A DNA stretch of 46,669 bases from Lachnospiraceae bacterium (GTDB lineage Bacteria > Bacillota > Clostridia > Lachnospirales > Lachnospiraceae), in contig JALFHZ010000141.1 in the NCBI GenBank assembly GCA_022776445.1, forward strand, positions 1 through 46,669, read 5' to 3'. The notes under the pieces are model-generated. The model searched no databases. It was not told the DNA's origin and saw nothing but the letters and a program-made list of their open reading frames with translations. Both the position numbers and the translations under genes were made by a program. Shown here piece by piece: positions 1 through 46,669 of this stretch (the first letter of the stretch is position 1; the number at the start of each line of letters is the position of its first letter).

Positions 1-137
1 TGGGTTAGTATGTTCCCACATCCAGCTTCCTTCAGATTTCACCTCACGATGGACACCCTTGCTTTCAGCTATATCCTTCCCACTACCGGGCGGATTCAGG
101 ACTTGCACCTGTTGGAAACGTGCGCCGCTAGGCGCAC
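1..137 (-). mobile_element. Group II intron, 5' end (domain I), truncated by the window edge
   Basis: Read on the minus strand, the stretch begins with the group II 5' boundary consensus GTGCG at position 137. It continues with a GTGCGCC/GGCGCAC hairpin and then CAGGTGCAAGTCCTG, a conserved piece of bacterial group II domain I. Further on are GGTAGTGGG, CTGAAAGCAAGGGTGTCC and GTGAGGTGAAATCTGAAGG, which I recognise from Clostridia group II introns. The remaining domains and any reverse transcriptase would lie to the left of the window. The 5' end sits 8 nt beyond a terminator stem, the usual target of class C introns. Confidence 0.8.
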
Positions 138-140
138 ATG

Positions 141-181
141 ACAAAGCACCCGGACAGGAAAGCAGAATCCTGTACGGGTGC
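141..181 (-). terminator. Rho-independent terminator of cutC-yitT
   Basis: An inverted repeat with 14-position arms (146-159 and 168-181, one mismatch) lies 8 bases past the yitT stop codon. On the minus strand it is followed by TTTGT. The intron boundary at 137 begins just after the short T-tract, so the intron appears to have used this hairpin as its landing site. Confidence 0.85.
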
Positions 182-188
182 TTTATTA

Positions 189-1061
189 TTACTCGATGGG
201 CGACTGATAAAATCCCCCGAAGAAATTTTCTGTTTTCAACATATTTACAATCACATGCGGATCTTCTCTGCGCATCAGTGCCACGATATCCGAGACCTCA
301 TAGGAGGAAACCACCGTGTGCAGCAGATGCATTTTCTTACGGCTGTAGCCGCCGACTGCCTCCACTTTGGATATCCCGTGGCGGTACTCTTTGATATAGG
401 CGGCAATCACGGCATCTGCATTCTGTGTGGTGACCTGCAGTGTCACGCGCTCATAGCGATGATGGAATGCGGAGATTGCCTTGGTGGACACGAACTGGAA
501 CAGGATCGAATATCCTGCATGGATCCAGCCGAACATAGATCCGAATATGCAGAGAATCACCACATTTCCGGCAAACACATATTCCCAGATGGATCGTCCC
601 GTCTTGTTGGACACATACAGCGCAATGAAGTCTGTACCTCCAGTGGAAGCATTACCGCGAAGCGCAATCGCGATCGATAATCCATAGAGGAAACCGCCGA
701 ATATCACATTCAGCATGATATCATCAAACATCGGCTGAAAATGAAGCACTTTCAGAAACAAGCTGGCAAGTGCAACCTGCAGCATGGAAAATAAGGTAAA
801 CCGCGGGCTGATGCTCCTGCTGCACAAAAGGGCTACAGGTATATTGAGTGCCAGCATTCCCAGTGATACGGAAAAGCTTTTTCCATACAGAGAAGCGATG
901 CTGTTGAGCAGAATCGCCACACCGGTAAATCCGCTGGACAGCAGATTGGACGGTCGAATAAATGCCTGTATCACAAACGTCTGAAGCAGCGCCGACGCAA
1001 CCACCGCAAGTACGGTCATAAATCGCCGAAACAGCACATTATGCTTATATAATTCTATCAT
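189..1061 (-). CDS. YitT family membrane protein (DUF2179 C-terminal domain)
   Basis: The 290-residue protein has about five hydrophobic segments in residues 15-200, including the conserved stretch SSGFTGVAILLNS typical of the YitT/DUF161 membrane domain. A soluble C-terminal DUF2179 domain follows (about 205-285, containing YSRKKMHLLHTVVSSYE and ending ENFFGGF). The family is widespread in Firmicutes. Its transport substrate is not established, so I give no gene symbol. The start ATG at 1061 lies 21 bases after the cutC stop, so the two genes form one operon that ends at the terminator at 141-181. Family assignment is firm; function is open. Confidence 0.92.
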   Translation of the reverse strand: MIELYKHNVLFRRFMTVLAVVASALLQTFVIQAFIRPSNLLSSGFTGVAILLNSIASLYGKSFSVSLGMLALNIPVALLCSRSISPRFTLFSMLQVALASLFLKVLHFQPMFDDIMLNVIFGGFLYGLSIAIALRGNASTGGTDFIALYVSNKTGRSIWEYVFAGNVVILCIFGSMFGWIHAGYSILFQFVSTKAISAFHHRYERVTLQVTTQNADAVIAAYIKEYRHGISKVEAVGGYSRKKMHLLHTVVSSYEVSDIVALMRREDPHVIVNMLKTENFFGGFYQSPIE

Positions 1062-1082
1062 TTCTCACATCTTCCTTCCGGA

Positions 1083-1844
1083 TCAGTTCTGCGTTTCCAT
1101 GGCACGGACACGCGCGATCAGTTCGCTCACCCGATCCTGTGATACCGCATCGTACATCATCGCCTGTTCCCCGGATGCAATGCTGTAGGACACTCCGTTT
1201 TGCACCGTTGTAGGATCTGTCAGCCACGCCTTGCAGGAACTGTGTACCTGATGGATTCCGGTGTAGTGCATCAGCTCGCAGGCGTTGGACGCATTGACTC
1301 CGCTTCCTGCCAGGATCTCTATCTGATCTCCGTAGCGCTTCTGCAGTTCCCGGATCATATCTTTGCCTTCCATGGCTTTGGGCTTCAAACCACTGGTCAG
1401 AACCCGCGTCACTCCCAGGCCGATCAGTGCTTCCATCGCCGCGAAGGGATCAGCCGCACAGTCGAACGCCCGGTGAAATACCGCTTCTTTTCCTGCATTC
1501 TTAATCTGGTCCGCCATTCTTCTGTTCTTCTCCAGATCCAGCGTCCCGTCCCCGTGCAGACATCCAAAGGCTATACCGTCCGCGCCGTTTTTCAAAAGCA
1601 TCCGGCACTCCGCCTCCATGACCTGAAATTCCTCCTCCAGATAACAGAATCCGCCTCCCCGCGGACGCACCATCGCAACGACTTTCAGCGGAAGTTCCTC
1701 CTTTACCATGCGCAGAACCGTCTCCGTTGGTGTCAGACCGCCCAGCATCAGCGCGCTGTTCAGTTCGATCCGTTCAGCACCTCCCGCTGCCGCCTGTTTC
1801 GCATCATAATAGCTTCCGCAGCAAATTTCCACAATCTTTTTCAC
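1083..1844 (-). CDS. cutC: CutC family protein (copper homeostasis family)
   Basis: The 253-residue protein is a complete CutC-family TIM barrel. Hallmarks are EICCGSYYDAKQAAAGGAER at the N terminus, NSALMLGGLTPT, the VAMVRPRGGGFCY strand, FGCLHGDGTLD, VFHRAFD and a late LAGSGVNASN loop. CutC was named from copper-sensitive Escherichia coli mutants, but its direct copper role is disputed, so the biochemical activity is uncertain. The start codon is GTG (1842-1844), supported by an AAGGAGG box 6-7 bases upstream. It is the first gene of a two-gene operon with yitT, driven by the promoter at 1910-1939. Confidence 0.92.
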   Translation of the reverse strand: MKKIVEICCGSYYDAKQAAAGGAERIELNSALMLGGLTPTETVLRMVKEELPLKVVAMVRPRGGGFCYLEEEFQVMEAECRMLLKNGADGIAFGCLHGDGTLDLEKNRRMADQIKNAGKEAVFHRAFDCAADPFAAMEALIGLGVTRVLTSGLKPKAMEGKDMIRELQKRYGDQIEILAGSGVNASNACELMHYTGIHQVHSSCKAWLTDPTTVQNGVSYSIASGEQAMMYDAVSQDRVSELIARVRAMETQN

Positions 1845-1909
1845 GATTTTCCCTCCTTATCGACATTTTCAGCCATTCCGATTTCTTCCGGATCTCCGGT
1901 GTCTCTCCG

Positions 1910-1939
1910 ATTATAACCTTCCAAGACGATAAAGCGCAA
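1910..1939 (-). promoter_or_regulatory. Probable SigA promoter for cutC-yitT
   Basis: On the minus strand TTGCGC (1934-1939) and a perfect TATAAT (1910-1915) are separated by 18 bases and lie 66 bases upstream of the cutC GTG. The -10 box overlaps the stop codon of the peptidase remnant, so the promoter lies in the leftover gene end. Confidence 0.6.
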
Positions 1940-2009
1940 GGGCATAGATTTTTGCATTCTGCATCAGATCTTCCTCCGTCATCCACTCATTGGGATTGTG
2001 TCCGATTCC
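1911..2009 (-). pseudogene. C-terminal remnant of an M20-family metallopeptidase
   Basis: The last 32 codons of a gene remain on the minus strand. They read GIGHNPNEWMTEEDL followed by QNAKIYALALYRLGRL and a TAA stop. The HNPNEWM motif followed by a K-I-Y-A helix is the usual end of M20 peptidases of the desuccinylase/deacetylase type. An in-frame TGA stands directly before the first conserved residue and no further coding similarity is visible upstream, so about 90% of the gene has been lost. Call made from motif recognition only. Confidence 0.6.
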
Positions 2010-2093
2010 TCAGCCGCTCCGGGGACAGACACTATATTCTGCTTTCATTCTACCAATTTCGTGCAGTGAAATCAACCGCGTTGCCGATTTCCC

Positions 2094-2122
2094 TTGAATA
2101 TCCCGCCTGTTTCCGCTATCAT
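2094..2122 (+). promoter_or_regulatory. Promoter of the glycosyltransferase fusion gene
   Basis: TTGAAT (2094-2099) and TATCAT (2117-2122) are spaced 17 bases apart, about 40 bases upstream of the start codon. An AAGGAG box follows near 2147-2152. Confidence 0.6.
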
Positions 2123-2163
2123 ACTAAAAGAGAGTTCTTACTGAAAAAGGAGATGTACAAGCA

Positions 2164-3531
2164 ATGCCATTGGTTTCTCTTATCATCCCCGTCTACAACG
2201 CAGAAAAATACCTCCGCCGCTGCTTAAACAGTGCCATGGAGCAGACCTTTTCCGATATGGAGATCATTCTGGTGAATGACGGGAGTACAGACGAAAGCCT
2301 GAATATCTGCCGGGAATATCAGAAGCTGGATTCACGCTTTCGCATCATAGATAAAGAAAATACCGGCGTCTCTGACAGCCGCAACTGCGCCATTGATGCT
2401 GCACAGGGGACCTATCTGCAGTTCATGGACAGTGATGACTGGCTGACACCGGACGCAACCGAGATTCTGGTTCAGGCTGCACAAAAATATGACTGCGATC
2501 TGGTCATCGCCGATTTTTATCGCGTGGACAGAGCCGTTTTTACAGAAAAACAGCATATCCGGGAACGCGGTCTTCTGACCCGCCAGCAATATGCCGAATA
2601 TATGATGAAGGATCCCGCCGACTTTTATTATGGAGTATTGTGGAATAAGCTGTACCGGAGAAGCGTTCTGGAAGAACATCAGATCCGTATGGATACCGAA
2701 CTGCGCTGGTGCGAGGATTTTCTGTTTAACCTTGGCTTTATCCGCCACGCAGAACGTTTTACAGCCGTGCAGGTACCGATTTACTACTACATGAAACGGA
2801 AAGGAAGCCTGGTCAGCACCGACTGGAAAAAGGCCAATGCAGTGCTTCTGAAATTCCGCCTTCTGAAAGAATACAAAGCACTGTATCAGAGCATGGGATT
2901 ATATGAAGAGAATGAACTGCGAATCAATGCATTTGTCGTCTCCATCGCCAAAGACGGCGGAGTCGCCAGACCGCTGAGCCGCCACCGCCAAAAGCTGGAC
3001 GAGGAAGACTATATCGAAGACACGCTCCCACCCGGATTCACCCGGGTCAAACATGAATTCGAGCCGGTCTACAACAACGACTCAAAAATTCTGATTCTCG
3101 GCAGCTTTCCATCCGTCAAATCCCGGGAAAACAATTTCTACTACGGGCACTCCCAGAACCGGTTCTGGAAACTGATGGCCCAGCTGCTGCACGCCCCGGT
3201 GCCGGTAACCATCGAAGAAAAGAAAGCTCTGCTTCTGGAACACGGCATCGCCCTCTGGGATGTGGTTTCCGAATGTGATATTCACGGTTCCAGTGATTTA
3301 AGCATCCGAAACGTGATTCCTGCCAACATCAATCAGGTGCTGCGCTCCGCTGATATCGAGCTGATCATCGCCAACGGTGCCACTGCCTTCAAGCTGTACC
3401 AGAAATACTGCCAGGAACACACCGGCCGGGAAGCCGTAAAATGCCCATCCACCAGCCCTGCCAACGCTGTTTTCACGCTGGAACGTCTGGCAGAAAGCTG
3501 GGGCGAGGTGATAGCGCCATTTCTCTCGTAA
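2164..3531 (+). CDS. Fusion: family 2 glycosyltransferase + DNA-deoxyinosine (hypoxanthine) glycosylase
   Basis: One 455-residue frame carries two unrelated domains. Residues 1 to about 270 form a GT-A glycosyltransferase family 2 domain: start PLVSLIIPVYNAEKYL, then VNDGSTDES, GVSDSRN and the metal-binding D89-S-D-D, with NKLYRRSVL and a WCEDFLFN segment further on. Such enzymes transfer sugars to envelope polysaccharides. Residues 293-455 match family 6 uracil-DNA-glycosylase-like enzymes that remove hypoxanthine from DNA: LILGSFPSVKSRENNFYYGH, QNRFWK, ALWDVV, then the late STSPAN motif. The joint (about 270-292) is hydrophilic. The two activities have no obvious link, so this may be a deletion that joined neighbouring genes, or a real bifunctional protein. 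Both halves look intact at their motifs. Confidence 0.88.
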   Translation: MPLVSLIIPVYNAEKYLRRCLNSAMEQTFSDMEIILVNDGSTDESLNICREYQKLDSRFRIIDKENTGVSDSRNCAIDAAQGTYLQFMDSDDWLTPDATEILVQAAQKYDCDLVIADFYRVDRAVFTEKQHIRERGLLTRQQYAEYMMKDPADFYYGVLWNKLYRRSVLEEHQIRMDTELRWCEDFLFNLGFIRHAERFTAVQVPIYYYMKRKGSLVSTDWKKANAVLLKFRLLKEYKALYQSMGLYEENELRINAFVVSIAKDGGVARPLSRHRQKLDEEDYIEDTLPPGFTRVKHEFEPVYNNDSKILILGSFPSVKSRENNFYYGHSQNRFWKLMAQLLHAPVPVTIEEKKALLLEHGIALWDVVSECDIHGSSDLSIRNVIPANINQVLRSADIELIIANGATAFKLYQKYCQEHTGREAVKCPSTSPANAVFTLERLAESWGEVIAPFLS

Positions 3532-3539
3532 ATAAAACA

Positions 3540-3585
3540 AGTCCCGGAAGCAACGGTTTTCCAAGCCTTTGCTCCCGGGACTTTT
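3540..3585 (+). terminator. Terminator after the fusion gene
   Basis: A long inverted repeat (AGTCCCGG-AGCAA against TTTGCTCCCGGGACT) is followed by TTTTCTG on the plus strand. It lies between convergent genes and may also stop queT transcription, since the minus-strand side is followed by TGTTTTATTT. Confidence 0.8.
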
Positions 3586-3595
3586 CTGATCTCAT

Positions 3596-4096
3596 CTATG
3601 CGAAATTTCTTCTGAAAACAACACTTTTATAACGCTCCAGCACTGCCAACAGAAGATTGCCCAGCACACCGATCGCCAGAATCTCGCCGATTCCAACCGT
3701 CAGCATCATGAACGGAATCATATCTTCTGCGCCATACGCGAACCGAAGCACCCAGGGAATGATAATCATGTTGGACAGAATCGGAGGTAAACATACCAGC
3801 CACTTTCTGTCTCTCAGTGCATAGGAGCCAAGAGCGCCAATCAAAGTAGCCAGGCTTCCGAACACCACATCCAGCGGAGCCGATCCGCAAAGCAGGTTGG
3901 ACAAGAAGCATCCGACAAACACTCCCGGAACACCCGCCGGTGTAAAATACGGAAGGATACACAGCGCTTCTGAGATCCGAAACTGGATCGGACCGAAAGC
4001 TATCGGTGCAAACAACAGAGTCAGCACTACATAGATTGCCGCAATCGCCGCTGCATAGGTCATAAAGTACACGGTTTTCATCTTTTCTTTTTTCAT
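3596..4096 (-). CDS. queT: QueT family queuosine-precursor transporter
   Basis: This 166-residue protein has about five membrane segments. It carries the QueT signature APIAFGPIQFRISEALCILP followed by YFTPAGVPGVFVGCFLSNLL and a FGSLATLIGALGSY helix. QueT proteins are substrate-binding (S) components of ECF-type vitamin transporters and import preQ1 or a related 7-deazaguanine for queuosine tRNA modification. The gene stands alone with an AAGGAG site before ATG 4096. It is preceded by a structured leader (4120-4200), as expected for a riboswitch-controlled precursor transporter. No queuosine biosynthesis gene lies nearby, consistent with salvage. Confidence 0.9.
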   Translation of the reverse strand: MKKEKMKTVYFMTYAAAIAAIYVVLTLLFAPIAFGPIQFRISEALCILPYFTPAGVPGVFVGCFLSNLLCGSAPLDVVFGSLATLIGALGSYALRDRKWLVCLPPILSNMIIIPWVLRFAYGAEDMIPFMMLTVGIGEILAIGVLGNLLLAVLERYKSVVFRRNFA

Positions 4097-4119
4097 ATTC
4101 AGTTTTCTCCTTTAGTTTT

Positions 4120-4200
4120 GTTTTACGAGTGGAAGGTCTCGAACACTCGGTTTGTAACGCCCATAAGACCTTGTTTTTGGGGCTTTTAACGGGGGTTACT
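4120..4200 (-). promoter_or_regulatory. Candidate preQ1-type riboswitch upstream of queT (pseudoknotted leader)
   Basis: On the minus strand AAGGTCT pairs with AGACCTT (4166-4172 with 4133-4139). CGAGTG inside that loop pairs with CACTCG downstream of it (4144-4149 with 4126-4131), giving two perfectly interleaved stems, that is, an H-type pseudoknot. An additional GCCC/GGGC pairing (4180-4183 with 4159-4162) also crosses the first stem. Known preQ1 riboswitches are compact pseudoknots upstream of queT genes. The sequence does not match the class I or II consensus I know, so the class is unassigned. Confidence 0.55.
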
Positions 4201-4259
4201 ATATCATAGATTTGAAACGAATGCAAGAGCATACCCACAATTTACCCACAATCACAAAA

Positions 4260-4476
4260 TCAACTAATAAAAATCCGAACGATCTTTTCAATTTCTTCCT
4301 GTGCATTTGACATATCCCCTGTTTCAATGTACCTCTTTACCACAGACGGATAACCTCCGATCTGGCAATAAGCATCATAACAGTATATCCAAATCGCCCA
4401 AAGGCTGAAAGTATTCTTTGGACAGTGTTTTTCCAAGATAACTTCCGGTCACAATAAAATGGCACTGAAATTCTCT
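4260..4476 (-). pseudogene. Remnant of an AAA-type ATPase (DUF4143 family)
   Basis: Two pieces of one gene survive in different frames. The first reads HFIVTGSYLGKTLSKEYFQP before a stop (the ATPase segment found in DUF4143-type archaeal-like ATPases). The second reads IGGYPSVVKRYIETGD and continues to a TGA at 4260-4262. A frameshift or small deletion separates them, and the 5' part of the gene is missing. Recognition is by motif only. Confidence 0.5.
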
Positions 4477-4652
4477 GGCAAAAGCACATATGCATACGAA
4501 GTATTTCTGGGTTTTGCACCATGCTTGAACGCAATGCTTAAATACGTCCTCTGAAGCTGTTCCTTTGGGTCTCCGCCATTGATATCAGACCAGGCTCCCG
4601 TCCTTCTCTCCGTCCCTGGAACTCTGTCCTCAAGTTCCAGTTCTCCTTCCCA
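4470..4652 (-). pseudogene. Fragment of a polysaccharide lyase family 8 gene
   Basis: About 60 codons of open sequence read WSDINGGDPKEQLQR, then HGAKPRNTSYAYVLLPE. This is the conserved central region of PL8 hyaluronate/chondroitin lyases. It has no start codon, is joined on its 3' side to the ATPase fragment, and begins immediately after the hsp20 terminator. It is a decayed leftover, not a functional gene. Confidence 0.55.
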
Positions 4653-4687
4653 AAAAAACTGCCGCACGCTTTTTTGCATGCGGCAGT
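4652..4687 (-). terminator. Terminator of the hsp20 pair
   Basis: On the minus strand ACTGCCGCATGC pairs with GCGTGCGGCAGT around an A-rich loop and is followed at once by TTTTTTT. It is a strong intrinsic terminator 20 bases after the second hsp20 gene. Confidence 0.92.
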
Positions 4688-4707
4688 ACTCAGACATCTG
4701 AGTTTTA

Positions 4708-5169
4708 TTATTCAATTGCAATATATTTTTTCGTTTCCTCAACCGGTTTTGCTTCCTTCTTCGGAACAAAAAGCTTCAGAATGCCATGCTTGAATTCACC
4801 CTTAATATCGGCTTCTGTAAGATCTTCGCCAACATAGAATGAACGCTCGCAGGCTCCGGCATAACGCTCTCTGCGGATATATTTACCGGTTTCTTTCTCC
4901 TGCTCATCCTGATCTACGCCTTTCGCCGCGCTGATCGTCAGGCAGCCATCTTCAAGGGAAACCTGAATCTCATCTTTCTTAAAGCCAGGAAGATCGATCT
5001 CCAGTTCATAACCATTGCTCAATTCCTTGATATCGGTCTTCATCAGGTTCTTGCTGTGATGTCCATACAGCTTCTTCTCAACTTTCTTCTCATCCCTGTC
5101 ATCAAAGAATGGAAAATCTCTCATAAACTCATCAAATAAATTCTCTCCAAAAATGCTCGGCATTAACAT
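4708..5169 (-). CDS. Hsp20/alpha-crystallin small heat-shock protein (second copy)
   Basis: The 153-residue protein has a short N-terminal arm (MLMPSIFGENLFDEF) shared with its neighbour and a lysine-rich insert at about 25-45. The alpha-crystallin domain spans about 45-140 (LEIDLPGFKKDEIQVSLEDG, RRERYAGACERSFYVGEDL, FKHGILKLFVPKKE), followed by a C-terminal tail ending KKYIAIE. Small heat-shock proteins form oligomers that hold unfolding proteins without ATP. It lies 27 bases behind the other hsp20, shares its promoter and ends at a strong terminator. The two copies look like a tandem duplication. Confidence 0.95.
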   Translation of the reverse strand: MLMPSIFGENLFDEFMRDFPFFDDRDEKKVEKKLYGHHSKNLMKTDIKELSNGYELEIDLPGFKKDEIQVSLEDGCLTISAAKGVDQDEQEKETGKYIRRERYAGACERSFYVGEDLTEADIKGEFKHGILKLFVPKKEAKPVEETKKYIAIE

Positions 5170-5196
5170 AAATCATTCCTCCTCTTTCACTTTCTG

Positions 5197-5622
5197 TTAT
5201 CCTTCAATCGCAATGTACTTCTTCTCTTCCACCGCCGGTTTCGCTTCTTTCTTCGGAACCATCAGTTTCAGAGTACCGTCTTCAAACTTTGCCTTAATGT
5301 CTTCCTGTGTCACAGCATCACCGACATAAAAGCTTCTGCTGCAGGAACCGCTGTAACGTTCACGGCGGATATATCTGCCTTCTTCATCCTTCTGGTCGCT
5401 GCTGCTGTTGGAAACTGCGTTAATGGTCAGATAACCATCTTTCAGTTCTGCCTTAACATCTTCCTTTTTAACTCCCGGAAGATTCATCGTGATTTCATAT
5501 CCCTGATCCGTATCCTTAATATCTGTCTTCATCAATGCAGTGGTCTGGAAATCATAATGTACGGTTGGGTAACCAAAAAAGTCATCTAATAAGTTTTCTC
5601 CAAAAATACTCGGCATTAACAT
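5197..5622 (-). CDS. Hsp20/alpha-crystallin small heat-shock protein (first copy)
   Basis: This 141-residue paralog lacks the lysine-rich insert of the second copy but has the same N-terminal arm, alpha-crystallin domain (EITMNLPGVKKEDVKAELKD, RRERYSGSCSRSFYVGDAV) and tail (KKYIAIEG). Its function is an ATP-independent holdase. It is the first gene of the operon, with AAGGAGAG upstream of ATG 5622. The promoter 120 bases upstream overlaps a CIRCE element, so HrcA repression relieved by heat is the likely control. Confidence 0.95.
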   Translation of the reverse strand: MLMPSIFGENLLDDFFGYPTVHYDFQTTALMKTDIKDTDQGYEITMNLPGVKKEDVKAELKDGYLTINAVSNSSSDQKDEEGRYIRRERYSGSCSRSFYVGDAVTQEDIKAKFEDGTLKLMVPKKEAKPAVEEKKYIAIEG

Positions 5623-5743
5623 AAGTCATCTCTCCTTTTCAATCATGTCTGTTACCTTGTTTCTTTGGAACTTGGATATCGGGGGAACTCTGAGAACTAT
5701 CTTGCTTTGTTCTCTTTCTATCCCCTTCCTTTGTTCTACGCGT

Positions 5744-5772
5744 AATATAACACATATTGTTAGCACTGTCAA
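5744..5772 (-). promoter_or_regulatory. SigA promoter of the hsp20 operon
   Basis: A perfect TTGACA (5767-5772) and TATATT (5744-5749) are spaced exactly 17 bases apart on the minus strand. The -35 box lies inside the CIRCE element. Confidence 0.85.
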
Positions 5773-5786
5773 TAGGTGAGTGCTAA
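5760..5786. promoter_or_regulatory. CIRCE operator (HrcA binding site)
   Basis: TTAGCACTG (5760-5768), nine bases, then GAGTGCTAA (5778-5786). This is the CIRCE inverted repeat with a single mismatch to the left-arm consensus TTAGCACTC. It covers the -35 region of the hsp20 promoter. Confidence 0.9.
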
Positions 5787-5817
5787 TTATTTTGTGAAAA
5801 TTTTGTGAACTGCAAAA

Positions 5818-5853
5818 CAAAAAACTCCGGCAGAAGGCTCACTTCTGCCAGAG
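5818..5853 (-). terminator. Terminator of the CAP-domain gene
   Basis: CTCTGGCAGAAG pairs with CTTCTGCCGGAG (one mismatch) and is followed by TTTTTTG on the minus strand, 15 bases past the stop codon. Confidence 0.9.
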
Positions 5854-5867
5854 CATTTATCTTTCTA

Positions 5868-6488
5868 TTATCGAACAAACAGCTGGGTCCAGTAATCTAC
5901 TCCTGCTGCTGTTTTATAGTGCCCGACTCCAATCTCCGTAAAATTCGGATTCAGGATATTGGCCCGGTGTCCGGCACTGTTCATCCACTGATTCATAACC
6001 GCCTGCGGGGACTTCTGCCCATAAGCAATGTTCTCTCCATAACTTCTGTAGGACACTCCTGCATCATCAAGAGCCGTCTGGAATCCGTTCCCGTCCGGTC
6101 TGGTATGAGAAAACACAGAAGAAATCTCACGGGCACGCACCTGTGCCGCACCGGCGGCATTGCGATTCAGTTTCAGTGCCGAAAGACCGGCTTTTGCTCT
6201 CTCTGCATTTACCAGTTCCACAACCTGTACCTCCCAGTCAGAGGGATTCTGATTTTCCTCCGGCTCCTGAATACCCGGAACTCCGCTGCCTGGCTTATCA
6301 CAATTCCAGTTCCCGTTTCCCATCAGCTGCTCCAGGCACTTATTTTTGCCGCCCCCGATCACAATCCTCCTCTGCCCGTTTCCGGAAATCGTACAGGTAT
6401 TAATTGCGGCCATCGATGTAATCGGCTGAATCGCGGTCACTGCCATCGCAACAGCTGCGGAGCATACGTAAATCATCAGTTTTCTCAT
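5868..6488 (-). CDS. Secreted CAP-domain (SCP/PR1, YkwD-like) protein
   Basis: I place the start at 6488, where AGGAGG precedes MRKLMIYVCSAAVAMAVTA; a longer frame to 6551 has no ribosome site. The 206-residue product begins with a signal peptide (about 1-27). A linker rich in N, P and E follows, then a CAP domain (about 80-206) with VELVNAERAKAGL, FSHTRPDGNGF, YGENIAYG, NSAGHRANIL and EIGVGHY. Bacterial CAP proteins of this type are exported, and some are made in sporulation or act at the cell wall; the molecular role is unknown. A TGTAAC-N5-TGTAAT direct repeat lies at its transcription start. The gene is monocistronic. Confidence 0.92.
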   Translation of the reverse strand: MRKLMIYVCSAAVAMAVTAIQPITSMAAINTCTISGNGQRRIVIGGGKNKCLEQLMGNGNWNCDKPGSGVPGIQEPEENQNPSDWEVQVVELVNAERAKAGLSALKLNRNAAGAAQVRAREISSVFSHTRPDGNGFQTALDDAGVSYRSYGENIAYGQKSPQAVMNQWMNSAGHRANILNPNFTEIGVGHYKTAAGVDYWTQLFVR

Positions 6489-6519
6489 GGTAAGTCCTCC
6501 TCCAAATTGTTTCATAAAT

Positions 6520-6544
6520 ATTACAAATTTGTTACAAAAGTATA
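6520..6544 (-). promoter_or_regulatory. Promoter region of the CAP gene with a WalR-like direct repeat
   Basis: On the minus strand TATACT (6539-6544) can serve as a -10 box; no good -35 box is visible. Just downstream lies TGTAAC-AAATT-TGTAAT (6520-6536), an exact fit to the WalR/YycF consensus TGTWAH-N5-TGTWAH. An AT-rich sequence can match by chance. Confidence 0.4.
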
Positions 6545-6593
6545 ATACCATGTAATTTCAGGAAATACCACTGGTAATAACTGGGATTGTTTC

Positions 6594-6622
6594 TTGACGG
6601 ATCCGCTCTCCGGTATTAAGAT
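6594..6622 (+). promoter_or_regulatory. Promoter of the ywaF-like gene
   Basis: TTGACG (6594-6599), 17 bases, TAAGAT (6617-6622), about 33 bases upstream of the start codon. An AGGAG box follows. Confidence 0.65.
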
Positions 6623-6654
6623 TTGTTTTATCATTATACAGGAGCACAAATCCC

Positions 6655-7443
6655 ATGCTGAAAGAATTTTTACTTTCCACGACCTGGCCCATGACGCCTC
6701 CGACCATGTTTTCCTTATTTCATATCCTACCGGCATCCGCAGGAATCCTCCTTGCCTTGCTGGCCGCCTGTTTTCTGGCCCGTCGTCCCGCTATCCGCCC
6801 GGAACGGATGTTATTTTCCTGCGGTCTTTTTCTGTTGGTCATGGAAATCTATAAACAGATGTTTCTTTACCAGATCGTAAATCAAAAACAATATGACTGG
6901 TGGTATTTTCCCTTTCAGCTCTGCAGCGTTCCCATGTACCTCTGCCTGTTGTATCCGTTTTTTGCCGGACCGGTTTCCGTCCAGTCCCCCGCTCAGAAGA
7001 TACTGGCAACCTTTCTTCAGGATTTCGGTCTGCTTGGTGGAATTATGGCGCTGACATTCCCGGAGGGATTTCTCACTTCCTGGTGGGTGCTGACCATCCA
7101 CGGCTTTCTCTGGCATTTTCTGCTGATTTTTATCGCGGTTTACTGCATGAGAAAAGGGCTGTGTGACTTTACGGAAAACGGTTTTGTGAAAACGCTGCCG
7201 CTGTATGCTCTCTGCTGCCTGATTGCAGCCACGATCAACACAGCTGTACAATGGACCGTCTATCCTCGCAGTTACACCGATCTGTTTTACATCAACTGCT
7301 TTTTTCCGTCGGAGCAACCCTTATTTCACCAGATATCTCTTGCTCTCGGCAATATATGGGGACATCTTGCCTACATGCTGGCTTCCTGCATCGGAGCCGG
7401 ACTGATTCACCAGATTTGCAGAAAGGCTGTGCACCTTCCGTAA
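6655..7443 (+). CDS. YwaF/TIGR02206-type integral membrane protein
   Basis: The 262-residue protein has six to seven hydrophobic helices. It carries the family pattern WWYFPFQLCSVPMYLCLL in the middle, VLTIHGFLWHFLLI after it, and an NINCFFPSEQ-like loop late in the chain. The family (Bacillus YwaF; distant relation to animal TMEM164) has no established function in bacteria. It is transcribed alone from the promoter at 6594-6622 and ends at the shared hairpin 7425-7455, tail to tail with the TRAP transporter. Confidence 0.8.
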   Translation: MLKEFLLSTTWPMTPPTMFSLFHILPASAGILLALLAACFLARRPAIRPERMLFSCGLFLLVMEIYKQMFLYQIVNQKQYDWWYFPFQLCSVPMYLCLLYPFFAGPVSVQSPAQKILATFLQDFGLLGGIMALTFPEGFLTSWWVLTIHGFLWHFLLIFIAVYCMRKGLCDFTENGFVKTLPLYALCCLIAATINTAVQWTVYPRSYTDLFYINCFFPSEQPLFHQISLALGNIWGHLAYMLASCIGAGLIHQICRKAVHLP

Positions 7444-7455
7444 AAGTGCACAGCC
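7425..7455. terminator. Hairpin between convergent ywaF-like and TRAP genes
   Basis: GGCTGTGCAC and GTGCACAGCC form a perfect 10-bp stem around an 11-base loop. The stem overlaps the end of the ywaF-like frame. On the minus strand it is followed by TTTCTG; on the plus strand the T-tract is weak. Confidence 0.65.
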
Positions 7456-7477
7456 CCTTATACCAGATTATCTCAGA

Positions 7478-10400
7478 CTATCGGAATGCTTCCACCAGCT
7501 CTTCCGCATCCAGAAAGCTCTGTTTCTTTAATTCTTCCACAAACCACTCATCCACGCCATCGACAGCATTCTTAAAGGATTCCACATCCAGTTCATCCTG
7601 TGCCGTGATCTTCACGCCATTCTTACTCATCCAGCGATTCATGATCTCATCATCACCGGCACGGTTGATGTAACGCTCATACTGCGTTGCCTTCTGACCG
7701 CACTCATCCACTACTGCCTGCTGCTCCGGAGTCAGGCTGTCGTAAAGCTCCTGATTGATACAGAAGAACAGACAGTCATAATTGGCATTCCACAGGGAAC
7801 AGTACGGCTGCACTTCCTGCACACTTGCTGCATCAATCGCCGGAAGCGGATTCTCCTGGCCTTCCACCGTCTTCTGCTGCAGCGCCGTATAGGTCTCAGA
7901 CCAGTTCATATTCGTCGCATCCGCACCCCAACGTTTGTAACACTCCATCAGCAGGTTGCTTCCTGCCACACGGATCTTCAGGTTCTTCATATCGTCCACA
8001 GACTTCACTTCACGCACGTTGTTGGTCAGCTGGCGGAAACCGTTCTCCGCGATACCCATGCAGTGCAGACCATATTCCGACAGAATCTCTTTCAGCTTTT
8101 CGCCGCCCTTGCCGTCCAGCTTCGCATCAGCATCTGCCACAGAATCAAACAGATATGGCAGCGACACCACATTAAACCTCGGATCAAATGCAGAGTAGAT
8201 CAGATTGCTGTGCATGGAGATCTGAATCGGGTCGCCATCCATCAAGGCCTGAATGCCTTCCGACTGATTGCCGTTGGTCAGCTGGTCTGCCGCGTAGACG
8301 TTCACCTTTACTTTACCTCCGGTCGCCTTCTCCATCAATTCGCCAAACTTACGGCCGCCTTCCGCCCAGGTACTGGTCTCCGTGGTGGAACAGGTAAAGT
8401 TCCAGGTCTGTTCTCTCCACTCCAGATCACTGTAGTCATCCACCGTACTGAACGCTGCAATTTTCGCATCATCCGCTCCGGCAGCCGCACCATTTCCGGA
8501 AGTACCTGCCGTCTCTGCAGCTTCCGGTGCCTCTGCGGTAAATGCCGCAATCAGCTCTGCCGCATCCGCATAGCCCTGATTCTCCAGCTCCGTCTGATAC
8601 CACTGGTCAATGCCATCCACTGCTGCCCGGAAGGAGTCCACATCCAGATCCGTATAAGCCGTGATGGTCACACCATTTTTCTCCTGCCAGCGGCTCATGA
8701 TTTCTTCATCGCCGGATCGGTTGATGTATCGCTCATACTGTGTTGCTTTCTGGCCGCATTCATCAATCACAGCCTGCTGCTCCGGAGTCAGCTTCTCATA
8801 AATCTCCCCGTTGATACAGAAGAACAGACAGTCATAATTGGCATTCCACAGGGAACAGTACGGCTGTACCTCCTGTACACTTGCCGCATCAATCGCCGGA
8901 AGCGGGTTCTCCTGGCCTTCCACCGTCTTCTGCTGCAGCGCCGTATAAGTCTCGGACCAGTTCATATTGGTTGCATCTGCGCCCCAGCGTTTGTAACATT
9001 CCATCAGCAGGTTGCTTCCTGCTACACGGATCTTCAGGTTCTTCATATCATCCACGGATTTGATTTCGCGCACGTTGTTGGTCAGCTGGCGGAAACCATT
9101 CTCTGCGATGCCCATGCAGTGCAGGCCATACTCGCTCAGAATTTCTTTCAGTTTCTCGCCTGCCGGACCATCCAGTTTTGCATCGGCATCCGCTACAGAA
9201 TCAAACAGATATGGCAGCGACACCACATTGAATCTCGGGTCAAATGCAGAGTAAATCAGATTGCTGTGCATGGAAATCTGTACCGGATCGCCGTCCATCA
9301 AAGCCTGAATGCCTTCGGACTGGTTGCCGTTGGTCAGCTGGTCTGCCGCATAGACATTAACCCTGATTTTGCCTCCGGTTGCCTTCTCAACCAGTTCCCC
9401 GAACTTGCGTCCGCCCTCTGCCCAGGTACTGGTCTCCGTGGTGGAACAGGTAAAGTTCCAGGTCTGCTCTTCCCAGCCCAGGTCACTGTGATCCTCCACT
9501 TCAAAGCTTCCGTAATTAATCGCTGCATCGGATGTAAAGGCTGCAATCAGCTGCTCTGCATCTTCATAATTCTGTTTTTCCAGTTCTTCCTGATACCACT
9601 GGTCAATTCCCTCAACTGCTTTTTTGAAGGAATCTACATCCAGATTTTCATAAGACGTAATGGTCACGCCGTTTTTCTCCTGCCAGCGGCTCATGATCTC
9701 CTCATCGCCGGCACGGTTGATATGACGCTCATATGCTACTGCCTTCTGTCCTGCCTCATCTACAACCGCCTGCTGTTCCGGAGTCAGACCGTCATACAGC
9801 TTCTGGTTGATGCAGAAGAACAGGCAGTCATAGTTGGCGTTCCACAGCGAACAGTATGGCTGTACTTCCTGTACACTTGCCGCATCGATTGCCGGAAGCG
9901 GATTCTCCTGGCCTTCCACGGTCTTCTGCTGCAGTGCCGTATAGGTCTCAGACCAGTTCATATTGGTCGCGTCTGCACCCCAACGCTTGTAACACTCCAT
10001 CAGCAGATTGCTGCCTGCCACACGGATCTTCAGGTTTTTCATATCATCCACGGATTTGATCTCACGTACGTTGTTGGTCAGCTGACGGAAACCATTTTCC
10101 GCGATACCCATGCAGTGCAGACCGTACTCGCTCAGGATGTCTTTCAGCATCTCTCCTGCCGGTCCATCCAGCTTCGCATCGGCATCCTCGACAGAATCAA
10201 ACAGATACGGCAGGGATACCACATTGAATCTCGGATCAAACGCAGAATAAATCAGGTTGCTGTGCATGGAAATCTGCACCGGATCGCCGTTCATCAGTGC
10301 CTGAATTCCTTCCGACTGATTGCCGTTGGTCAGCTGGTCTGCCGCGTAAACATTGACCTTCACCTTGCCGCCGGTGGCCTTTTCCATCAGCTCGCCGAAC

Positions 10401-11890
10401 TTGCGTCCGCCCTCTGCCCACGTACTGGTCTCCGTTGGGGAACAGGTGAAGTTCCAGGTCTGCTCTTCCCAGCCCAGACCAGAATAATCCCCGATCTCGT
10501 TCCATACCTCATCGGATGCGGCAGAACCCGCATTTTCAGAAGAATTCTGTCCGGAACCGGTCTGGACTGCGGCTGTACCGGTATAGGAACCTTCACCCGC
10601 CATTGCTTTGGGCAGGAACGTGGAGATGTCCGGAATATAGGTGATCACCAGAAGCACGACAACACAGGCAGTGATCATCGGAGCAACGGCTCTGGAAATC
10701 TTCGGAATGTCCACTTCCATTCCCTTTTTCAGCTTCACGGCAATCGCCACAAACAGGTTTACGCCAACCGGCGGTGTTACCTGACCGATCGCCAGGTTTA
10801 CAGTTGCAACCAGACCAAATGCAACCACATCGTATCCCAGCTGCTTACATACCGGAAGCATGATCGGGATAAAAATATACATGGCAGAGTTGGCATCAAT
10901 GAAGCATCCTGCAATCAGGAAAATCACATTGACAATAATCAGGAAAGTAAACTGATTATGTGCAATGCTTCCCAGCAGTTCGGATGCCGCCTGCGCGATA
11001 CCAAATTTGGTGCAGACGAAGGAGAACAGGGATGCGCATGCCACGATCAGCATGATGCCGCCCGTAGTCTTTCCGGAATCAATCAGGATATTCCACAGAT
11101 CCTTCACCGTAACCTCCCGATAAACAACCATACCAACAAACAGACCATACACCACAGATACCGCTGCCGCCTCGGTTGGAGTGAAGATACCGCCGTAGAT
11201 ACCGCCCAGAATGATCACCGGCATCAGGAGTCCCCAAAATGCTTCTTTAAATGCTGCCCAGCGCTCTGCCGCAGATGCTTTCTGCTGAGAGGACTGAATA
11301 TGGTTCTTTCTGGCTTCAATCATAACCACAATGACCAGAGCCGCACCCATCAGAATACCCGGTACAATACCTGCGGTAAACATATCCGCGATGGAAACGC
11401 CGGTAATGGATGCGTAAACGACAAACGCGATGCTCGGCGGAATGACGATTGCGATAGAGCTTGCCGTCGCCATCAGCGCAGCCGAGAACGGAGCAGAGAA
11501 ACCGCCCTGCTCAATCATGGCCGGGATCAGCACACTTCCCAGCGCCGCTACCGTCGCGGGACCGGAACCGGAGATCGCACCGAAAAAGCAGGCAACGATA
11601 ACGCACACGATTGCAATACCGCCTCTCCGGTGTCCGACACAGGTATTAACAAACTTGATCAGACGCTTGGAGATACCGGCCTTTGCCATAATATTGCCGG
11701 ACAATACGAAGAACGGAATTGCCAGCAGCAGGAATTTACTGATACCGGAATACATATTGGTTGCCACAATCGTCAGCGAAGTACCGGAATACAGGATTGC
11801 GCATACGGAGGACAATCCCAGGCAGATGCTGATCGGAATTCCCATAATCAGGAAAATGAAGAAAGAGATAAACAACACTGCACTGATCAT
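7478..11890 (-). CDS. TRAP transporter large permease DctM fused to three tandem DctP solute-binding domains
   Basis: A single uninterrupted 1470-residue frame. Residues 1-430 are a complete DctM (TRAP large permease): GIPISICLGLSS, the GSGPATVAALGSVLIPAM loop, TATASS-type and PPSIAFV motifs, GGIFTPTEAAAVSVVYGL, and a last helix at about 404-419. A Ser/Gly/Ala-rich linker (431-467) leads to three DctP-type binding domains at about 468-795, 800-1127 and 1152-1470. Each has TWNFTCSxTETSTWAEGG, NGNQSEGIQAL, SLPYLFDSV, the ligand-region stretch LKIRVAGSNLLMECY, VEGQENPLPA and LTPEQQAVVDE. TRAP systems use an ion gradient and normally a separate binding protein. Here all receptors are tethered, and no free DctP gene or signal peptide is present. 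ATGA overlap couples it to dctQ. Confidence 0.93.
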   Translation of the reverse strand: MISAVLFISFFIFLIMGIPISICLGLSSVCAILYSGTSLTIVATNMYSGISKFLLLAIPFFVLSGNIMAKAGISKRLIKFVNTCVGHRRGGIAIVCVIVACFFGAISGSGPATVAALGSVLIPAMIEQGGFSAPFSAALMATASSIAIVIPPSIAFVVYASITGVSIADMFTAGIVPGILMGAALVIVVMIEARKNHIQSSQQKASAAERWAAFKEAFWGLLMPVIILGGIYGGIFTPTEAAAVSVVYGLFVGMVVYREVTVKDLWNILIDSGKTTGGIMLIVACASLFSFVCTKFGIAQAASELLGSIAHNQFTFLIIVNVIFLIAGCFIDANSAMYIFIPIMLPVCKQLGYDVVAFGLVATVNLAIGQVTPPVGVNLFVAIAVKLKKGMEVDIPKISRAVAPMITACVVVLLVITYIPDISTFLPKAMAGEGSYTGTAAVQTGSGQNSSENAGSAASDEVWNEIGDYSGLGWEEQTWNFTCSPTETSTWAEGGRKFGELMEKATGGKVKVNVYAADQLTNGNQSEGIQALMNGDPVQISMHSNLIYSAFDPRFNVVSLPYLFDSVEDADAKLDGPAGEMLKDILSEYGLHCMGIAENGFRQLTNNVREIKSVDDMKNLKIRVAGSNLLMECYKRWGADATNMNWSETYTALQQKTVEGQENPLPAIDAASVQEVQPYCSLWNANYDCLFFCINQKLYDGLTPEQQAVVDEAGQKAVAYERHINRAGDEEIMSRWQEKNGVTITSYENLDVDSFKKAVEGIDQWYQEELEKQNYEDAEQLIAAFTSDAAINYGSFEVEDHSDLGWEEQTWNFTCSTTETSTWAEGGRKFGELVEKATGGKIRVNVYAADQLTNGNQSEGIQALMDGDPVQISMHSNLIYSAFDPRFNVVSLPYLFDSVADADAKLDGPAGEKLKEILSEYGLHCMGIAENGFRQLTNNVREIKSVDDMKNLKIRVAGSNLLMECYKRWGADATNMNWSETYTALQQKTVEGQENPLPAIDAASVQEVQPYCSLWNANYDCLFFCINGEIYEKLTPEQQAVIDECGQKATQYERYINRSGDEEIMSRWQEKNGVTITAYTDLDVDSFRAAVDGIDQWYQTELENQGYADAAELIAAFTAEAPEAAETAGTSGNGAAAGADDAKIAAFSTVDDYSDLEWREQTWNFTCSTTETSTWAEGGRKFGELMEKATGGKVKVNVYAADQLTNGNQSEGIQALMDGDPIQISMHSNLIYSAFDPRFNVVSLPYLFDSVADADAKLDGKGGEKLKEILSEYGLHCMGIAENGFRQLTNNVREVKSVDDMKNLKIRVAGSNLLMECYKRWGADATNMNWSETYTALQQKTVEGQENPLPAIDAASVQEVQPYCSLWNANYDCLFFCINQELYDSLTPEQQAVVDECGQKATQYERYINRAGDDEIMNRWMSKNGVKITAQDELDVESFKNAVDGVDEWFVEELKKQSFLDAEELVEAFR
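7481..10489 (-). repeat. Three tandem DctP-domain repeats within the TRAP gene
   Basis: The units occupy about 9506-10489, 8510-9493 and 7481-8437. The anchor tryptophan codon of each (TWNFTC) lies at 10454, 9458 and 8402, giving periods of 996 and 1056 bases. The extra length in the second interval is an Ala/Gly-rich linker. Amino acids of the central 200 residues are almost the same in all three while many third codon positions differ, so the copies are old enough to have drifted silently but are held alike at the protein level. Confidence 0.93.
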
Positions 11891-12381
11891 TTCACATCCT
11901 CCTTCTTATCCATACAGGTATCCAGAAAAAATTCGATAAAGTGCAGAATCATGCAGGCTGCACCGATCGGAACAAACGACCAGAAGATCCACTCCGGCCA
12001 GTTCAGAACGAACGTACGCTTTCCGTTCTCCAGCTGCGTGATTACTTTATCCATGCCATATTTAAACAGCACGGATGTAAAAAATACGCATAACACCGTA
12101 TTCAGAAACAATACCGGTTTACGAAGAGAAACCGGCAGACGATCCGTCACCAGAGTCAGATTGACCAGTTCGCCTTCTCTGCATGCCAGTGCGGCTGCAA
12201 TCAGCGTAATCAGGACGAATACGGCAACAACCAGTTCTTCCGTAAACGACCAGGACTGGTGAATGACTTTTCTGGAAAATACATTGCCGACCGTCAGCAC
12301 CAGAATGATGATGGTGGACGCTGCCAGCACCAGCTTTTCCAGCATGGTCAGCACATCCATCAGCTTTTTAAAAGCTCTCAT
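11887..12381 (-). CDS. dctQ: TRAP transporter small permease DctQ
   Basis: The 164-residue protein has four membrane helices (about 18-38, 48-68, 88-108, 128-150). It carries the DctQ features NVFSRKVIHQSWSFTEELVV between helices 1 and 2 and WIFWSFVPIGAACMILH near the end. DctQ pairs with DctM as the scaffold of the elevator-type transporter. Its last codons overlap the DctM start by four bases (ATGA), so translation is coupled. It is the first gene after the T-box leader, so T-box control covers the whole transporter. Confidence 0.93.
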   Translation of the reverse strand: MRAFKKLMDVLTMLEKLVLAASTIIILVLTVGNVFSRKVIHQSWSFTEELVVAVFVLITLIAAALACREGELVNLTLVTDRLPVSLRKPVLFLNTVLCVFFTSVLFKYGMDKVITQLENGKRTFVLNWPEWIFWSFVPIGAACMILHFIEFFLDTCMDKKEDVK

Positions 12382-12456
12382 AACACTTTTCCTCCTTGGA
12401 TCATTGGTTTTTGCGGCATGTGCATCCTTGCGGAGCGTTTTTTACTCTTTTAAAGT

Positions 12457-12736
12457 AAAAAAAACCGCCCCTGTCAATAGGGACGGATTCATCACACCGC
12501 AACCACCCTGTTTCTTTACTGAAACAAGTACGAACACAACGTACCAGCATACGTGGTTTCTATAACGGGAAACGCCCGTGGAAACCTAATCGCATGCGTT
12601 TTCGGCTTCCCTTCTCTGAGATGATCTTCGAAACAGTCCTGCTGCTGACTCACACCAGCCGTCAGCTCTCTGGAAACCGGTCTCTGTCTCTACTTATTCT
12701 CGTCACAGAATTTACACTTTTTCTTTTTAAAGCGCT
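12457..12736 (-). promoter_or_regulatory. T-box riboswitch, probably tRNA-Ile (AUC), controlling the TRAP transporter
   Basis: On the minus strand Stem I carries AGTAGAGACAG pairing with CTGTTT, and the distal AGAGAGC-TGAC...GTCAGC arm has the loop GGCTGGTGTGA. The specifier loop strand is GAAG-ATC-A (ATC at 12623-12625). After stem III comes the T-box sequence AGGGTGGTTGCGG (12497-12509). CCGTCCCT can pair with its AGGG and GCGG parts (antiterminator) or with AGGGGCGG to form the terminator (12465-12486), followed by TTTTTTTT. The UGGU tRNA-acceptor element predicts discriminator base A, which fits isoleucine tRNA. The ACC usually found after UGGN is altered here. Confidence 0.88.
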
Positions 12737-12742
12737 GAAGCC

Positions 12743-12771
12743 ATTTTACACCCCGAATTTCGGATTGTCAA
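12743..12771 (-). promoter_or_regulatory. SigA promoter of the T-box/TRAP transcript
   Basis: A perfect TTGACA (12766-12771), 17 bases, TAAAAT (12743-12748) on the minus strand, just upstream of T-box Stem I and 25 bases past the LysE stop codon. Confidence 0.85.
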
Positions 12772-12796
12772 TTGTTTTTTTTACAAAAATTGGCAT

Positions 12797-13393
12797 CTAT
12801 CCCAAGATCCCAACCACCTTCGCTGCGCACCACACCAGCAGTCCTGCCATAATCACATTCATAACCTTATAATGCGCCCCGTAAAAACGTTTCAGAACAT
12901 TCCCGGCAAATGCCCAGATCAGATTGCCGATCGCTCCAAGCACCATGAGGTAAAACGCATATCCCAGCAGATACACCGGTTCCTGCACATAGGGCAGAAT
13001 AAACGCGGAAAACATCGTCAGGCCATAGATGATAATCTTTACATTCACCAGCTGCAAAAAAATCCCGGCTGCATAGGTCGGTTCCCGATCCGCATCCTTT
13101 TCCCCCGGCGGGAGCCGCCGCATGGTCTGATATGCCAGATAAAGCATATACACCGCACCGATATATTTCATCACAGGCGCAATCCCCGGAATCACATCTG
13201 ACAGAGTCCGGCACAGCAGACCGGACAACATCATCAGTGACAACGACCCGGTCCAGATCCCCGCCATAAATTTCATATTTTTTCGAATCCCGTATTTGCT
13301 TGCATTTGATAAAAGCAGAATGTTATTGGGTCCCGGTGACCAGACCGTCAGACATGCCGTCAACGTCATATCACAGAAAAAAGAAAATGGCAT
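12797..13393 (-). CDS. LysE/RhtB-family amino-acid exporter
   Basis: I choose ATG 13393 (AGGAGAGG upstream) over a longer frame to 13432 that runs into the promoter. The 198-residue protein has about six helices and the LysE signature SPGPNNILLLSNASKYGIRKN near residues 18-38, a GxxxG-rich second helix and a long LQLVNVKIIIYGLTMFSAF segment. Family members export amino acids such as lysine, threonine, homoserine or cysteine derivatives; the substrate here is unknown. It lies directly upstream of the T-box operon but has its own promoter. Confidence 0.88.
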   Translation of the reverse strand: MPFSFFCDMTLTACLTVWSPGPNNILLLSNASKYGIRKNMKFMAGIWTGSLSLMMLSGLLCRTLSDVIPGIAPVMKYIGAVYMLYLAYQTMRRLPPGEKDADREPTYAAGIFLQLVNVKIIIYGLTMFSAFILPYVQEPVYLLGYAFYLMVLGAIGNLIWAFAGNVLKRFYGAHYKVMNVIMAGLLVWCAAKVVGILG

Positions 13394-13430
13394 AATCGTT
13401 CCTCTCCTGATAAAATACATTTCTCCATCC

Positions 13431-13460
13431 ACTATAGCACGTGGAACGCGAAGAATGCAA
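13431..13460 (-). promoter_or_regulatory. Promoter of the lysE-family gene
   Basis: TTGCAT (13455-13460), 18 bases, TATAGT (13431-13436) on the minus strand. The -35 box abuts the T-tract of the ahpC terminator. Confidence 0.6.
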
Positions 13461-13504
13461 CAAAAAACCGGAACGGTTTTCTTTCACAGAAATCGCTCCG
13501 GTTT
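13461..13504 (-). terminator. Terminator after ahpC, end of the glycerol operon
   Basis: AACCGGAGCG and CGTTCCGG form the stem, followed by TTTTTTG on the minus strand. The sequence closely resembles the terminator at 19906-19946. Confidence 0.9.
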
Positions 13505-13520
13505 TCTTCCTATTCATGAT

Positions 13521-14084
13521 TTACAAAAGCCCTACAAGATCCAGACTCGGAGTCAGGGTCTCTGCTCCCGGCTGCCATCTGGCCGGGCAAACCTCATCGC
13601 CATGCTCATACACAAACTGACATGCCCGAAGTTTTCTGAGCAGTTCTTCAGCATTTCTTCCTACATTCCCTGCATTTATCTCATAAGCGACAATTCTGCC
13701 CTCCGGATTGACAATAAAGCTTCCGCGTTCAGCCATACCATCTGCTTCAATCAGCACATCAAAATCCTTTGACAATGCATGAGTCGGATCTGCAAGCATC
13801 GGATACTGAATCTTCCGAATGCGTTCTGACGCATCATGCCATGCCTTGTGCACAAAATGTGTATCGGTTGATACCGAATAAATCTCACATCCTGCTTCCC
13901 GGAACTCTTCATATTTGTCTGCCAAATCTTCCAATTCTGTTGGGCATACAAAGGTAAAATCTGCAGGATAAAAGAAGAACACACTCCAACGACCCAAAAT
14001 ATCCGACTTGCTTACTTCCTGAAAGGAATGATTGACAAAAGCCTGTACGGTAAAATCCTGAACTTCCTTATTTATTAATGACAC
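13521..14084 (-). CDS. ahpC: Alkyl hydroperoxide reductase subunit C (2-Cys peroxiredoxin)
   Basis: The 187-residue length is typical of AhpC. The peroxidatic cysteine is C47 in FTFVCPTE and the resolving cysteine is C166 in DEVCPARW; GSFIVNPEGRIVAYEI is also conserved. AhpC reduces H2O2 and organic hydroperoxides using electrons from AhpF or a thioredoxin-like partner. The start codon is GTG (14082-14084) with AAGGAGG seven bases upstream. Only 30 bases separate it from dhaM and no terminator lies between, so it is the last gene of the glycerol/dihydroxyacetone operon. A matching AhpF-N-like protein is encoded at 19218-19880. A full-length AhpF is not present. Confidence 0.96.
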   Translation of the reverse strand: MSLINKEVQDFTVQAFVNHSFQEVSKSDILGRWSVFFFYPADFTFVCPTELEDLADKYEEFREAGCEIYSVSTDTHFVHKAWHDASERIRKIQYPMLADPTHALSKDFDVLIEADGMAERGSFIVNPEGRIVAYEINAGNVGRNAEELLRKLRACQFVYEHGDEVCPARWQPGAETLTPSLDLVGLL

Positions 14085-14114
14085 AATAAAACCTCCTTGC
14101 TGTACAATCTGATT

Positions 14115-14504
14115 CTAATTCCCACTCAGTTTTCTCATGCCCCATACCGCCTCGAGATCTTGCAGAATCTCATCAAAGCCTTTCCCCCCGACAGCATCCA
14201 CAGTTGCCACAACAGCGCCTTCCACAAGCGGACAGTCAGCCATGGCAATCCTGCGATCCTCCATCATCTCGATCACCATCTCGGCAGTCATTACCGCACT
14301 GCCGAGATCCATCAGAATAATGACGCCTTCATCGGAATAGACTTCTTCAATGGCATTCTGAATTCGTTCAAAGCTTGTACCGAAGCTTCCATCCTCCAGT
14401 CCGCCCGCCGCTGCAATCTTCGCATCCGGCGCCATCATGGAAGTCAGTTCAATCACGCTCTTCGCGAGATTTTCACTATGCGATACAATCACAAGTCCTA
14501 CCAT
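14115..14504 (-). CDS. dhaM: PTS-dependent dihydroxyacetone kinase, phosphotransferase subunit DhaM
   Basis: The 129-residue protein is a single EIIA-mannose-type domain with the phosphorylated histidine in LVIVSHSENLAKSV (H9) and ILMDLGSAVMTAEMVIE downstream. It passes phosphate from HPr to the ADP bound on DhaL. It is the short, single-domain DhaM, unlike the three-domain form of Escherichia coli. It follows dhaL with a 27-base gap. Confidence 0.95.
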   Translation of the reverse strand: MVGLVIVSHSENLAKSVIELTSMMAPDAKIAAAGGLEDGSFGTSFERIQNAIEEVYSDEGVIILMDLGSAVMTAEMVIEMMEDRRIAMADCPLVEGAVVATVDAVGGKGFDEILQDLEAVWGMRKLSGN

Positions 14505-14531
14505 AGACTGCTCCTTTCTTCCGGGAAACGG

Positions 14532-15155
14532 TCACAGGCAATCTTTTACTGTTTCAAGCATAAAGGAGAACGAGGTTGCCCCCGGATCCTGATGCCCCAG
14601 TCCGCGCTCACCCACATAACTGGCACGTCCTTTTGTGGCCACCAGATCCTTTGTGTGCTCTGCTCCTGCCCATGAAGCCCTGCATCCTGCCTCCAGAACG
14701 GCTTTGGCATCTGCCCCCTGTGCAGCTGCCTCCTTCATCGCTGCCACTGCCGGAAGCATCGCATCCAGCATCGTCGCTTCCTCTGCTACAGCCTTTCCGC
14801 GCTGCATCACAGCTTCCACCGCCGTATCCATGCCTTTCAGAAAATCATCCATACCAATCTCTGTTTTTCCGTTCAACGCCATGCCCATCTTCATGTAAGC
14901 AGAGCCATAAAGCGGACCGGAGGCACCGCCTACCGTAGAAACCAGCGCCATTCCGGCAGTTTTCAGAATCGTACCGATATCCTTATCCTGTACAGTCGCA
15001 AGTTTTTCTGATACCGCTTTAAATCCTCTTGCCAGGTTAATACCATGGTCACTGTCTCCGATCGGCTGATCCAGTTCCGTCAGGTAATCCTTCTGTTCCT
15101 CGATCTTTTCTCCGATCTTTTGCAAGATAAAAATCGTCTTTTTATTGTCTGTCAT
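14532..15155 (-). CDS. dhaL: Dihydroxyacetone kinase subunit DhaL (ADP-binding)
   Basis: The 207-residue all-helical DhaL carries the Mg-ADP-binding aspartates in QPIGDSDHGINLARG (about residues 26-40), then GGASGPLYGSAYMKMG and RASYVGERGLGHQDPG near the end. It keeps ADP as a permanent cofactor, is rephosphorylated by DhaM and transfers phosphate to dihydroxyacetone held by DhaK. It lies 33 bases after dhaK in the same operon. Confidence 0.96.
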   Translation of the reverse strand: MTDNKKTIFILQKIGEKIEEQKDYLTELDQPIGDSDHGINLARGFKAVSEKLATVQDKDIGTILKTAGMALVSTVGGASGPLYGSAYMKMGMALNGKTEIGMDDFLKGMDTAVEAVMQRGKAVAEEATMLDAMLPAVAAMKEAAAQGADAKAVLEAGCRASWAGAEHTKDLVATKGRASYVGERGLGHQDPGATSFSFMLETVKDCL

Positions 15156-15188
15156 TTTCGTGGTCCTCTTTTCCGAATCTATATGCCG

Positions 15189-16178
15189 TTATTCTTTCCA
15201 GGCCGGCGTATCTGCCTTTGCATCCAGCAGTTCCTTCATCTGATCATCCAGTCTCAGCAGAGAAATGGAAAAGCCCTGCATTTCAATCGAAGTCATATAT
15301 TCTCCAACCATCGTACGGTATACACGGATACCTTTCTCCGCCAGAATATCTGCTACATGATTGTTGATAATAAACAGTTCCATCAGAGGTGTTGCACCGG
15401 AACCATTGATCAGAACTGCCACTTCACTGCCGGAGTAATCGATATCTGCCAGAATTTTGTCCATCAGAAGATCCACAACCTCATCGGCAGGTCTCATAGC
15501 CTCTCTGTGGGTTCCAGGCTCTCCATGAATTCCGATGCCTACCTCCATCTCGTCATCACTCAGTTCAAAGCCCGGTTTACCGGCTGCCGGTACGGTACAT
15601 GGTGCAATTGCAGCACCCATTGTACGCACATTGTCAATCACCTTCTGAGCTACAGCCTGCACTTCATCCAGATCTGCTCCCGTCTCAGCGAGCGCACCGG
15701 CAATCTTATGAACAAAGACTGTACCTGCCACACCTCTGCGTCCTACCGTATAAAGGCTTCCGTCTACCGCAACATCATCATTGGTCACTACATGTTTCAC
15801 CGTAATGCCTTCCATCTCAGCCATCTCTGCAGCCATCTCAAAGTTCATGACGTCACCGGTGTAGTTCTTGACAACCATCAGAACGCCCTTATCGGTCGCA
15901 ATCGCTTTAATTCCCTCGTATATCTGATCCGGTGTCGGAGACGTAAATACTGCACCTGCCACTGCGGCATCCAGCATACCTTCGCCTACAAAACCGCCGT
16001 GTGCAGGCTCATGTCCGCTTCCGCCTCCGCTGATCAGTGCTACTTTCCCTTCTTTTTTCTCAGCACGCACCACGACATTGCCGCAATCCAGTTTTTTCAA
16101 ATGTTTTGGATAAGCTTTCAACATACCCTGAATCATCTGGTTCTCTACCTGATCAACCGCATTAATAAACTTTTTCAT
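15189..16178 (-). CDS. dhaK: Dihydroxyacetone kinase subunit DhaK
   Basis: From ATG 16178 the protein is 329 residues and starts MKKFINAVDQVENQMIQG as in known DhaK proteins; a longer frame reaches 16205. Key parts are SGGGSGHEPAHGGFVGEGML (substrate loop), VKNYTGDVMNFEMA, DDVAVDG and GIGIHGEPGTHRE, which holds the histidine that binds dihydroxyacetone covalently. The late NGSGATPLMELFI segment is also conserved. It makes dihydroxyacetone phosphate with DhaL and DhaM. No glycerol dehydrogenase lies in the window, so dihydroxyacetone must come from elsewhere. Confidence 0.96.
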   Translation of the reverse strand: MKKFINAVDQVENQMIQGMLKAYPKHLKKLDCGNVVVRAEKKEGKVALISGGGSGHEPAHGGFVGEGMLDAAVAGAVFTSPTPDQIYEGIKAIATDKGVLMVVKNYTGDVMNFEMAAEMAEMEGITVKHVVTNDDVAVDGSLYTVGRRGVAGTVFVHKIAGALAETGADLDEVQAVAQKVIDNVRTMGAAIAPCTVPAAGKPGFELSDDEMEVGIGIHGEPGTHREAMRPADEVVDLLMDKILADIDYSGSEVAVLINGSGATPLMELFIINNHVADILAEKGIRVYRTMVGEYMTSIEMQGFSISLLRLDDQMKELLDAKADTPAWKE

Positions 16179-16226
16179 TCCGTAAACCATCCTTTCCTTT
16201 TCCACGTTTTCAGATTCCCGGTTCGC

Positions 16227-16430
16227 TTATTTTTCATCTCCCAGACAGTTCATATCGTCCAGAGCGCAGGTCTTATCCTCTTCATCTGCCAGGCAGTTCA
16301 TATCATTCAGACCGCAGCTTTTTACATCCTCATCCTCCAGACAGTTCATGTCATTCAGGCCGCAGCTCCTGTCATCCTCACTGATTCCATTCAGATTGCC
16401 CCAGCCGGCTGCTTTTTTCTTATCTTCCAT
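16227..16430 (-). CDS. Small acidic protein with three CX6C repeats
   Basis: I do not recognise this 67-residue protein. A lysine-rich start (MEDKKKAAGWGN) is followed by three copies of a 16-residue unit, [ST]-C-[GA]-L-[ND]-D-M-N-C-L plus an acidic spacer. The cysteine pairs are C23/C30, C39/C46 and C55/C62. It has no signal peptide or membrane helix. GAGG lies about seven bases before ATG 16430, and it sits between glpF and dhaK in the same direction. Exact periodicity and the position in a metabolic operon support a real gene. Possible roles: metal or redox-switch protein, or a repeat-core modified peptide (no modifying enzyme nearby). Confidence 0.75.
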   Translation of the reverse strand: MEDKKKAAGWGNLNGISEDDRSCGLNDMNCLEDEDVKSCGLNDMNCLADEEDKTCALDDMNCLGDEK

Positions 16431-16475
16431 CTGTTTTCCTCACTTTCTGTCTCTGACTATTCCCTGTTATAAAGC

Positions 16476-16523
16476 GAAGCCTGACAAACAAACGTATAGA
16501 AGTATACGGGATTGCCAGGCTTC
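16476..16523. repeat. Nested inverted repeat between glpF and the small-peptide gene
   Basis: The outer arms are 16476-16487 and 16512-16523 (12 positions, one mismatch) and the inner arms are 16493-16498 and 16503-16508 (CGTATA/TATACG). No T-tract follows on the minus strand, so it is more likely an mRNA processing or stability structure, or a weak attenuator, than a plain terminator. Confidence 0.65.
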
Positions 16524-16602
16524 TCACTCATGCACGTATATTAAATTTTGTCAGTTTTCTGACATTCCATACCTACTGCAATCGCTTGTTCCTGACGTTT
16601 TC

Positions 16603-17313
16603 CTACCACGGAATCGCGCCGTACAGCAGAACTGCAATCACTGCACCAATAACCGGTCCCAGAATAACTACCGGTGCATAGCCCCAGTTAGAATCACCTT
16701 TGCCTTTAATCGGAAGAACCGAATGTGCAATACGCGGTCCCAGGTCACGAGCCGGGTTCAGAGCATACCCGGTCAGACCGCCAAGAGACATACCGATGGA
16801 AACGATGATGCCGAATACAAGGAATTTCTCAACGCCCGGTGCACAGCCTGTCACCTGACCGATACCCTTGATTGCAAATACCAGCACGAAAGTACCAACT
16901 ACTTCACTTAAAATATTTAACGGCATATTAGGCACGGACGGACCGGTGGAGAACACACCAAGTTTTGTCCCCGGATTATCCGTTGCATCAAACTGATCCT
17001 TGAACAGAATGTAAACCAGGCAAGCGCCTACAAATGCACCGGCAAACTGTGAAACGATGTATCCGGGAACCATTCCCCATCCGATACTGCCGTCCACTGC
17101 AAGTGCAATGGTCAGTGCCGGATTAAAGTGTGCACCGGAAGCTGCGCCGAAAATAAATGCCGGAACCATAACCGCAAGACCCCATGCAAATGTAATCTGA
17201 ATCGAACCTGCACCTTTCATACCCGATTTATTTAAAGTTACGTTTGCTACTACACCATCACCTAAGAGAATCAGAAGCATAGTACCTAAAAATTCTGCTA
17301 TATATGGCAACAT
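16603..17313 (-). CDS. glpF: Glycerol facilitator (MIP/aquaglyceroporin)
   Basis: The 236-residue membrane protein has six helices and the two half-helix NPA motifs of the aquaporin fold (HFNPALTIAL at about 62-71 and GYALNPARDLGPR at about 185-197). The Asp after the second NPAR and the adjacent Gly-rich loops fit glyceroporins rather than strict water channels. It lets glycerol diffuse in, trapped by the glycerol kinase encoded 84 bases upstream. Confidence 0.95.
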   Translation of the reverse strand: MLPYIAEFLGTMLLILLGDGVVANVTLNKSGMKGAGSIQITFAWGLAVMVPAFIFGAASGAHFNPALTIALAVDGSIGWGMVPGYIVSQFAGAFVGACLVYILFKDQFDATDNPGTKLGVFSTGPSVPNMPLNILSEVVGTFVLVFAIKGIGQVTGCAPGVEKFLVFGIIVSIGMSLGGLTGYALNPARDLGPRIAHSVLPIKGKGDSNWGYAPVVILGPVIGAVIAVLLYGAIPW

Positions 17314-17397
17314 ATAAAATCCCCCTGTTCTTTCATTCCTATACGTTCACAGTCTGCGGGTTACATGGTTTGATGCCTTTTTATCCTGTACATTGAC

Positions 17398-18897
<1,500 letters not shown>

Positions 18898-18980
18898 CTA
18901 CCTCCTTAAAAAATATAGTTTTTGTTTCTATACATCACCGGATCCCCCTCCGGTGCACTGTATCCCCATAAGATACCTTT

Positions 18981-19064
18981 AAAACAAAAAGAGCCCAACA
19001 AACACTAACACACCTGCTATGAATGTCACGCTCCTGTCTTTTATATTTCTATGCTACCGTCGAT
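18981..19064 (-). promoter_or_regulatory. GlpP-type antiterminator/terminator leader of glpK
   Basis: A hairpin closed by GAGC and GCTC (18991-19033) is followed by TTTTTG on the minus strand, 40 bases into the leader. Its loop carries CATTCATAGCAG and GTTAGTGTTTGTTG. The glpP leader at 23939-23996 has the same framework (AGGAG, CATTCA, CAG, TGTT, GCTCTTTTT). In Bacillus, GlpP binds such leader repeats with glycerol-3-phosphate to allow readthrough. Confidence 0.7.
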
Positions 19065-19070
19065 GGATTT

Positions 19071-19099
19071 AGTATAGCATATTGCATATAGTTTTGCAA
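19071..19099 (-). promoter_or_regulatory. SigA promoter of the glpK-glpF-dhaKLM-ahpC operon
   Basis: TTGCAA (19094-19099), 17 bases, TATACT (19071-19076) on the minus strand. The stretch around the -10 box (GCAATATGCTATACT) is nearly repeated in the glpP promoter. The T-rich DNA from 19100 to 19217 shows nothing else. Confidence 0.8.
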
Positions 19100-19217
19100 T
19101 CATTTTTTATTTTTTTCACCGTTTTGACCATTGCATCTTTTTTAGCAAAAATCAAATCCGTTATTTTGCGCATATTTTTTCAACATTTTTATATTATTTT
19201 GTCGATTTTGTTTGTAT

Positions 19218-19880
19218 TCATTTTGCATCCCGGAACAGTTGAATCAGGTCTTCGATCGTACGCGGACCCACAAAGGTATCCCGATCATTGATGACCACCA
19301 GAGGTACCCGTTCAATCCGATACCGTTCCACCAGATCCGGATACAGATTGGCATCGTACATCTCCGCTGTAATACAGGAATTCATCATGGCAATCCTCTG
19401 GCATGCAATGACCACCCCGGGGCAATGATGGCAGGCCAGCGACACGCAGATCTTCACATGTACCGGACGCGCCAGCTTTGCAATCTTCTTCTCCGCACCT
19501 TTCGGCAATTCCTGACCCGGTCCCGCAAGATTATAGATTCCAATCACAAAAGAATTGATCTCTTTTCCTCCCGGGACACCATGAAAAGCAGCTCCCCGGT
19601 ATCTGCCATCCATAAAAAATCCCGTCACAGGCAGATGCTCCGTATCCATCTCCAGATCCCCTGCTTCTCCCGGAGCATACAATTCCAGATTGATCAGGGA
19701 ACTTAACTGAGCCACAAGTACCAGAAAAGAAGCCATCTCCCTGGATTTCGCTTCCTCCAGATCAACAACCGCTTTCAGAGTGACCTCCCTTGTCAGCCTG
19801 GCAAATACTCCCTGTATCGTTTCTTTTGTTTTTTCATCCAGCAGAGCACTTTCTGCAGGAATCTTGCTCAAATCTATCAT
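19218..19880 (-). CDS. Thioredoxin-fold protein resembling the AhpF N-terminal domain
   Basis: From ATG 19880 (AGGAGG upstream) the product has 220 residues. It shows two thioredoxin-like halves, as in the N-terminal domain of AhpF: the first lacks a redox motif, the second holds C150-H-H-C153 in SLACHHCPGVVIA, followed by a cis-proline-type VPLVVINDRDTFVG loop. No FAD or NAD domain follows. It probably passes electrons to a peroxidase. It lies between a terminator and the glpK promoter in the glycerol cluster, and AhpC ends that cluster, so AhpC is the obvious partner. Partner assignment is inference. Confidence 0.85.
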   Translation of the reverse strand: MIDLSKIPAESALLDEKTKETIQGVFARLTREVTLKAVVDLEEAKSREMASFLVLVAQLSSLINLELYAPGEAGDLEMDTEHLPVTGFFMDGRYRGAAFHGVPGGKEINSFVIGIYNLAGPGQELPKGAEKKIAKLARPVHVKICVSLACHHCPGVVIACQRIAMMNSCITAEMYDANLYPDLVERYRIERVPLVVINDRDTFVGPRTIEDLIQLFRDAK

Positions 19881-19905
19881 AAGCCCTCCTGTTCCCCGTA
19901 ATGGC

Positions 19906-19946
19906 AAAAAGACCGGAACGGTTCTCTGTCAGGGAATCGCTCCGGT
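19906..19946 (-). terminator. Terminator after the DUF1667 gene
   Basis: ACCGGAGCG pairs with CGTTCCGGT and is followed by CTTTTTG on the minus strand. It is close in sequence to the ahpC terminator at 13461-13504. Confidence 0.85.
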
Positions 19947-19996
19947 CCTCCTTTCTGCTTAAAGACGGCTTGTTCGCCGCTCTGAACGGTTACAAT

Positions 19997-20356
19997 TTAT
20001 TCTACATTGCTGCTGGCAATAATATCCACGCCTGTTCCTGCTACGTTCTCCACAATCACATCGCCGATATGAACCGGAGCTTTCACAGTAATGCCTTTCA
20101 GCGCCTTTACGCACTCAAAGATCTTGCTCTTCGGAATATCATTACGGGTTTTCACTGCTACCGTAACGTCACTTCCTCCTTCTACCATAACCGTGCTGGT
20201 TACAATACGCGTAGGATTCGTCACTTCTTTTCTTGCGTAGTCGTCGCCTCTCTTACAGGTGTTTCCTTCTACCTTCACCACTTCAGCACCTTCCATGGTT
20301 ACAGTCAGCGGGCAGCCCAGAGGACAGCCAATACAGATTAATTCTCTTTTATCCAT
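19997..20356 (-). CDS. DUF1667 domain protein of the glycerol-3-phosphate oxidation operon
   Basis: The 119-residue protein starts with a cysteine motif, CIGCPLGCPLTV (C8, C11, C15), and has a further cysteine in NTCKRGDDYARKE, a pattern that fits an Fe-S or other metal site and is typical of DUF1667. It is regularly found beside the two FAD proteins encoded upstream, as here: its ATG lies directly at the stop of the preceding gene. It probably is the small electron-transfer subunit of the complex. Biochemical role unproven. Confidence 0.9.
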   Translation of the reverse strand: MDKRELICIGCPLGCPLTVTMEGAEVVKVEGNTCKRGDDYARKEVTNPTRIVTSTVMVEGGSDVTVAVKTRNDIPKSKIFECVKALKGITVKAPVHIGDVIVENVAGTGVDIIASSNVE

Positions 20357-20358
20357 CT

Positions 20359-21624
20359 TTATGCCTCCTCAATCTTCACGGTAATCGTCTTCAGATCCGG
20401 ATAGGTCAAAAGTTTTGCCTTTTCCAGCTTGATTTCTTCCATCTCACCTGGTGCAACAACCGGGCGTTTCCGATGAATCACTCTCTCATCATCAAAGTAT
20501 ACGCTGATATAGCAGTTCTTATAAACACCGCCGACACGGAATCTTACGGTCAGTTTATCCTCCATCTGATCCGGACGGATCGTGGACGGAACCGTATAGC
20601 GCACTCCTTCGATCGGGTTCATTTTGATCACCTGGCCAGCAGCCTCTTTGCGCTCACCTTTCACATAAGCTGCCGCATTCTTGCCTGCCGCACCTGCTTC
20701 TTCCGATACGAAGTCAACCAGGTCATGTACGTGAAGAACATTGCCGCATGCAAATACGCCTTCAATATTGGTCTCCAGACTCTCATTCACAATCGGTCCG
20801 GATGTAACAGGACTCATCTCAACGCCTGCTTCTCTGGAAAGCTCATTCTCTGGAATCAGACCGCAGGAGAGCAGCAGCGTATCACAATCATAGTCTTCCT
20901 CGGTACCCGGAATCGGTTTGCCCTTGGAGTCAACCTGCGCAATCGTAACACCGGTTACACGTTCTTTGCCGCGGATATCCACAACGGTATGGCTCAGCTT
21001 TAACGGAATGCCATAGTCGTCCAGACACTGAACGATGTTTCTCTTCAGGCCGCCGGAATAAGGCATCAGCTCTGCCACAACCTTAACCTTAGCGCCTTCA
21101 AAAGTCATACGGCGCGCCATGATCAGTCCGATATCGCCGGAACCCAGGATAACAACCTCGCGTCCCGGAAGATAACCTTCACGGTTAACCAGACGCTGTG
21201 CTGTACCTGCTGAAAAGATACCTGCCGGACGATATCCCGGAATATTCAGCGCACCTCTTGCACGCTCACGGCAACCCATAGCCAGAATCACTGCCTTTGC
21301 CTGAATCTGGAACATGCCATCTTCCCGGTTCATAGCGGTAACTACTTTTTCATGGCTGATGTCCATAACCATGGTATGAAGCTTATATTCAATACCCAGT
21401 TCTTTTACCTGAGCAATAAATCTTGCTGCGTACTCCGGTCCGGTCAACTCCTCCTTGAACGTGTGAAGACCAAAACCATTGTGGATACACTGATTCAAAA
21501 TACCACCAAGCTCCTTATCTCTCTCAAGAATCAGGATACTGTCTACTCCGCTGTTCTTTGCAGATACTGCAGCTGCCAGTCCGGCAGGACCGCCGCCGAC
21601 GATTACGATATCATATGCTTTCAT
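20359..21624 (-). CDS. FAD/NAD(P)-dependent oxidoreductase, partner of glycerol-3-phosphate dehydrogenase
   Basis: I place the start at ATG 21624 (421 residues); an upstream extension to 21705 would overlap the preceding gene. The N terminus DIVIVGGGPAGLAAAVSAK binds FAD and a second Rossmann motif, EVVILGSGDIGLIMARRM, binds NAD(P)H. EGVFACGNVLHVHDLVDFVS is the second FAD contact, and a roughly 90-residue C-terminal domain follows. It resembles the NADH-oxidase-type subunit paired with GlpA-like proteins in Clostridia. It lies 16 bases after the GlpA-like gene and is followed at once by DUF1667, so the three likely form one enzyme that sends electrons from glycerol-3-phosphate to NAD+ or another carrier. 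Confidence 0.9.
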   Translation of the reverse strand: MKAYDIVIVGGGPAGLAAAVSAKNSGVDSILILERDKELGGILNQCIHNGFGLHTFKEELTGPEYAARFIAQVKELGIEYKLHTMVMDISHEKVVTAMNREDGMFQIQAKAVILAMGCRERARGALNIPGYRPAGIFSAGTAQRLVNREGYLPGREVVILGSGDIGLIMARRMTFEGAKVKVVAELMPYSGGLKRNIVQCLDDYGIPLKLSHTVVDIRGKERVTGVTIAQVDSKGKPIPGTEEDYDCDTLLLSCGLIPENELSREAGVEMSPVTSGPIVNESLETNIEGVFACGNVLHVHDLVDFVSEEAGAAGKNAAAYVKGERKEAAGQVIKMNPIEGVRYTVPSTIRPDQMEDKLTVRFRVGGVYKNCYISVYFDDERVIHRKRPVVAPGEMEEIKLEKAKLLTYPDLKTITVKIEEA

Positions 21625-21640
21625 TCTGGACGCCCCCTTC

Positions 21641-23077
21641 TTATATACTATCCTTGTTGGTACCAACTGCAATTCTGGATTCTCCGCCACTCTTGGTGAT
21701 CTCACGCATATCCAGATTCAGTTCGCGGGACAGAATCTCCATGGTACGCGGGGAGCAGAAGCCAGCCTGACAGCGTCCCATACCGGCGCGGGTTCTCCGC
21801 TTAACACCATCCAGGGATTTTGCCCCAAGCGGACGATGGATCGCATCCAGGATTTCTCCCTCTGTAACCATCTCACAGCGGCAGATGATATTGCCGTATG
21901 CCGGGTTCTCTTTGATCAGGGCATTGCGCTCCTCCAGAGAAAGGTTCTCCGGATTCAGAACACCCTTACGGGTTCCAACGAAGTCCGGATTCTCTTCCGG
22001 ATTCAGAATACCTTTTACAATATCAGCAACCATAACACCAATGGCCGGGCTGCTGGTCAGTCCAGGAGACTCGATACCTGCACAGTCAACAAATCCCGGA
22101 GCTTCCTCCAGCTCACCGATGTGGAATTCATGAGATGCCTCATGCGCACGCAGTCCTGCGAAAGAAGTAATCACCTGTCTCAACGGAACATTCTTAACGG
22201 TGTTTGCACATTTCGTAATTGCCTCATCCAGACCTGCACGGGTCGTTGCAGTTCCTTCTTTATCTTCAATATCAATTGCGGTCGGTCCGACAAGAAGGTT
22301 GCCGTGTACGGTCGGAGCTACCAGAATACCTTTGCCGTATTTGGTCGGCAGAGCAAAAATGGTCTTGGAAACGTGTTTGCCGGCAGACTTGTCCAGCAGG
22401 CAATAGTCACCGCGTCGCGGAACAATCTTCATTTCCTTATCGCTGACCATGTTGTGAAGTTCATCCGCATATACACCTGCTGCGTTCACAACCACTTTGG
22501 TTTCATAATCACCATTGTCAGTCTTTACTTTCCAGCCGCCTTCGATCTTCTCGAAGCCGGTCACTTTCGTATTAAACCGGAACTCAACACCGTTTACGTT
22601 TGCATTTTCAGCTAAAGCAATGTTCAGATTGAACGGGCATACAATTCCTGCAGTCGGAGCATACAGAGCGGCCACCGCAGAATCAGAGATATTCGGTTCC
22701 ATCTCTACCAGTTCATCACGCTCAATGATACGCAGGCCTTCCACACCGTTCTTGACACCGCGCTCATAAAGTGCTTCCAGACCCGGACGGGTTTCCGGAT
22801 CGGTACATACTACCAGCGATCCGTTCTGAATAAACGCAAAATCCAGATCCTTAGCCAGCTGCGGCATCATCTTATTGCCCAGCACATTCAGTTTCGCCAT
22901 CAGCGATCCTTCTGCCGCATCATATCCGGCATGTACAATCGCACTGTTCGCTTTCGAGGTTCCGCAGCATACGTCTTCCTCTTTTTCCAAAACACAAGCT
23001 TTCACTTTATAACGGGAAAGCTCTCTGGCAGATGCTGCACCAGCAACGCCAGCTCCAATAATGATTACATCATACAT
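21641..23077 (-). CDS. Glycerol-3-phosphate dehydrogenase (GlpA-like FAD protein with 2Fe-2S domain)
   Basis: The 478-residue protein begins YDVIIIGAGVAGAASARELS (FAD site) and has KANSAIVHAGYDA, the DAO-family core with VNAAGVYADELHNMV, and GLRAHEAS and ESPGLTSSPAIGVMV late in that domain. The C-terminal BFD-like [2Fe-2S] domain has cysteines C399, C401, C436 and C441 (CRCEMVTE, GRCQAGFC). It should oxidise glycerol-3-phosphate to dihydroxyacetone phosphate. Context (glpP upstream, FAD partner and DUF1667 downstream) supports glycerol use. It is called glpA, glpO or lhgO-like in databases, so I withhold a symbol. Confidence 0.92.
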   Translation of the reverse strand: MYDVIIIGAGVAGAASARELSRYKVKACVLEKEEDVCCGTSKANSAIVHAGYDAAEGSLMAKLNVLGNKMMPQLAKDLDFAFIQNGSLVVCTDPETRPGLEALYERGVKNGVEGLRIIERDELVEMEPNISDSAVAALYAPTAGIVCPFNLNIALAENANVNGVEFRFNTKVTGFEKIEGGWKVKTDNGDYETKVVVNAAGVYADELHNMVSDKEMKIVPRRGDYCLLDKSAGKHVSKTIFALPTKYGKGILVAPTVHGNLLVGPTAIDIEDKEGTATTRAGLDEAITKCANTVKNVPLRQVITSFAGLRAHEASHEFHIGELEEAPGFVDCAGIESPGLTSSPAIGVMVADIVKGILNPEENPDFVGTRKGVLNPENLSLEERNALIKENPAYGNIICRCEMVTEGEILDAIHRPLGAKSLDGVKRRTRAGMGRCQAGFCSPRTMEILSRELNLDMREITKSGGESRIAVGTNKDSI

Positions 23078-23361
23078 GGTAATCTTCCTTTCTGCCCGAA
23101 CTTCAACTCAGGCGAGCGTGGATGGAGGTAACTGCCCGCCATGGCTGTAATCAGGCCTTCCTAGATTTCATCAGGATTCCTGTAATCCTTTTGTTACTTG
23201 TCCCGCCGGAAGTTTCCCCCCACTCTCCGGACAGATTTCGGTGCCGGCAGACACATCTGCTGCCACCGGTTCCGGTTTTGCTACCTCCCTTCTCCATCAA
23301 ACCGGTTTGTTTTCTTTCTCTATATACAACCTGCCGTTTCTTCCGGCAGACCGTATCCCTG
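23078..23361 (-). other. 284-base untranslated stretch between glpP and the glpA-like gene
   Basis: Unusually G-rich on the transcribed strand. It holds a CTGCCG/CGGCAG hairpin after glpP (weak terminator), a CAAACCGGTTTG palindrome, a GGATT/AATCC hairpin and GTCC/GGAC pairings, then the AGAAAGGA ribosome site of the glpA-like gene. I see no clear promoter, known riboswitch or convincing gene. It may be a structured leader. Confidence 0.4.
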
Positions 23362-23934
23362 TTACATCATCCAGACATCCTGATTCGTGGATGACACTGC
23401 AATCGCTCCTGCATTGAGCGCCGTCATAATATCGTCCTTATCGGTGATCAACCCGCCTGCAATCACCGGCGCCTTCATCTCTCTGCATACCCTGCGGATA
23501 ATCTTCGGCATCAGCCCCGGAAGCACCTCAATAAAATCCGGCTTGACCATCGTCATCTGCTTGCTGATATTATCCAGAGAGATGGAATCCAGGACAAAGA
23601 ACCGCATCACCGTATACATTCCCAGTTCCTTCGCCCGCCGGATCATCACCGGCTTGGTGGAAATCACCCCATCTGCACCGGTCTGCCGTTTGATAAAGTC
23701 CACGGCAATCTCCTTCGGACTCAGTCCGGCGATCAGATCCACATGAACGATCGCAAGCTTTCCTGACGACCGGATCTTCTTTACAATATCGTTAATATTG
23801 CAGATATCTCCAAATAAAACAAAAATCACCTTCAGCTCGTCAGCCTGACAACATTTCTCAAGCCCATCCATATCTTTGACTGCTGCAATCACCGGATTGG
23901 CTTCTACCATATCATAAAAATTCTGATTCGTCAT
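23362..23934 (-). CDS. glpP: Glycerol-3-phosphate-responsive antiterminator GlpP
   Basis: The 190-residue length is standard. Family features are NPVIAAVKDMDGLEKC, IVHVDLIAGLS, VDFIKRQTGADGVISTKP, RFFVLDSISLDN, DFIEVLPGLMPKIIRRV, VIAGGLITDKDDI and AGAIAVSSTN. In Bacillus, GlpP bound to glycerol-3-phosphate prevents termination in glp leaders. Its own leader carries the same kind of terminator, so it is probably autoregulated. Oddity: the T-tract of that terminator ends a few bases before ATG 23934 and no Shine-Dalgarno box is visible. Confidence 0.95.
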   Translation of the reverse strand: MTNQNFYDMVEANPVIAAVKDMDGLEKCCQADELKVIFVLFGDICNINDIVKKIRSSGKLAIVHVDLIAGLSPKEIAVDFIKRQTGADGVISTKPVMIRRAKELGMYTVMRFFVLDSISLDNISKQMTMVKPDFIEVLPGLMPKIIRRVCREMKAPVIAGGLITDKDDIMTALNAGAIAVSSTNQDVWMM

Positions 23935-23938
23935 TAAT

Positions 23939-23996
23939 CAAAAAAGAGCATAACACATAACAACATTTCTGTTGTGAATGCGATGCTCTCTCCTCT
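23939..23996 (-). promoter_or_regulatory. GlpP-type antiterminator/terminator leader of glpP
   Basis: AGAGGAGA is followed by a GAGCAT...ATGCTC hairpin (23946-23988) with an inner ACAAC/GTTGT arm and the tract TTTTTT on the minus strand. CATTCA, CAG and TGTT blocks fall in the same order as in the glpK leader. Confidence 0.7.
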
Positions 23997-24022
23997 CAGC
24001 ATAATATTCTTTTCTTATAATC

Positions 24023-24051
24023 ACTATAGCATACTGCACAGATTTTTTCAA
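24023..24051 (-). promoter_or_regulatory. SigA promoter of glpP
   Basis: TTGAAA (24046-24051), 17 bases, TATAGT (24023-24028). GCAGTATGCTATAGT closely matches the glpK promoter core. Confidence 0.8.
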
Positions 24052-24095
24052 TAATATTATACTTTTTCTAGTATTATGTTTATTTTTTTCGTCGT

Positions 24096-24129
24096 TTTTT
24101 GTATGTTTTTTATAAAAAACATACAAAAA
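24096..24129. repeat. Perfect 34-base AT-rich palindrome after hydF
   Basis: Arms TTTTTGTATGTTTTTT and AAAAAACATACAAAAA surround AT. It lies between the hydF stop and the glpP promoter and probably ends hydF transcription on the minus strand, because the stem itself supplies a U-rich tail. Confidence 0.7.
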
Positions 24130-24160
24130 TTTTGTTATTTATTTATCATTCATCGTGTTT

Positions 24161-25378
24161 TCACGAGTTTTCCAGCAATCCGGCAATCTCCGGGAAGATC
24201 TGCACACTCCTGTTCAGGATCCCCTTCATACAGGCAATGGCAATTCCGTAGTTGGTCATAGGCACATGCTGATCCTGCGCACACTGCAGACGGTATTTCA
24301 TTTCCCGCTCATTCAGCATGCAGCCACCACAATGGATAATCAGGCTGTATTCCCGCAAATCATCCGGAAACTCGGTACCGGAGGTCGTATGATATTCAAA
24401 ATTCTTTCCCGTATACCCTTTGATCCACGCAGGAAGCTTCACGGTACCGATATCCCCACACTGCCTGTGGTGGGTGCAGCCCTCCGAAATCAGAATACGG
24501 CTTCCTTCCGGCAGCGTTTTCAGCACACGTACCCCCTCCACTGCCTGCGCCAGGTTTCCCTTATAGTTGGCAAACAGGATCGAAAAGGAAGTCAGCGGAT
24601 ACTCCTGAGGAGTGTCTTTCGCCACCTGGGCAAACGCCTGGCTGTCCGTGATCACCAGTTTCGGTTTCTCTGTCAGCTTCCGGTAGGTCTCAACAAGGCG
24701 GTTTTCCTTCGTCACCACGGAAATCGCATCGGCTTCCAGAATATCGCGGATCATCTGCTGCTGTGGAAGAATGAGCCGCCCCTTTGGAGCTGCCTTATCA
24801 ATCGGCACCACCAGAACCACCACGTCTCCCGGATTCAGAAACTGCCTGACCAGCTGTTTCTCCGGCCCTTCTGTCATCGCAAGACGCGCAATCGCCTCCT
24901 TCAGCTCATAGATGCCCTGCCGGGTATAGGTGCTGACCGGCAGCACCTGTGCTTTTCCTGCCTCTGCAGGCGCTGAGCCTTTGGCCAGATCCATCTTGTT
25001 CCAAACAACCAGATAAGGAATCTGCTTCTGTTCAAAACGCTGAATCAGCTTTTGTTCCTCTGCCCCCATGCCCTCTTCTGCATCGACCACAAGAACCGCC
25101 ACATCGGTTTTATTCAGCATCTGATAGCTTTTTCTCACCCGGAGCTCTCCAAGCTCTCCCTCATCATCAATCCCCGGCGTATCAATCATGACAACCGGAC
25201 CCAGAGGCAACAGTTCCATGGACTTATACACCGGATCAGTGGTCGTTCCCCTGATCTCCGATACCACGGCCAGATCCTGCCCGGTCACTGCATTCATCAC
25301 ACTGGACTTTCCTGCATTTCTTTTTCCAAAAAAACCGATATGTACCCGTTCCGAAGATGGTGTCTGATTCATTCCCAT
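24161..25378 (-). CDS. hydF: [FeFe]-hydrogenase H-cluster maturation GTPase HydF
   Basis: The 405-residue protein has an N-terminal GTPase domain (P-loop FGKRNAGKSSVMN, switch TTTDP, DTPGIDD, WNKMDLA in the NKxD position), a dimerisation domain, and a C-terminal cluster-binding domain with EGCTHHRQ and HCGGCMLNEREM, which supply the [4Fe-4S] ligands. HydF is the scaffold on which HydE and HydG build the diiron site before delivery to HydA. No other hyd gene is in the window. It has its own promoter whose -35 box overlaps the apgM stop. Confidence 0.97.
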   Translation of the reverse strand: MGMNQTPSSERVHIGFFGKRNAGKSSVMNAVTGQDLAVVSEIRGTTTDPVYKSMELLPLGPVVMIDTPGIDDEGELGELRVRKSYQMLNKTDVAVLVVDAEEGMGAEEQKLIQRFEQKQIPYLVVWNKMDLAKGSAPAEAGKAQVLPVSTYTRQGIYELKEAIARLAMTEGPEKQLVRQFLNPGDVVVLVVPIDKAAPKGRLILPQQQMIRDILEADAISVVTKENRLVETYRKLTEKPKLVITDSQAFAQVAKDTPQEYPLTSFSILFANYKGNLAQAVEGVRVLKTLPEGSRILISEGCTHHRQCGDIGTVKLPAWIKGYTGKNFEYHTTSGTEFPDDLREYSLIIHCGGCMLNEREMKYRLQCAQDQHVPMTNYGIAIACMKGILNRSVQIFPEIAGLLENS

Positions 25379-25439
25379 ATGCCTTCCTCCTGTTATTCTC
25401 TACAGATCTTCGTGTCAGTACGTCATTCAGATCAGTTTT

Positions 25440-25468
25440 ATCATAACCACAACCCCGTATCGTGTCAA
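25440..25468 (-). promoter_or_regulatory. SigA promoter of hydF
   Basis: Perfect TTGACA (25463-25468), 17 bases, TATGAT (25440-25445) on the minus strand. The -35 box includes the TGA stop codon of the upstream phosphoglycerate mutase. Confidence 0.85.
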
Positions 25469-26670
25469 CGATTGTTAAGAAGGTGACTCATCAGTTCAAA
25501 GCCCTGCGCCAGATAACGGCCGGTGGATGCTCCCGTTTTCTCCGTGTAGGTTTCCACGCCGGATTCGACCGGAGCATTACTGCGGTAAAGCAGATACGGG
25601 ATCGGATCGGACACATGCGTCTTAATCGCAATCGGAGTCGGATGATCGGGCATAACCAGGATGGAGTATTCCTCACCGGCCTCTTCCAGCCCTGCAAGAA
25701 GCGGTCCCACAATCTGTTCATCAATCAGCTCGATGGATCGGATCTTGCCTTCCAGATCCCCATGATGACCGCACTCATCCGGTGCCTCCACATGAATATA
25801 TACCAGATCCTGCCCGTCCAGCAGCGTCTTCAGCGCCGCTTCTCCCTTGCCTTTAAAATTGGTGTCAATGTTTCCGGTAGCACCTTCCACCTCAATCACC
25901 TTCATACCGGCACAGATACCGATCCCCTTGATCAGATCGACAGCGGAAATCACAGAGCCCTTCACGCCATAGGTTTCCTCAAACAGGGATACCCCAGGTC
26001 TGGTTCCCTCCCCCCACAGCCAGATGGAGTTTGCCGGATTTAAGCCACGCGCAACACGGGCCTGATTGACCGGGTGATCCTTCAGCACCTCGTAGCTCCG
26101 TTTCATCAGATCCAGTATCACGGGATTCTTTGGCAGGTATTCTGCCACCTTCCTGTCGGAAATATCATGAGGCGGTGTCAGTTCCAGCCCCACCGGTCCC
26201 TCATGCCAGATCATGCAGTGACGGTAGCTGATGCCCGGATAAAACAGGATCTCGTCGGTACGGAATGCCGCATCCACCGCACGGATCAGTTCCGCGGCCT
26301 CCGCTGTCGTAATCTCACCGGAGCTGTAATCAACCATGGTTTTATCGGCATATTCCGGCTCGTCTGACAGCGTCACCAGGTTGCAGCGGAATGCCACATC
26401 CGTATCTGACATCTCGATGCCGATGCTGACTGCCTCCAGCGGAGAACGTCCCGTATAACATTCCTGCGGATTGTATCCCATGGCAGAGAGGTTCGCCACA
26501 TCACTGCCCGGCTTCATGCCGTCCGGAACCGTCTTTACCATGCCGAGCTCACCGCCGCGGGCCAGCCTGTCAATATTCGGTTTCTTTGCCATCTCCAGCG
26601 GAGTTTTGCCTCCAAGTGCCTCGATCGGATAATCTGCCATTCCATCGCCTAACATCACAATATATTTCAT
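25465..26670 (-). CDS. apgM: Cofactor-independent phosphoglycerate mutase (ApgM type)
   Basis: From ATG 26670 (GGGG box about 10 bases upstream; an ATG at 26679 is too close to it) the product has 401 residues. It starts MKYIVMLGDGMADYP with the metal-binding Asp, then GSDVANLSAMGY with the nucleophile-type Ser/Asp, GISYRHCMIW and HVEAPDECGHHGD, and VMPDHPTP near the end. The enzyme converts 3- and 2-phosphoglycerate in glycolysis. It is the archaeal/Clostridia ApgM type, shorter than GpmI. It is the last gene of an operon with aroK, a flavin reductase and the pyrophosphatase. Confidence 0.93.
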   Translation of the reverse strand: MKYIVMLGDGMADYPIEALGGKTPLEMAKKPNIDRLARGGELGMVKTVPDGMKPGSDVANLSAMGYNPQECYTGRSPLEAVSIGIEMSDTDVAFRCNLVTLSDEPEYADKTMVDYSSGEITTAEAAELIRAVDAAFRTDEILFYPGISYRHCMIWHEGPVGLELTPPHDISDRKVAEYLPKNPVILDLMKRSYEVLKDHPVNQARVARGLNPANSIWLWGEGTRPGVSLFEETYGVKGSVISAVDLIKGIGICAGMKVIEVEGATGNIDTNFKGKGEAALKTLLDGQDLVYIHVEAPDECGHHGDLEGKIRSIELIDEQIVGPLLAGLEEAGEEYSILVMPDHPTPIAIKTHVSDPIPYLLYRSNAPVESGVETYTEKTGASTGRYLAQGFELMSHLLNNR

Positions 26671-26710
26671 CTGTCCCATATCCCCTTTCTGTATTCCTCA
26701 TGCAGTTCTT

Positions 26711-27238
26711 TTATTTTTCCTGCAGACCATCCCGGATCCGCGCTTCGATCACGCTTCGTGCCTCATCCACGGTTTTTCCCAGCGTCTTCCCGGTCTCATC
26801 AATCGTAATATCCGCATATTTTTCATACAGCGGAACCCGTTCTTCATAGAGATCCAGCAGCGTCATGCCATCCTTTAACGCAACTCCGCGATCCTTCAGA
26901 TCGCCCAGACGTTCCTTTACATCCTGATAGGTCAGTTTCAGATAAACCACCGTGCTGATCTCGGACAGATGTTTCATCGCCTCCGGTCCATAGATCACGC
27001 TGCCGCCCGGCGCAATGACCGACCGCCTTACATCCAGTTCGCTGTTGATCTGCTCTTCCACTTTCAGAAAACCTTCTGTGCCGAATTCTTCAATGATCTC
27101 CTTCAGCAGCTTTCCGGTTTTCTCCTGAATCACAAGATCCGTATCTACAAAGGAATAGCCCAGCCGCTTTGCAAGAAGGACACCCACGGTGCTTTTGCCG
27201 GATGCCGGCATTCCAATCAGCGTAATATTTGATTTCAT
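26711..27238 (-). CDS. aroK: Shikimate kinase
   Basis: The 175-residue P-loop kinase has GMPASGKSTVGVLLAKRLGY (Walker A), FVDTDLVIQEKTG (shikimate-binding Asp), GTEGFLKVEEQ, and SVIAPGGSVIYG in the GGG-like position, then a lid segment near 110-125. It phosphorylates shikimate in aromatic amino-acid synthesis. Its ATG overlaps the stop of the preceding flavin reductase (ATGA), so translation is coupled. No other aro gene is close. Confidence 0.93.
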   Translation of the reverse strand: MKSNITLIGMPASGKSTVGVLLAKRLGYSFVDTDLVIQEKTGKLLKEIIEEFGTEGFLKVEEQINSELDVRRSVIAPGGSVIYGPEAMKHLSEISTVVYLKLTYQDVKERLGDLKDRGVALKDGMTLLDLYEERVPLYEKYADITIDETGKTLGKTVDEARSVIEARIRDGLQEK

Positions 27239-27852
27239 TTCTGTTTTCTCCTGCGTACCGTTTTTTTCTGTCCGCCCCCTGCATTTGTCTTCGTTTTTTT
27301 TACGGAATACCCGAAGGTTCCCAGTTTTTCCCCAAGTTCAAAATAAGCTCCATGCGAATAGGCCACCAGCCCCGCATCATTCAGATGAAACGTTCCTTTC
27401 TCATCCATGTAACGCTCATCCACCGTCACACCGACAATCTCAGCCAGAAACAGATCATGTGTCCCCAGCGGAATCACCTGCTTCACGCTGCATTCCAGAT
27501 TAACCGGACTCTCTGCAATCCCCGGTGCATCCACATGCTGCGACGGCAGCGGTGTCAGCCCCATCTGCCGGAACTTGTCCGTATCCCGTCCGGACCGTAC
27601 CCCACAGTAATCCGCCGCATATACCAGATCCCGGTTCACGAGATTTACCACAAAATTTCCGGTTTCCCGAATGATATCATACGAATAACGCTCCGGCCGT
27701 ACGGAGATGGAAAGCATTGCCGGGGAGGAACAGACCGTTCCCGCCCATGCCACCGTGATGATATTGGGCTTCTCATCCGGGCGCGCGCAGCTAACCATCA
27801 CAGCCGGAACCGGATACAGCATATTGCCGCCTCTCCAGGATTGTTTTGCCAT
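27235..27852 (-). CDS. Flavin reductase family protein (FMN-binding split barrel)
   Basis: I choose ATG 27852 (GGGAGG nine bases upstream), giving 205 residues; a longer frame overlaps the upstream gene. The fold is indicated by NMLYPVPAVMVSCARPDEKP, WAGTVCSSPAMLSISVRP, RYSYDIIRETGNFVVNLV, ECSVKQVIPLGTHDLFLAEI and YFELGEKLGTFGYSVKK. Such proteins bind FMN and often reduce flavin with NAD(P)H or act in redox repair; the substrate is unknown. A basic C-terminal tail (about 15 Lys/Arg-rich residues) is unusual. Confidence 0.88.
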   Translation of the reverse strand: MAKQSWRGGNMLYPVPAVMVSCARPDEKPNIITVAWAGTVCSSPAMLSISVRPERYSYDIIRETGNFVVNLVNRDLVYAADYCGVRSGRDTDKFRQMGLTPLPSQHVDAPGIAESPVNLECSVKQVIPLGTHDLFLAEIVGVTVDERYMDEKGTFHLNDAGLVAYSHGAYFELGEKLGTFGYSVKKTKTNAGGGQKKTVRRRKQK

Positions 27853-27868
27853 CACCGGTTCCTCCCTT

Positions 27869-29539
27869 TTATTCTTCACATGCCATCATAATAGCCGGAA
27901 TCAGCTGTTTCTTTCTGGATACCACCCCCGGAAGCTCTACCACATGATTCGGCTCCGGAAGATCTTCGCCCTCCGTTCCCATATGGAATGCCTCGATAAT
28001 CAGCTGTTCCGCGCCATTTCCCTCACAAAGCAGCTCCGTGGTTTCCGTAAGGATATTGGTCAGCATAAAGAACATCATATCCACTCCGTGCTCTTCGTGC
28101 GCTTTCTTCAGATATGGCAGCATACGCTCCCGGAGCATCGCCAGCTCATCCACGTTCAGCGAACTGATCTGACCCACACCGAAGGAAATCTTGCCTGCAT
28201 TAAACCGCTTGAAGTCCTGATAGAAAATCTCCTGCTCGCTCTTGCTCTTCAGATTGCTGCCTGCCGCAAACATGGATGCCGCATACTGGTCCAGTTTAAT
28301 TCCGGCCGTACCCGCCAGTGCCAGAGCAGCCATCCGGTCGACCTCCGTACAGGTCGGTGAACGGAACAGCAGGGTATCAGAAATAATCGCACTGCACAGA
28401 AGTCCGGCCGTCACGCGGTCAATCGCCACGTTATTCTCATTATACATCTGATAGACAATCGTCGCCGTACATCCCAGCGGCTGATTGCGGAAGAATACCG
28501 GAGAAATCGTCTCCACTGTCCCCAGCTTGTGATGATCGATGATCTCCATGATATCTGCGTTTTCAATACCGTCTACCGCCTGATTGCGTTCATTATGATC
28601 AACCAGCACGATCTGCTTTCCCTTGGCTCCCAACAGATTCCGGCGGGAAATCATGCCGCGGTATCTGCCGTCTTTCAAAATCGGGAAATCACGATGCCTC
28701 TTACTTGCCATCACATCCTTGATATCATCAATAAAATCCGTATCCTCAAAGGTAATCAGATTCTCTGTCTTCATAAAATAGCTGATCGGCATGCTCTGGT
28801 TGATCAGACGCGCCGCTGTATACGTATCATACGGAGTCGTAATCACCGTACAGCCGTGCTCCTGCGCCAGCTTCCGGATCGTCATGGAGACCGGTGCTCC
28901 CTCGCAGACAATGATGCAGTCCGCATCCATCTCGATCGCACACAGCTGCGATTCGTAGCGGTTGCCCAGAATCACCAGGTCATGCGGCGAAATGTAGTTC
29001 TCCATCAGATCCGGGTTTGCAGCCGCAATCAGTACCTTGCCCTCACGGAAATATTCACTCGCGTCACCGATGATCAGTGTACCTTCCAGCGTCTCGATAA
29101 TATTGCTGTACTGCGTCTGCGCCTTGGAAAGAATGCTGCTGTCGTATACGTTCATATAGGACTTGGTGATATCGCCCACCGTGATCAGTCCTTCCAGCAC
29201 ATCTCCGGCACTGACCGCCGGAAGCGTCACCACATTGGCATCCTGCATCAGATTCCACGCTTTTTTCAGAGAAATATTCCTCGCTACACCTTTGGTCTCG
29301 CGGATCTCAATATCCTGCACCTGTGTCTTGACATTGCTGATCAGCTCCGGTGGCTCCACGCCAAAATAATTCAGCACAAACTGCGTTTCTTCATTTACAT
29401 GACCGGCTCTGCCCGGCACATATTCTTTACCTGTCACCTCGGATTTCAGTCTGGCATAGCAGATGGCGGAACAAATGGAATCCGTATCCGGGTTTTTGTG
29501 ACCAATCACGATCGTTCTTCGTCTTCTTTCTTCCGACAT
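27869..29539 (-). CDS. ppaC: Manganese-dependent inorganic pyrophosphatase with CBS and DRTGG domains
   Basis: The 556-residue protein is a family II pyrophosphatase with a regulatory insert. The N-terminal DHH part has VIGHKNPDTDSICSAICYA. An insert of about residues 70-300 holds two CBS motifs around a DRTGG-like segment. The catalytic part resumes with VLVDHNERNQAVDGI and IMEIIDHHKLG, followed by TSPVFFRNQPLGCTATIV-like sequence; the DHHA2 domain closes the chain. CBS-type enzymes are controlled by adenine nucleotides. It heads the operon with flavin reductase, aroK and apgM. Palindromic sites lie in its upstream region. Confidence 0.94.
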   Translation of the reverse strand: MSEERRRRTIVIGHKNPDTDSICSAICYARLKSEVTGKEYVPGRAGHVNEETQFVLNYFGVEPPELISNVKTQVQDIEIRETKGVARNISLKKAWNLMQDANVVTLPAVSAGDVLEGLITVGDITKSYMNVYDSSILSKAQTQYSNIIETLEGTLIIGDASEYFREGKVLIAAANPDLMENYISPHDLVILGNRYESQLCAIEMDADCIIVCEGAPVSMTIRKLAQEHGCTVITTPYDTYTAARLINQSMPISYFMKTENLITFEDTDFIDDIKDVMASKRHRDFPILKDGRYRGMISRRNLLGAKGKQIVLVDHNERNQAVDGIENADIMEIIDHHKLGTVETISPVFFRNQPLGCTATIVYQMYNENNVAIDRVTAGLLCSAIISDTLLFRSPTCTEVDRMAALALAGTAGIKLDQYAASMFAAGSNLKSKSEQEIFYQDFKRFNAGKISFGVGQISSLNVDELAMLRERMLPYLKKAHEEHGVDMMFFMLTNILTETTELLCEGNGAEQLIIEAFHMGTEGEDLPEPNHVVELPGVVSRKKQLIPAIMMACEE

Positions 29540-29598
29540 AAATTCCTCCAGTTTTTTTGTTGAAAATAGTTTATTTTCTATTTTAATATCTTTTCTCT

Positions 29599-29638
29599 TT
29601 GTGTATATTTCACAATATGTTCATATTGTGTTCACAAT
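29599..29638. promoter_or_regulatory. Cluster of TTGTG/CACAA palindromes upstream of ppaC
   Basis: Three overlapping inverted repeats: TTGTG-N7-CACAA (29599-29615), CACAATATG-TT-CATATTGTG (29611-29630) and ATTGTG-TT-CACAAT (29625-29638). They resemble redox-sensor Rex half-sites, but the spacing differs from the 18-base Rex operator. They lie 60-100 bases before the start codon in AT-rich DNA. Confidence 0.5.
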
Positions 29639-29730
29639 TTATTCATAATATTTCTCTATACTTTAATCAAGGTTGAAACAGAGTTTTGGCCTCAATCAAC
29701 AGTCAATTGCACATAGATTTTTCATAATTG

Positions 29731-29757
29731 CCCCGGCAGGATGTCAATCCTCCGGGG
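29731..29757 (-). terminator. GC-rich hairpin after glucokinase
   Basis: CCCCGGAGGAT and ATCCTGCCGGGG form a strong stem about 30 bases past the stop codon. No T-tract follows, so it is a doubtful terminator. Confidence 0.4.
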
Positions 29758-29784
29758 TCTCCTCATGTACCGGGGAAATACCGG

Positions 29785-30729
29785 TTAGTCCAGAACCAGA
29801 CGCGCCGCACCATAGATGCCTGCATCATTGCCCAGTTTCGCCAGTCCGATCTTCGCCTTATTGCTGGAAATCGGCGTAAAGTGTTCATAATATTTCTCAA
29901 TCACATCGATCAGGAACTGACCCGCTTTGGACACTCCTCCGCCGATAACGAACATCTCCGGGTCCACTGTCAGCGCTACCTGAGCCAGCAACAGACCAAG
30001 ATAATGTCCCACTGTCTCAACAACCTCCAGCGCCATTGCATCGCCTGCCTTTGCCTCATCCAGAACATCTTTTGCTGTGATTGCATCACCAAATGAACGC
30101 ATTGTGGATGGTGCTTCGCTCGCTGCCATCTTTCTTCTTGCCTCTCTGGCGATACCGGTTGCACTGGCAATCTGCTCCACACATCCCACACCGCCGCAGT
30201 TGCAGTGCTCAGTCTCATCATCGCGTACGTGGATATGACCGATCTCACCGCCCAGACCATGCTTGCCGGCAATCATCTTCTCATCGATGATCACGCCGCC
30301 GCCCACACCGGTGCCCAGCGTCACCATCACAATATCCGTATAGCCTTTGCCGCCGCCCTGCCACATCTCGCCCAGAGCCGCTACATTCGCATCATTGCCG
30401 CTCTTCACAGGAAGTCCGTCCAGCAAAGCACTCAGTTCACGCTGCGGATTTCTGTCATGCCATCCCAGGTTGACACAAACTTCCACATATCCGTCCGGCA
30501 TTACCGGTCCCGGTACTCCCATTCCGGCGCCTACAACATCGTCCATGTCGATCTCATTCTCCTGCAGTGTGTGTCGGATCGATGCCGCTACATCCTCGAG
30601 AATATGTTTTCCTCCATCTTCCTTGCGTGTCGGGACCTCCCACTTGTCGAGCAGAGTTCCGTCCGTCTCAAAGATTCCCAGCTTTACCGTTGTTCCCCCT
30701 ACGTCAATACCAATGCATTTCCTACTCAT
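29785..30729 (-). CDS. ROK-family glucokinase
   Basis: The 314-residue ROK sugar kinase starts MSRKCIGIDVGGTTVKLGIF (phosphate loop). It has GMGVPGPV, KSGNDANVAALGEMWQG with the catalytic Asp, MVTLGTGVGGGVIID, GLGGEIGHIHV and the zinc-binding CNCGGVGCVEQIAS signature. It probably phosphorylates glucose to glucose-6-phosphate; related ROK kinases act on other hexoses. AAGGAG precedes ATG 30729 and the promoter is at 30772-30800. It appears monocistronic. Confidence 0.93.
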   Translation of the reverse strand: MSRKCIGIDVGGTTVKLGIFETDGTLLDKWEVPTRKEDGGKHILEDVAASIRHTLQENEIDMDDVVGAGMGVPGPVMPDGYVEVCVNLGWHDRNPQRELSALLDGLPVKSGNDANVAALGEMWQGGGKGYTDIVMVTLGTGVGGGVIIDEKMIAGKHGLGGEIGHIHVRDDETEHCNCGGVGCVEQIASATGIAREARRKMAASEAPSTMRSFGDAITAKDVLDEAKAGDAMALEVVETVGHYLGLLLAQVALTVDPEMFVIGGGVSKAGQFLIDVIEKYYEHFTPISSNKAKIGLAKLGNDAGIYGAARLVLD

Positions 30730-30771
30730 ATCTTCACTCCTTATGTATAGAATTTACCTTCATTACCTTGT

Positions 30772-30800
30772 AGTATAAAAGAAAGTCATTTCGTTTGCAA
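30772..30800 (-). promoter_or_regulatory. SigA promoter of the glucokinase gene
   Basis: TTGCAA (30795-30800), 17 bases, TATACT (30772-30777) on the minus strand. Confidence 0.8.
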
Positions 30801-30840
30801 GCACATCACCGCATGAAAGCACTTTCATTTACCCTGATAC

Positions 30841-30880
30841 ACAGAAAGCCACAGCCAGGGAAGAATTCCCTGGCTGCAGC
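30841..30880 (-). terminator. Terminator of transketolase
   Basis: A long stem, GCAGCCAGGGAA against TTCCCTGGCTGTGGC, is followed by TTTCTGTG on the minus strand, about 20 bases past the stop. Confidence 0.8.
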
Positions 30881-30898
30881 CGTCACCTAACATATCTC

Positions 30899-32887
30899 TT
30901 ACAGAGAACGTGCTACCTCTGCAACATGTTCTGCAGTAAATCCAAAATGTTCAAATAATACCTTTGCCGGACCGCTTGCGCCAAAATCGGTCATCGTCAC
31001 AGCTGCGCCGTCCAGACCGATATATCTGCCCCATCCGAAACCGCCAAGCGCCTCAATCGCCACACGCCTGCGCACAGCCTTCGGCAGAACGGATTCCTGA
31101 TACTCGGCAGACTGCTCCTCAAACACATCCATACTCGGCATGGAAACGATGCGGACCTTTCTTCCTTCTGCAACCAGAATCTCTTTCGCCTTCACAGCCA
31201 GCTCCACCTCGGAACCGGAAGCAATCAGGATCAGCTCCGGAGTTCCGTCACAATCATCCAGCACATAAGCTCCCTTCAGTGCCTCTCTGCTGCTGCCCGC
31301 CACCGGTGCCAGATTCTGTCTGGACAGAACCAGAGCCGTAGGAGTCTTCTCCGATGCCACAGCACTGTACCATGCAGCCGCTGTCTCCACTGCGTCACAC
31401 GGACGGAACACATGGAAATTCGGCATGGAGCGGAACATCGCCATCTGCTCCACCGGCTCGTGCGTCGGTCCATCCTCGCCAACGCCGATGCTGTCATGGG
31501 TAAACACAAAAATCTGCGGAATCTGCATCAGTGCGGACAGACGCGCCATCGGCTTCACATAATCGCTGAATACAAAGAACGTTGCCACATAAGTACGCAG
31601 TCCGCCATGCAGCAGCATGCCGTTGGCAATGGCCGTCATCGCCAGCTCACGCACACCAAAGTGCATATTTCTTCCCGCACGGTCATCTCTGGAGAAATAA
31701 CCGATTCCGTTCATCACCGTCTTATTCGAAGGTCCCAGATCCGCAGAACCGCCCATCAGGTTCGGCATCAGATCTTTCAGACGGTTAATCACTTTACCGG
31801 AAAGACTTCTGGTAGCCTCCGCCTTATCAGTCTTTGCCCAGAAGGATTCATCTGCCATCAGCTGCTCAGAAACAGCAGCATCGCCGTCAAAATACTGCTT
31901 CCAGAGAGCTTCCATCTCCGGATATTCCTCGCAGTATGCAGCAAACATCACATTCCACGCAGCTTCCGTCTCTGCCTTCTCAGCAGATGCTGCCTTAAAA
32001 TGATCATATACCTCATCCGGCACGTAGAACGCTTCCTCATACGGCCAGCCCAGATTGTCTCTCAGAGCTGCCACATTCTCCACACCCAGCGGCTCGCCAT
32101 GCGCACTTGCCTTGCCCTGCTTTGCCGGACAACCATAACCGATCTCCGTCTTAATGGTAATGAAAGAAGGTCTCTCGGTATCTGCCTTGGCCTCCTCAAT
32201 TGCTTTGCCAATGGCTTCCAGATCATTGCCGTCCTCTACCATCAGCGTCTGGAAACCGAATGCCTCCATACGCTTCTGCACATCCTCGGTAAAAGCCATA
32301 TCTGTATCGCCTTCGATCGAAATCTTATTGGAATCGTACAGAATAATCAGCTTACTGAGTCCCAGAGTTCCTGCCAGAGAAAACGCCTCGGAGGAAATAC
32401 CTTCCATCATACATCCGTCTCCGCCCAGAGCAAACGTATAATGATCAACCACCGGATAATTTTCTTTATTAAATACTTCTGCCAGATGAGCCTCTGCAAT
32501 CGCCATACCGACGGCCATACCCATACCGGCACCCAAAGGACCCGTCGTAGCCTCAACGCCCACGGTATGACCATACTCCGGATGTCCCGGGGTCATGGAT
32601 CCGAGCTGACGGAACTGCATCAGATCTTCTTTGGAAAGATTCCCGTAGCCAAACAGATGAAGCAGGGAATAGAGCAGCATGGAACCATGTCCGCCGGATA
32701 AAATGAAACGGTCACGGTTAGCCCACTCCGGATCCGCCGGATTGTGGTTCATATGGTTCATCCAGAGCTCATACGCCATTGGAGCGCATCCCAACGGCAG
32801 CCCCGGATGACCGGAATTTGCTTTCTGAATCGCATCTGCCGATAAAATTCGAATTGCATTTACTGACATCGTATCAATGTTGTTCAT
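30899..32887 (-). CDS. tkt: Transketolase
   Basis: The 662-residue full-length enzyme has KANSGHPGLPLGCAPMAYEL at the start, FILSGGHGSMLLYSLLHLFG, GHPEYGHTVGVEATTGPLG, the thiamine-diphosphate motif GGDGCMMEGISSEAFSLAG...DSNKISIEG, and GEPLG. The pyrimidine domain has GSADLGPSN and HFGVRELAMTAIANG, and HDSIGVGEDGPTHEPVEQ is also conserved. It links the pentose phosphate pathway with glycolysis. The gap to the DUF5711 gene upstream is 55 bases with no clear promoter, so it may be cotranscribed. Confidence 0.97.
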   Translation of the reverse strand: MNNIDTMSVNAIRILSADAIQKANSGHPGLPLGCAPMAYELWMNHMNHNPADPEWANRDRFILSGGHGSMLLYSLLHLFGYGNLSKEDLMQFRQLGSMTPGHPEYGHTVGVEATTGPLGAGMGMAVGMAIAEAHLAEVFNKENYPVVDHYTFALGGDGCMMEGISSEAFSLAGTLGLSKLIILYDSNKISIEGDTDMAFTEDVQKRMEAFGFQTLMVEDGNDLEAIGKAIEEAKADTERPSFITIKTEIGYGCPAKQGKASAHGEPLGVENVAALRDNLGWPYEEAFYVPDEVYDHFKAASAEKAETEAAWNVMFAAYCEEYPEMEALWKQYFDGDAAVSEQLMADESFWAKTDKAEATRSLSGKVINRLKDLMPNLMGGSADLGPSNKTVMNGIGYFSRDDRAGRNMHFGVRELAMTAIANGMLLHGGLRTYVATFFVFSDYVKPMARLSALMQIPQIFVFTHDSIGVGEDGPTHEPVEQMAMFRSMPNFHVFRPCDAVETAAAWYSAVASEKTPTALVLSRQNLAPVAGSSREALKGAYVLDDCDGTPELILIASGSEVELAVKAKEILVAEGRKVRIVSMPSMDVFEEQSAEYQESVLPKAVRRRVAIEALGGFGWGRYIGLDGAAVTMTDFGASGPAKVLFEHFGFTAEHVAEVARSL

Positions 32888-32942
32888 TGGTAGGACCTCC
32901 TATATCGTGTGTAGTGTAATGGTTTGCTTATGATATCGCTGA

Positions 32943-34214
32943 TCAGTGCAGTTTGATTTCCCGCATCTGCTGCGGGCCGGTTAATACCAGTGTATTGGGG
33001 AATCGACCTTTCCGAATCCGTGAAACCGGAAAGTCAAAGGATGCGTAGAGCTTCTCCACACCTTCCATATTAAATACCTTACATGAATCTTCATTATACA
33101 AAAAGATTAAATTATCGTCAATATCCGCCTGTGTATATTCATACGTAAATTCCCGGCTCATCACAAATGTTCCGTCTTTTCTGTATACATCCAGACGATT
33201 CATGTACTCACCAGTAGTATTCTTCACAATGACTGCCGCATATTCATCCGAATGAAAAACACTCTGAATTTCCTCTTCTATCGGAATCTGCTTTACCAGC
33301 TCAGGCGATGCCAGATTCTTCGAAGAAAAGAACGTCAGACCGTTTCCGGAAAATGCACAGGAATACGGCTCCCCCATATAGGTAACGCCCGGAACCATGC
33401 TGTCCTGAAACGGATCGTCAAATCCGCCCACAAGCCGGTTCGGGACATTCTTGCCGACCTCCGAGAAGTCATAAAATACCACCCGGTTCTTCATCTCCCC
33501 ATTCAGCAGATACACAAAAGAACACATCAGCTGTGTCCCATCCCCGGAAAGTGAAATATCCAACGGGTATCCGTCCCCGGACATCTTGGTCTTCACCGTA
33601 ATATCCAGAGAACTGCCATCCTTCTTAAAGAACGTGATATAGCTGGCCGTTGAATCTTCCAGCACCGCGGCAACCACCCCGGTGCCCGACACGGAAACCC
33701 GACTGATCGGCAGTACCGTCGTCGCCTGCCCCTGTCGTCCGTCCACACTGCAGATATAGATGCTGTTGCCCTGCCTGTCCGCAATCGCCGCATAATCCCC
33801 GTTCACCGATACCACCGGTGTCTTCATCTCATAGCTCTCCGACCAGATCATCTTGCCCTTGTTGTCGATATAGGAAGCCCCATCTTTGGTATACTTCAGA
33901 ACATTATTCCCGAACTTCTCATACCCTACCAAACTTCCCTCATTCAGATCCATCTGCCAGGCGGTCTCAAAAGTCATATACTGATAACTCCGCTGGTGAT
34001 AAAACCAGCCGGCCGCCAGTGCGCCGATCAGCAGAAGCAGAATCAGGAATCGGATTCCCCGCCGTCTGCGGGCTTTCTTCTGCGCCCTGCGCATCACTTC
34101 CTCGCTGTCCTCCTGCGGTATTCCCGGTCCGGGCTTCGGCATGTCGGAAGAAATCATCTGTCTGCGCAGCTGCCTTTTCTTATTCTCCCGGTTCATTGAG
34201 CTCATATCACTCAT
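32943..34214 (-). CDS. DUF5711 family membrane-anchored beta-propeller protein
   Basis: The 423-residue protein has a basic N-terminal cytoplasmic part (1-50), a single helix (about 52-70, FLILLLLIGALAAGWFY) and a large extracytoplasmic region of repeating beta-strand units (DGASYIDNKGKMIWSESYEM, VSVNGDYAAIADRQGN, VSVSGTGVVAAVLED and others), as in WD-like propellers. The DUF5711 family is known from Lachnospiraceae and has no assigned function. It has a strong promoter (34253-34281). Confidence 0.85.
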   Translation of the reverse strand: MSDMSSMNRENKKRQLRRQMISSDMPKPGPGIPQEDSEEVMRRAQKKARRRRGIRFLILLLLIGALAAGWFYHQRSYQYMTFETAWQMDLNEGSLVGYEKFGNNVLKYTKDGASYIDNKGKMIWSESYEMKTPVVSVNGDYAAIADRQGNSIYICSVDGRQGQATTVLPISRVSVSGTGVVAAVLEDSTASYITFFKKDGSSLDITVKTKMSGDGYPLDISLSGDGTQLMCSFVYLLNGEMKNRVVFYDFSEVGKNVPNRLVGGFDDPFQDSMVPGVTYMGEPYSCAFSGNGLTFFSSKNLASPELVKQIPIEEEIQSVFHSDEYAAVIVKNTTGEYMNRLDVYRKDGTFVMSREFTYEYTQADIDDNLIFLYNEDSCKVFNMEGVEKLYASFDFPVSRIRKGRFPNTLVLTGPQQMREIKLH

Positions 34215-34252
34215 GCTTGTCTATCTCCTGAAAAATGAACATACTACTGGTT

Positions 34253-34281
34253 AGTATAGCGCATTTTGTGTACAGGGTCAA
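34253..34281 (-). promoter_or_regulatory. SigA promoter of the DUF5711 gene
   Basis: TTGACC (34276-34281), 17 bases, TATACT (34253-34258) on the minus strand, about 40 bases before the start codon. Confidence 0.85.
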
Positions 34282-34308
34282 AGATAATTTGACAAATTGA
34301 CAAGAATC

Positions 34309-35535
34309 TTACTCATTCACCGGCGGCACCAGGATCTCCTGCCCTGCCATAATATGACTTCCGTCTCCCAGTCCGTTCCATCGGCATATTTCATCCATTT
34401 CTGCCATGCTTCCGTATCGCTCAATGCAGATGCCGTACAGCGTCTCTCCGTTTTTCACAACATATTTGACTGCATCGGAAGGCACCTGCACCGGTTCTGC
34501 CGGTTCTGACGCTTTGGCGTTGCCGGTCTGTTCTGCCCCGGTGCTGCCGGTCTGCCCCGCTCCGCTTCCACCGGTCTGTCCCGGAACACGGCTGCCGTCC
34601 ATCGGATCTGTTTCATTTTCATACGCCTGACCCGCTGCTTCAACCGCGGCTTCACTGCCGTCTCCCTGCTCGATCACAACTTCCGCCAGTGTCGGATAAA
34701 GCTCCCCCGGCACTTCCTCCACTTCCACATCCGCGCTCTCTGCTCCATCCTTTTCCTTCGGCACTACAGAAGCAATCACGGACTCCATCTCCTTCATCTT
34801 ATGGTAATTGTTGAACATGGCCACTCCGCTGGCAAGCACCAGCACGGAGAGAACTCCGCACACCGTACCCAGACGGCTCACCGCGGACCTGCGATGGAAC
34901 ATCTCCACCCTTTTTTCTTCCAGCTTCTGGCGGAAATCCTGAATCACAGGTTCCCGGGTACCGGATTCCACGCGATGTGCCTCCTTGCGGGACACCATAT
35001 AATCCTGCATCATCTGGTTGCGTTCATAGTAAATGCAGTACCCGCGCAATTTATAAAATCCGTCTTCCGACGCGATGTAAATCGCCTCTTCCCCTTCCAG
35101 CCCGCTGTTCAGATACATCAGCTGATTTTTTGCCGAAAAATACTGCCCGTGCTGTTTCCAGTAATTGAGCGGACTCAGCGTGCATCCCGGAGCGCCGCAC
35201 AGAAACCAGCCCAGCACATTTCTTCTGGGAAACATCTGCTCCATGGTCTGATATGCCCGTTTCCATGCCTCCTCCGTAAATGCCACCTTTTCCCCATCCT
35301 GCGTTACCCCTTCCATCTCCAGAGCACCGTCCACAAAAAGATAGGGAACGCCTTCCTGGCTGCGCATTTCTCCCAGCAGAAGTCCGACCCGCAGATCACG
35401 TCCGCCATTCGGATACAGCCGCTTCAGATATGTATTGACATAATCCTCCACATAAAGTTTCAAACTCTGATCCCGTTCCCCGATCTGCCGGATATTCTTC
35501 GGCAGCTTCGGATACGGATTATATAATTCGCCCAT
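34309..35535 (-). CDS. Membrane protein with C-terminal LysM domain
   Basis: I place the start at ATG 35535 (GGGGTG upstream), giving 408 residues. The cytoplasmic N-terminal part (about 1-225) has a JAB-like flavour around LRVGLLLGEMRSQEGVPYLF, with CGAPGCTLSPLNYWKQHGQY, but I do not claim an activity. A helix follows (about 230-250, LGTVCGVLSVLVLASGVAMF), then a Gly/Thr/Ser-rich spacer. Finally a LysM domain (about 362-408, KYVVKNGETLYGICIERYGS...ILVP) binds peptidoglycan. Similar proteins occur in Lachnospiraceae near sporulation genes; function unknown. Confidence 0.85.
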   Translation of the reverse strand: MGELYNPYPKLPKNIRQIGERDQSLKLYVEDYVNTYLKRLYPNGGRDLRVGLLLGEMRSQEGVPYLFVDGALEMEGVTQDGEKVAFTEEAWKRAYQTMEQMFPRRNVLGWFLCGAPGCTLSPLNYWKQHGQYFSAKNQLMYLNSGLEGEEAIYIASEDGFYKLRGYCIYYERNQMMQDYMVSRKEAHRVESGTREPVIQDFRQKLEEKRVEMFHRRSAVSRLGTVCGVLSVLVLASGVAMFNNYHKMKEMESVIASVVPKEKDGAESADVEVEEVPGELYPTLAEVVIEQGDGSEAAVEAAGQAYENETDPMDGSRVPGQTGGSGAGQTGSTGAEQTGNAKASEPAEPVQVPSDAVKYVVKNGETLYGICIERYGSMAEMDEICRWNGLGDGSHIMAGQEILVPPVNE

Positions 35536-35604
35536 TTTTTCACCCCGCTGTTTTATTTCTTTACGATCCAAACGATCATAACACAGACCGGGGCGCCAAT
35601 TTTG

Positions 35605-36171
35605 TCAAACCACTGCACGGTTTTCTAAAAACTGTTCGACAAGAAACGCACTCTCGCAAATGTAATCCGCCAGCCGCATGACAATCGACAGCCGGATACT
35701 CTGAAGCATCAGCGGATCGCGATTGCCATATCCGCCGACAATCCCCGTGATAAAAATATCCCCCACTGCCTGAAGCTTCTTGCACACCCCAAGCCCCGGC
35801 CGAAGCGCGCCTTTTCCAATCGTCACACATCCCACATGATCCTGTCTTCCGACGGAAGCATCAACCGCCACAACCACATGATCAGAATAACAGGTTTTCA
35901 CCAGTTCCATGGCCTGTTCCAGATTCATCGCATGTACCGGCCGCTCCAGGGTGCCCATGATCTGGATTCTCCGCACCTGCTGCTCCTTTAATTTATAGCC
36001 GATCAGCGGTCCCAGACTGTCACCGGTAGAACGATCTGTCCCGATGCACAGAAACAGAACACCTGCCTTGCCCTGCTCTCTCTGAATCTCACAGATCAAC
36101 TCCTGAAGCGTGTGCGCACAATATCCTGTCTCCTCGATGCGGCTGGAATCAAAATAATAAACCGTTTTCAT
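35605..36171 (-). CDS. yyaC: YyaC family spore protease-like protein
   Basis: The 188-residue protein is of the YyaC type, related to the Gpr germination protease fold. It shows VLFLCIGTDRSTGDSLGPLI, GTLERPVHAMNLEQAM, VVVAVDASVGRQDHVGCVTIG and DIFITGIVGGYGNRDPLMLQ. In Bacillus the gene belongs to sporulation regulons; the substrate is unknown. ATG 36171 has a GGTGAG box upstream. The LysM gene follows after 69 bases. Its presence suggests a spore-former. Confidence 0.9.
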   Translation of the reverse strand: MKTVYYFDSSRIEETGYCAHTLQELICEIQREQGKAGVLFLCIGTDRSTGDSLGPLIGYKLKEQQVRRIQIMGTLERPVHAMNLEQAMELVKTCYSDHVVVAVDASVGRQDHVGCVTIGKGALRPGLGVCKKLQAVGDIFITGIVGGYGNRDPLMLQSIRLSIVMRLADYICESAFLVEQFLENRAVV

Positions 36172-36251
36172 GACCGACTCACCTGAACTTCCAATTTGTT
36201 ATTCCTAGTATAATCCTGACCGGTAGAATTTATACGCCTGTTCAACACGTC

Positions 36252-36282
36252 AAAAAGGGAATGCACCTGCCGGCACATCCCC
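36252..36282 (-). terminator. Terminator of the coiled-coil membrane protein gene
   Basis: GGGGATGTGCC pairs with GGTGCATTCCC (including G-U pairs) and is followed by TTTTTG on the minus strand. Confidence 0.85.
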
Positions 36283-36310
36283 TCAATCGGTCTCTTCTTC
36301 CATTGATCGT

Positions 36311-37405
36311 TTATGATTCCTTCCTGTTTCTGTGAATCGTGATTGCCTCACTCACATTGGAAGCCTGGCCATTCTGCACAATCGTGTACAGCTCGGCAAT
36401 CTTAAGCGGGTCCAGATATTCCTTGCCCAGATACGTTCCGTAGTGGTCCGTAATATACAGACGTTTCTCCTTCACTTCTGCCGCTGTTGCCTTCAGCTGT
36501 TCCGACACCTGCAGATACTCATTCTCAATCTGATCCAGTTTTTCTTTATAATTATGCTCGATTTCATCCTGAAGGATGGTCTTCGTCACGGTCTCAAAGG
36601 TGTTCAGCGCTTCATTCTTCTTCGCCGTCACCTCATTCAAATCCTGCTGAAACTGAGCGATCTCATCATCGAACTTTTCCAGATTGTATTGTGCTTCATC
36701 CCGATCCTTCTTGATCGTAGAGGTCACCCGACGAATCGCCTTCGCATTGGCACGCATATCATCCAGATAACGACGTCCCACTCGAAGAGTTTCCATATGC
36801 TGCATCTTGGTTCTGTTGCCGATCGCCACATAGATTCCGCCCACGATCAGGATATCCAGCACATAGATGACAATCAGATGCACGGTTGTATGATTCGGAA
36901 CCGCCTGATAAATGCCGTAGGGCAAGGCCAGAAAGCAAAGCAGCACAAAAATCAGCAGCGTCAGGATCTCCTTCGGCCATTTTGGAAAATACAGACTGTA
37001 ATACAACGCAGAGCGGCAGAAGCCCGGCACATGTTTTTTCTGAAAGAGGGATTTCATCTGCGCTTTCAATTCCTTCGTGCTTGCATAAAAATCAGCCGTC
37101 TCATCAGCAATCCGGTCTTTCACACCCTGATTTTTCGCTTTCTCCCGCTTGCTTTTCGCCTTTTTGAGCTGATCCTGCGCCTTATTGATCTCCTTGTCAT
37201 AGCTGGCACAGATCTCGTCTTTGCGCTTTTTCACCGTCTGCTGTATCGCATCTGCAATCGTCTTTCGCTCCTGCTCCAACGCCTTTCCCAAACGTTTTTC
37301 ATCTGCCTGAAGCTGCGTCTCCCTGTCCTCTGAGATCGACAATTCCTCCAGCGCATCTCTGGCTTTCCCCAAAAACGCCAGACATTCTTCCGCTGTCTTT
37401 ACCAT
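36311..37405 (-). CDS. Coiled-coil protein with two central membrane helices
   Basis: I do not recognise this 364-residue protein. A highly charged coiled coil (about 20-120) is followed by two hydrophobic helices (about 145-168 ILTLLIFVLLCFLALPYGIY and 176-197 LIVIYVLDILIVGGIYVAIG). A second long charged coiled coil (about 215-320) and a short C-terminal domain come after. No signal peptide is seen. With two helices both coiled coils should lie on the same side, probably the cytoplasm. It could be an envelope scaffold. Monocistronic, with its own terminator. Confidence 0.8.
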   Translation of the reverse strand: MVKTAEECLAFLGKARDALEELSISEDRETQLQADEKRLGKALEQERKTIADAIQQTVKKRKDEICASYDKEINKAQDQLKKAKSKREKAKNQGVKDRIADETADFYASTKELKAQMKSLFQKKHVPGFCRSALYYSLYFPKWPKEILTLLIFVLLCFLALPYGIYQAVPNHTTVHLIVIYVLDILIVGGIYVAIGNRTKMQHMETLRVGRRYLDDMRANAKAIRRVTSTIKKDRDEAQYNLEKFDDEIAQFQQDLNEVTAKKNEALNTFETVTKTILQDEIEHNYKEKLDQIENEYLQVSEQLKATAAEVKEKRLYITDHYGTYLGKEYLDPLKIAELYTIVQNGQASNVSEAITIHRNRKES

Positions 37406-37548
37406 AACCGGTCCTCCTTCGCATGTTTCATTCGAATCTCTTATGAACGCATACCATGATACTGTTTATAGTTTACTACAGAATAGAATGTTGGACAAGA
37501 CGGGAATACGGATTTTATTTGATCTGCATCACATTCCATGGGGATCCG

Positions 37549-37577
37549 TTTACTTTTCTCTCAAAATCCGTTATACT
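37549..37577 (+). promoter_or_regulatory. Promoter of the 88-residue protein gene
   Basis: TTTACT (37549-37554), 17 bases, TATACT (37572-37577), 66 bases before the start codon. Confidence 0.6.
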
Positions 37578-37643
37578 AAAAAACAATCAACCGCCGTCGG
37601 AAATCATGACATGCCAAATAAAAGGACCAGGAGGTACATTTAT

Positions 37644-37910
37644 ATGTTTCGAATGTGGGGAAAAATCTGGAAAAACAACCATATGCTTCAGGACACCGTC
37701 ATCTGTCAGACCGATTACAGCCAGTCCCGCACTGCGATGGTATTTCAATCTCTGGATGATATCTGTTATGAATTTGACCTGAGCAAGCCGATCTGGCTGG
37801 ATGCCAATATTGAAGAGTTCAAACGTCACGATAAAACACGTTTTTCACAGGATAATTTCATTGAGCAAATTGATTTTGACTTTCTGGAAATCCAGGTAAT
37901 TGAAGAATGA
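37644..37910 (+). CDS. Small conserved-looking protein, function unknown
   Basis: The frame is open from 37443, but the AGGAGG box at about 37629-37634 and the promoter point to ATG 37644 (88 residues, MFRMWGKIWKNNHML). The product is soluble, with aromatic and acidic residues (DDICYEFDLSKPIWLDANIE) and an acidic C terminus. I do not recognise the family. It stands alone between a divergent and a convergent gene and ends at the hairpin 37921-37959. Confidence 0.75.
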   Translation: MFRMWGKIWKNNHMLQDTVICQTDYSQSRTAMVFQSLDDICYEFDLSKPIWLDANIEEFKRHDKTRFSQDNFIEQIDFDFLEIQVIEE

Positions 37911-37920
37911 TAAACAAAGA

Positions 37921-37959
37921 CTCCGTACCACAGTGACCATGCACCACTGCGGCACGGAG
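37921..37959. terminator. Bidirectional terminator hairpin
   Basis: CTCCGTACCACAGTG and CACTGCGGCACGGAG make a long stem (two mismatches) between convergent genes. TTTG follows on both sides, so it may serve both. Confidence 0.7.
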
Positions 37960-37968
37960 CCTTTGCCG

Positions 37969-38949
37969 TTACGCCAGATATTCCTTCAGAATATCCCCTA
38001 ACAGCTGCATTTCCTCCGGCTTCAGATTCTTCAGCCAGTTGCCGTCCGAAGCTCCCGGCCGATCCCGGCTCGCGGCAATCTGCTCCAGGCTCTGTTTCAG
38101 ATAATCTGCCTCGGAACGGCGATCCGACCTGCGATCCGCCGTGGAATCAGAGGCCGCACGCACATTTTGTATCTCCCGGTTTTGAGCAGACTGTGCCTGT
38201 ACTGCCTGCGCCGCCCGCCTCGCTGCGCGCCCGGAAAGCTTTTTCCTGCCTTTCTGCCCTATTTCAGAGCCGTCACCGCTCACAACGTCTCCGTCATCCA
38301 TTTCTGCAGCAGCCGTATTCATTGCCGCTCCGTACGGCAGCTCCTCCTGCTGCATTACCCGTTCCCGTCCGCTTCCGAATCTCTCACCGCGCCTTCTCCG
38401 TTCTTCCATTCCGTCCATACTGCCTTCCGACGGAAGATTGCGCGCCATCCTCGGGCACATCACATTTTCCATATAATCCTGCAGTGCGGTCAGAATCCGC
38501 TCTCTCCTGCTGCCGGACACTCCCAGGTCAAACATCATGGAAAACATCGCCATCAGTACAGCTCCGCCTCCATACATCACAATGTAAAACGTATCCAGAC
38601 GATACCAGTAGGCAGCAAACGCTGCTGCTGCACCTGCCAGCAGGCACAGCCAGGTCCACTGCATGGAAAAACCTGTCCATCCCTGCAGCGTAAGCCCTGC
38701 AAAACGCAGATCATTTAACTGATGCTCCAGCCAGGCTCTGCTGTCCCGCATTCCCTGGTTGATCCGGTATGTATTTTCCGCCTTCTGTCTCAGTTCCTTC
38801 AGGCGCTTATTTCTGGTCACTGCCAGGTTCGTGCTTTCTTTCAGTAATCCTTTGTAAAGGCGGCCGGTAATCAGTCTTGTCAGTACACCGAGTCCGCAGA
38901 ATACCGCCAGCACATACAGTGCTCTCCCTGTTTCCAACAATTGCAGCAT
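37969..38949 (-). CDS. Membrane protein with three N-terminal helices and a disordered tail
   Basis: Unrecognised 326-residue protein. Helix 1 is at about 9-28, then a charged helical segment (35-85), then two helices (about 97-115 and 120-145, LLAGAAAAFAAYWYRL and IVMYGGGAVLMAMFSMMF). The last 150 residues are polar, rich in Arg, Ala, Gln and Ser, and likely disordered, ending with a short helix (LKPEEMQLLGDILKEYLA). GGGGA precedes ATG 38949. A TATAAT (-10) with a TTTCCA box 17 bases upstream is seen near 38992-39020. Function unknown. Confidence 0.75.
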   Translation of the reverse strand: MLQLLETGRALYVLAVFCGLGVLTRLITGRLYKGLLKESTNLAVTRNKRLKELRQKAENTYRINQGMRDSRAWLEHQLNDLRFAGLTLQGWTGFSMQWTWLCLLAGAAAAFAAYWYRLDTFYIVMYGGGAVLMAMFSMMFDLGVSGSRRERILTALQDYMENVMCPRMARNLPSEGSMDGMEERRRRGERFGSGRERVMQQEELPYGAAMNTAAAEMDDGDVVSGDGSEIGQKGRKKLSGRAARRAAQAVQAQSAQNREIQNVRAASDSTADRRSDRRSEADYLKQSLEQIAASRDRPGASDGNWLKNLKPEEMQLLGDILKEYLA

Positions 38950-39085
38950 AAAACAGTTCCCCTTTCTTTCCTGAAATTTTCAGACGCCTTTTATTATAGC
39001 CGCCCAAAAACGTTTTGGAAAGTTCACGGAGCCTAGAATCGTTCGTCAAAGTTCGCTGCAAATCGCTTATTAACTTAAGGTTTCA

Positions 39086-39778
39086 TCAGAACGCTGCGAT
39101 CAGCGCTCGGGTCAGGTTCGCACTGTGAATAACCGCCAGCCGTTCAAACTCCGGATAATCCATGCTTGCACTGTCATCCGCTTTGTCTGAAATCGCACGA
39201 ATGATCAGAAACGGAACCTGATTCAGATGCGCAGCCTGTGCAATCGCTGCTCCCTCCATCTCCGTACAGTATCCGGAGAATGTCTCAACCAGCCAGTTCT
39301 TTTTATTCTTATCGGAAATAAACTGATCACCGGTCAGCACGCGCCCCTCATGGACTGCGATCTCCGGATTCACCTGCTCACAGCATTCTTTTGCCATCTC
39401 GCGCATTTTCGCATCCGCCTCAAAGGAAAATACATCCATCTGCGGAATCTGTCCCACCGGGTATCCGAACGCAATTGCTTCTACATCATGCTGAACGGCA
39501 TCCGTGGAAAGAACCATGTCCCCGATATTGATCTCTGCACGCAGAGATCCTGCAATTCCCGTATTTACAATTCCATCCACGGCAAAGTGATCCACCAGAA
39601 TCTGCACACACATTGCCGCATTCACCTTGCCAATACCGGACCGTACGACCACAGTCTCTTTTCCGTCAATCGTTCCTTTGTAAAATTCCATACCGGCCAC
39701 CGTGGTAATCTCCGACTGTACCATCTCATTCTTCAGCAGTTCGACTTCCTGCGGCATCGCACCAATAATTCCTAACAT
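39086..39778 (-). CDS. mtnN: 5'-methylthioadenosine/S-adenosylhomocysteine nucleosidase
   Basis: From ATG 39778 (AGAGG upstream) the product has 230 residues, the usual size. It starts MLGIIGAMPQEVELLKNEM and has VVRSGIGKVNAAMC, VDGIVNTGIAGSL, DAVQHDVEAIAFGYPVGQIP, GDQFISDKNKKNWL, EMEGAAIAQAAHLNQVPFL and IRAISDKADDSASMDY (catalytic Asp). It cleaves adenine from methylthioadenosine and S-adenosylhomocysteine, feeding methionine salvage and the AI-2 precursor route. Monocistronic; its promoter overlaps that of the divergent TSCPD gene. Confidence 0.96.
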   Translation of the reverse strand: MLGIIGAMPQEVELLKNEMVQSEITTVAGMEFYKGTIDGKETVVVRSGIGKVNAAMCVQILVDHFAVDGIVNTGIAGSLRAEINIGDMVLSTDAVQHDVEAIAFGYPVGQIPQMDVFSFEADAKMREMAKECCEQVNPEIAVHEGRVLTGDQFISDKNKKNWLVETFSGYCTEMEGAAIAQAAHLNQVPFLIIRAISDKADDSASMDYPEFERLAVIHSANLTRALIAAF

Positions 39779-39831
39779 ATCAAAACCTCTTTCTCTTCGT
39801 TTTATTCTATGGCCTGTTTCCACTATCCACC

Positions 39832-39883
39832 ATTATATCTGCGGATTCCTCTCTTGACAATCCCTTTCCACCCTGACTATAAT
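39832..39883. promoter_or_regulatory. Overlapping divergent promoters for mtnN and the TSCPD gene
   Basis: Plus strand: TTGACA (39854-39859), 18 bases, TATAAT (39878-39883). Minus strand: TTGTCA (39855-39860), 17 bases, TATAAT (39832-39837). The two -35 boxes cover the same five base pairs, so the two polymerases cannot bind together. Confidence 0.8.
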
Positions 39884-39945
39884 TAGCTAACGATGTTAAT
39901 CAAAGCTGTCGTTCAGAATATTTCTAAAGAATGGAGGAATTACAA

Positions 39946-40197
39946 ATGATGGTCTATAAAACACGAGGCGTATGTGCAAGAGAAATTCATTTTGATATCA
40001 AAGACAACAAGCTCACCAACGTAAGCTACATCGGCGGCTGCTCCGGCAACACCCAGGGCGTAGCACGACTGGTAGAAGGCATGGATGTCGATGAGGCGAT
40101 CCATCGTCTGGAAGGTATCCACTGCGGACCGAAGCCCACCTCCTGCCCGGATCAGCTGGCAAGAGCCCTGAAAGCCTATAAGGAAGAGCAGAAATAA
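39946..40197 (+). CDS. TSCPD domain protein (TIGR03905 type)
   Basis: The GGAGG box at 39936-39940 fits ATG 39946 (83 residues). The product carries GVCAREIHFDIKDNKLTNVS, GGCSGNTQGVARLVEGMDV, EGIHCGPKPTSCPDQLARAL, the TSCPD motif seen at the end of ribonucleotide reductases. Three conserved cysteines suggest metal binding. As a free small protein its role is unknown. The broken epimerase-like gene starts one base after its stop, so the two form an operon. Confidence 0.92.
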   Translation: MMVYKTRGVCAREIHFDIKDNKLTNVSYIGGCSGNTQGVARLVEGMDVDEAIHRLEGIHCGPKPTSCPDQLARALKAYKEEQK

Positions 40198-40198
40198 T

Positions 40199-41200
40199 AT
40201 GAAAGCATTATTGATTGGAGGAACCGGAACCATCAGCACCGCTGTCGCTGCACTTGCCCGGAAACGCGGCTGGGAGCTCACACTGCTGAACCGCGGCCAC
40301 AAACCGGTTCCGGAGGGAATGAAATCCATCATCGCGGATATCCGCGATGAAGAAGCTGCTGCACAGGCTGTCGATGGTCTGCAGTTTGATGTCGTCGCAC
40401 AGTTTATCGGTTACAATGCCGAAGATGTCCTGCGCGATATCCGCCTGTTTAGCGGCAGGACAAAACAGTATATCTTTATCAGCAGTGCCTCTGCCTATCA
40501 GAAACCGCTGCAGCACTACCGGATTACCGAAAGCACGCCTCTGGTCAATCCTTACTGGACCTAGTCCCAGAAAAAGATCGAGGCGGAGGATGCCCTGTTG
40601 CAGGCATACCGCAAAGACGGTTTTCCGGTCACGATCGTCCGCCCAAGCCACACTTATGACGGGACCAAGCCTCCGGTAGCTCTGCACGGACGCGGCAGTA
40701 ACTGGCAGATACTAAAACGGATTCTGGATGATAAACCGGTGATCATCCCCGGTGACGGCTCCTCGCTGTGGACCCTGACTCACTCCACCGACTTTGCCAA
40801 AGGCTACGTCGGCCTGATGGGCAACCCTCATGCGATTGGAAATGCTTACCATATCACCAGTGACGAAAGTATGACCTGGAACCAGATCTATGAAATCATT
40901 GCCGATACCCTTGGAAAACCTCTGAAGGCACTTCATGTCGCTTCTGATTTCCTGGCCCGCCACGGTGAATCCTATGATTTCCGCGGACAGCTTCTGGGTG
41001 ACAAGGCCGTTTCCGTAGTATTTGACAATTCCAAAATCAAGGCTGCTGTCCCGGATTTTGTCTGCACCGTTTCCATGGCCGAAGGACTCAGAAACTCTGT
41101 GAACTATATGCTGGAACATAAAGAACTGCAGGTGGAAGATCCGGAATTTGATCAGTGGTGTGATGCGATTGTGGAGAGGATGAAGAGAGCGGAGGAATAG
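40199..41200 (+). pseudogene. NAD-dependent epimerase/dehydratase-like gene broken by an in-frame TAG
   Basis: Read through one stop codon, the frame encodes 333 residues of an extended SDR protein: MKALLIGGTGTISTAVAALA (NAD site), VVAQFIGYNAEDV, YIFISSASAYQKP, VTIVRPSHTYD, GDGSSLWTLTHSTDFAKGYVGL and a full C-terminal half. Codon 122 (40562-40564) is TAG, between NPYWT and SQKKIEAED, where relatives usually have tyrosine in the catalytic YxxxK-like stretch. A single nonsense change (or a sequencing error) explains it. A restart at ATG 40598 would lack the NAD site. Confidence 0.88.
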
Positions 41201-41216
41201 CCTTCGCTCTGTTTTT
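41186..41216 (+). terminator. Terminator after the epimerase-like pseudogene
   Basis: AGAGCG and CGCTCT form a stem that overlaps the stop codon and is followed by GTTTTTATT on the plus strand. Confidence 0.7.
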
Positions 41217-42138
41217 ATTCTCTCGGCCCCAAAAATCTGTCGCCATTTAAATGAATCATATGATCCGGATTATCCGCGATCCAAATTTCTGTATCCCATG
41301 CGATTTCCAACAACATCTCTTTGCATTTTTTCATGGTCAAAAATGCTGTTATATAAATCAGACCGGCCGTGCAATTCTCACAAGAACGCTTTATCCTGTA
41401 TACACGTTCCTGTGTCATGGGGCCGACAGATGTGACCGCTTCAATAAAATAGACCCAGTTTTTCTCAGAATCATAAAGCACAATATCAGGAAGTGCCGCA
41501 TTATCAAATATGCCTATCCCTAATTCTGAAATTCTATCCTTGTTAAAGTACAAAAATCGGTCAGCCGTATCTCCCACATATAATAATTCCGCATTTTTAA
41601 CAAACCGTGGAACAAACTCCTCCAAAATCGCCTGCTGCAATTTATTATGAGGCGACCGTTTAAATTCTATCCGAATCCCGTCCGGCAGTTCAAAAGATGC
41701 CTTTTCCATCATCTTTTTCTGCTCATAAATATCCTGTAAAGCCCGATGCGTCTGTAAATAATGTTCCAGTTCATCGTTCCACTGATCTGTCTCATATAAG
41801 CGGAACAATCTGGCAGTTTCCCTGGTCAGACGGTATTTCGTATTTGGACTGTTTGTGACTGCGGCATTATTCTCAATAATCGCTGCGTCACATAGCGGTT
41901 TCAATGAATCTTTTCGAAATGTTTCCCGTGTATTTTCTTTATAATCCCTTCCATATTTCTCATTAATAAATCCGAGAATATCATGTGGCCGCAAATATTC
42001 TTCCGTAACCTGTTTCCACTTGCTGTTTTCTTTTAATCCTGAAAGTGCTAACATGGTAAGCGCTGTCCGTTCATTCTGCTGTTTCTTAGGAACTTTTAAC
42101 TGTTCCAAAATACATTGCATTTCAACAATTTTCCCCAT
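41215..42138 (-). CDS. Type II restriction endonuclease, BsuBI/PstI family
   Basis: ATG 42138 follows GAGGAGG; the product has 307 residues. The N-terminal part is a winged-helix-like domain (LRPHDILGFINEKYGRDY, TRETFRKDSLKPL). The C-terminal nuclease domain has LLYVGDTADRFLYFN, ALPDIVLYD and VYFIEAVTSVGPM, the PD...E core of the BsuBI/PstI family, which cuts CTGCAG. The start overlaps the methyltransferase end by 17 bases. Target sequence is inferred from the family only. Its AT-rich base composition differs from the flanking genes. Confidence 0.9.
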   Translation of the reverse strand: MGKIVEMQCILEQLKVPKKQQNERTALTMLALSGLKENSKWKQVTEEYLRPHDILGFINEKYGRDYKENTRETFRKDSLKPLCDAAIIENNAAVTNSPNTKYRLTRETARLFRLYETDQWNDELEHYLQTHRALQDIYEQKKMMEKASFELPDGIRIEFKRSPHNKLQQAILEEFVPRFVKNAELLYVGDTADRFLYFNKDRISELGIGIFDNAALPDIVLYDSEKNWVYFIEAVTSVGPMTQERVYRIKRSCENCTAGLIYITAFLTMKKCKEMLLEIAWDTEIWIADNPDHMIHLNGDRFLGPRE

Positions 42139-43600
42139 AAAGTACCTCCTCAATTACTTCATTATAAGGTATCTTTTCTAATACTCGTCTTCCAATCTTT
42201 TTAATACTCTCAACATCCGGCACAGGCATTGAATTCACTTCCCCTGCATTCACCTGTGTACTGCCATTCAGAATCCGATAATACTTATCCCATAAATCAG
42301 AAGAAAACACAGCCATCAAACCCAATAATTCCTCCTGCTCCATCTCGCCATCCGCTTTCACCAAATAATTCACATGATTCTCAAGAGCAATCTGTTTCTC
42401 TCTAAAATCCCGGCTTTGCAAAATGGCCGGCTGCAGCCTTCTCGACTCTTCCTTTGATGTAAACCGCTTCAGAAGCAGCATATCATGCATATCCGTATAC
42501 AAACAGCTTTTACCATTTGACTGAATATATTGTTTTTTTGCTGTCACTACAGGAAACCGAACTACTCCACCATTCAAATGGCATGGTCTGATTAATGGTA
42601 TCCTTCCTTCTCCGGATTCTGCAAAAATACTTTTTTCATTTCGAAATTCAACAACCTGACCTGTCTTAAAGAAATATCCTGTTGACTCCATCGTACCATG
42701 AAACTGTGACATTTTTTCAAGAGTTTCGACATCACTTCGATTGATCGGCAATAATACATAACGATTCTCATCTTTCGTAATGCAAACACTGCTCTTTACT
42801 TTCAATGAAGTAATCTGGTTAAAATCATTGGTTCCATTACTGGTTGTTATGGTAACGAATGGACTCTGCTTTTCTTTCTTGGAACCAGAGACAATCATCG
42901 TTTCCTGCAAAACTGATTCATAATCAAATACATTGTCTCGAGATACAAACAAATGCATATTTTTAATAGATAAATAAGTCAATAAGTATTTACGAAAATT
43001 CTTAAAGTATAATCCAGACGTCCACGATCTTGGAACGATATAAATGTAATCTCCGCCCTGCTTCAGCAGATGAAGCCCCATTGCCATACACAAAAAATAA
43101 ATATTGGGCTGACCATATACAATGTCTGACATTGCTTCTGACTCGGCTGCTGATTTGGAAATTTTTTTGTATGGCGGATTGCTGATTACAATATCATATT
43201 GCGATCCAGCAACGTCTTTCCACGTGCCTTCATTAGCAAGTATAAAATTCTGTTCCAGTATTTTGGCCTGAAAACTAATATTCTTTTTCTGGCATGCCAT
43301 CCGCATCAATTCTAAATTTTCTTTTAATACGGGTATAACCCCAGGATCATTCTCGTACAGTACGACATCAATGGTCTTAACAATTCTGCATCGTAAAAAT
43401 CGTTCAATCAGCGCCGCTGTCAATATCCCTGTGCCTGCGCCGACATCCAATATTTTCAAATATCCTCTGGCTGTTGCCTTAGAGGCCATATATCTGGCTG
43501 TTGGAATAGATGTAAAAAACTGCCCATACTCTTTTCTAATCGTTTTGGAAAAACTTTCAATGTATTTTTGTGTATTACAATTTATCTTCTCAATCAACAT
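42122..43600 (-). CDS. N6-adenine DNA methyltransferase of the BsuBI/PstI-type system
   Basis: The 492-residue protein has SAM motif I, ILDVGAGTGILTAALIERF (about 48-66), the catalytic motif NPPYKK (about 140), GQPNIYFLCMAMGLHLLKQG and YIVPRSWTSGLYFKNFRKYL. The C-terminal part is a target-recognition domain. It should protect the host target site, probably CTGCAG, from the neighbouring nuclease. It is transcribed first (AAGGTG box, promoter at 43631-43659), so methylation can precede cutting. AT-rich like the nuclease gene. Confidence 0.92.
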   Translation of the reverse strand: MLIEKINCNTQKYIESFSKTIRKEYGQFFTSIPTARYMASKATARGYLKILDVGAGTGILTAALIERFLRCRIVKTIDVVLYENDPGVIPVLKENLELMRMACQKKNISFQAKILEQNFILANEGTWKDVAGSQYDIVISNPPYKKISKSAAESEAMSDIVYGQPNIYFLCMAMGLHLLKQGGDYIYIVPRSWTSGLYFKNFRKYLLTYLSIKNMHLFVSRDNVFDYESVLQETMIVSGSKKEKQSPFVTITTSNGTNDFNQITSLKVKSSVCITKDENRYVLLPINRSDVETLEKMSQFHGTMESTGYFFKTGQVVEFRNEKSIFAESGEGRIPLIRPCHLNGGVVRFPVVTAKKQYIQSNGKSCLYTDMHDMLLLKRFTSKEESRRLQPAILQSRDFREKQIALENHVNYLVKADGEMEQEELLGLMAVFSSDLWDKYYRILNGSTQVNAGEVNSMPVPDVESIKKIGRRVLEKIPYNEVIEEVLYGENC

Positions 43601-43630
43601 AAATAATCACCTTAACATTTCATTGTTTCC

Positions 43631-43659
43631 ATTATAAACGAAATGAATTGGGGGCTCAA
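43631..43659 (-). promoter_or_regulatory. Promoter of the restriction-modification operon
   Basis: TTGAGC (43654-43659), 17 bases, TATAAT (43631-43636) on the minus strand, about 30 bases before the methyltransferase start. Confidence 0.75.
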
Positions 43660-43705
43660 TTGTTTTACGATGAAATTAAGAGATTTTAGAAATGTTTTGA
43701 ATTAT

Positions 43706-43753
43706 GATGGTAAGAAGTCCCTGACTTCAATATAGATTTAGTCAAGGACTTCT
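43706..43753. terminator. Possible terminator hairpin after the secreted-protein gene
   Basis: AAGTCCTTGAC and GTCAGGGACTT pair around an AT-rich loop. Only TCTT follows on the minus strand, so it is a moderate candidate. Confidence 0.45.
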
Positions 43754-43769
43754 TGAAGACTTTACTGAA

Positions 43770-44294
43770 TTATTCTACTAAGATACTTGAAGTGCCCGCA
43801 TTAAATACCTCATATAAATTAGAATCCAAATCCCATGCTCCAGCAATACCGCGTGCTCGATACTCAATTCCTCTTTCCAAATTTGGAACTTCCACCGCAC
43901 CAAATGCCATAGTTAAATCTTCATTTGGATAATCCTCAGCCAACCACGTAAATGGGAACTTCTCTATCTGGTTCCAATCATTCTCAGCACTGCTCCACTT
44001 ATCCAAAAATAGATTTAATTTAATCTTTTCCATAGGCTCATGACATAATACATTGCCATAGAGTTCGACGGTTCCAGCCCCAAGATCTGTAATTGACAAT
44101 TCTACAGAAGAAATCAACATTCCTCTGGGACTTCCCACTACTCTAGCTAAATTTTCAGAAACAAATGTTTGTGCATTCTCAATTTTTTTACTAGACATTT
44201 CAAAGGAGTCTTCTCCAGCAAATGCTGTTAGCTGAAAAACTGACATCATTGCAACCACTAACAGACCTTTAAAAATTATTCTCTTAATCATCAT
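43770..44294 (-). CDS. Secreted protein of unknown function (possibly DUF6147)
   Basis: The 174-residue protein has a clear signal peptide (MMIKRIIFKGLLVVAMMSVF, cleavage after about AFAG, residue 27). The mature part is a beta-rich domain with SVELSITDLGAGTVELYGNV, KIKLNLFLDKW, RGIEYRARGIAGAW and a short C-terminal strand. It resembles small secreted DUF6147-type proteins of Clostridia, which I cannot confirm. It follows the membrane protein gene at 44360 after 65 bases, and the two may be cotranscribed. Confidence 0.75.
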   Translation of the reverse strand: MMIKRIIFKGLLVVAMMSVFQLTAFAGEDSFEMSSKKIENAQTFVSENLARVVGSPRGMLISSVELSITDLGAGTVELYGNVLCHEPMEKIKLNLFLDKWSSAENDWNQIEKFPFTWLAEDYPNEDLTMAFGAVEVPNLERGIEYRARGIAGAWDLDSNLYEVFNAGTSSILVE

Positions 44295-44359
44295 TTTACC
44301 CTCTAAAAGTTAATTTATCCAATTATCACAAAAGATCAATACTACATTAAAACAGCTAG

Positions 44360-45472
44360 CTATTTATTATTTGCACCTTCAACCAAGATCACAAAGTCTT
44401 CTTTATCCATAACACCCGATAAATAATAATATGAATCACCTAAAGCTAATCCTGCACTATATTCTATTTCCCCATTTTGAAGTATATTACTATTCATCAC
44501 TATATGCTTGTCTAGCCACTCATTATAAATCAATTCACTGTCCTTTCGATCCGATATAGTAACACTCGATACTTCTTGATGGTCGGAAAACTTAGTTTCT
44601 TCAAGATAAACTGATTTTTTATTATATTCAAACTCTATGACCGCACGTTTTCCATAAATCAATAGCTGTTTAAATTTCATCTTCTCTGGGATATCCCCTA
44701 ATTTTAAAGCATTTATTTCCAACTTTTCCTCAATTTCCCTATACGCATCCTCCAACTTACCACTATTTGTTAATTTATAAACTGAATTATGGTTAACTAT
44801 AATATTCTTCTCCGCTTCTACCGGATATTGCCTCAGCTTATACTCTCTCTTCCCCTGCGCCACAAAAGTCGTTCCAGCCCCCAGTACTGCCACCGCCGCC
44901 ACCAAAAGCAGGATTTTTTTCCTCTTCTTCAGGCTGACAACTTTTCTGTTTTCATGCTTTGCAGCAACAGTTTCATATGGTTCATCCGCTGCTACTTCAC
45001 TTGCTTTCGCATCCTCACAGATCTTTTCCGCTTTCGGCGCATCAGCGTCTGCCGCTTCCTCTTTCACTGTTTTCACATTCTCCGTCTTTGCGACCATTTC
45101 TGCTTCCATCGGCGTTACAATATCTTCCTCTTCCTCGTCATCGTCCTCCGCTTCATCGAATTCGTCCTCATCGAACGCATCCCACTCCACGTCTGACTCA
45201 AACTCTGCATCTTCCCACGCCTCGTGTCCTGTGCTTGCAGGTTGAATTCCCTCAACTTCAATCCTGCGCATCAGTTCCTCAAACTTCGCATCCGACTCCT
45301 GCATGATTCGGGCAGCTTCCTCCGGGTGTTCCAGTTGTTCCTGTTTCCATGCCTGCTCAGCCGCGTCCATATCCGCGAGCAGAGTTCCATCATCAAAACC
45401 ACAATCTTTTTTGGTATCCCGGATAAAAATATTCAGTTTATCGTCATGATAGCTGTTATCCAATCGTTTCAC
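44360..45472 (-). CDS. Single-pass membrane protein with acidic cytoplasmic domain and DUF4367-like end
   Basis: The 370-residue protein starts at GTG 45472 (AGAGG eight bases upstream). The N-terminal half is extremely acidic (about 85-125 is mostly Asp and Glu). One helix lies at about 185-205 (ILLLVAAVAVLGAGTTFVA) after a KKRKK stop-transfer. The outer domain has SVTISDRKDSELIYNEW and ends YYYLSGVMDKEDFVILVEGA, similar to DUF4367 domains attached to anti-sigma-like membrane proteins. No sigma factor gene lies beside it; murG is divergent. Confidence 0.75.
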   Translation of the reverse strand: MKRLDNSYHDDKLNIFIRDTKKDCGFDDGTLLADMDAAEQAWKQEQLEHPEEAARIMQESDAKFEELMRRIEVEGIQPASTGHEAWEDAEFESDVEWDAFDEDEFDEAEDDDEEEEDIVTPMEAEMVAKTENVKTVKEEAADADAPKAEKICEDAKASEVAADEPYETVAAKHENRKVVSLKKRKKILLLVAAVAVLGAGTTFVAQGKREYKLRQYPVEAEKNIIVNHNSVYKLTNSGKLEDAYREIEEKLEINALKLGDIPEKMKFKQLLIYGKRAVIEFEYNKKSVYLEETKFSDHQEVSSVTISDRKDSELIYNEWLDKHIVMNSNILQNGEIEYSAGLALGDSYYYLSGVMDKEDFVILVEGANNK

Positions 45473-45533
45473 TGATATTCCTCTGCTTTCCCGTAATTGC
45501 CAGTATTTCCTCGGATTCCTGTGTGATTCGGGG

Positions 45534-45564
45534 TTGACTTTTTACGAGTTGTGGTTACTATAAA
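45534..45564 (+). promoter_or_regulatory. Promoter of murG
   Basis: TTGACT (45534-45539), 19 bases, TATAAA (45559-45564) on the plus strand, 33 bases before the start codon. An unusually long spacer. Confidence 0.5.
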
Positions 45565-45597
45565 TACTAGAAATTAATCATTCGGAGGAAACTTTCC

Positions 45598-46665
45598 ATG
45601 AAGAAAATCATCCTGACCGGCGGCGGTACTGCCGGGCATGTCACTCCAAATCTGGCTTTGCTCCCTACCTTGAGAGAGCGGGGTTATGAGATTCATTACA
45701 TTGGTTCTTATAATGGTATGGAACGTAAGTTGATTGAAAGTGCCGGTATTCCTTATGATGGCATTTCATCTGGTAAATTGCGCCGGTATTTTGATCTGAA
45801 AAACTTTACCGATCCGTTCCGTGTGATCAAGGGCTACGCAGAAGCACTTCGCCTGATGAAGAAATATCGTCCGGATGTCGTCTTTTCCAAAGGCGGCTTC
45901 GTTGCCGTACCTGTTGTACTGGCTGCGAAACACTATAAGATTCCGACGATCATTCACGAGTCCGATATAACTCCGGGACTTGCAAATAAAATCTGCATTC
46001 CTTCTGCTGCCAGGATCTGCTGTAACTTCCCGGAAACCCTGCAGTATCTGCCGCAGGACCGTGCGATCCTTACCGGTTCCCCAATCCGCCGCGAACTGCT
46101 TGAAGGTGACCGCCTCACCGGACTTCAGTATGCCGGTCTCAGTGCCAACAAACCTGTGATTCTGGTTATCGGCGGCAGCCTTGGCTCTGTCGCAGTGAAT
46201 ACTGCTGTTCGTTCTATCCTGCCAAAGCTCCTTGAGACGTATCAGGTGATACATATCTGCGGTAAAGGCAATCTGGACGAAAGCCTGATTGGCCGGGAAG
46301 GATATGTTCAATATGAATATGTAGATGCTCCTCTACGTCATCTGTTTGCTGCTGCTGACCTGATTCTGTCACGCGCCGGCGCCAATTCCATCTGTGAGAT
46401 TCTGGCTCTGCGCAAGCCGAATATTCTGATTCCTCTCTCTGCTGCTGCAAGCCGCGGAGATCAGATTCTGAATGCGCGCTCGTTTGAAAAGCAGGGATTC
46501 TCCACAGTTCTGGAAGAAGAAGCCGTGACGGATGACACCTTGTATCAGGCAATTCAGAATACTTATCAAAACAGACAACCGTTCATTGATGCCATGAACC
46601 AGAGCACCTTATCCGATGCCGTCGGAACGGTGATCAATCTGATTGCATCTTACGCAGAAGTTTAA
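45598..46665 (+). CDS. murG: UDP-N-acetylglucosamine transferase MurG
   Basis: The 355-residue GT-B glycosyltransferase starts MKKIILTGGGTAGHVTPNLA (first Gly-rich loop). It has YIGSYNGMERKLIESAGI, DVVFSKGGFVAVPVVLAA, IPTIIHESDITPGLANKI, VILVIGGSLGSVAVNTAV, and the nucleotide-sugar site SRAGANSICEILALRKPNILIPLS and AASRGDQILNA. It adds GlcNAc to lipid I at the inner membrane face to make lipid II. GGAGG precedes ATG 45598. It stands outside the usual division cluster, as an isolated gene divergent from an envelope membrane protein, and ends at the window edge. Confidence 0.96.
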   Translation: MKKIILTGGGTAGHVTPNLALLPTLRERGYEIHYIGSYNGMERKLIESAGIPYDGISSGKLRRYFDLKNFTDPFRVIKGYAEALRLMKKYRPDVVFSKGGFVAVPVVLAAKHYKIPTIIHESDITPGLANKICIPSAARICCNFPETLQYLPQDRAILTGSPIRRELLEGDRLTGLQYAGLSANKPVILVIGGSLGSVAVNTAVRSILPKLLETYQVIHICGKGNLDESLIGREGYVQYEYVDAPLRHLFAAADLILSRAGANSICEILALRKPNILIPLSAAASRGDQILNARSFEKQGFSTVLEEEAVTDDTLYQAIQNTYQNRQPFIDAMNQSTLSDAVGTVINLIASYAEV

Positions 46666-46669
46666 TTCG

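Follow-up and report, generated by a model that had tools for sequence, protein, structure and literature searches.

A conserved isoleucine-type T-box leader in front of a TRAP transporter operon with fused receptor domains in Lachnospiraceae

What would a tRNA-sensing leader do in front of a TRAP transporter, and what might such a transporter carry? The question is raised by a contig of 46,669 nucleotides from a Lachnospiraceae bacterium (this whole stretch is called the window below), in which a T-box precedes an operon formed by dctQ and a dctM gene fused to several dctP domains. Only a minority of the TRAP transporters of gut Firmicutes have a known substrate, and a conserved tRNA-sensing leader is a testable genetic label for the cargo. 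Furthermore, TRAP systems would join the transporter classes under T-box control, and Blautia and its relatives are common in the human gut, so that competition for amino acids and cross-feeding are touched as well.

The Rfam covariance model RF00230 (T-box) matched the window at 12715..12476 on the minus strand, with 112.6 bits and an E-value of 3.2e-24. This match is full length (model positions 1-219 of 219), lies above the gathering threshold of 93, is the sole one in the window at that threshold and was recovered at the same place when the whole genome was searched with Rfam. The preliminary description, made from the letters of the sequence, had called a T-box with a competing terminator and antiterminator at 12457-12736, no strand being named, and had proposed precisely this search; the class is confirmed, the span fits a minus-strand element together with the U-run of its terminator, and the competition is visible in an arm that both structures have in common. 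The leader contains the following parts.

12743 to 12771, minus strand: sigma-70-like promoter, TTGACA-17-TAAAAT, 11/12 match, suggestive only (shuffled sequences hold a mean of 0.6 sites)
12476 to 12715, minus strand: full-length T-box leader (RF00230)
12623 to 12625, minus strand: specifier AUC (Ile), followed by A, placed by the RF00230 alignment, the covarying register and conservation
12502 to 12505, minus strand: UGGU, predicted to pair with the ACCA end of tRNA-Ile (discriminator A), from RF00230 and the tRNA-Ile genes of two Blautia genomes
12479 to 12509, minus strand: antiterminator AGGG-[UGGUU]-GCGG...CCGU-CCCU, with a 5-nt bulge instead of the usual 7-nt one
12457 to 12486, minus strand: intrinsic terminator, 8-bp stem and U8, with CCGUCCCU in common with the antiterminator

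The transcribed leader has GAA-G-AUC-A as its specifier loop and AGGGUGGU as its T-box. The stem-loop of the terminator, at 12486..12465, is followed by eight T. The CCGUCCCU that makes up the 5' side of this stem also serves the antiterminator AGGG-UGGUU-GCGG as its 3' arm, and because it belongs to both, the two structures are mutually exclusive; the assignment of helices in this short-bulge antiterminator is our own drawing. The scans for promoters and terminators did not rise above shuffled sequences (one found each, against means of 0.6 and 0.5), and the folding of Stem I as a single sequence was unremarkable (z -0.79), as was that of the antiterminator. Therefore, the case for the leader rests on the covariance model and on conservation. 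At the level of sequence, both its nature as a riboswitch and its specificity for isoleucine are solid, and a response to tRNA would be expected from its membership of the T-box family.

Downstream of the leader there are two genes, the second of which encodes four domains of the transporter in one protein.

11887 to 12381, minus strand: dctQ, TRAP small permease, 164 aa (PF04290), its stop overlapping the DctM start by 4 nt
7478 to 11890, minus strand: DctM-DctP-DctP-DctP fusion, 1470 aa (PF06808 once, PF03480 three times)
9566 to 10465, minus strand: DctP domain 1, predicted fold with a mean pLDDT of 91.0
8570 to 9469, minus strand: DctP domain 2, 91% identical to domain 1
7514 to 8413, minus strand: DctP domain 3, 89% identical to domains 1 and 2

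The DctQ, DctM and DctP components are all present (PF04290, PF06808 and PF03480), and the window protein has both the DctP fold and its Arg/Arg/Asn carboxylate site; the solute-binding protein (SBP) is fused to DctM and is not a separate soluble or lipid-anchored one. Among the three DctP domains, whose number was read from a fragmented source assembly (246 contigs), identity is 89-91% at the protein level and 83-86% at the DNA level. In the window, DctM-P is followed downstream by a convergent gene, with no other gene in between. Elsewhere on the minus strand, the window holds two tandem HSP20 genes (4708-5169 and 5197-5622).

The arrangement is not restricted to this contig. A scan of genome contigs gave 38 loci matching the fusion protein, nearly all of them from Lachnospiraceae, in the genera Blautia, Roseburia, Hespellia, Fusicatenibacter, Oliverpabstia and Robinsoniella. 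Searches for DctQ in 32 of these genomes led to 30 dctQ-centred loci, and in 24 of the 30 Rfam detected a T-box on the dctQ strand, 69-284 nt before the dctQ match, so the T-box that had been proposed to stand ahead of the TRAP operon in the window recurs at most of the orthologous loci. Together with the window this makes 25 leaders, 21 of them distinct once near-identical ones are merged. Rfam detected no T-box at the other six loci (the Roseburia loci L064, L067 and L070, the Blautia MAG locus L071, and L079 and L084), and none was found in the genomes G027 and G032, which means that the transporter does not need a T-box in order to work. The TRAP loci L044-L048, five in number and more distant, had no T-box nearby. 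The TRAP system is sparse in the family, since dctQ occurred in only 5 of 200 genomes sampled evenly across it, with a T-box in 3 of those 5; we infer that the sampled family is Lachnospiraceae from one sampled genome that matches F. saccharivorans.

Two sequences related to this operon deserve mention on their own account. At ~1260-1460 of L071, the MAG of Blautia SUG660, there is a T-box remnant, undetected by Rfam, in which the start of Stem I is joined directly to the antiterminator and terminator, the specifier and Stems II-III being gone. The other, MT836124.1 (L133:551-2492), is a scaffold obtained from human faeces and labelled, without verification, 'Bacteriophage sp.'; it has 80.7% identity to the TRAP operon over 52% of the query and is probably bacterial DNA under a phage label.

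Regarding the specifier, the codon register was taken from the Rfam alignments, as the three bases before the 3' strand of the lower stem plus one base. This register fits the identity of the gene in six leaders of the same genome, namely tyrS (UAC), thrS (ACC), pheS (UUC), proS (CCG), trpE (UGG) and ileS (AUC). Among the remaining leaders of this genome that of aspS (L012) was left unread, L003 is ambiguous, and L001, L007 and L011 read UGG. Furthermore, the rule that the specifier occupies bases 2-4 from the bulge end, as given in the excerpt of PMC7778990, yields AUC when it is applied to the window leader, and the ileS leader of the same genome has a GAAGAUCA identical to that of the window leader. 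AUC is found in all 25 TRAP leaders, that is, in the window and in 24 of the 30 orthologous loci, and the next base is A in 22 and C in 3. We aligned 17 of these 25 leaders, leaving out near-duplicates and more divergent ones, and 26 of the 56 predicted pairs were changed on both sides; at pair 16-101 of the lower stem 11 leaders have GC and 6 have AU, and the covarying column pairs 15-102 and 16-101 support the AUC register. The frame one base earlier (GAU, AAU, UAU, CAU) is not conserved and was rejected. The frame one base later (UCA/UCC, both Ser) is conserved, yet it is out of register and would need a G-U wobble to tRNA-Ser, and it was rejected too. As for the other contact, UGGU is present in 25/25 TRAP leaders, and the tRNA-Ile(GAU) genes of two Blautia genomes carry discriminator A; a pattern search for the tRNA-Ile of the window genome itself found 3-mismatch matches only, 18 against 18 in the control. 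Hence the AUC specifier and the UGGU for discriminator A that had been read from the window in the preliminary description both hold, the discriminator being that of relatives, and the alignment places the specifier on no other codon.

Some T-boxes of the window genome, and its ileS gene, showed peculiarities of their own. A T-box with a UGG (Trp) specifier (L007:1501-1755, minus strand) lies before a molybdopterin oxidoreductase-like gene, an unexpected target, another whose specifier is AUU or UUA (L003:1501-1778, plus strand) lies before a CstA-like carbon-starvation transporter, and the gene behind the UGG-reading T-box of L001 was named as an ABC solute-binding protein; these three names were given by eye, and NCBIfam at E 1e-80 gave nothing for the three genes. 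The ileS gene (G000:C73:2608-5109, L099) contains one in-frame TAG, either an assembly error or real.

The fusion of DctM to DctP, with a copy number that changes among orthologues, is an unusual TRAP architecture. Among 30 loci examined, a set without L029 (its second DctP being broken) and without loci that are truncated or distant, 1, 2, 3 and 4 DctP domains in one frame without stops were found in 9, 16, 4 and 1 loci respectively; in L044 and L046-L048 dctP, dctQ and dctM are separate genes. In a tree of 60 DctP domains, in which many forks are weak, those of L025, those of L036, domains 1-2 of L027 and domains 2-3 of L013 group by protein, and those of L026 with L030 and of L023 with L043 group by position. 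This mixed grouping suggests that the copy number of DctP has changed repeatedly. According to the excerpt of PMC8276074 the C-terminus of DctM is predicted to lie outside, and Q-M fusions and rarer Q-P fusions are mentioned there. No DctM-DctP fusion was described in the literature that we searched. The fusions with one to four receptor domains are a natural series for the question of how the number and the tethering of receptors affect the rate at which a secondary transporter that depends on a binding protein works; to our knowledge, ABC systems have until now been the main subject of such studies.

We propose, with a probability of roughly 80%, that a tRNA-Ile-sensing T-box switches a tethered TRAP importer of a carboxylate that relieves isoleucine shortage. 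In the cell, a class I transcription-terminating T-box would sense uncharged tRNA-Ile(GAU), the specifier AUC pairing with the anticodon GAU and UGGU with the free ACCA end. This pairing would hold the antiterminator, so that RNA polymerase reads into dctQ-dctMPPP, and the terminator would form when tRNA-Ile is charged. Control of the dctQ operon by uncharged tRNA-Ile is well supported on sequence grounds. The product would be a TRAP importer whose DctM has an extracellular C-terminus to which one to four solute-binding domains are tethered. In a Gram-positive cell, where a periplasm is lacking, the three domains of the window may raise the local number of receptors. The imported carboxylate, which might be isoleucine or one of the acids that lead to it, would then relieve the shortage.

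Several observations speak against the proposal: the loci without a T-box, the sparse occurrence of the operon, the failure to find the tRNA-Ile of the window genome itself, the variety of ligands among solved relatives, and the presence of other routes to isoleucine. BrnQ was found above the cut-off in only 4 of 31 genomes, which speaks for the proposal, but the window genome is among the four; Peripla_BP_6 was found at E 1e-20 in 23 of 31, the window genome encoding one such protein, and ilvC was matched in 32 of 32, above the cut-off in 31. Because these routes are present, the TRAP system is not the sole source of isoleucine, and we rejected both the argument from a sole importer and the idea of auxotrophy.

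The gene context also links the operon to amino acids, beginning with the neighbour upstream of the leader.

12797 to 13432, minus strand: LysE/RhtB-family amino-acid exporter gene (PF01810), outside the T-box transcript

In Candidatus Blautia merdavium (L026/L086) ilvB is divergent from the TRAP leader and lies behind a T-box of its own; this gene encodes the large subunit of a biosynthetic acetolactate synthase (TIGR00118, 718 bits against a cut-off of 538), and its T-box, at L086:622-878 on the minus strand, has a specifier read as GUA (Val). In two other genomes (G002 and G020) ileS lies downstream of the TRAP genes on the same strand and contig. A LysE-type homologue was found within the fetched flanks of 20 of the 31 loci, counting the window, with 41-76% identity; for the window exporter itself the highest-scoring NCBIfam model is that of a cysteine/O-acetylserine exporter, whose cut-off is not reached. 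The ilvB, ileS and LysE-type neighbours give circumstantial support to an isoleucine-linked cargo. The exporter might also mean that the two genes are an exchange or homeostasis pair, the importer being induced on starvation and the exporter serving for the excess, both for one amino acid family, as the frequent presence of the homologue and its position in four loci (L013, L018, L025 and L027, where it is 3' of DctM-P on the same strand with a gap of ~5-78 nt) would lead one to think. However, the position and strand of the exporter vary among loci, the window copy is located upstream of the promoter, and an isoleucine exporter co-transcribed under a switch for isoleucine starvation would be futile. 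We regard such a pair as unlikely, and as an addition to the T-box-controlled importer more than a replacement for it.

Regarding the cargo, all 23 aligned DctP rows keep R137, R158 and N198, the counterparts of Arg152, Arg173 and Asn213 of 4P47, which form the carboxylate site. This invariance makes a carboxylate very likely as the cargo. The roles of these residues come from the excerpt of PMC11668362, where an acidic residue at position 76 (4P47 numbering) contacts the hydroxyls of the ligand; in the window DctP this position is Gln60. In profile searches 4P8B and 4P47 were tied as best matches (218.8 and 218.7 bits). Among the six alignments compared, 4P8B is alone in having the Gln60 and Trp218 of the window DctP together with its insertion of two residues at 56-57, and Trp181 is common to the window DctP, 4P8B and 4NQ8. 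The protein in 4P8B, the SBP H16_A1328 of Ralstonia eutropha, is what we take to be an acetolactate-bound form, with 2-acetolactate as its ligand. Among the solved relatives there are also proteins that bind sugar acids, pantoate or erythronate. A ligand call by comparison of folds was rejected, the best matches being tied across ligand classes, and owing to this and to the profile tie the likeness to 4P8B is a hint only.

It is conceivable that the isoleucine T-box is real and the cargo unrelated, the charging of tRNA-Ile serving as a general starvation signal for the import of an organic or sugar acid as fuel; close solved relatives binding 2-keto-3-deoxygluconate, pantoate or erythronate would fit this, as would the orthologues that have no T-box. 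We consider it improbable, given that the control by isoleucine and the linkage to ilvB and ileS recur, that Gln60 replaces the acidic residue with which those relatives contact hydroxyls, and that the excerpt of PMC2494555 lists mostly ligases, biosynthesis and amino-acid transporters as T-box targets. The regulator, the gene context and the residues of the pocket together suggest an isoleucine-linked carboxylate, whether isoleucine or a compound that leads to it, and a role as importer of branched-chain compounds (Ile, Leu, Val or an oxo acid) is a candidate only. The same applies to the cargo put forward in the preliminary description, isoleucine or a branched-chain 2-oxo acid, so that its interpretation is supported in part. 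More tentatively, and with some doubt, we suggest that this tRNA-Ile-controlled TRAP subfamily with 1-4 receptor domains scavenges branched-chain precursor acids shed by other gut microbes, such as 2-aceto-2-hydroxybutyrate, 2,3-dihydroxy-3-methylvalerate or 3-methyl-2-oxovalerate. This would account for the likeness of the pocket to 4P8B, for the acetolactate synthase gene divergent from the leader in Candidatus Blautia merdavium and for the adjoining amino-acid exporter and, if true, it would be a TRAP route for the cross-feeding of amino-acid intermediates.

A serine T-box, with the specifier one base later, would agree with the serine codon in 25/25 leaders (22 UCA, 3 UCC) and with the exporter model that scores best next door, but it is already disfavoured and very improbable, as the six leaders with assigned genes, the published register rule and the ileS leader of the same genome all speak for AUC, and UGGU would have to wobble in every leader with the discriminator of tRNA-Ser, which is G.

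The isoleucine leader departs from the usual T-box in its bulge. According to the excerpt of PMC7583486 the standard bulge is the 7-nt UGGNACC, whose ACC stabilises the discriminator; in the window leader the canonical ACC is absent, and a 5-nt UGGUU lies directly 5' of helix A2 there and in 20 of the 25 TRAP leaders, 7 nt being kept in 5. The ileS leader of the window genome can be drawn with the same contraction. Moreover, ACC is kept in 0/24 ileS leaders of relatives, which have bulges of variable length and were found by pattern, not with Rfam, in 24 of 30 loci (L099-L127, a further match, L121, being discarded as false). Among the other leaders of the window genome ACC is kept in 9 of 10. 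The short bulge as a mark of TRAP leaders alone was therefore rejected; as the ileS leaders of relatives are also without ACC, it is a variant inside the T-box family, and the loss of ACC looks like a trait of the isoleucine leaders of this group. That the window leader has decayed and no longer switches, as its bulge without ACC and the L071 leader cut down to the first bases of Stem I, antiterminator and terminator might suggest, is hardly credible, since all the required parts are intact in it and decay would not give a specifier, UGGU and terminator kept across 21 distinct leaders.

How does this system compare with those already known? The leader resembles the class I transcriptional isoleucine T-boxes of RF00230 in its Stem I with AGAGA and GGUG elements, in its AUC followed by A, in its UGGU and in its mutually exclusive antiterminator and terminator, and it differs from them in governing a TRAP operon and in its bulge of UGGUU instead of UGGNACC. 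The transporters under T-box control that are named in the excerpt of PMC2494555 are ABC, APC, DAACS, LIVCS, MFS, NHAC and NSS, TRAP being absent from these, and the isoleucine T-boxes on LIVCS (BrnQ) and ABC transporters reported there exert the same control of an importer by isoleucine starvation, on another family than TRAP. No paper joining T-boxes with TRAP transporters was among the matches listed by our searches of the literature, a prior record among the entries of TBDB being possible; thus, within the literature searched, the conserved link between the two appears to be undescribed. The transporter has the same PF04290, PF06808 and PF03480 components and the same Arg/Arg/Asn carboxylate site as the DctP-type TRAP systems (TC 2.A.56; SiaPQM and relatives), whereas in this group the DctM chain continues at its C-terminus into one to four copies of the SBP; 4P8B, about 26% identical to the window DctP, is a single soluble SBP. 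Finally, the ABC importers GlnPQ and OpuA have tethered tandem solute-binding domains. The window transporter likewise has tandem receptor domains on a Gram-positive permease, although it is a secondary transporter of another superfamily and not a member of theirs.

Follow-up and report, generated by a model that had tools for sequence, protein, structure and literature searches.

Ahead of a TRAP transporter operon, the window (the whole stretch of DNA that was analysed, 46,669 nucleotides from a Lachnospiraceae bacterium) carries a T-box leader, and at the level of sequence there is good support for a T-box of the tRNA-Ile class on this transporter. In our judgement this T-box probably senses tRNA-Ile and controls the importer by antitermination, the cargo most likely being a carboxylate that would relieve isoleucine shortage.

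The Rfam T-box model RF00230 matched positions 12715-12476 on the minus strand with 112.6 bits (cut-off 93, E 3.2e-24) over its full length (model 1-219 of 219), and it was the sole Rfam match at the gathering threshold across the 46,669-base window. The initial annotation, which gave no strand, had described a T-box with Stem I, an AUC specifier and UGGU and had proposed a search with this model; the full-length match above the cut-off bears out that description. The elements of the leader were located as follows.

12743..12771, minus strand: promoter-like site TTGACA-17-TAAAAT (11/12 matches; one found compared to a mean of 0.6 in shuffles)
12476..12715, minus strand: T-box leader with Stem I, Stem II region, Stem III and antiterminator (RF00230 over the full model length; covariation in relatives)
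12623..12625, minus strand: specifier AUC (Ile) in GAA-G-AUC-A (Rfam alignment; invariant over a 30-row alignment)
12502..12505, minus strand: UGGU, complementary to the tRNA 3' end ACCA with discriminator A (sequence reading)
12479..12509, minus strand: antiterminator, AGGG...CCCU plus an upper CGG/CCG helix (Rfam match, covariation)
12457..12486, minus strand: intrinsic terminator, 8-bp stem plus T8 (one found compared to a mean of 0.4 in shuffles)

From the promoter-like site, the transcript is expected to start at approximately 12736, which agrees with the end at 12736 given by the initial annotation. The terminator stem CCGTCCCTATTGACAGGGGCGG was found at 12486-12465 and is followed by T8, the last T being position 12457, where that annotation began. 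Stem I with the specifier codon and the conserved distal motifs was present in the window leader, and the UGGN bulge sits in an antiterminator that is mutually exclusive with the terminator. The competition between terminator and antiterminator that had been proposed was found in the shared segment 12486-12479, which forms the 3' arm of the antiterminator and the 5' arm of the terminator and pairs either upstream or downstream. Single-sequence folding of the leader parts was close to that of shuffles (z -1.39, -0.88 and -0.95), so the case for the leader rests on the covariance score and on covariation.

Covariation was analysed in 27 leaders (the window and 26 loci, with L021 and L032 left out) and 48 pairs in alignment A1. 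This alignment places L018 and L050 wrongly in the antiterminator columns, and its pairs for Stem III and the antiterminator were assigned manually on the basis of the window. Pairing was found in 91.8% of the cells, and 24 of the 48 pairs had changes on both sides. The covariation score was 0.338 compared to 0.198 in shuffles, somewhat favoured both by the partly window-derived structure and by the relatedness of the leaders; the count of double-change pairs is firmer. None of 500 shuffles reached any of five measures, and pairing fell from 91.8% to 38-49% when the partners were slid. These findings show that the base pairs of the leader are kept by compensatory change in relatives.

The specifier bulge, GAAGAUCA, permits three frames, and if it were read as GAU (Asp) or UCA (Ser) the signal would be other than isoleucine. 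Under the first-choice rule of TBDB, the codon occupies positions 2-4 counted from the bulge's 3' end (PMC7778990), and the 3' side of the bulge, GAA-G-AUC-A, accordingly gives AUC (Ile). The covariance-model alignment also placed AUC, and no other codon, in the Rfam codon columns, which are filled by UUC and ACC in this genome's pheS and thrS leaders, respectively (names taken from a reading of their translations). A total of 12 T-boxes was found in this genome. Its ileS leader (L010) carries GAAGATCA, identical to the window; the ileS call was made with NCBIfam TIGR00392 on a partial protein, whose 404.9 bits do not reach the cut-off set for the full length. The ileS gene of L010 lies in two frames, of which the first stops after 123 codons and the second carries the protein on, owing either to a frameshift or to an assembly error.

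Among 28 related leaders, ATC stood at the specifier place in 28/28, preceded by G, T, A or C and followed by A or C. These leaders were picked by their Stem I core and antiterminator motifs, the codon not being a criterion; the specifier pattern then demanded ATC, and any leader without it would have been printed. In MAFFT alignment A2 (30 rows: the window, its own ileS leader and the 28 related leaders) the three codon columns were invariant, GAA was altered in 3 of the 28 leaders (L018, L023 and L050), and no conservation of the GAU or UCA frames was found among the related leaders. The constancy of ATC while its flanking bases vary disfavours the Asp and Ser frames. Several T-boxes of the same genome do place the codon directly after GAA, and the discriminator of tRNA-Asp is G, which UGGU could meet through a U-G wobble. 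Wobble at the discriminator pairing is allowed in the TBDB scheme (PMC7778990). With AUC unchanged in 30/30 Stem I rows, the genome's own ileS leader included, and with the Rfam columns aligned as in the pheS and thrS leaders, reading in another frame is strongly disfavoured and in our view barely credible. No tRNA-Ile was seen among 29 tRNA matches in the draft genome, 22 of which were put through ARAGORN, nor in the examined part of a complete relative, for which 30 of 58 matches were fetched and 14 loci put through ARAGORN.

In the mechanism that we propose for an isoleucine signal, the RNA would start near 12736 and the AUC of Stem I would read the anticodon GAU of tRNA-Ile. The 3' end of uncharged tRNA-Ile would pair with UGGU and hold the antiterminator, so that the terminator at 12486-12465 would not be formed and dctQ-dctMPPP would be made. 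When tRNA-Ile is charged, the terminator would form and transcription would stop. Induction of the transporter by uncharged tRNA-Ile, as had been predicted at the outset, is what a T-box with an AUC specifier before a TRAP operon would lead one to expect, and it is from these parts that we infer tRNA dependence.

The next genes downstream of the leader were dctQ and a DctM-DctP fusion, in agreement with the initial placement of the T-box in front of a TRAP transporter.

12391..12397, minus strand: ribosome-binding site of dctQ, AAGGAGG (sequence reading)
11887..12381, minus strand: dctQ, small TRAP membrane subunit, 164 aa (Pfam PF04290, E 9e-32)
7478..11890, minus strand: DctM-DctP-DctP-DctP fusion, 1470 aa, with a 4-base overlap with dctQ (Pfam PF06808 once, PF03480 three times)
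10616..11890, minus strand: DctM domain, residues 1-425 (Pfam)
9506..10465, minus strand: DctP domain 1, from residue 476, after a linker of approximately 50 residues (Pfam; domain comparison)
8516..9469, minus strand: DctP domain 2, from residue 808, 89.8% identical to domain 1 (Pfam; domain comparison)
7481..8413, minus strand: DctP domain 3, from residue 1160, 88.2% identical to domain 1 and 88.5% to domain 2 (Pfam; domain comparison)

The matches to NCBIfam TIGR00786 (DctM) and TIGR00787 (DctP) were over their cut-offs, and DctQ was matched by Pfam only, with no NCBIfam match. The AlphaFold2 model of DctP domain 1 (window 9530-10459) had a pLDDT of 92.9. Small residues were abundant in the DctP linkers, and DNA identity among the three copies was 84.7, 82.4 and 84.6%. 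The fusion of permease and binding protein in three copies is the most unusual part of the operon; the initial annotation mentioned DctP domains and did not describe the fusion. An assembly artefact was considered and rejected. A 1464-aa protein on another public contig (P0003) was 96.5% identical from end to end with the same three copies, which makes it unlikely that the layout is an assembly accident; relatives with 2, 3 and 4 copies were found, and the copies differ from one another. Elsewhere, a 1118-aa protein with two DctP copies was 96.4% identical.

Gram-positive binding proteins usually carry a membrane anchor, and in this product fusion to DctM would take its place. We infer an importer of the ion-driven type, with the binding protein tethered in three copies on the outer face of the permease. 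DctM has been described with 12 helices and a periplasmic N-terminus (PMC5812351), an arrangement that would leave the DctM C-terminus and the DctP domains outside. By analogy with GlnPQ, tethering three almost identical domains would make more capture sites available locally.

A pattern-based DctQ scan of a species-genome collection, with a reach limited to close relatives, gave 41 related loci. Permease and binding protein were in one frame, as DctM-(DctP)1-4, in 36 of the 41, these being complete at that gene. L028 also has the fused frame, truncated where the locus ends; in L021 the sequence breaks off within DctM, and in L044, L052 and L053 DctM and DctP are separate genes. One DctP copy was found in 11 loci, two in 21, three in 4 and four in 1 (n=37: the 36 complete fused loci plus L044; L033, with 2 copies, is interrupted), and close relatives seem to differ in copy number. 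As a general rule for the copies, concerted evolution was rejected, the best match of a domain being a sister domain of the same locus in only 24 of 61 cases, a count that takes in two separate L052 proteins. One locus, L049, on a contig binned as Treponemataceae, had DctQ (68% identical) and a DctM-DctP fusion, with no T-box reported in the 380 bases upstream; it reflects either transfer or mis-binning.

A leader with an ATC specifier was found ahead of dctQ in 28 of the 41 relatives by motif and reading. The Rfam model was run on 12 of the 28 and reported a T-box in 11, L027 falling below the gathering score. Among the 13 loci without an intact leader, which include three Roseburia loci, 11 were scanned with Rfam (L052 and L053 were left out) and no T-box was reported at the TRAP genes. 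That no intact T-box was seen in 13/41 relatives indicates that the transporter can work without one. On the DctM tree (window plus 40 loci, hence 41 rows, without L021; deep forks weakly supported), 6 changes sufficed for the T-box label, and none of 500 shuffles was as low (mean 11.3). We read this as a T-box that may have been present early and was then lost several times, a history for which the tree is no proof.

Traces of such loss were visible. In L019, the leader lies approximately 280 to 70 bases upstream of dctQ (start 8001), and by reading it has lost Stem I and kept antiterminator-like and terminator sequences; it is probably a natural uncoupled T-box. Only apparent leader fragments were read in L030 and L045, at whose TRAP genes no T-box was reported. 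This decay within the clade is the reason to consider that the window leader might itself be a relic, deaf to tRNA. However, its elements are all intact, at 112.6 bits, and compensatory changes occur in relatives, and we regard a relic as very improbable.

For the wider survey, 150 genomes were drawn evenly from the family, the window's own included, and 40 had some DctQ match. From these, 30 loci were fetched and 20 were scanned (L119-L138), with a view of at most 1.5 kb upstream of dctQ (414 bases in L122). A T-box ahead of TRAP genes was found in 3 of the 20: the clade members L120 and L121, and the distant locus L123/L148. No T-box was found in the scanned upstream stretch of another clade member, L119. 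In L123/L148, DctQ, DctM and DctP were 37%, 67% and 53% identical, respectively, and a DctM-DctP fusion of 807 aa was present. Its T-box reached 68.3 bits, below the gathering score of 93, with AUC in the codon columns (GGAU-AUC-G). L123 was the only one of the 17 non-clade TRAP loci (L122-L138) with a T-box, so the pairing is not generic.

The cargo was approached through the binding domains and the genes around the operon. The carboxylate-binding Arg/Arg/Asn was retained in DctP, with R125 and R146 invariant and N186 conserved in at least 90%, as mapped by alignment onto residues named in PMC11668362. In a single-sequence search the sugar-acid binder 7BBR ranked first. In the fold search 4XEQ and 4PF8 came first; 4P8B, a TRAP binding protein of Ralstonia eutropha on which the idea of acetolactate as cargo leans, was at rank 21 in Foldseek and 8 in VIA-align. 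We take the ligand of 4P8B to be 2-acetolactate. This compound is given as a TRAP ligand in PMC5812351, and according to PMC11668362 the majority of co-purified TRAP ligands are possibly not the native ones. Among the solved binding proteins, those nearest to DctP were ligand-free or bind varied acids, namely sugar acids, pantoate/erythronate and 2-acetolactate. For DctM, the nearest NCBIfam equivalog was the 2,3-diketo-L-gulonate permease YiaN, at 253.5 of a cut-off of 800.

Counted from the dctQ start, ileS follows at a distance of 5.3 kb in L018, 7.9 kb in L046 and 8.0 kb in L050, L018 and L050 being close relatives, and an Ile T-box of its own was read for the ileS of L018. In L025, the genes ilvBH, which encode acetolactate synthase, are divergent from the TRAP operon and follow a T-box of their own (L025:7122-7378, minus strand, 112 bits, specifier read as GUA, Val), and both T-boxes share one intergenic stretch. 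As ilvC was present in 39 of the 41 genomes searched, a precursor acid could be used. The neighbourhoods of the standard TRAP relatives L052 and L053 held no metabolic clue.

BrnQ is the standard branched-chain amino-acid carrier. It was over the cut-off in 7 of 40 genomes, in one as broken pieces, and since the window's own genome is among them the TRAP system is not the sole candidate route here. The presence of BrnQ did not separate genomes with and without the T-box, which was present in 5 of the 7 genomes over the cut-off.

Upstream of the T-box promoter lies an exporter gene.

12797..13432, minus strand: LysE-family amino-acid exporter (Pfam PF01810, E 4.5e-16)

A LysE gene adjoins the TRAP genes in 21/41 loci, or in 21/35 of the loci with more than 1.1 kb of sequence after the TRAP genes. 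With 45 LysE matches in 40 genomes, approximately one per genome, chance would place about 0.2 in these stretches (estimated from 45 genes and 16 kb of approximately 3.4 Mb); as the loci are related, the 21 neighbours cannot be counted as independent of one another. The LysE gene of L015 and L035 shares the strand of the TRAP gene and begins 10-11 bases behind it; it would be induced together with that gene. In L022 and L038, a hairpin-like stretch was read between the two genes. The nearest NCBIfam model to LysE was a cysteine/O-acetylserine exporter, below the cut-off. LysE exporters usually lower amino-acid levels, and such a neighbour sits oddly with a response to isoleucine starvation. 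Further along the window (13521-21705, minus strand) are genes for a peroxiredoxin, EIIA-man, Dak2 and Dak1 (dihydroxyacetone kinase), a MIP channel, an FGGY-family sugar kinase and an FAD/NAD oxidoreductase, which together look like a glycerol utilisation cluster.

A second carrier gene was found behind T-boxes. Among 14 cstA (peptide/pyruvate carrier) loci scanned, the gene stood behind a T-box in 7 (L159, L160, L162, L163, L164, L165 and L172); L165 is the same place as L003:1501-1778 in the window's own genome, where the nearest NCBIfam model is CstA, below the cut-off. The specifiers were read as AUC (Ile) in 7/7, and AUC fills the Rfam codon columns in 5; for L164 and L165 it follows from the 2-4-from-3'-end rule only, and the Rfam columns would hold AAU and UUA, respectively. 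In the same genome, a molybdopterin oxidoreductase gene stands behind another T-box (L007:1501-1755), the specifier of which was read as UGG (Trp); it is an unexpected target whose nearest models are formate dehydrogenase alpha and thiosulfate reductase, below the cut-off on a partial protein.

The ileS (3 loci), ilvBH (1 locus) and LysE (21 loci) neighbours, together with the cstA T-boxes, fit a role in isoleucine supply, and the cargo of the importer likely relieves isoleucine shortage, as far as leader and neighbourhood can tell. That cargo may well be a branched-chain 2-oxo or 2-hydroxy acid from the isoleucine/valine route, a view that we hold at slightly less than even confidence. Import of isoleucine or another branched-chain amino acid itself is conceivable and rather doubtful.

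The T-box could also work as proposed on a transporter whose cargo, for example a sugar acid, is unrelated to isoleucine, the leader being a duplicated ileS leader kept as a general signal of amino-acid starvation. An origin of this kind would suit the loci in which ileS lies downstream of the TRAP genes, and the 13/41 relatives in which no intact T-box was seen; the resemblance of DctP to sugar-acid and pantoate/erythronate binders (PMC11668362) and of DctM to YiaN, far below the cut-off as it is, also points that way. Yet a single specifier change can switch the specificity of a T-box (Grundy and others, via Wels 2008, PMC2494555), and AUC was unchanged in 28/28 leaders. Moreover, the pairing recurs in the distant TRAP locus L123, and duplication of an ileS leader does not explain ilvBH beside the TRAP operon in L025. 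We consider an unrelated cargo unlikely.

If, as we prefer, the cargo does serve isoleucine supply, a fuller scheme can be drawn, which as a whole is speculative and improbable. A TRAP importer with 1-4 tethered binding copies would bring in an acetolactate-type branched 2-oxo/2-hydroxy acid released by other gut microbes and would pair with LysE in an exchange of acid in for amino acid out, and uncharged tRNA-Ile would switch all of this together with ileS and the CstA pyruvate carrier.

The substrates of TRAP transporters are difficult to predict from their sequences, and here the T-box offers a direct hint at the cargo that can be put to the test. Should the importer take up a branched precursor acid, gut Lachnospiraceae (several Blautia species, Oliverpabstia, Fusicatenibacter and relatives) would scavenge intermediates of amino-acid pathways under a switch set by tRNA charging. 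The DctM-(DctP)n fusion also offers a ready system in which to study the effects of tethering and copy number in a secondary transporter.

T-boxes and TRAP systems are each well known. Neither the T-box/TRAP pairing nor a DctM-DctP fusion was recognisable among the matches listed in the open-licence literature; TBDB, with 23,535 entries, may include some of these leaders. The pairing, its recurrence in a distant TRAP, an Ile specifier that stays constant over 28 loci and the DctM-(DctP)n fusion did not turn up in the literature searched. The window leader is like an Ile-class transcriptional T-box (RF00230) in its Stem I, AUC specifier, UGGN and antiterminator/terminator switch, and its specifier loop is identical to that of the ileS leader of its own genome. 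It differs from known T-boxes in its target, a TRAP transporter: seven families of T-box-controlled transporters (MFS, APC, NSS, DAACS, LIVCS, NhaC and ABC) are named in the accessible portion of Wels 2008 (PMC2494555), with no TRAP among them.

Compared to DctP-type TRAP systems (TC 2.A.56), DctQ, DctM and DctP are all present and recognised by Pfam. In contrast to the usual layout with a separate extracytoplasmic binding protein, which is not a defining feature of the class, DctP is here fused to the DctM C-terminus in 1 to 4 copies. The TRAP fusions described are Q-M (PMC5812351) and, more rarely, Q-P (PMC8276074), and M-P is unmentioned in the available parts of these papers. The Ralstonia eutropha protein 4P8B is 26% identical and, unlike the domains found here, a separate protein. 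Binding domains are likewise joined to the membrane part in the ABC importers GlnPQ and OpuA, although these belong to an unrelated, ATP-driven class of transporter. GlnPQ of Gram-positive bacteria has two tandem binding domains (PMC8025302), which differ in specificity, whereas the three DctP domains of the window are 88-90% identical.
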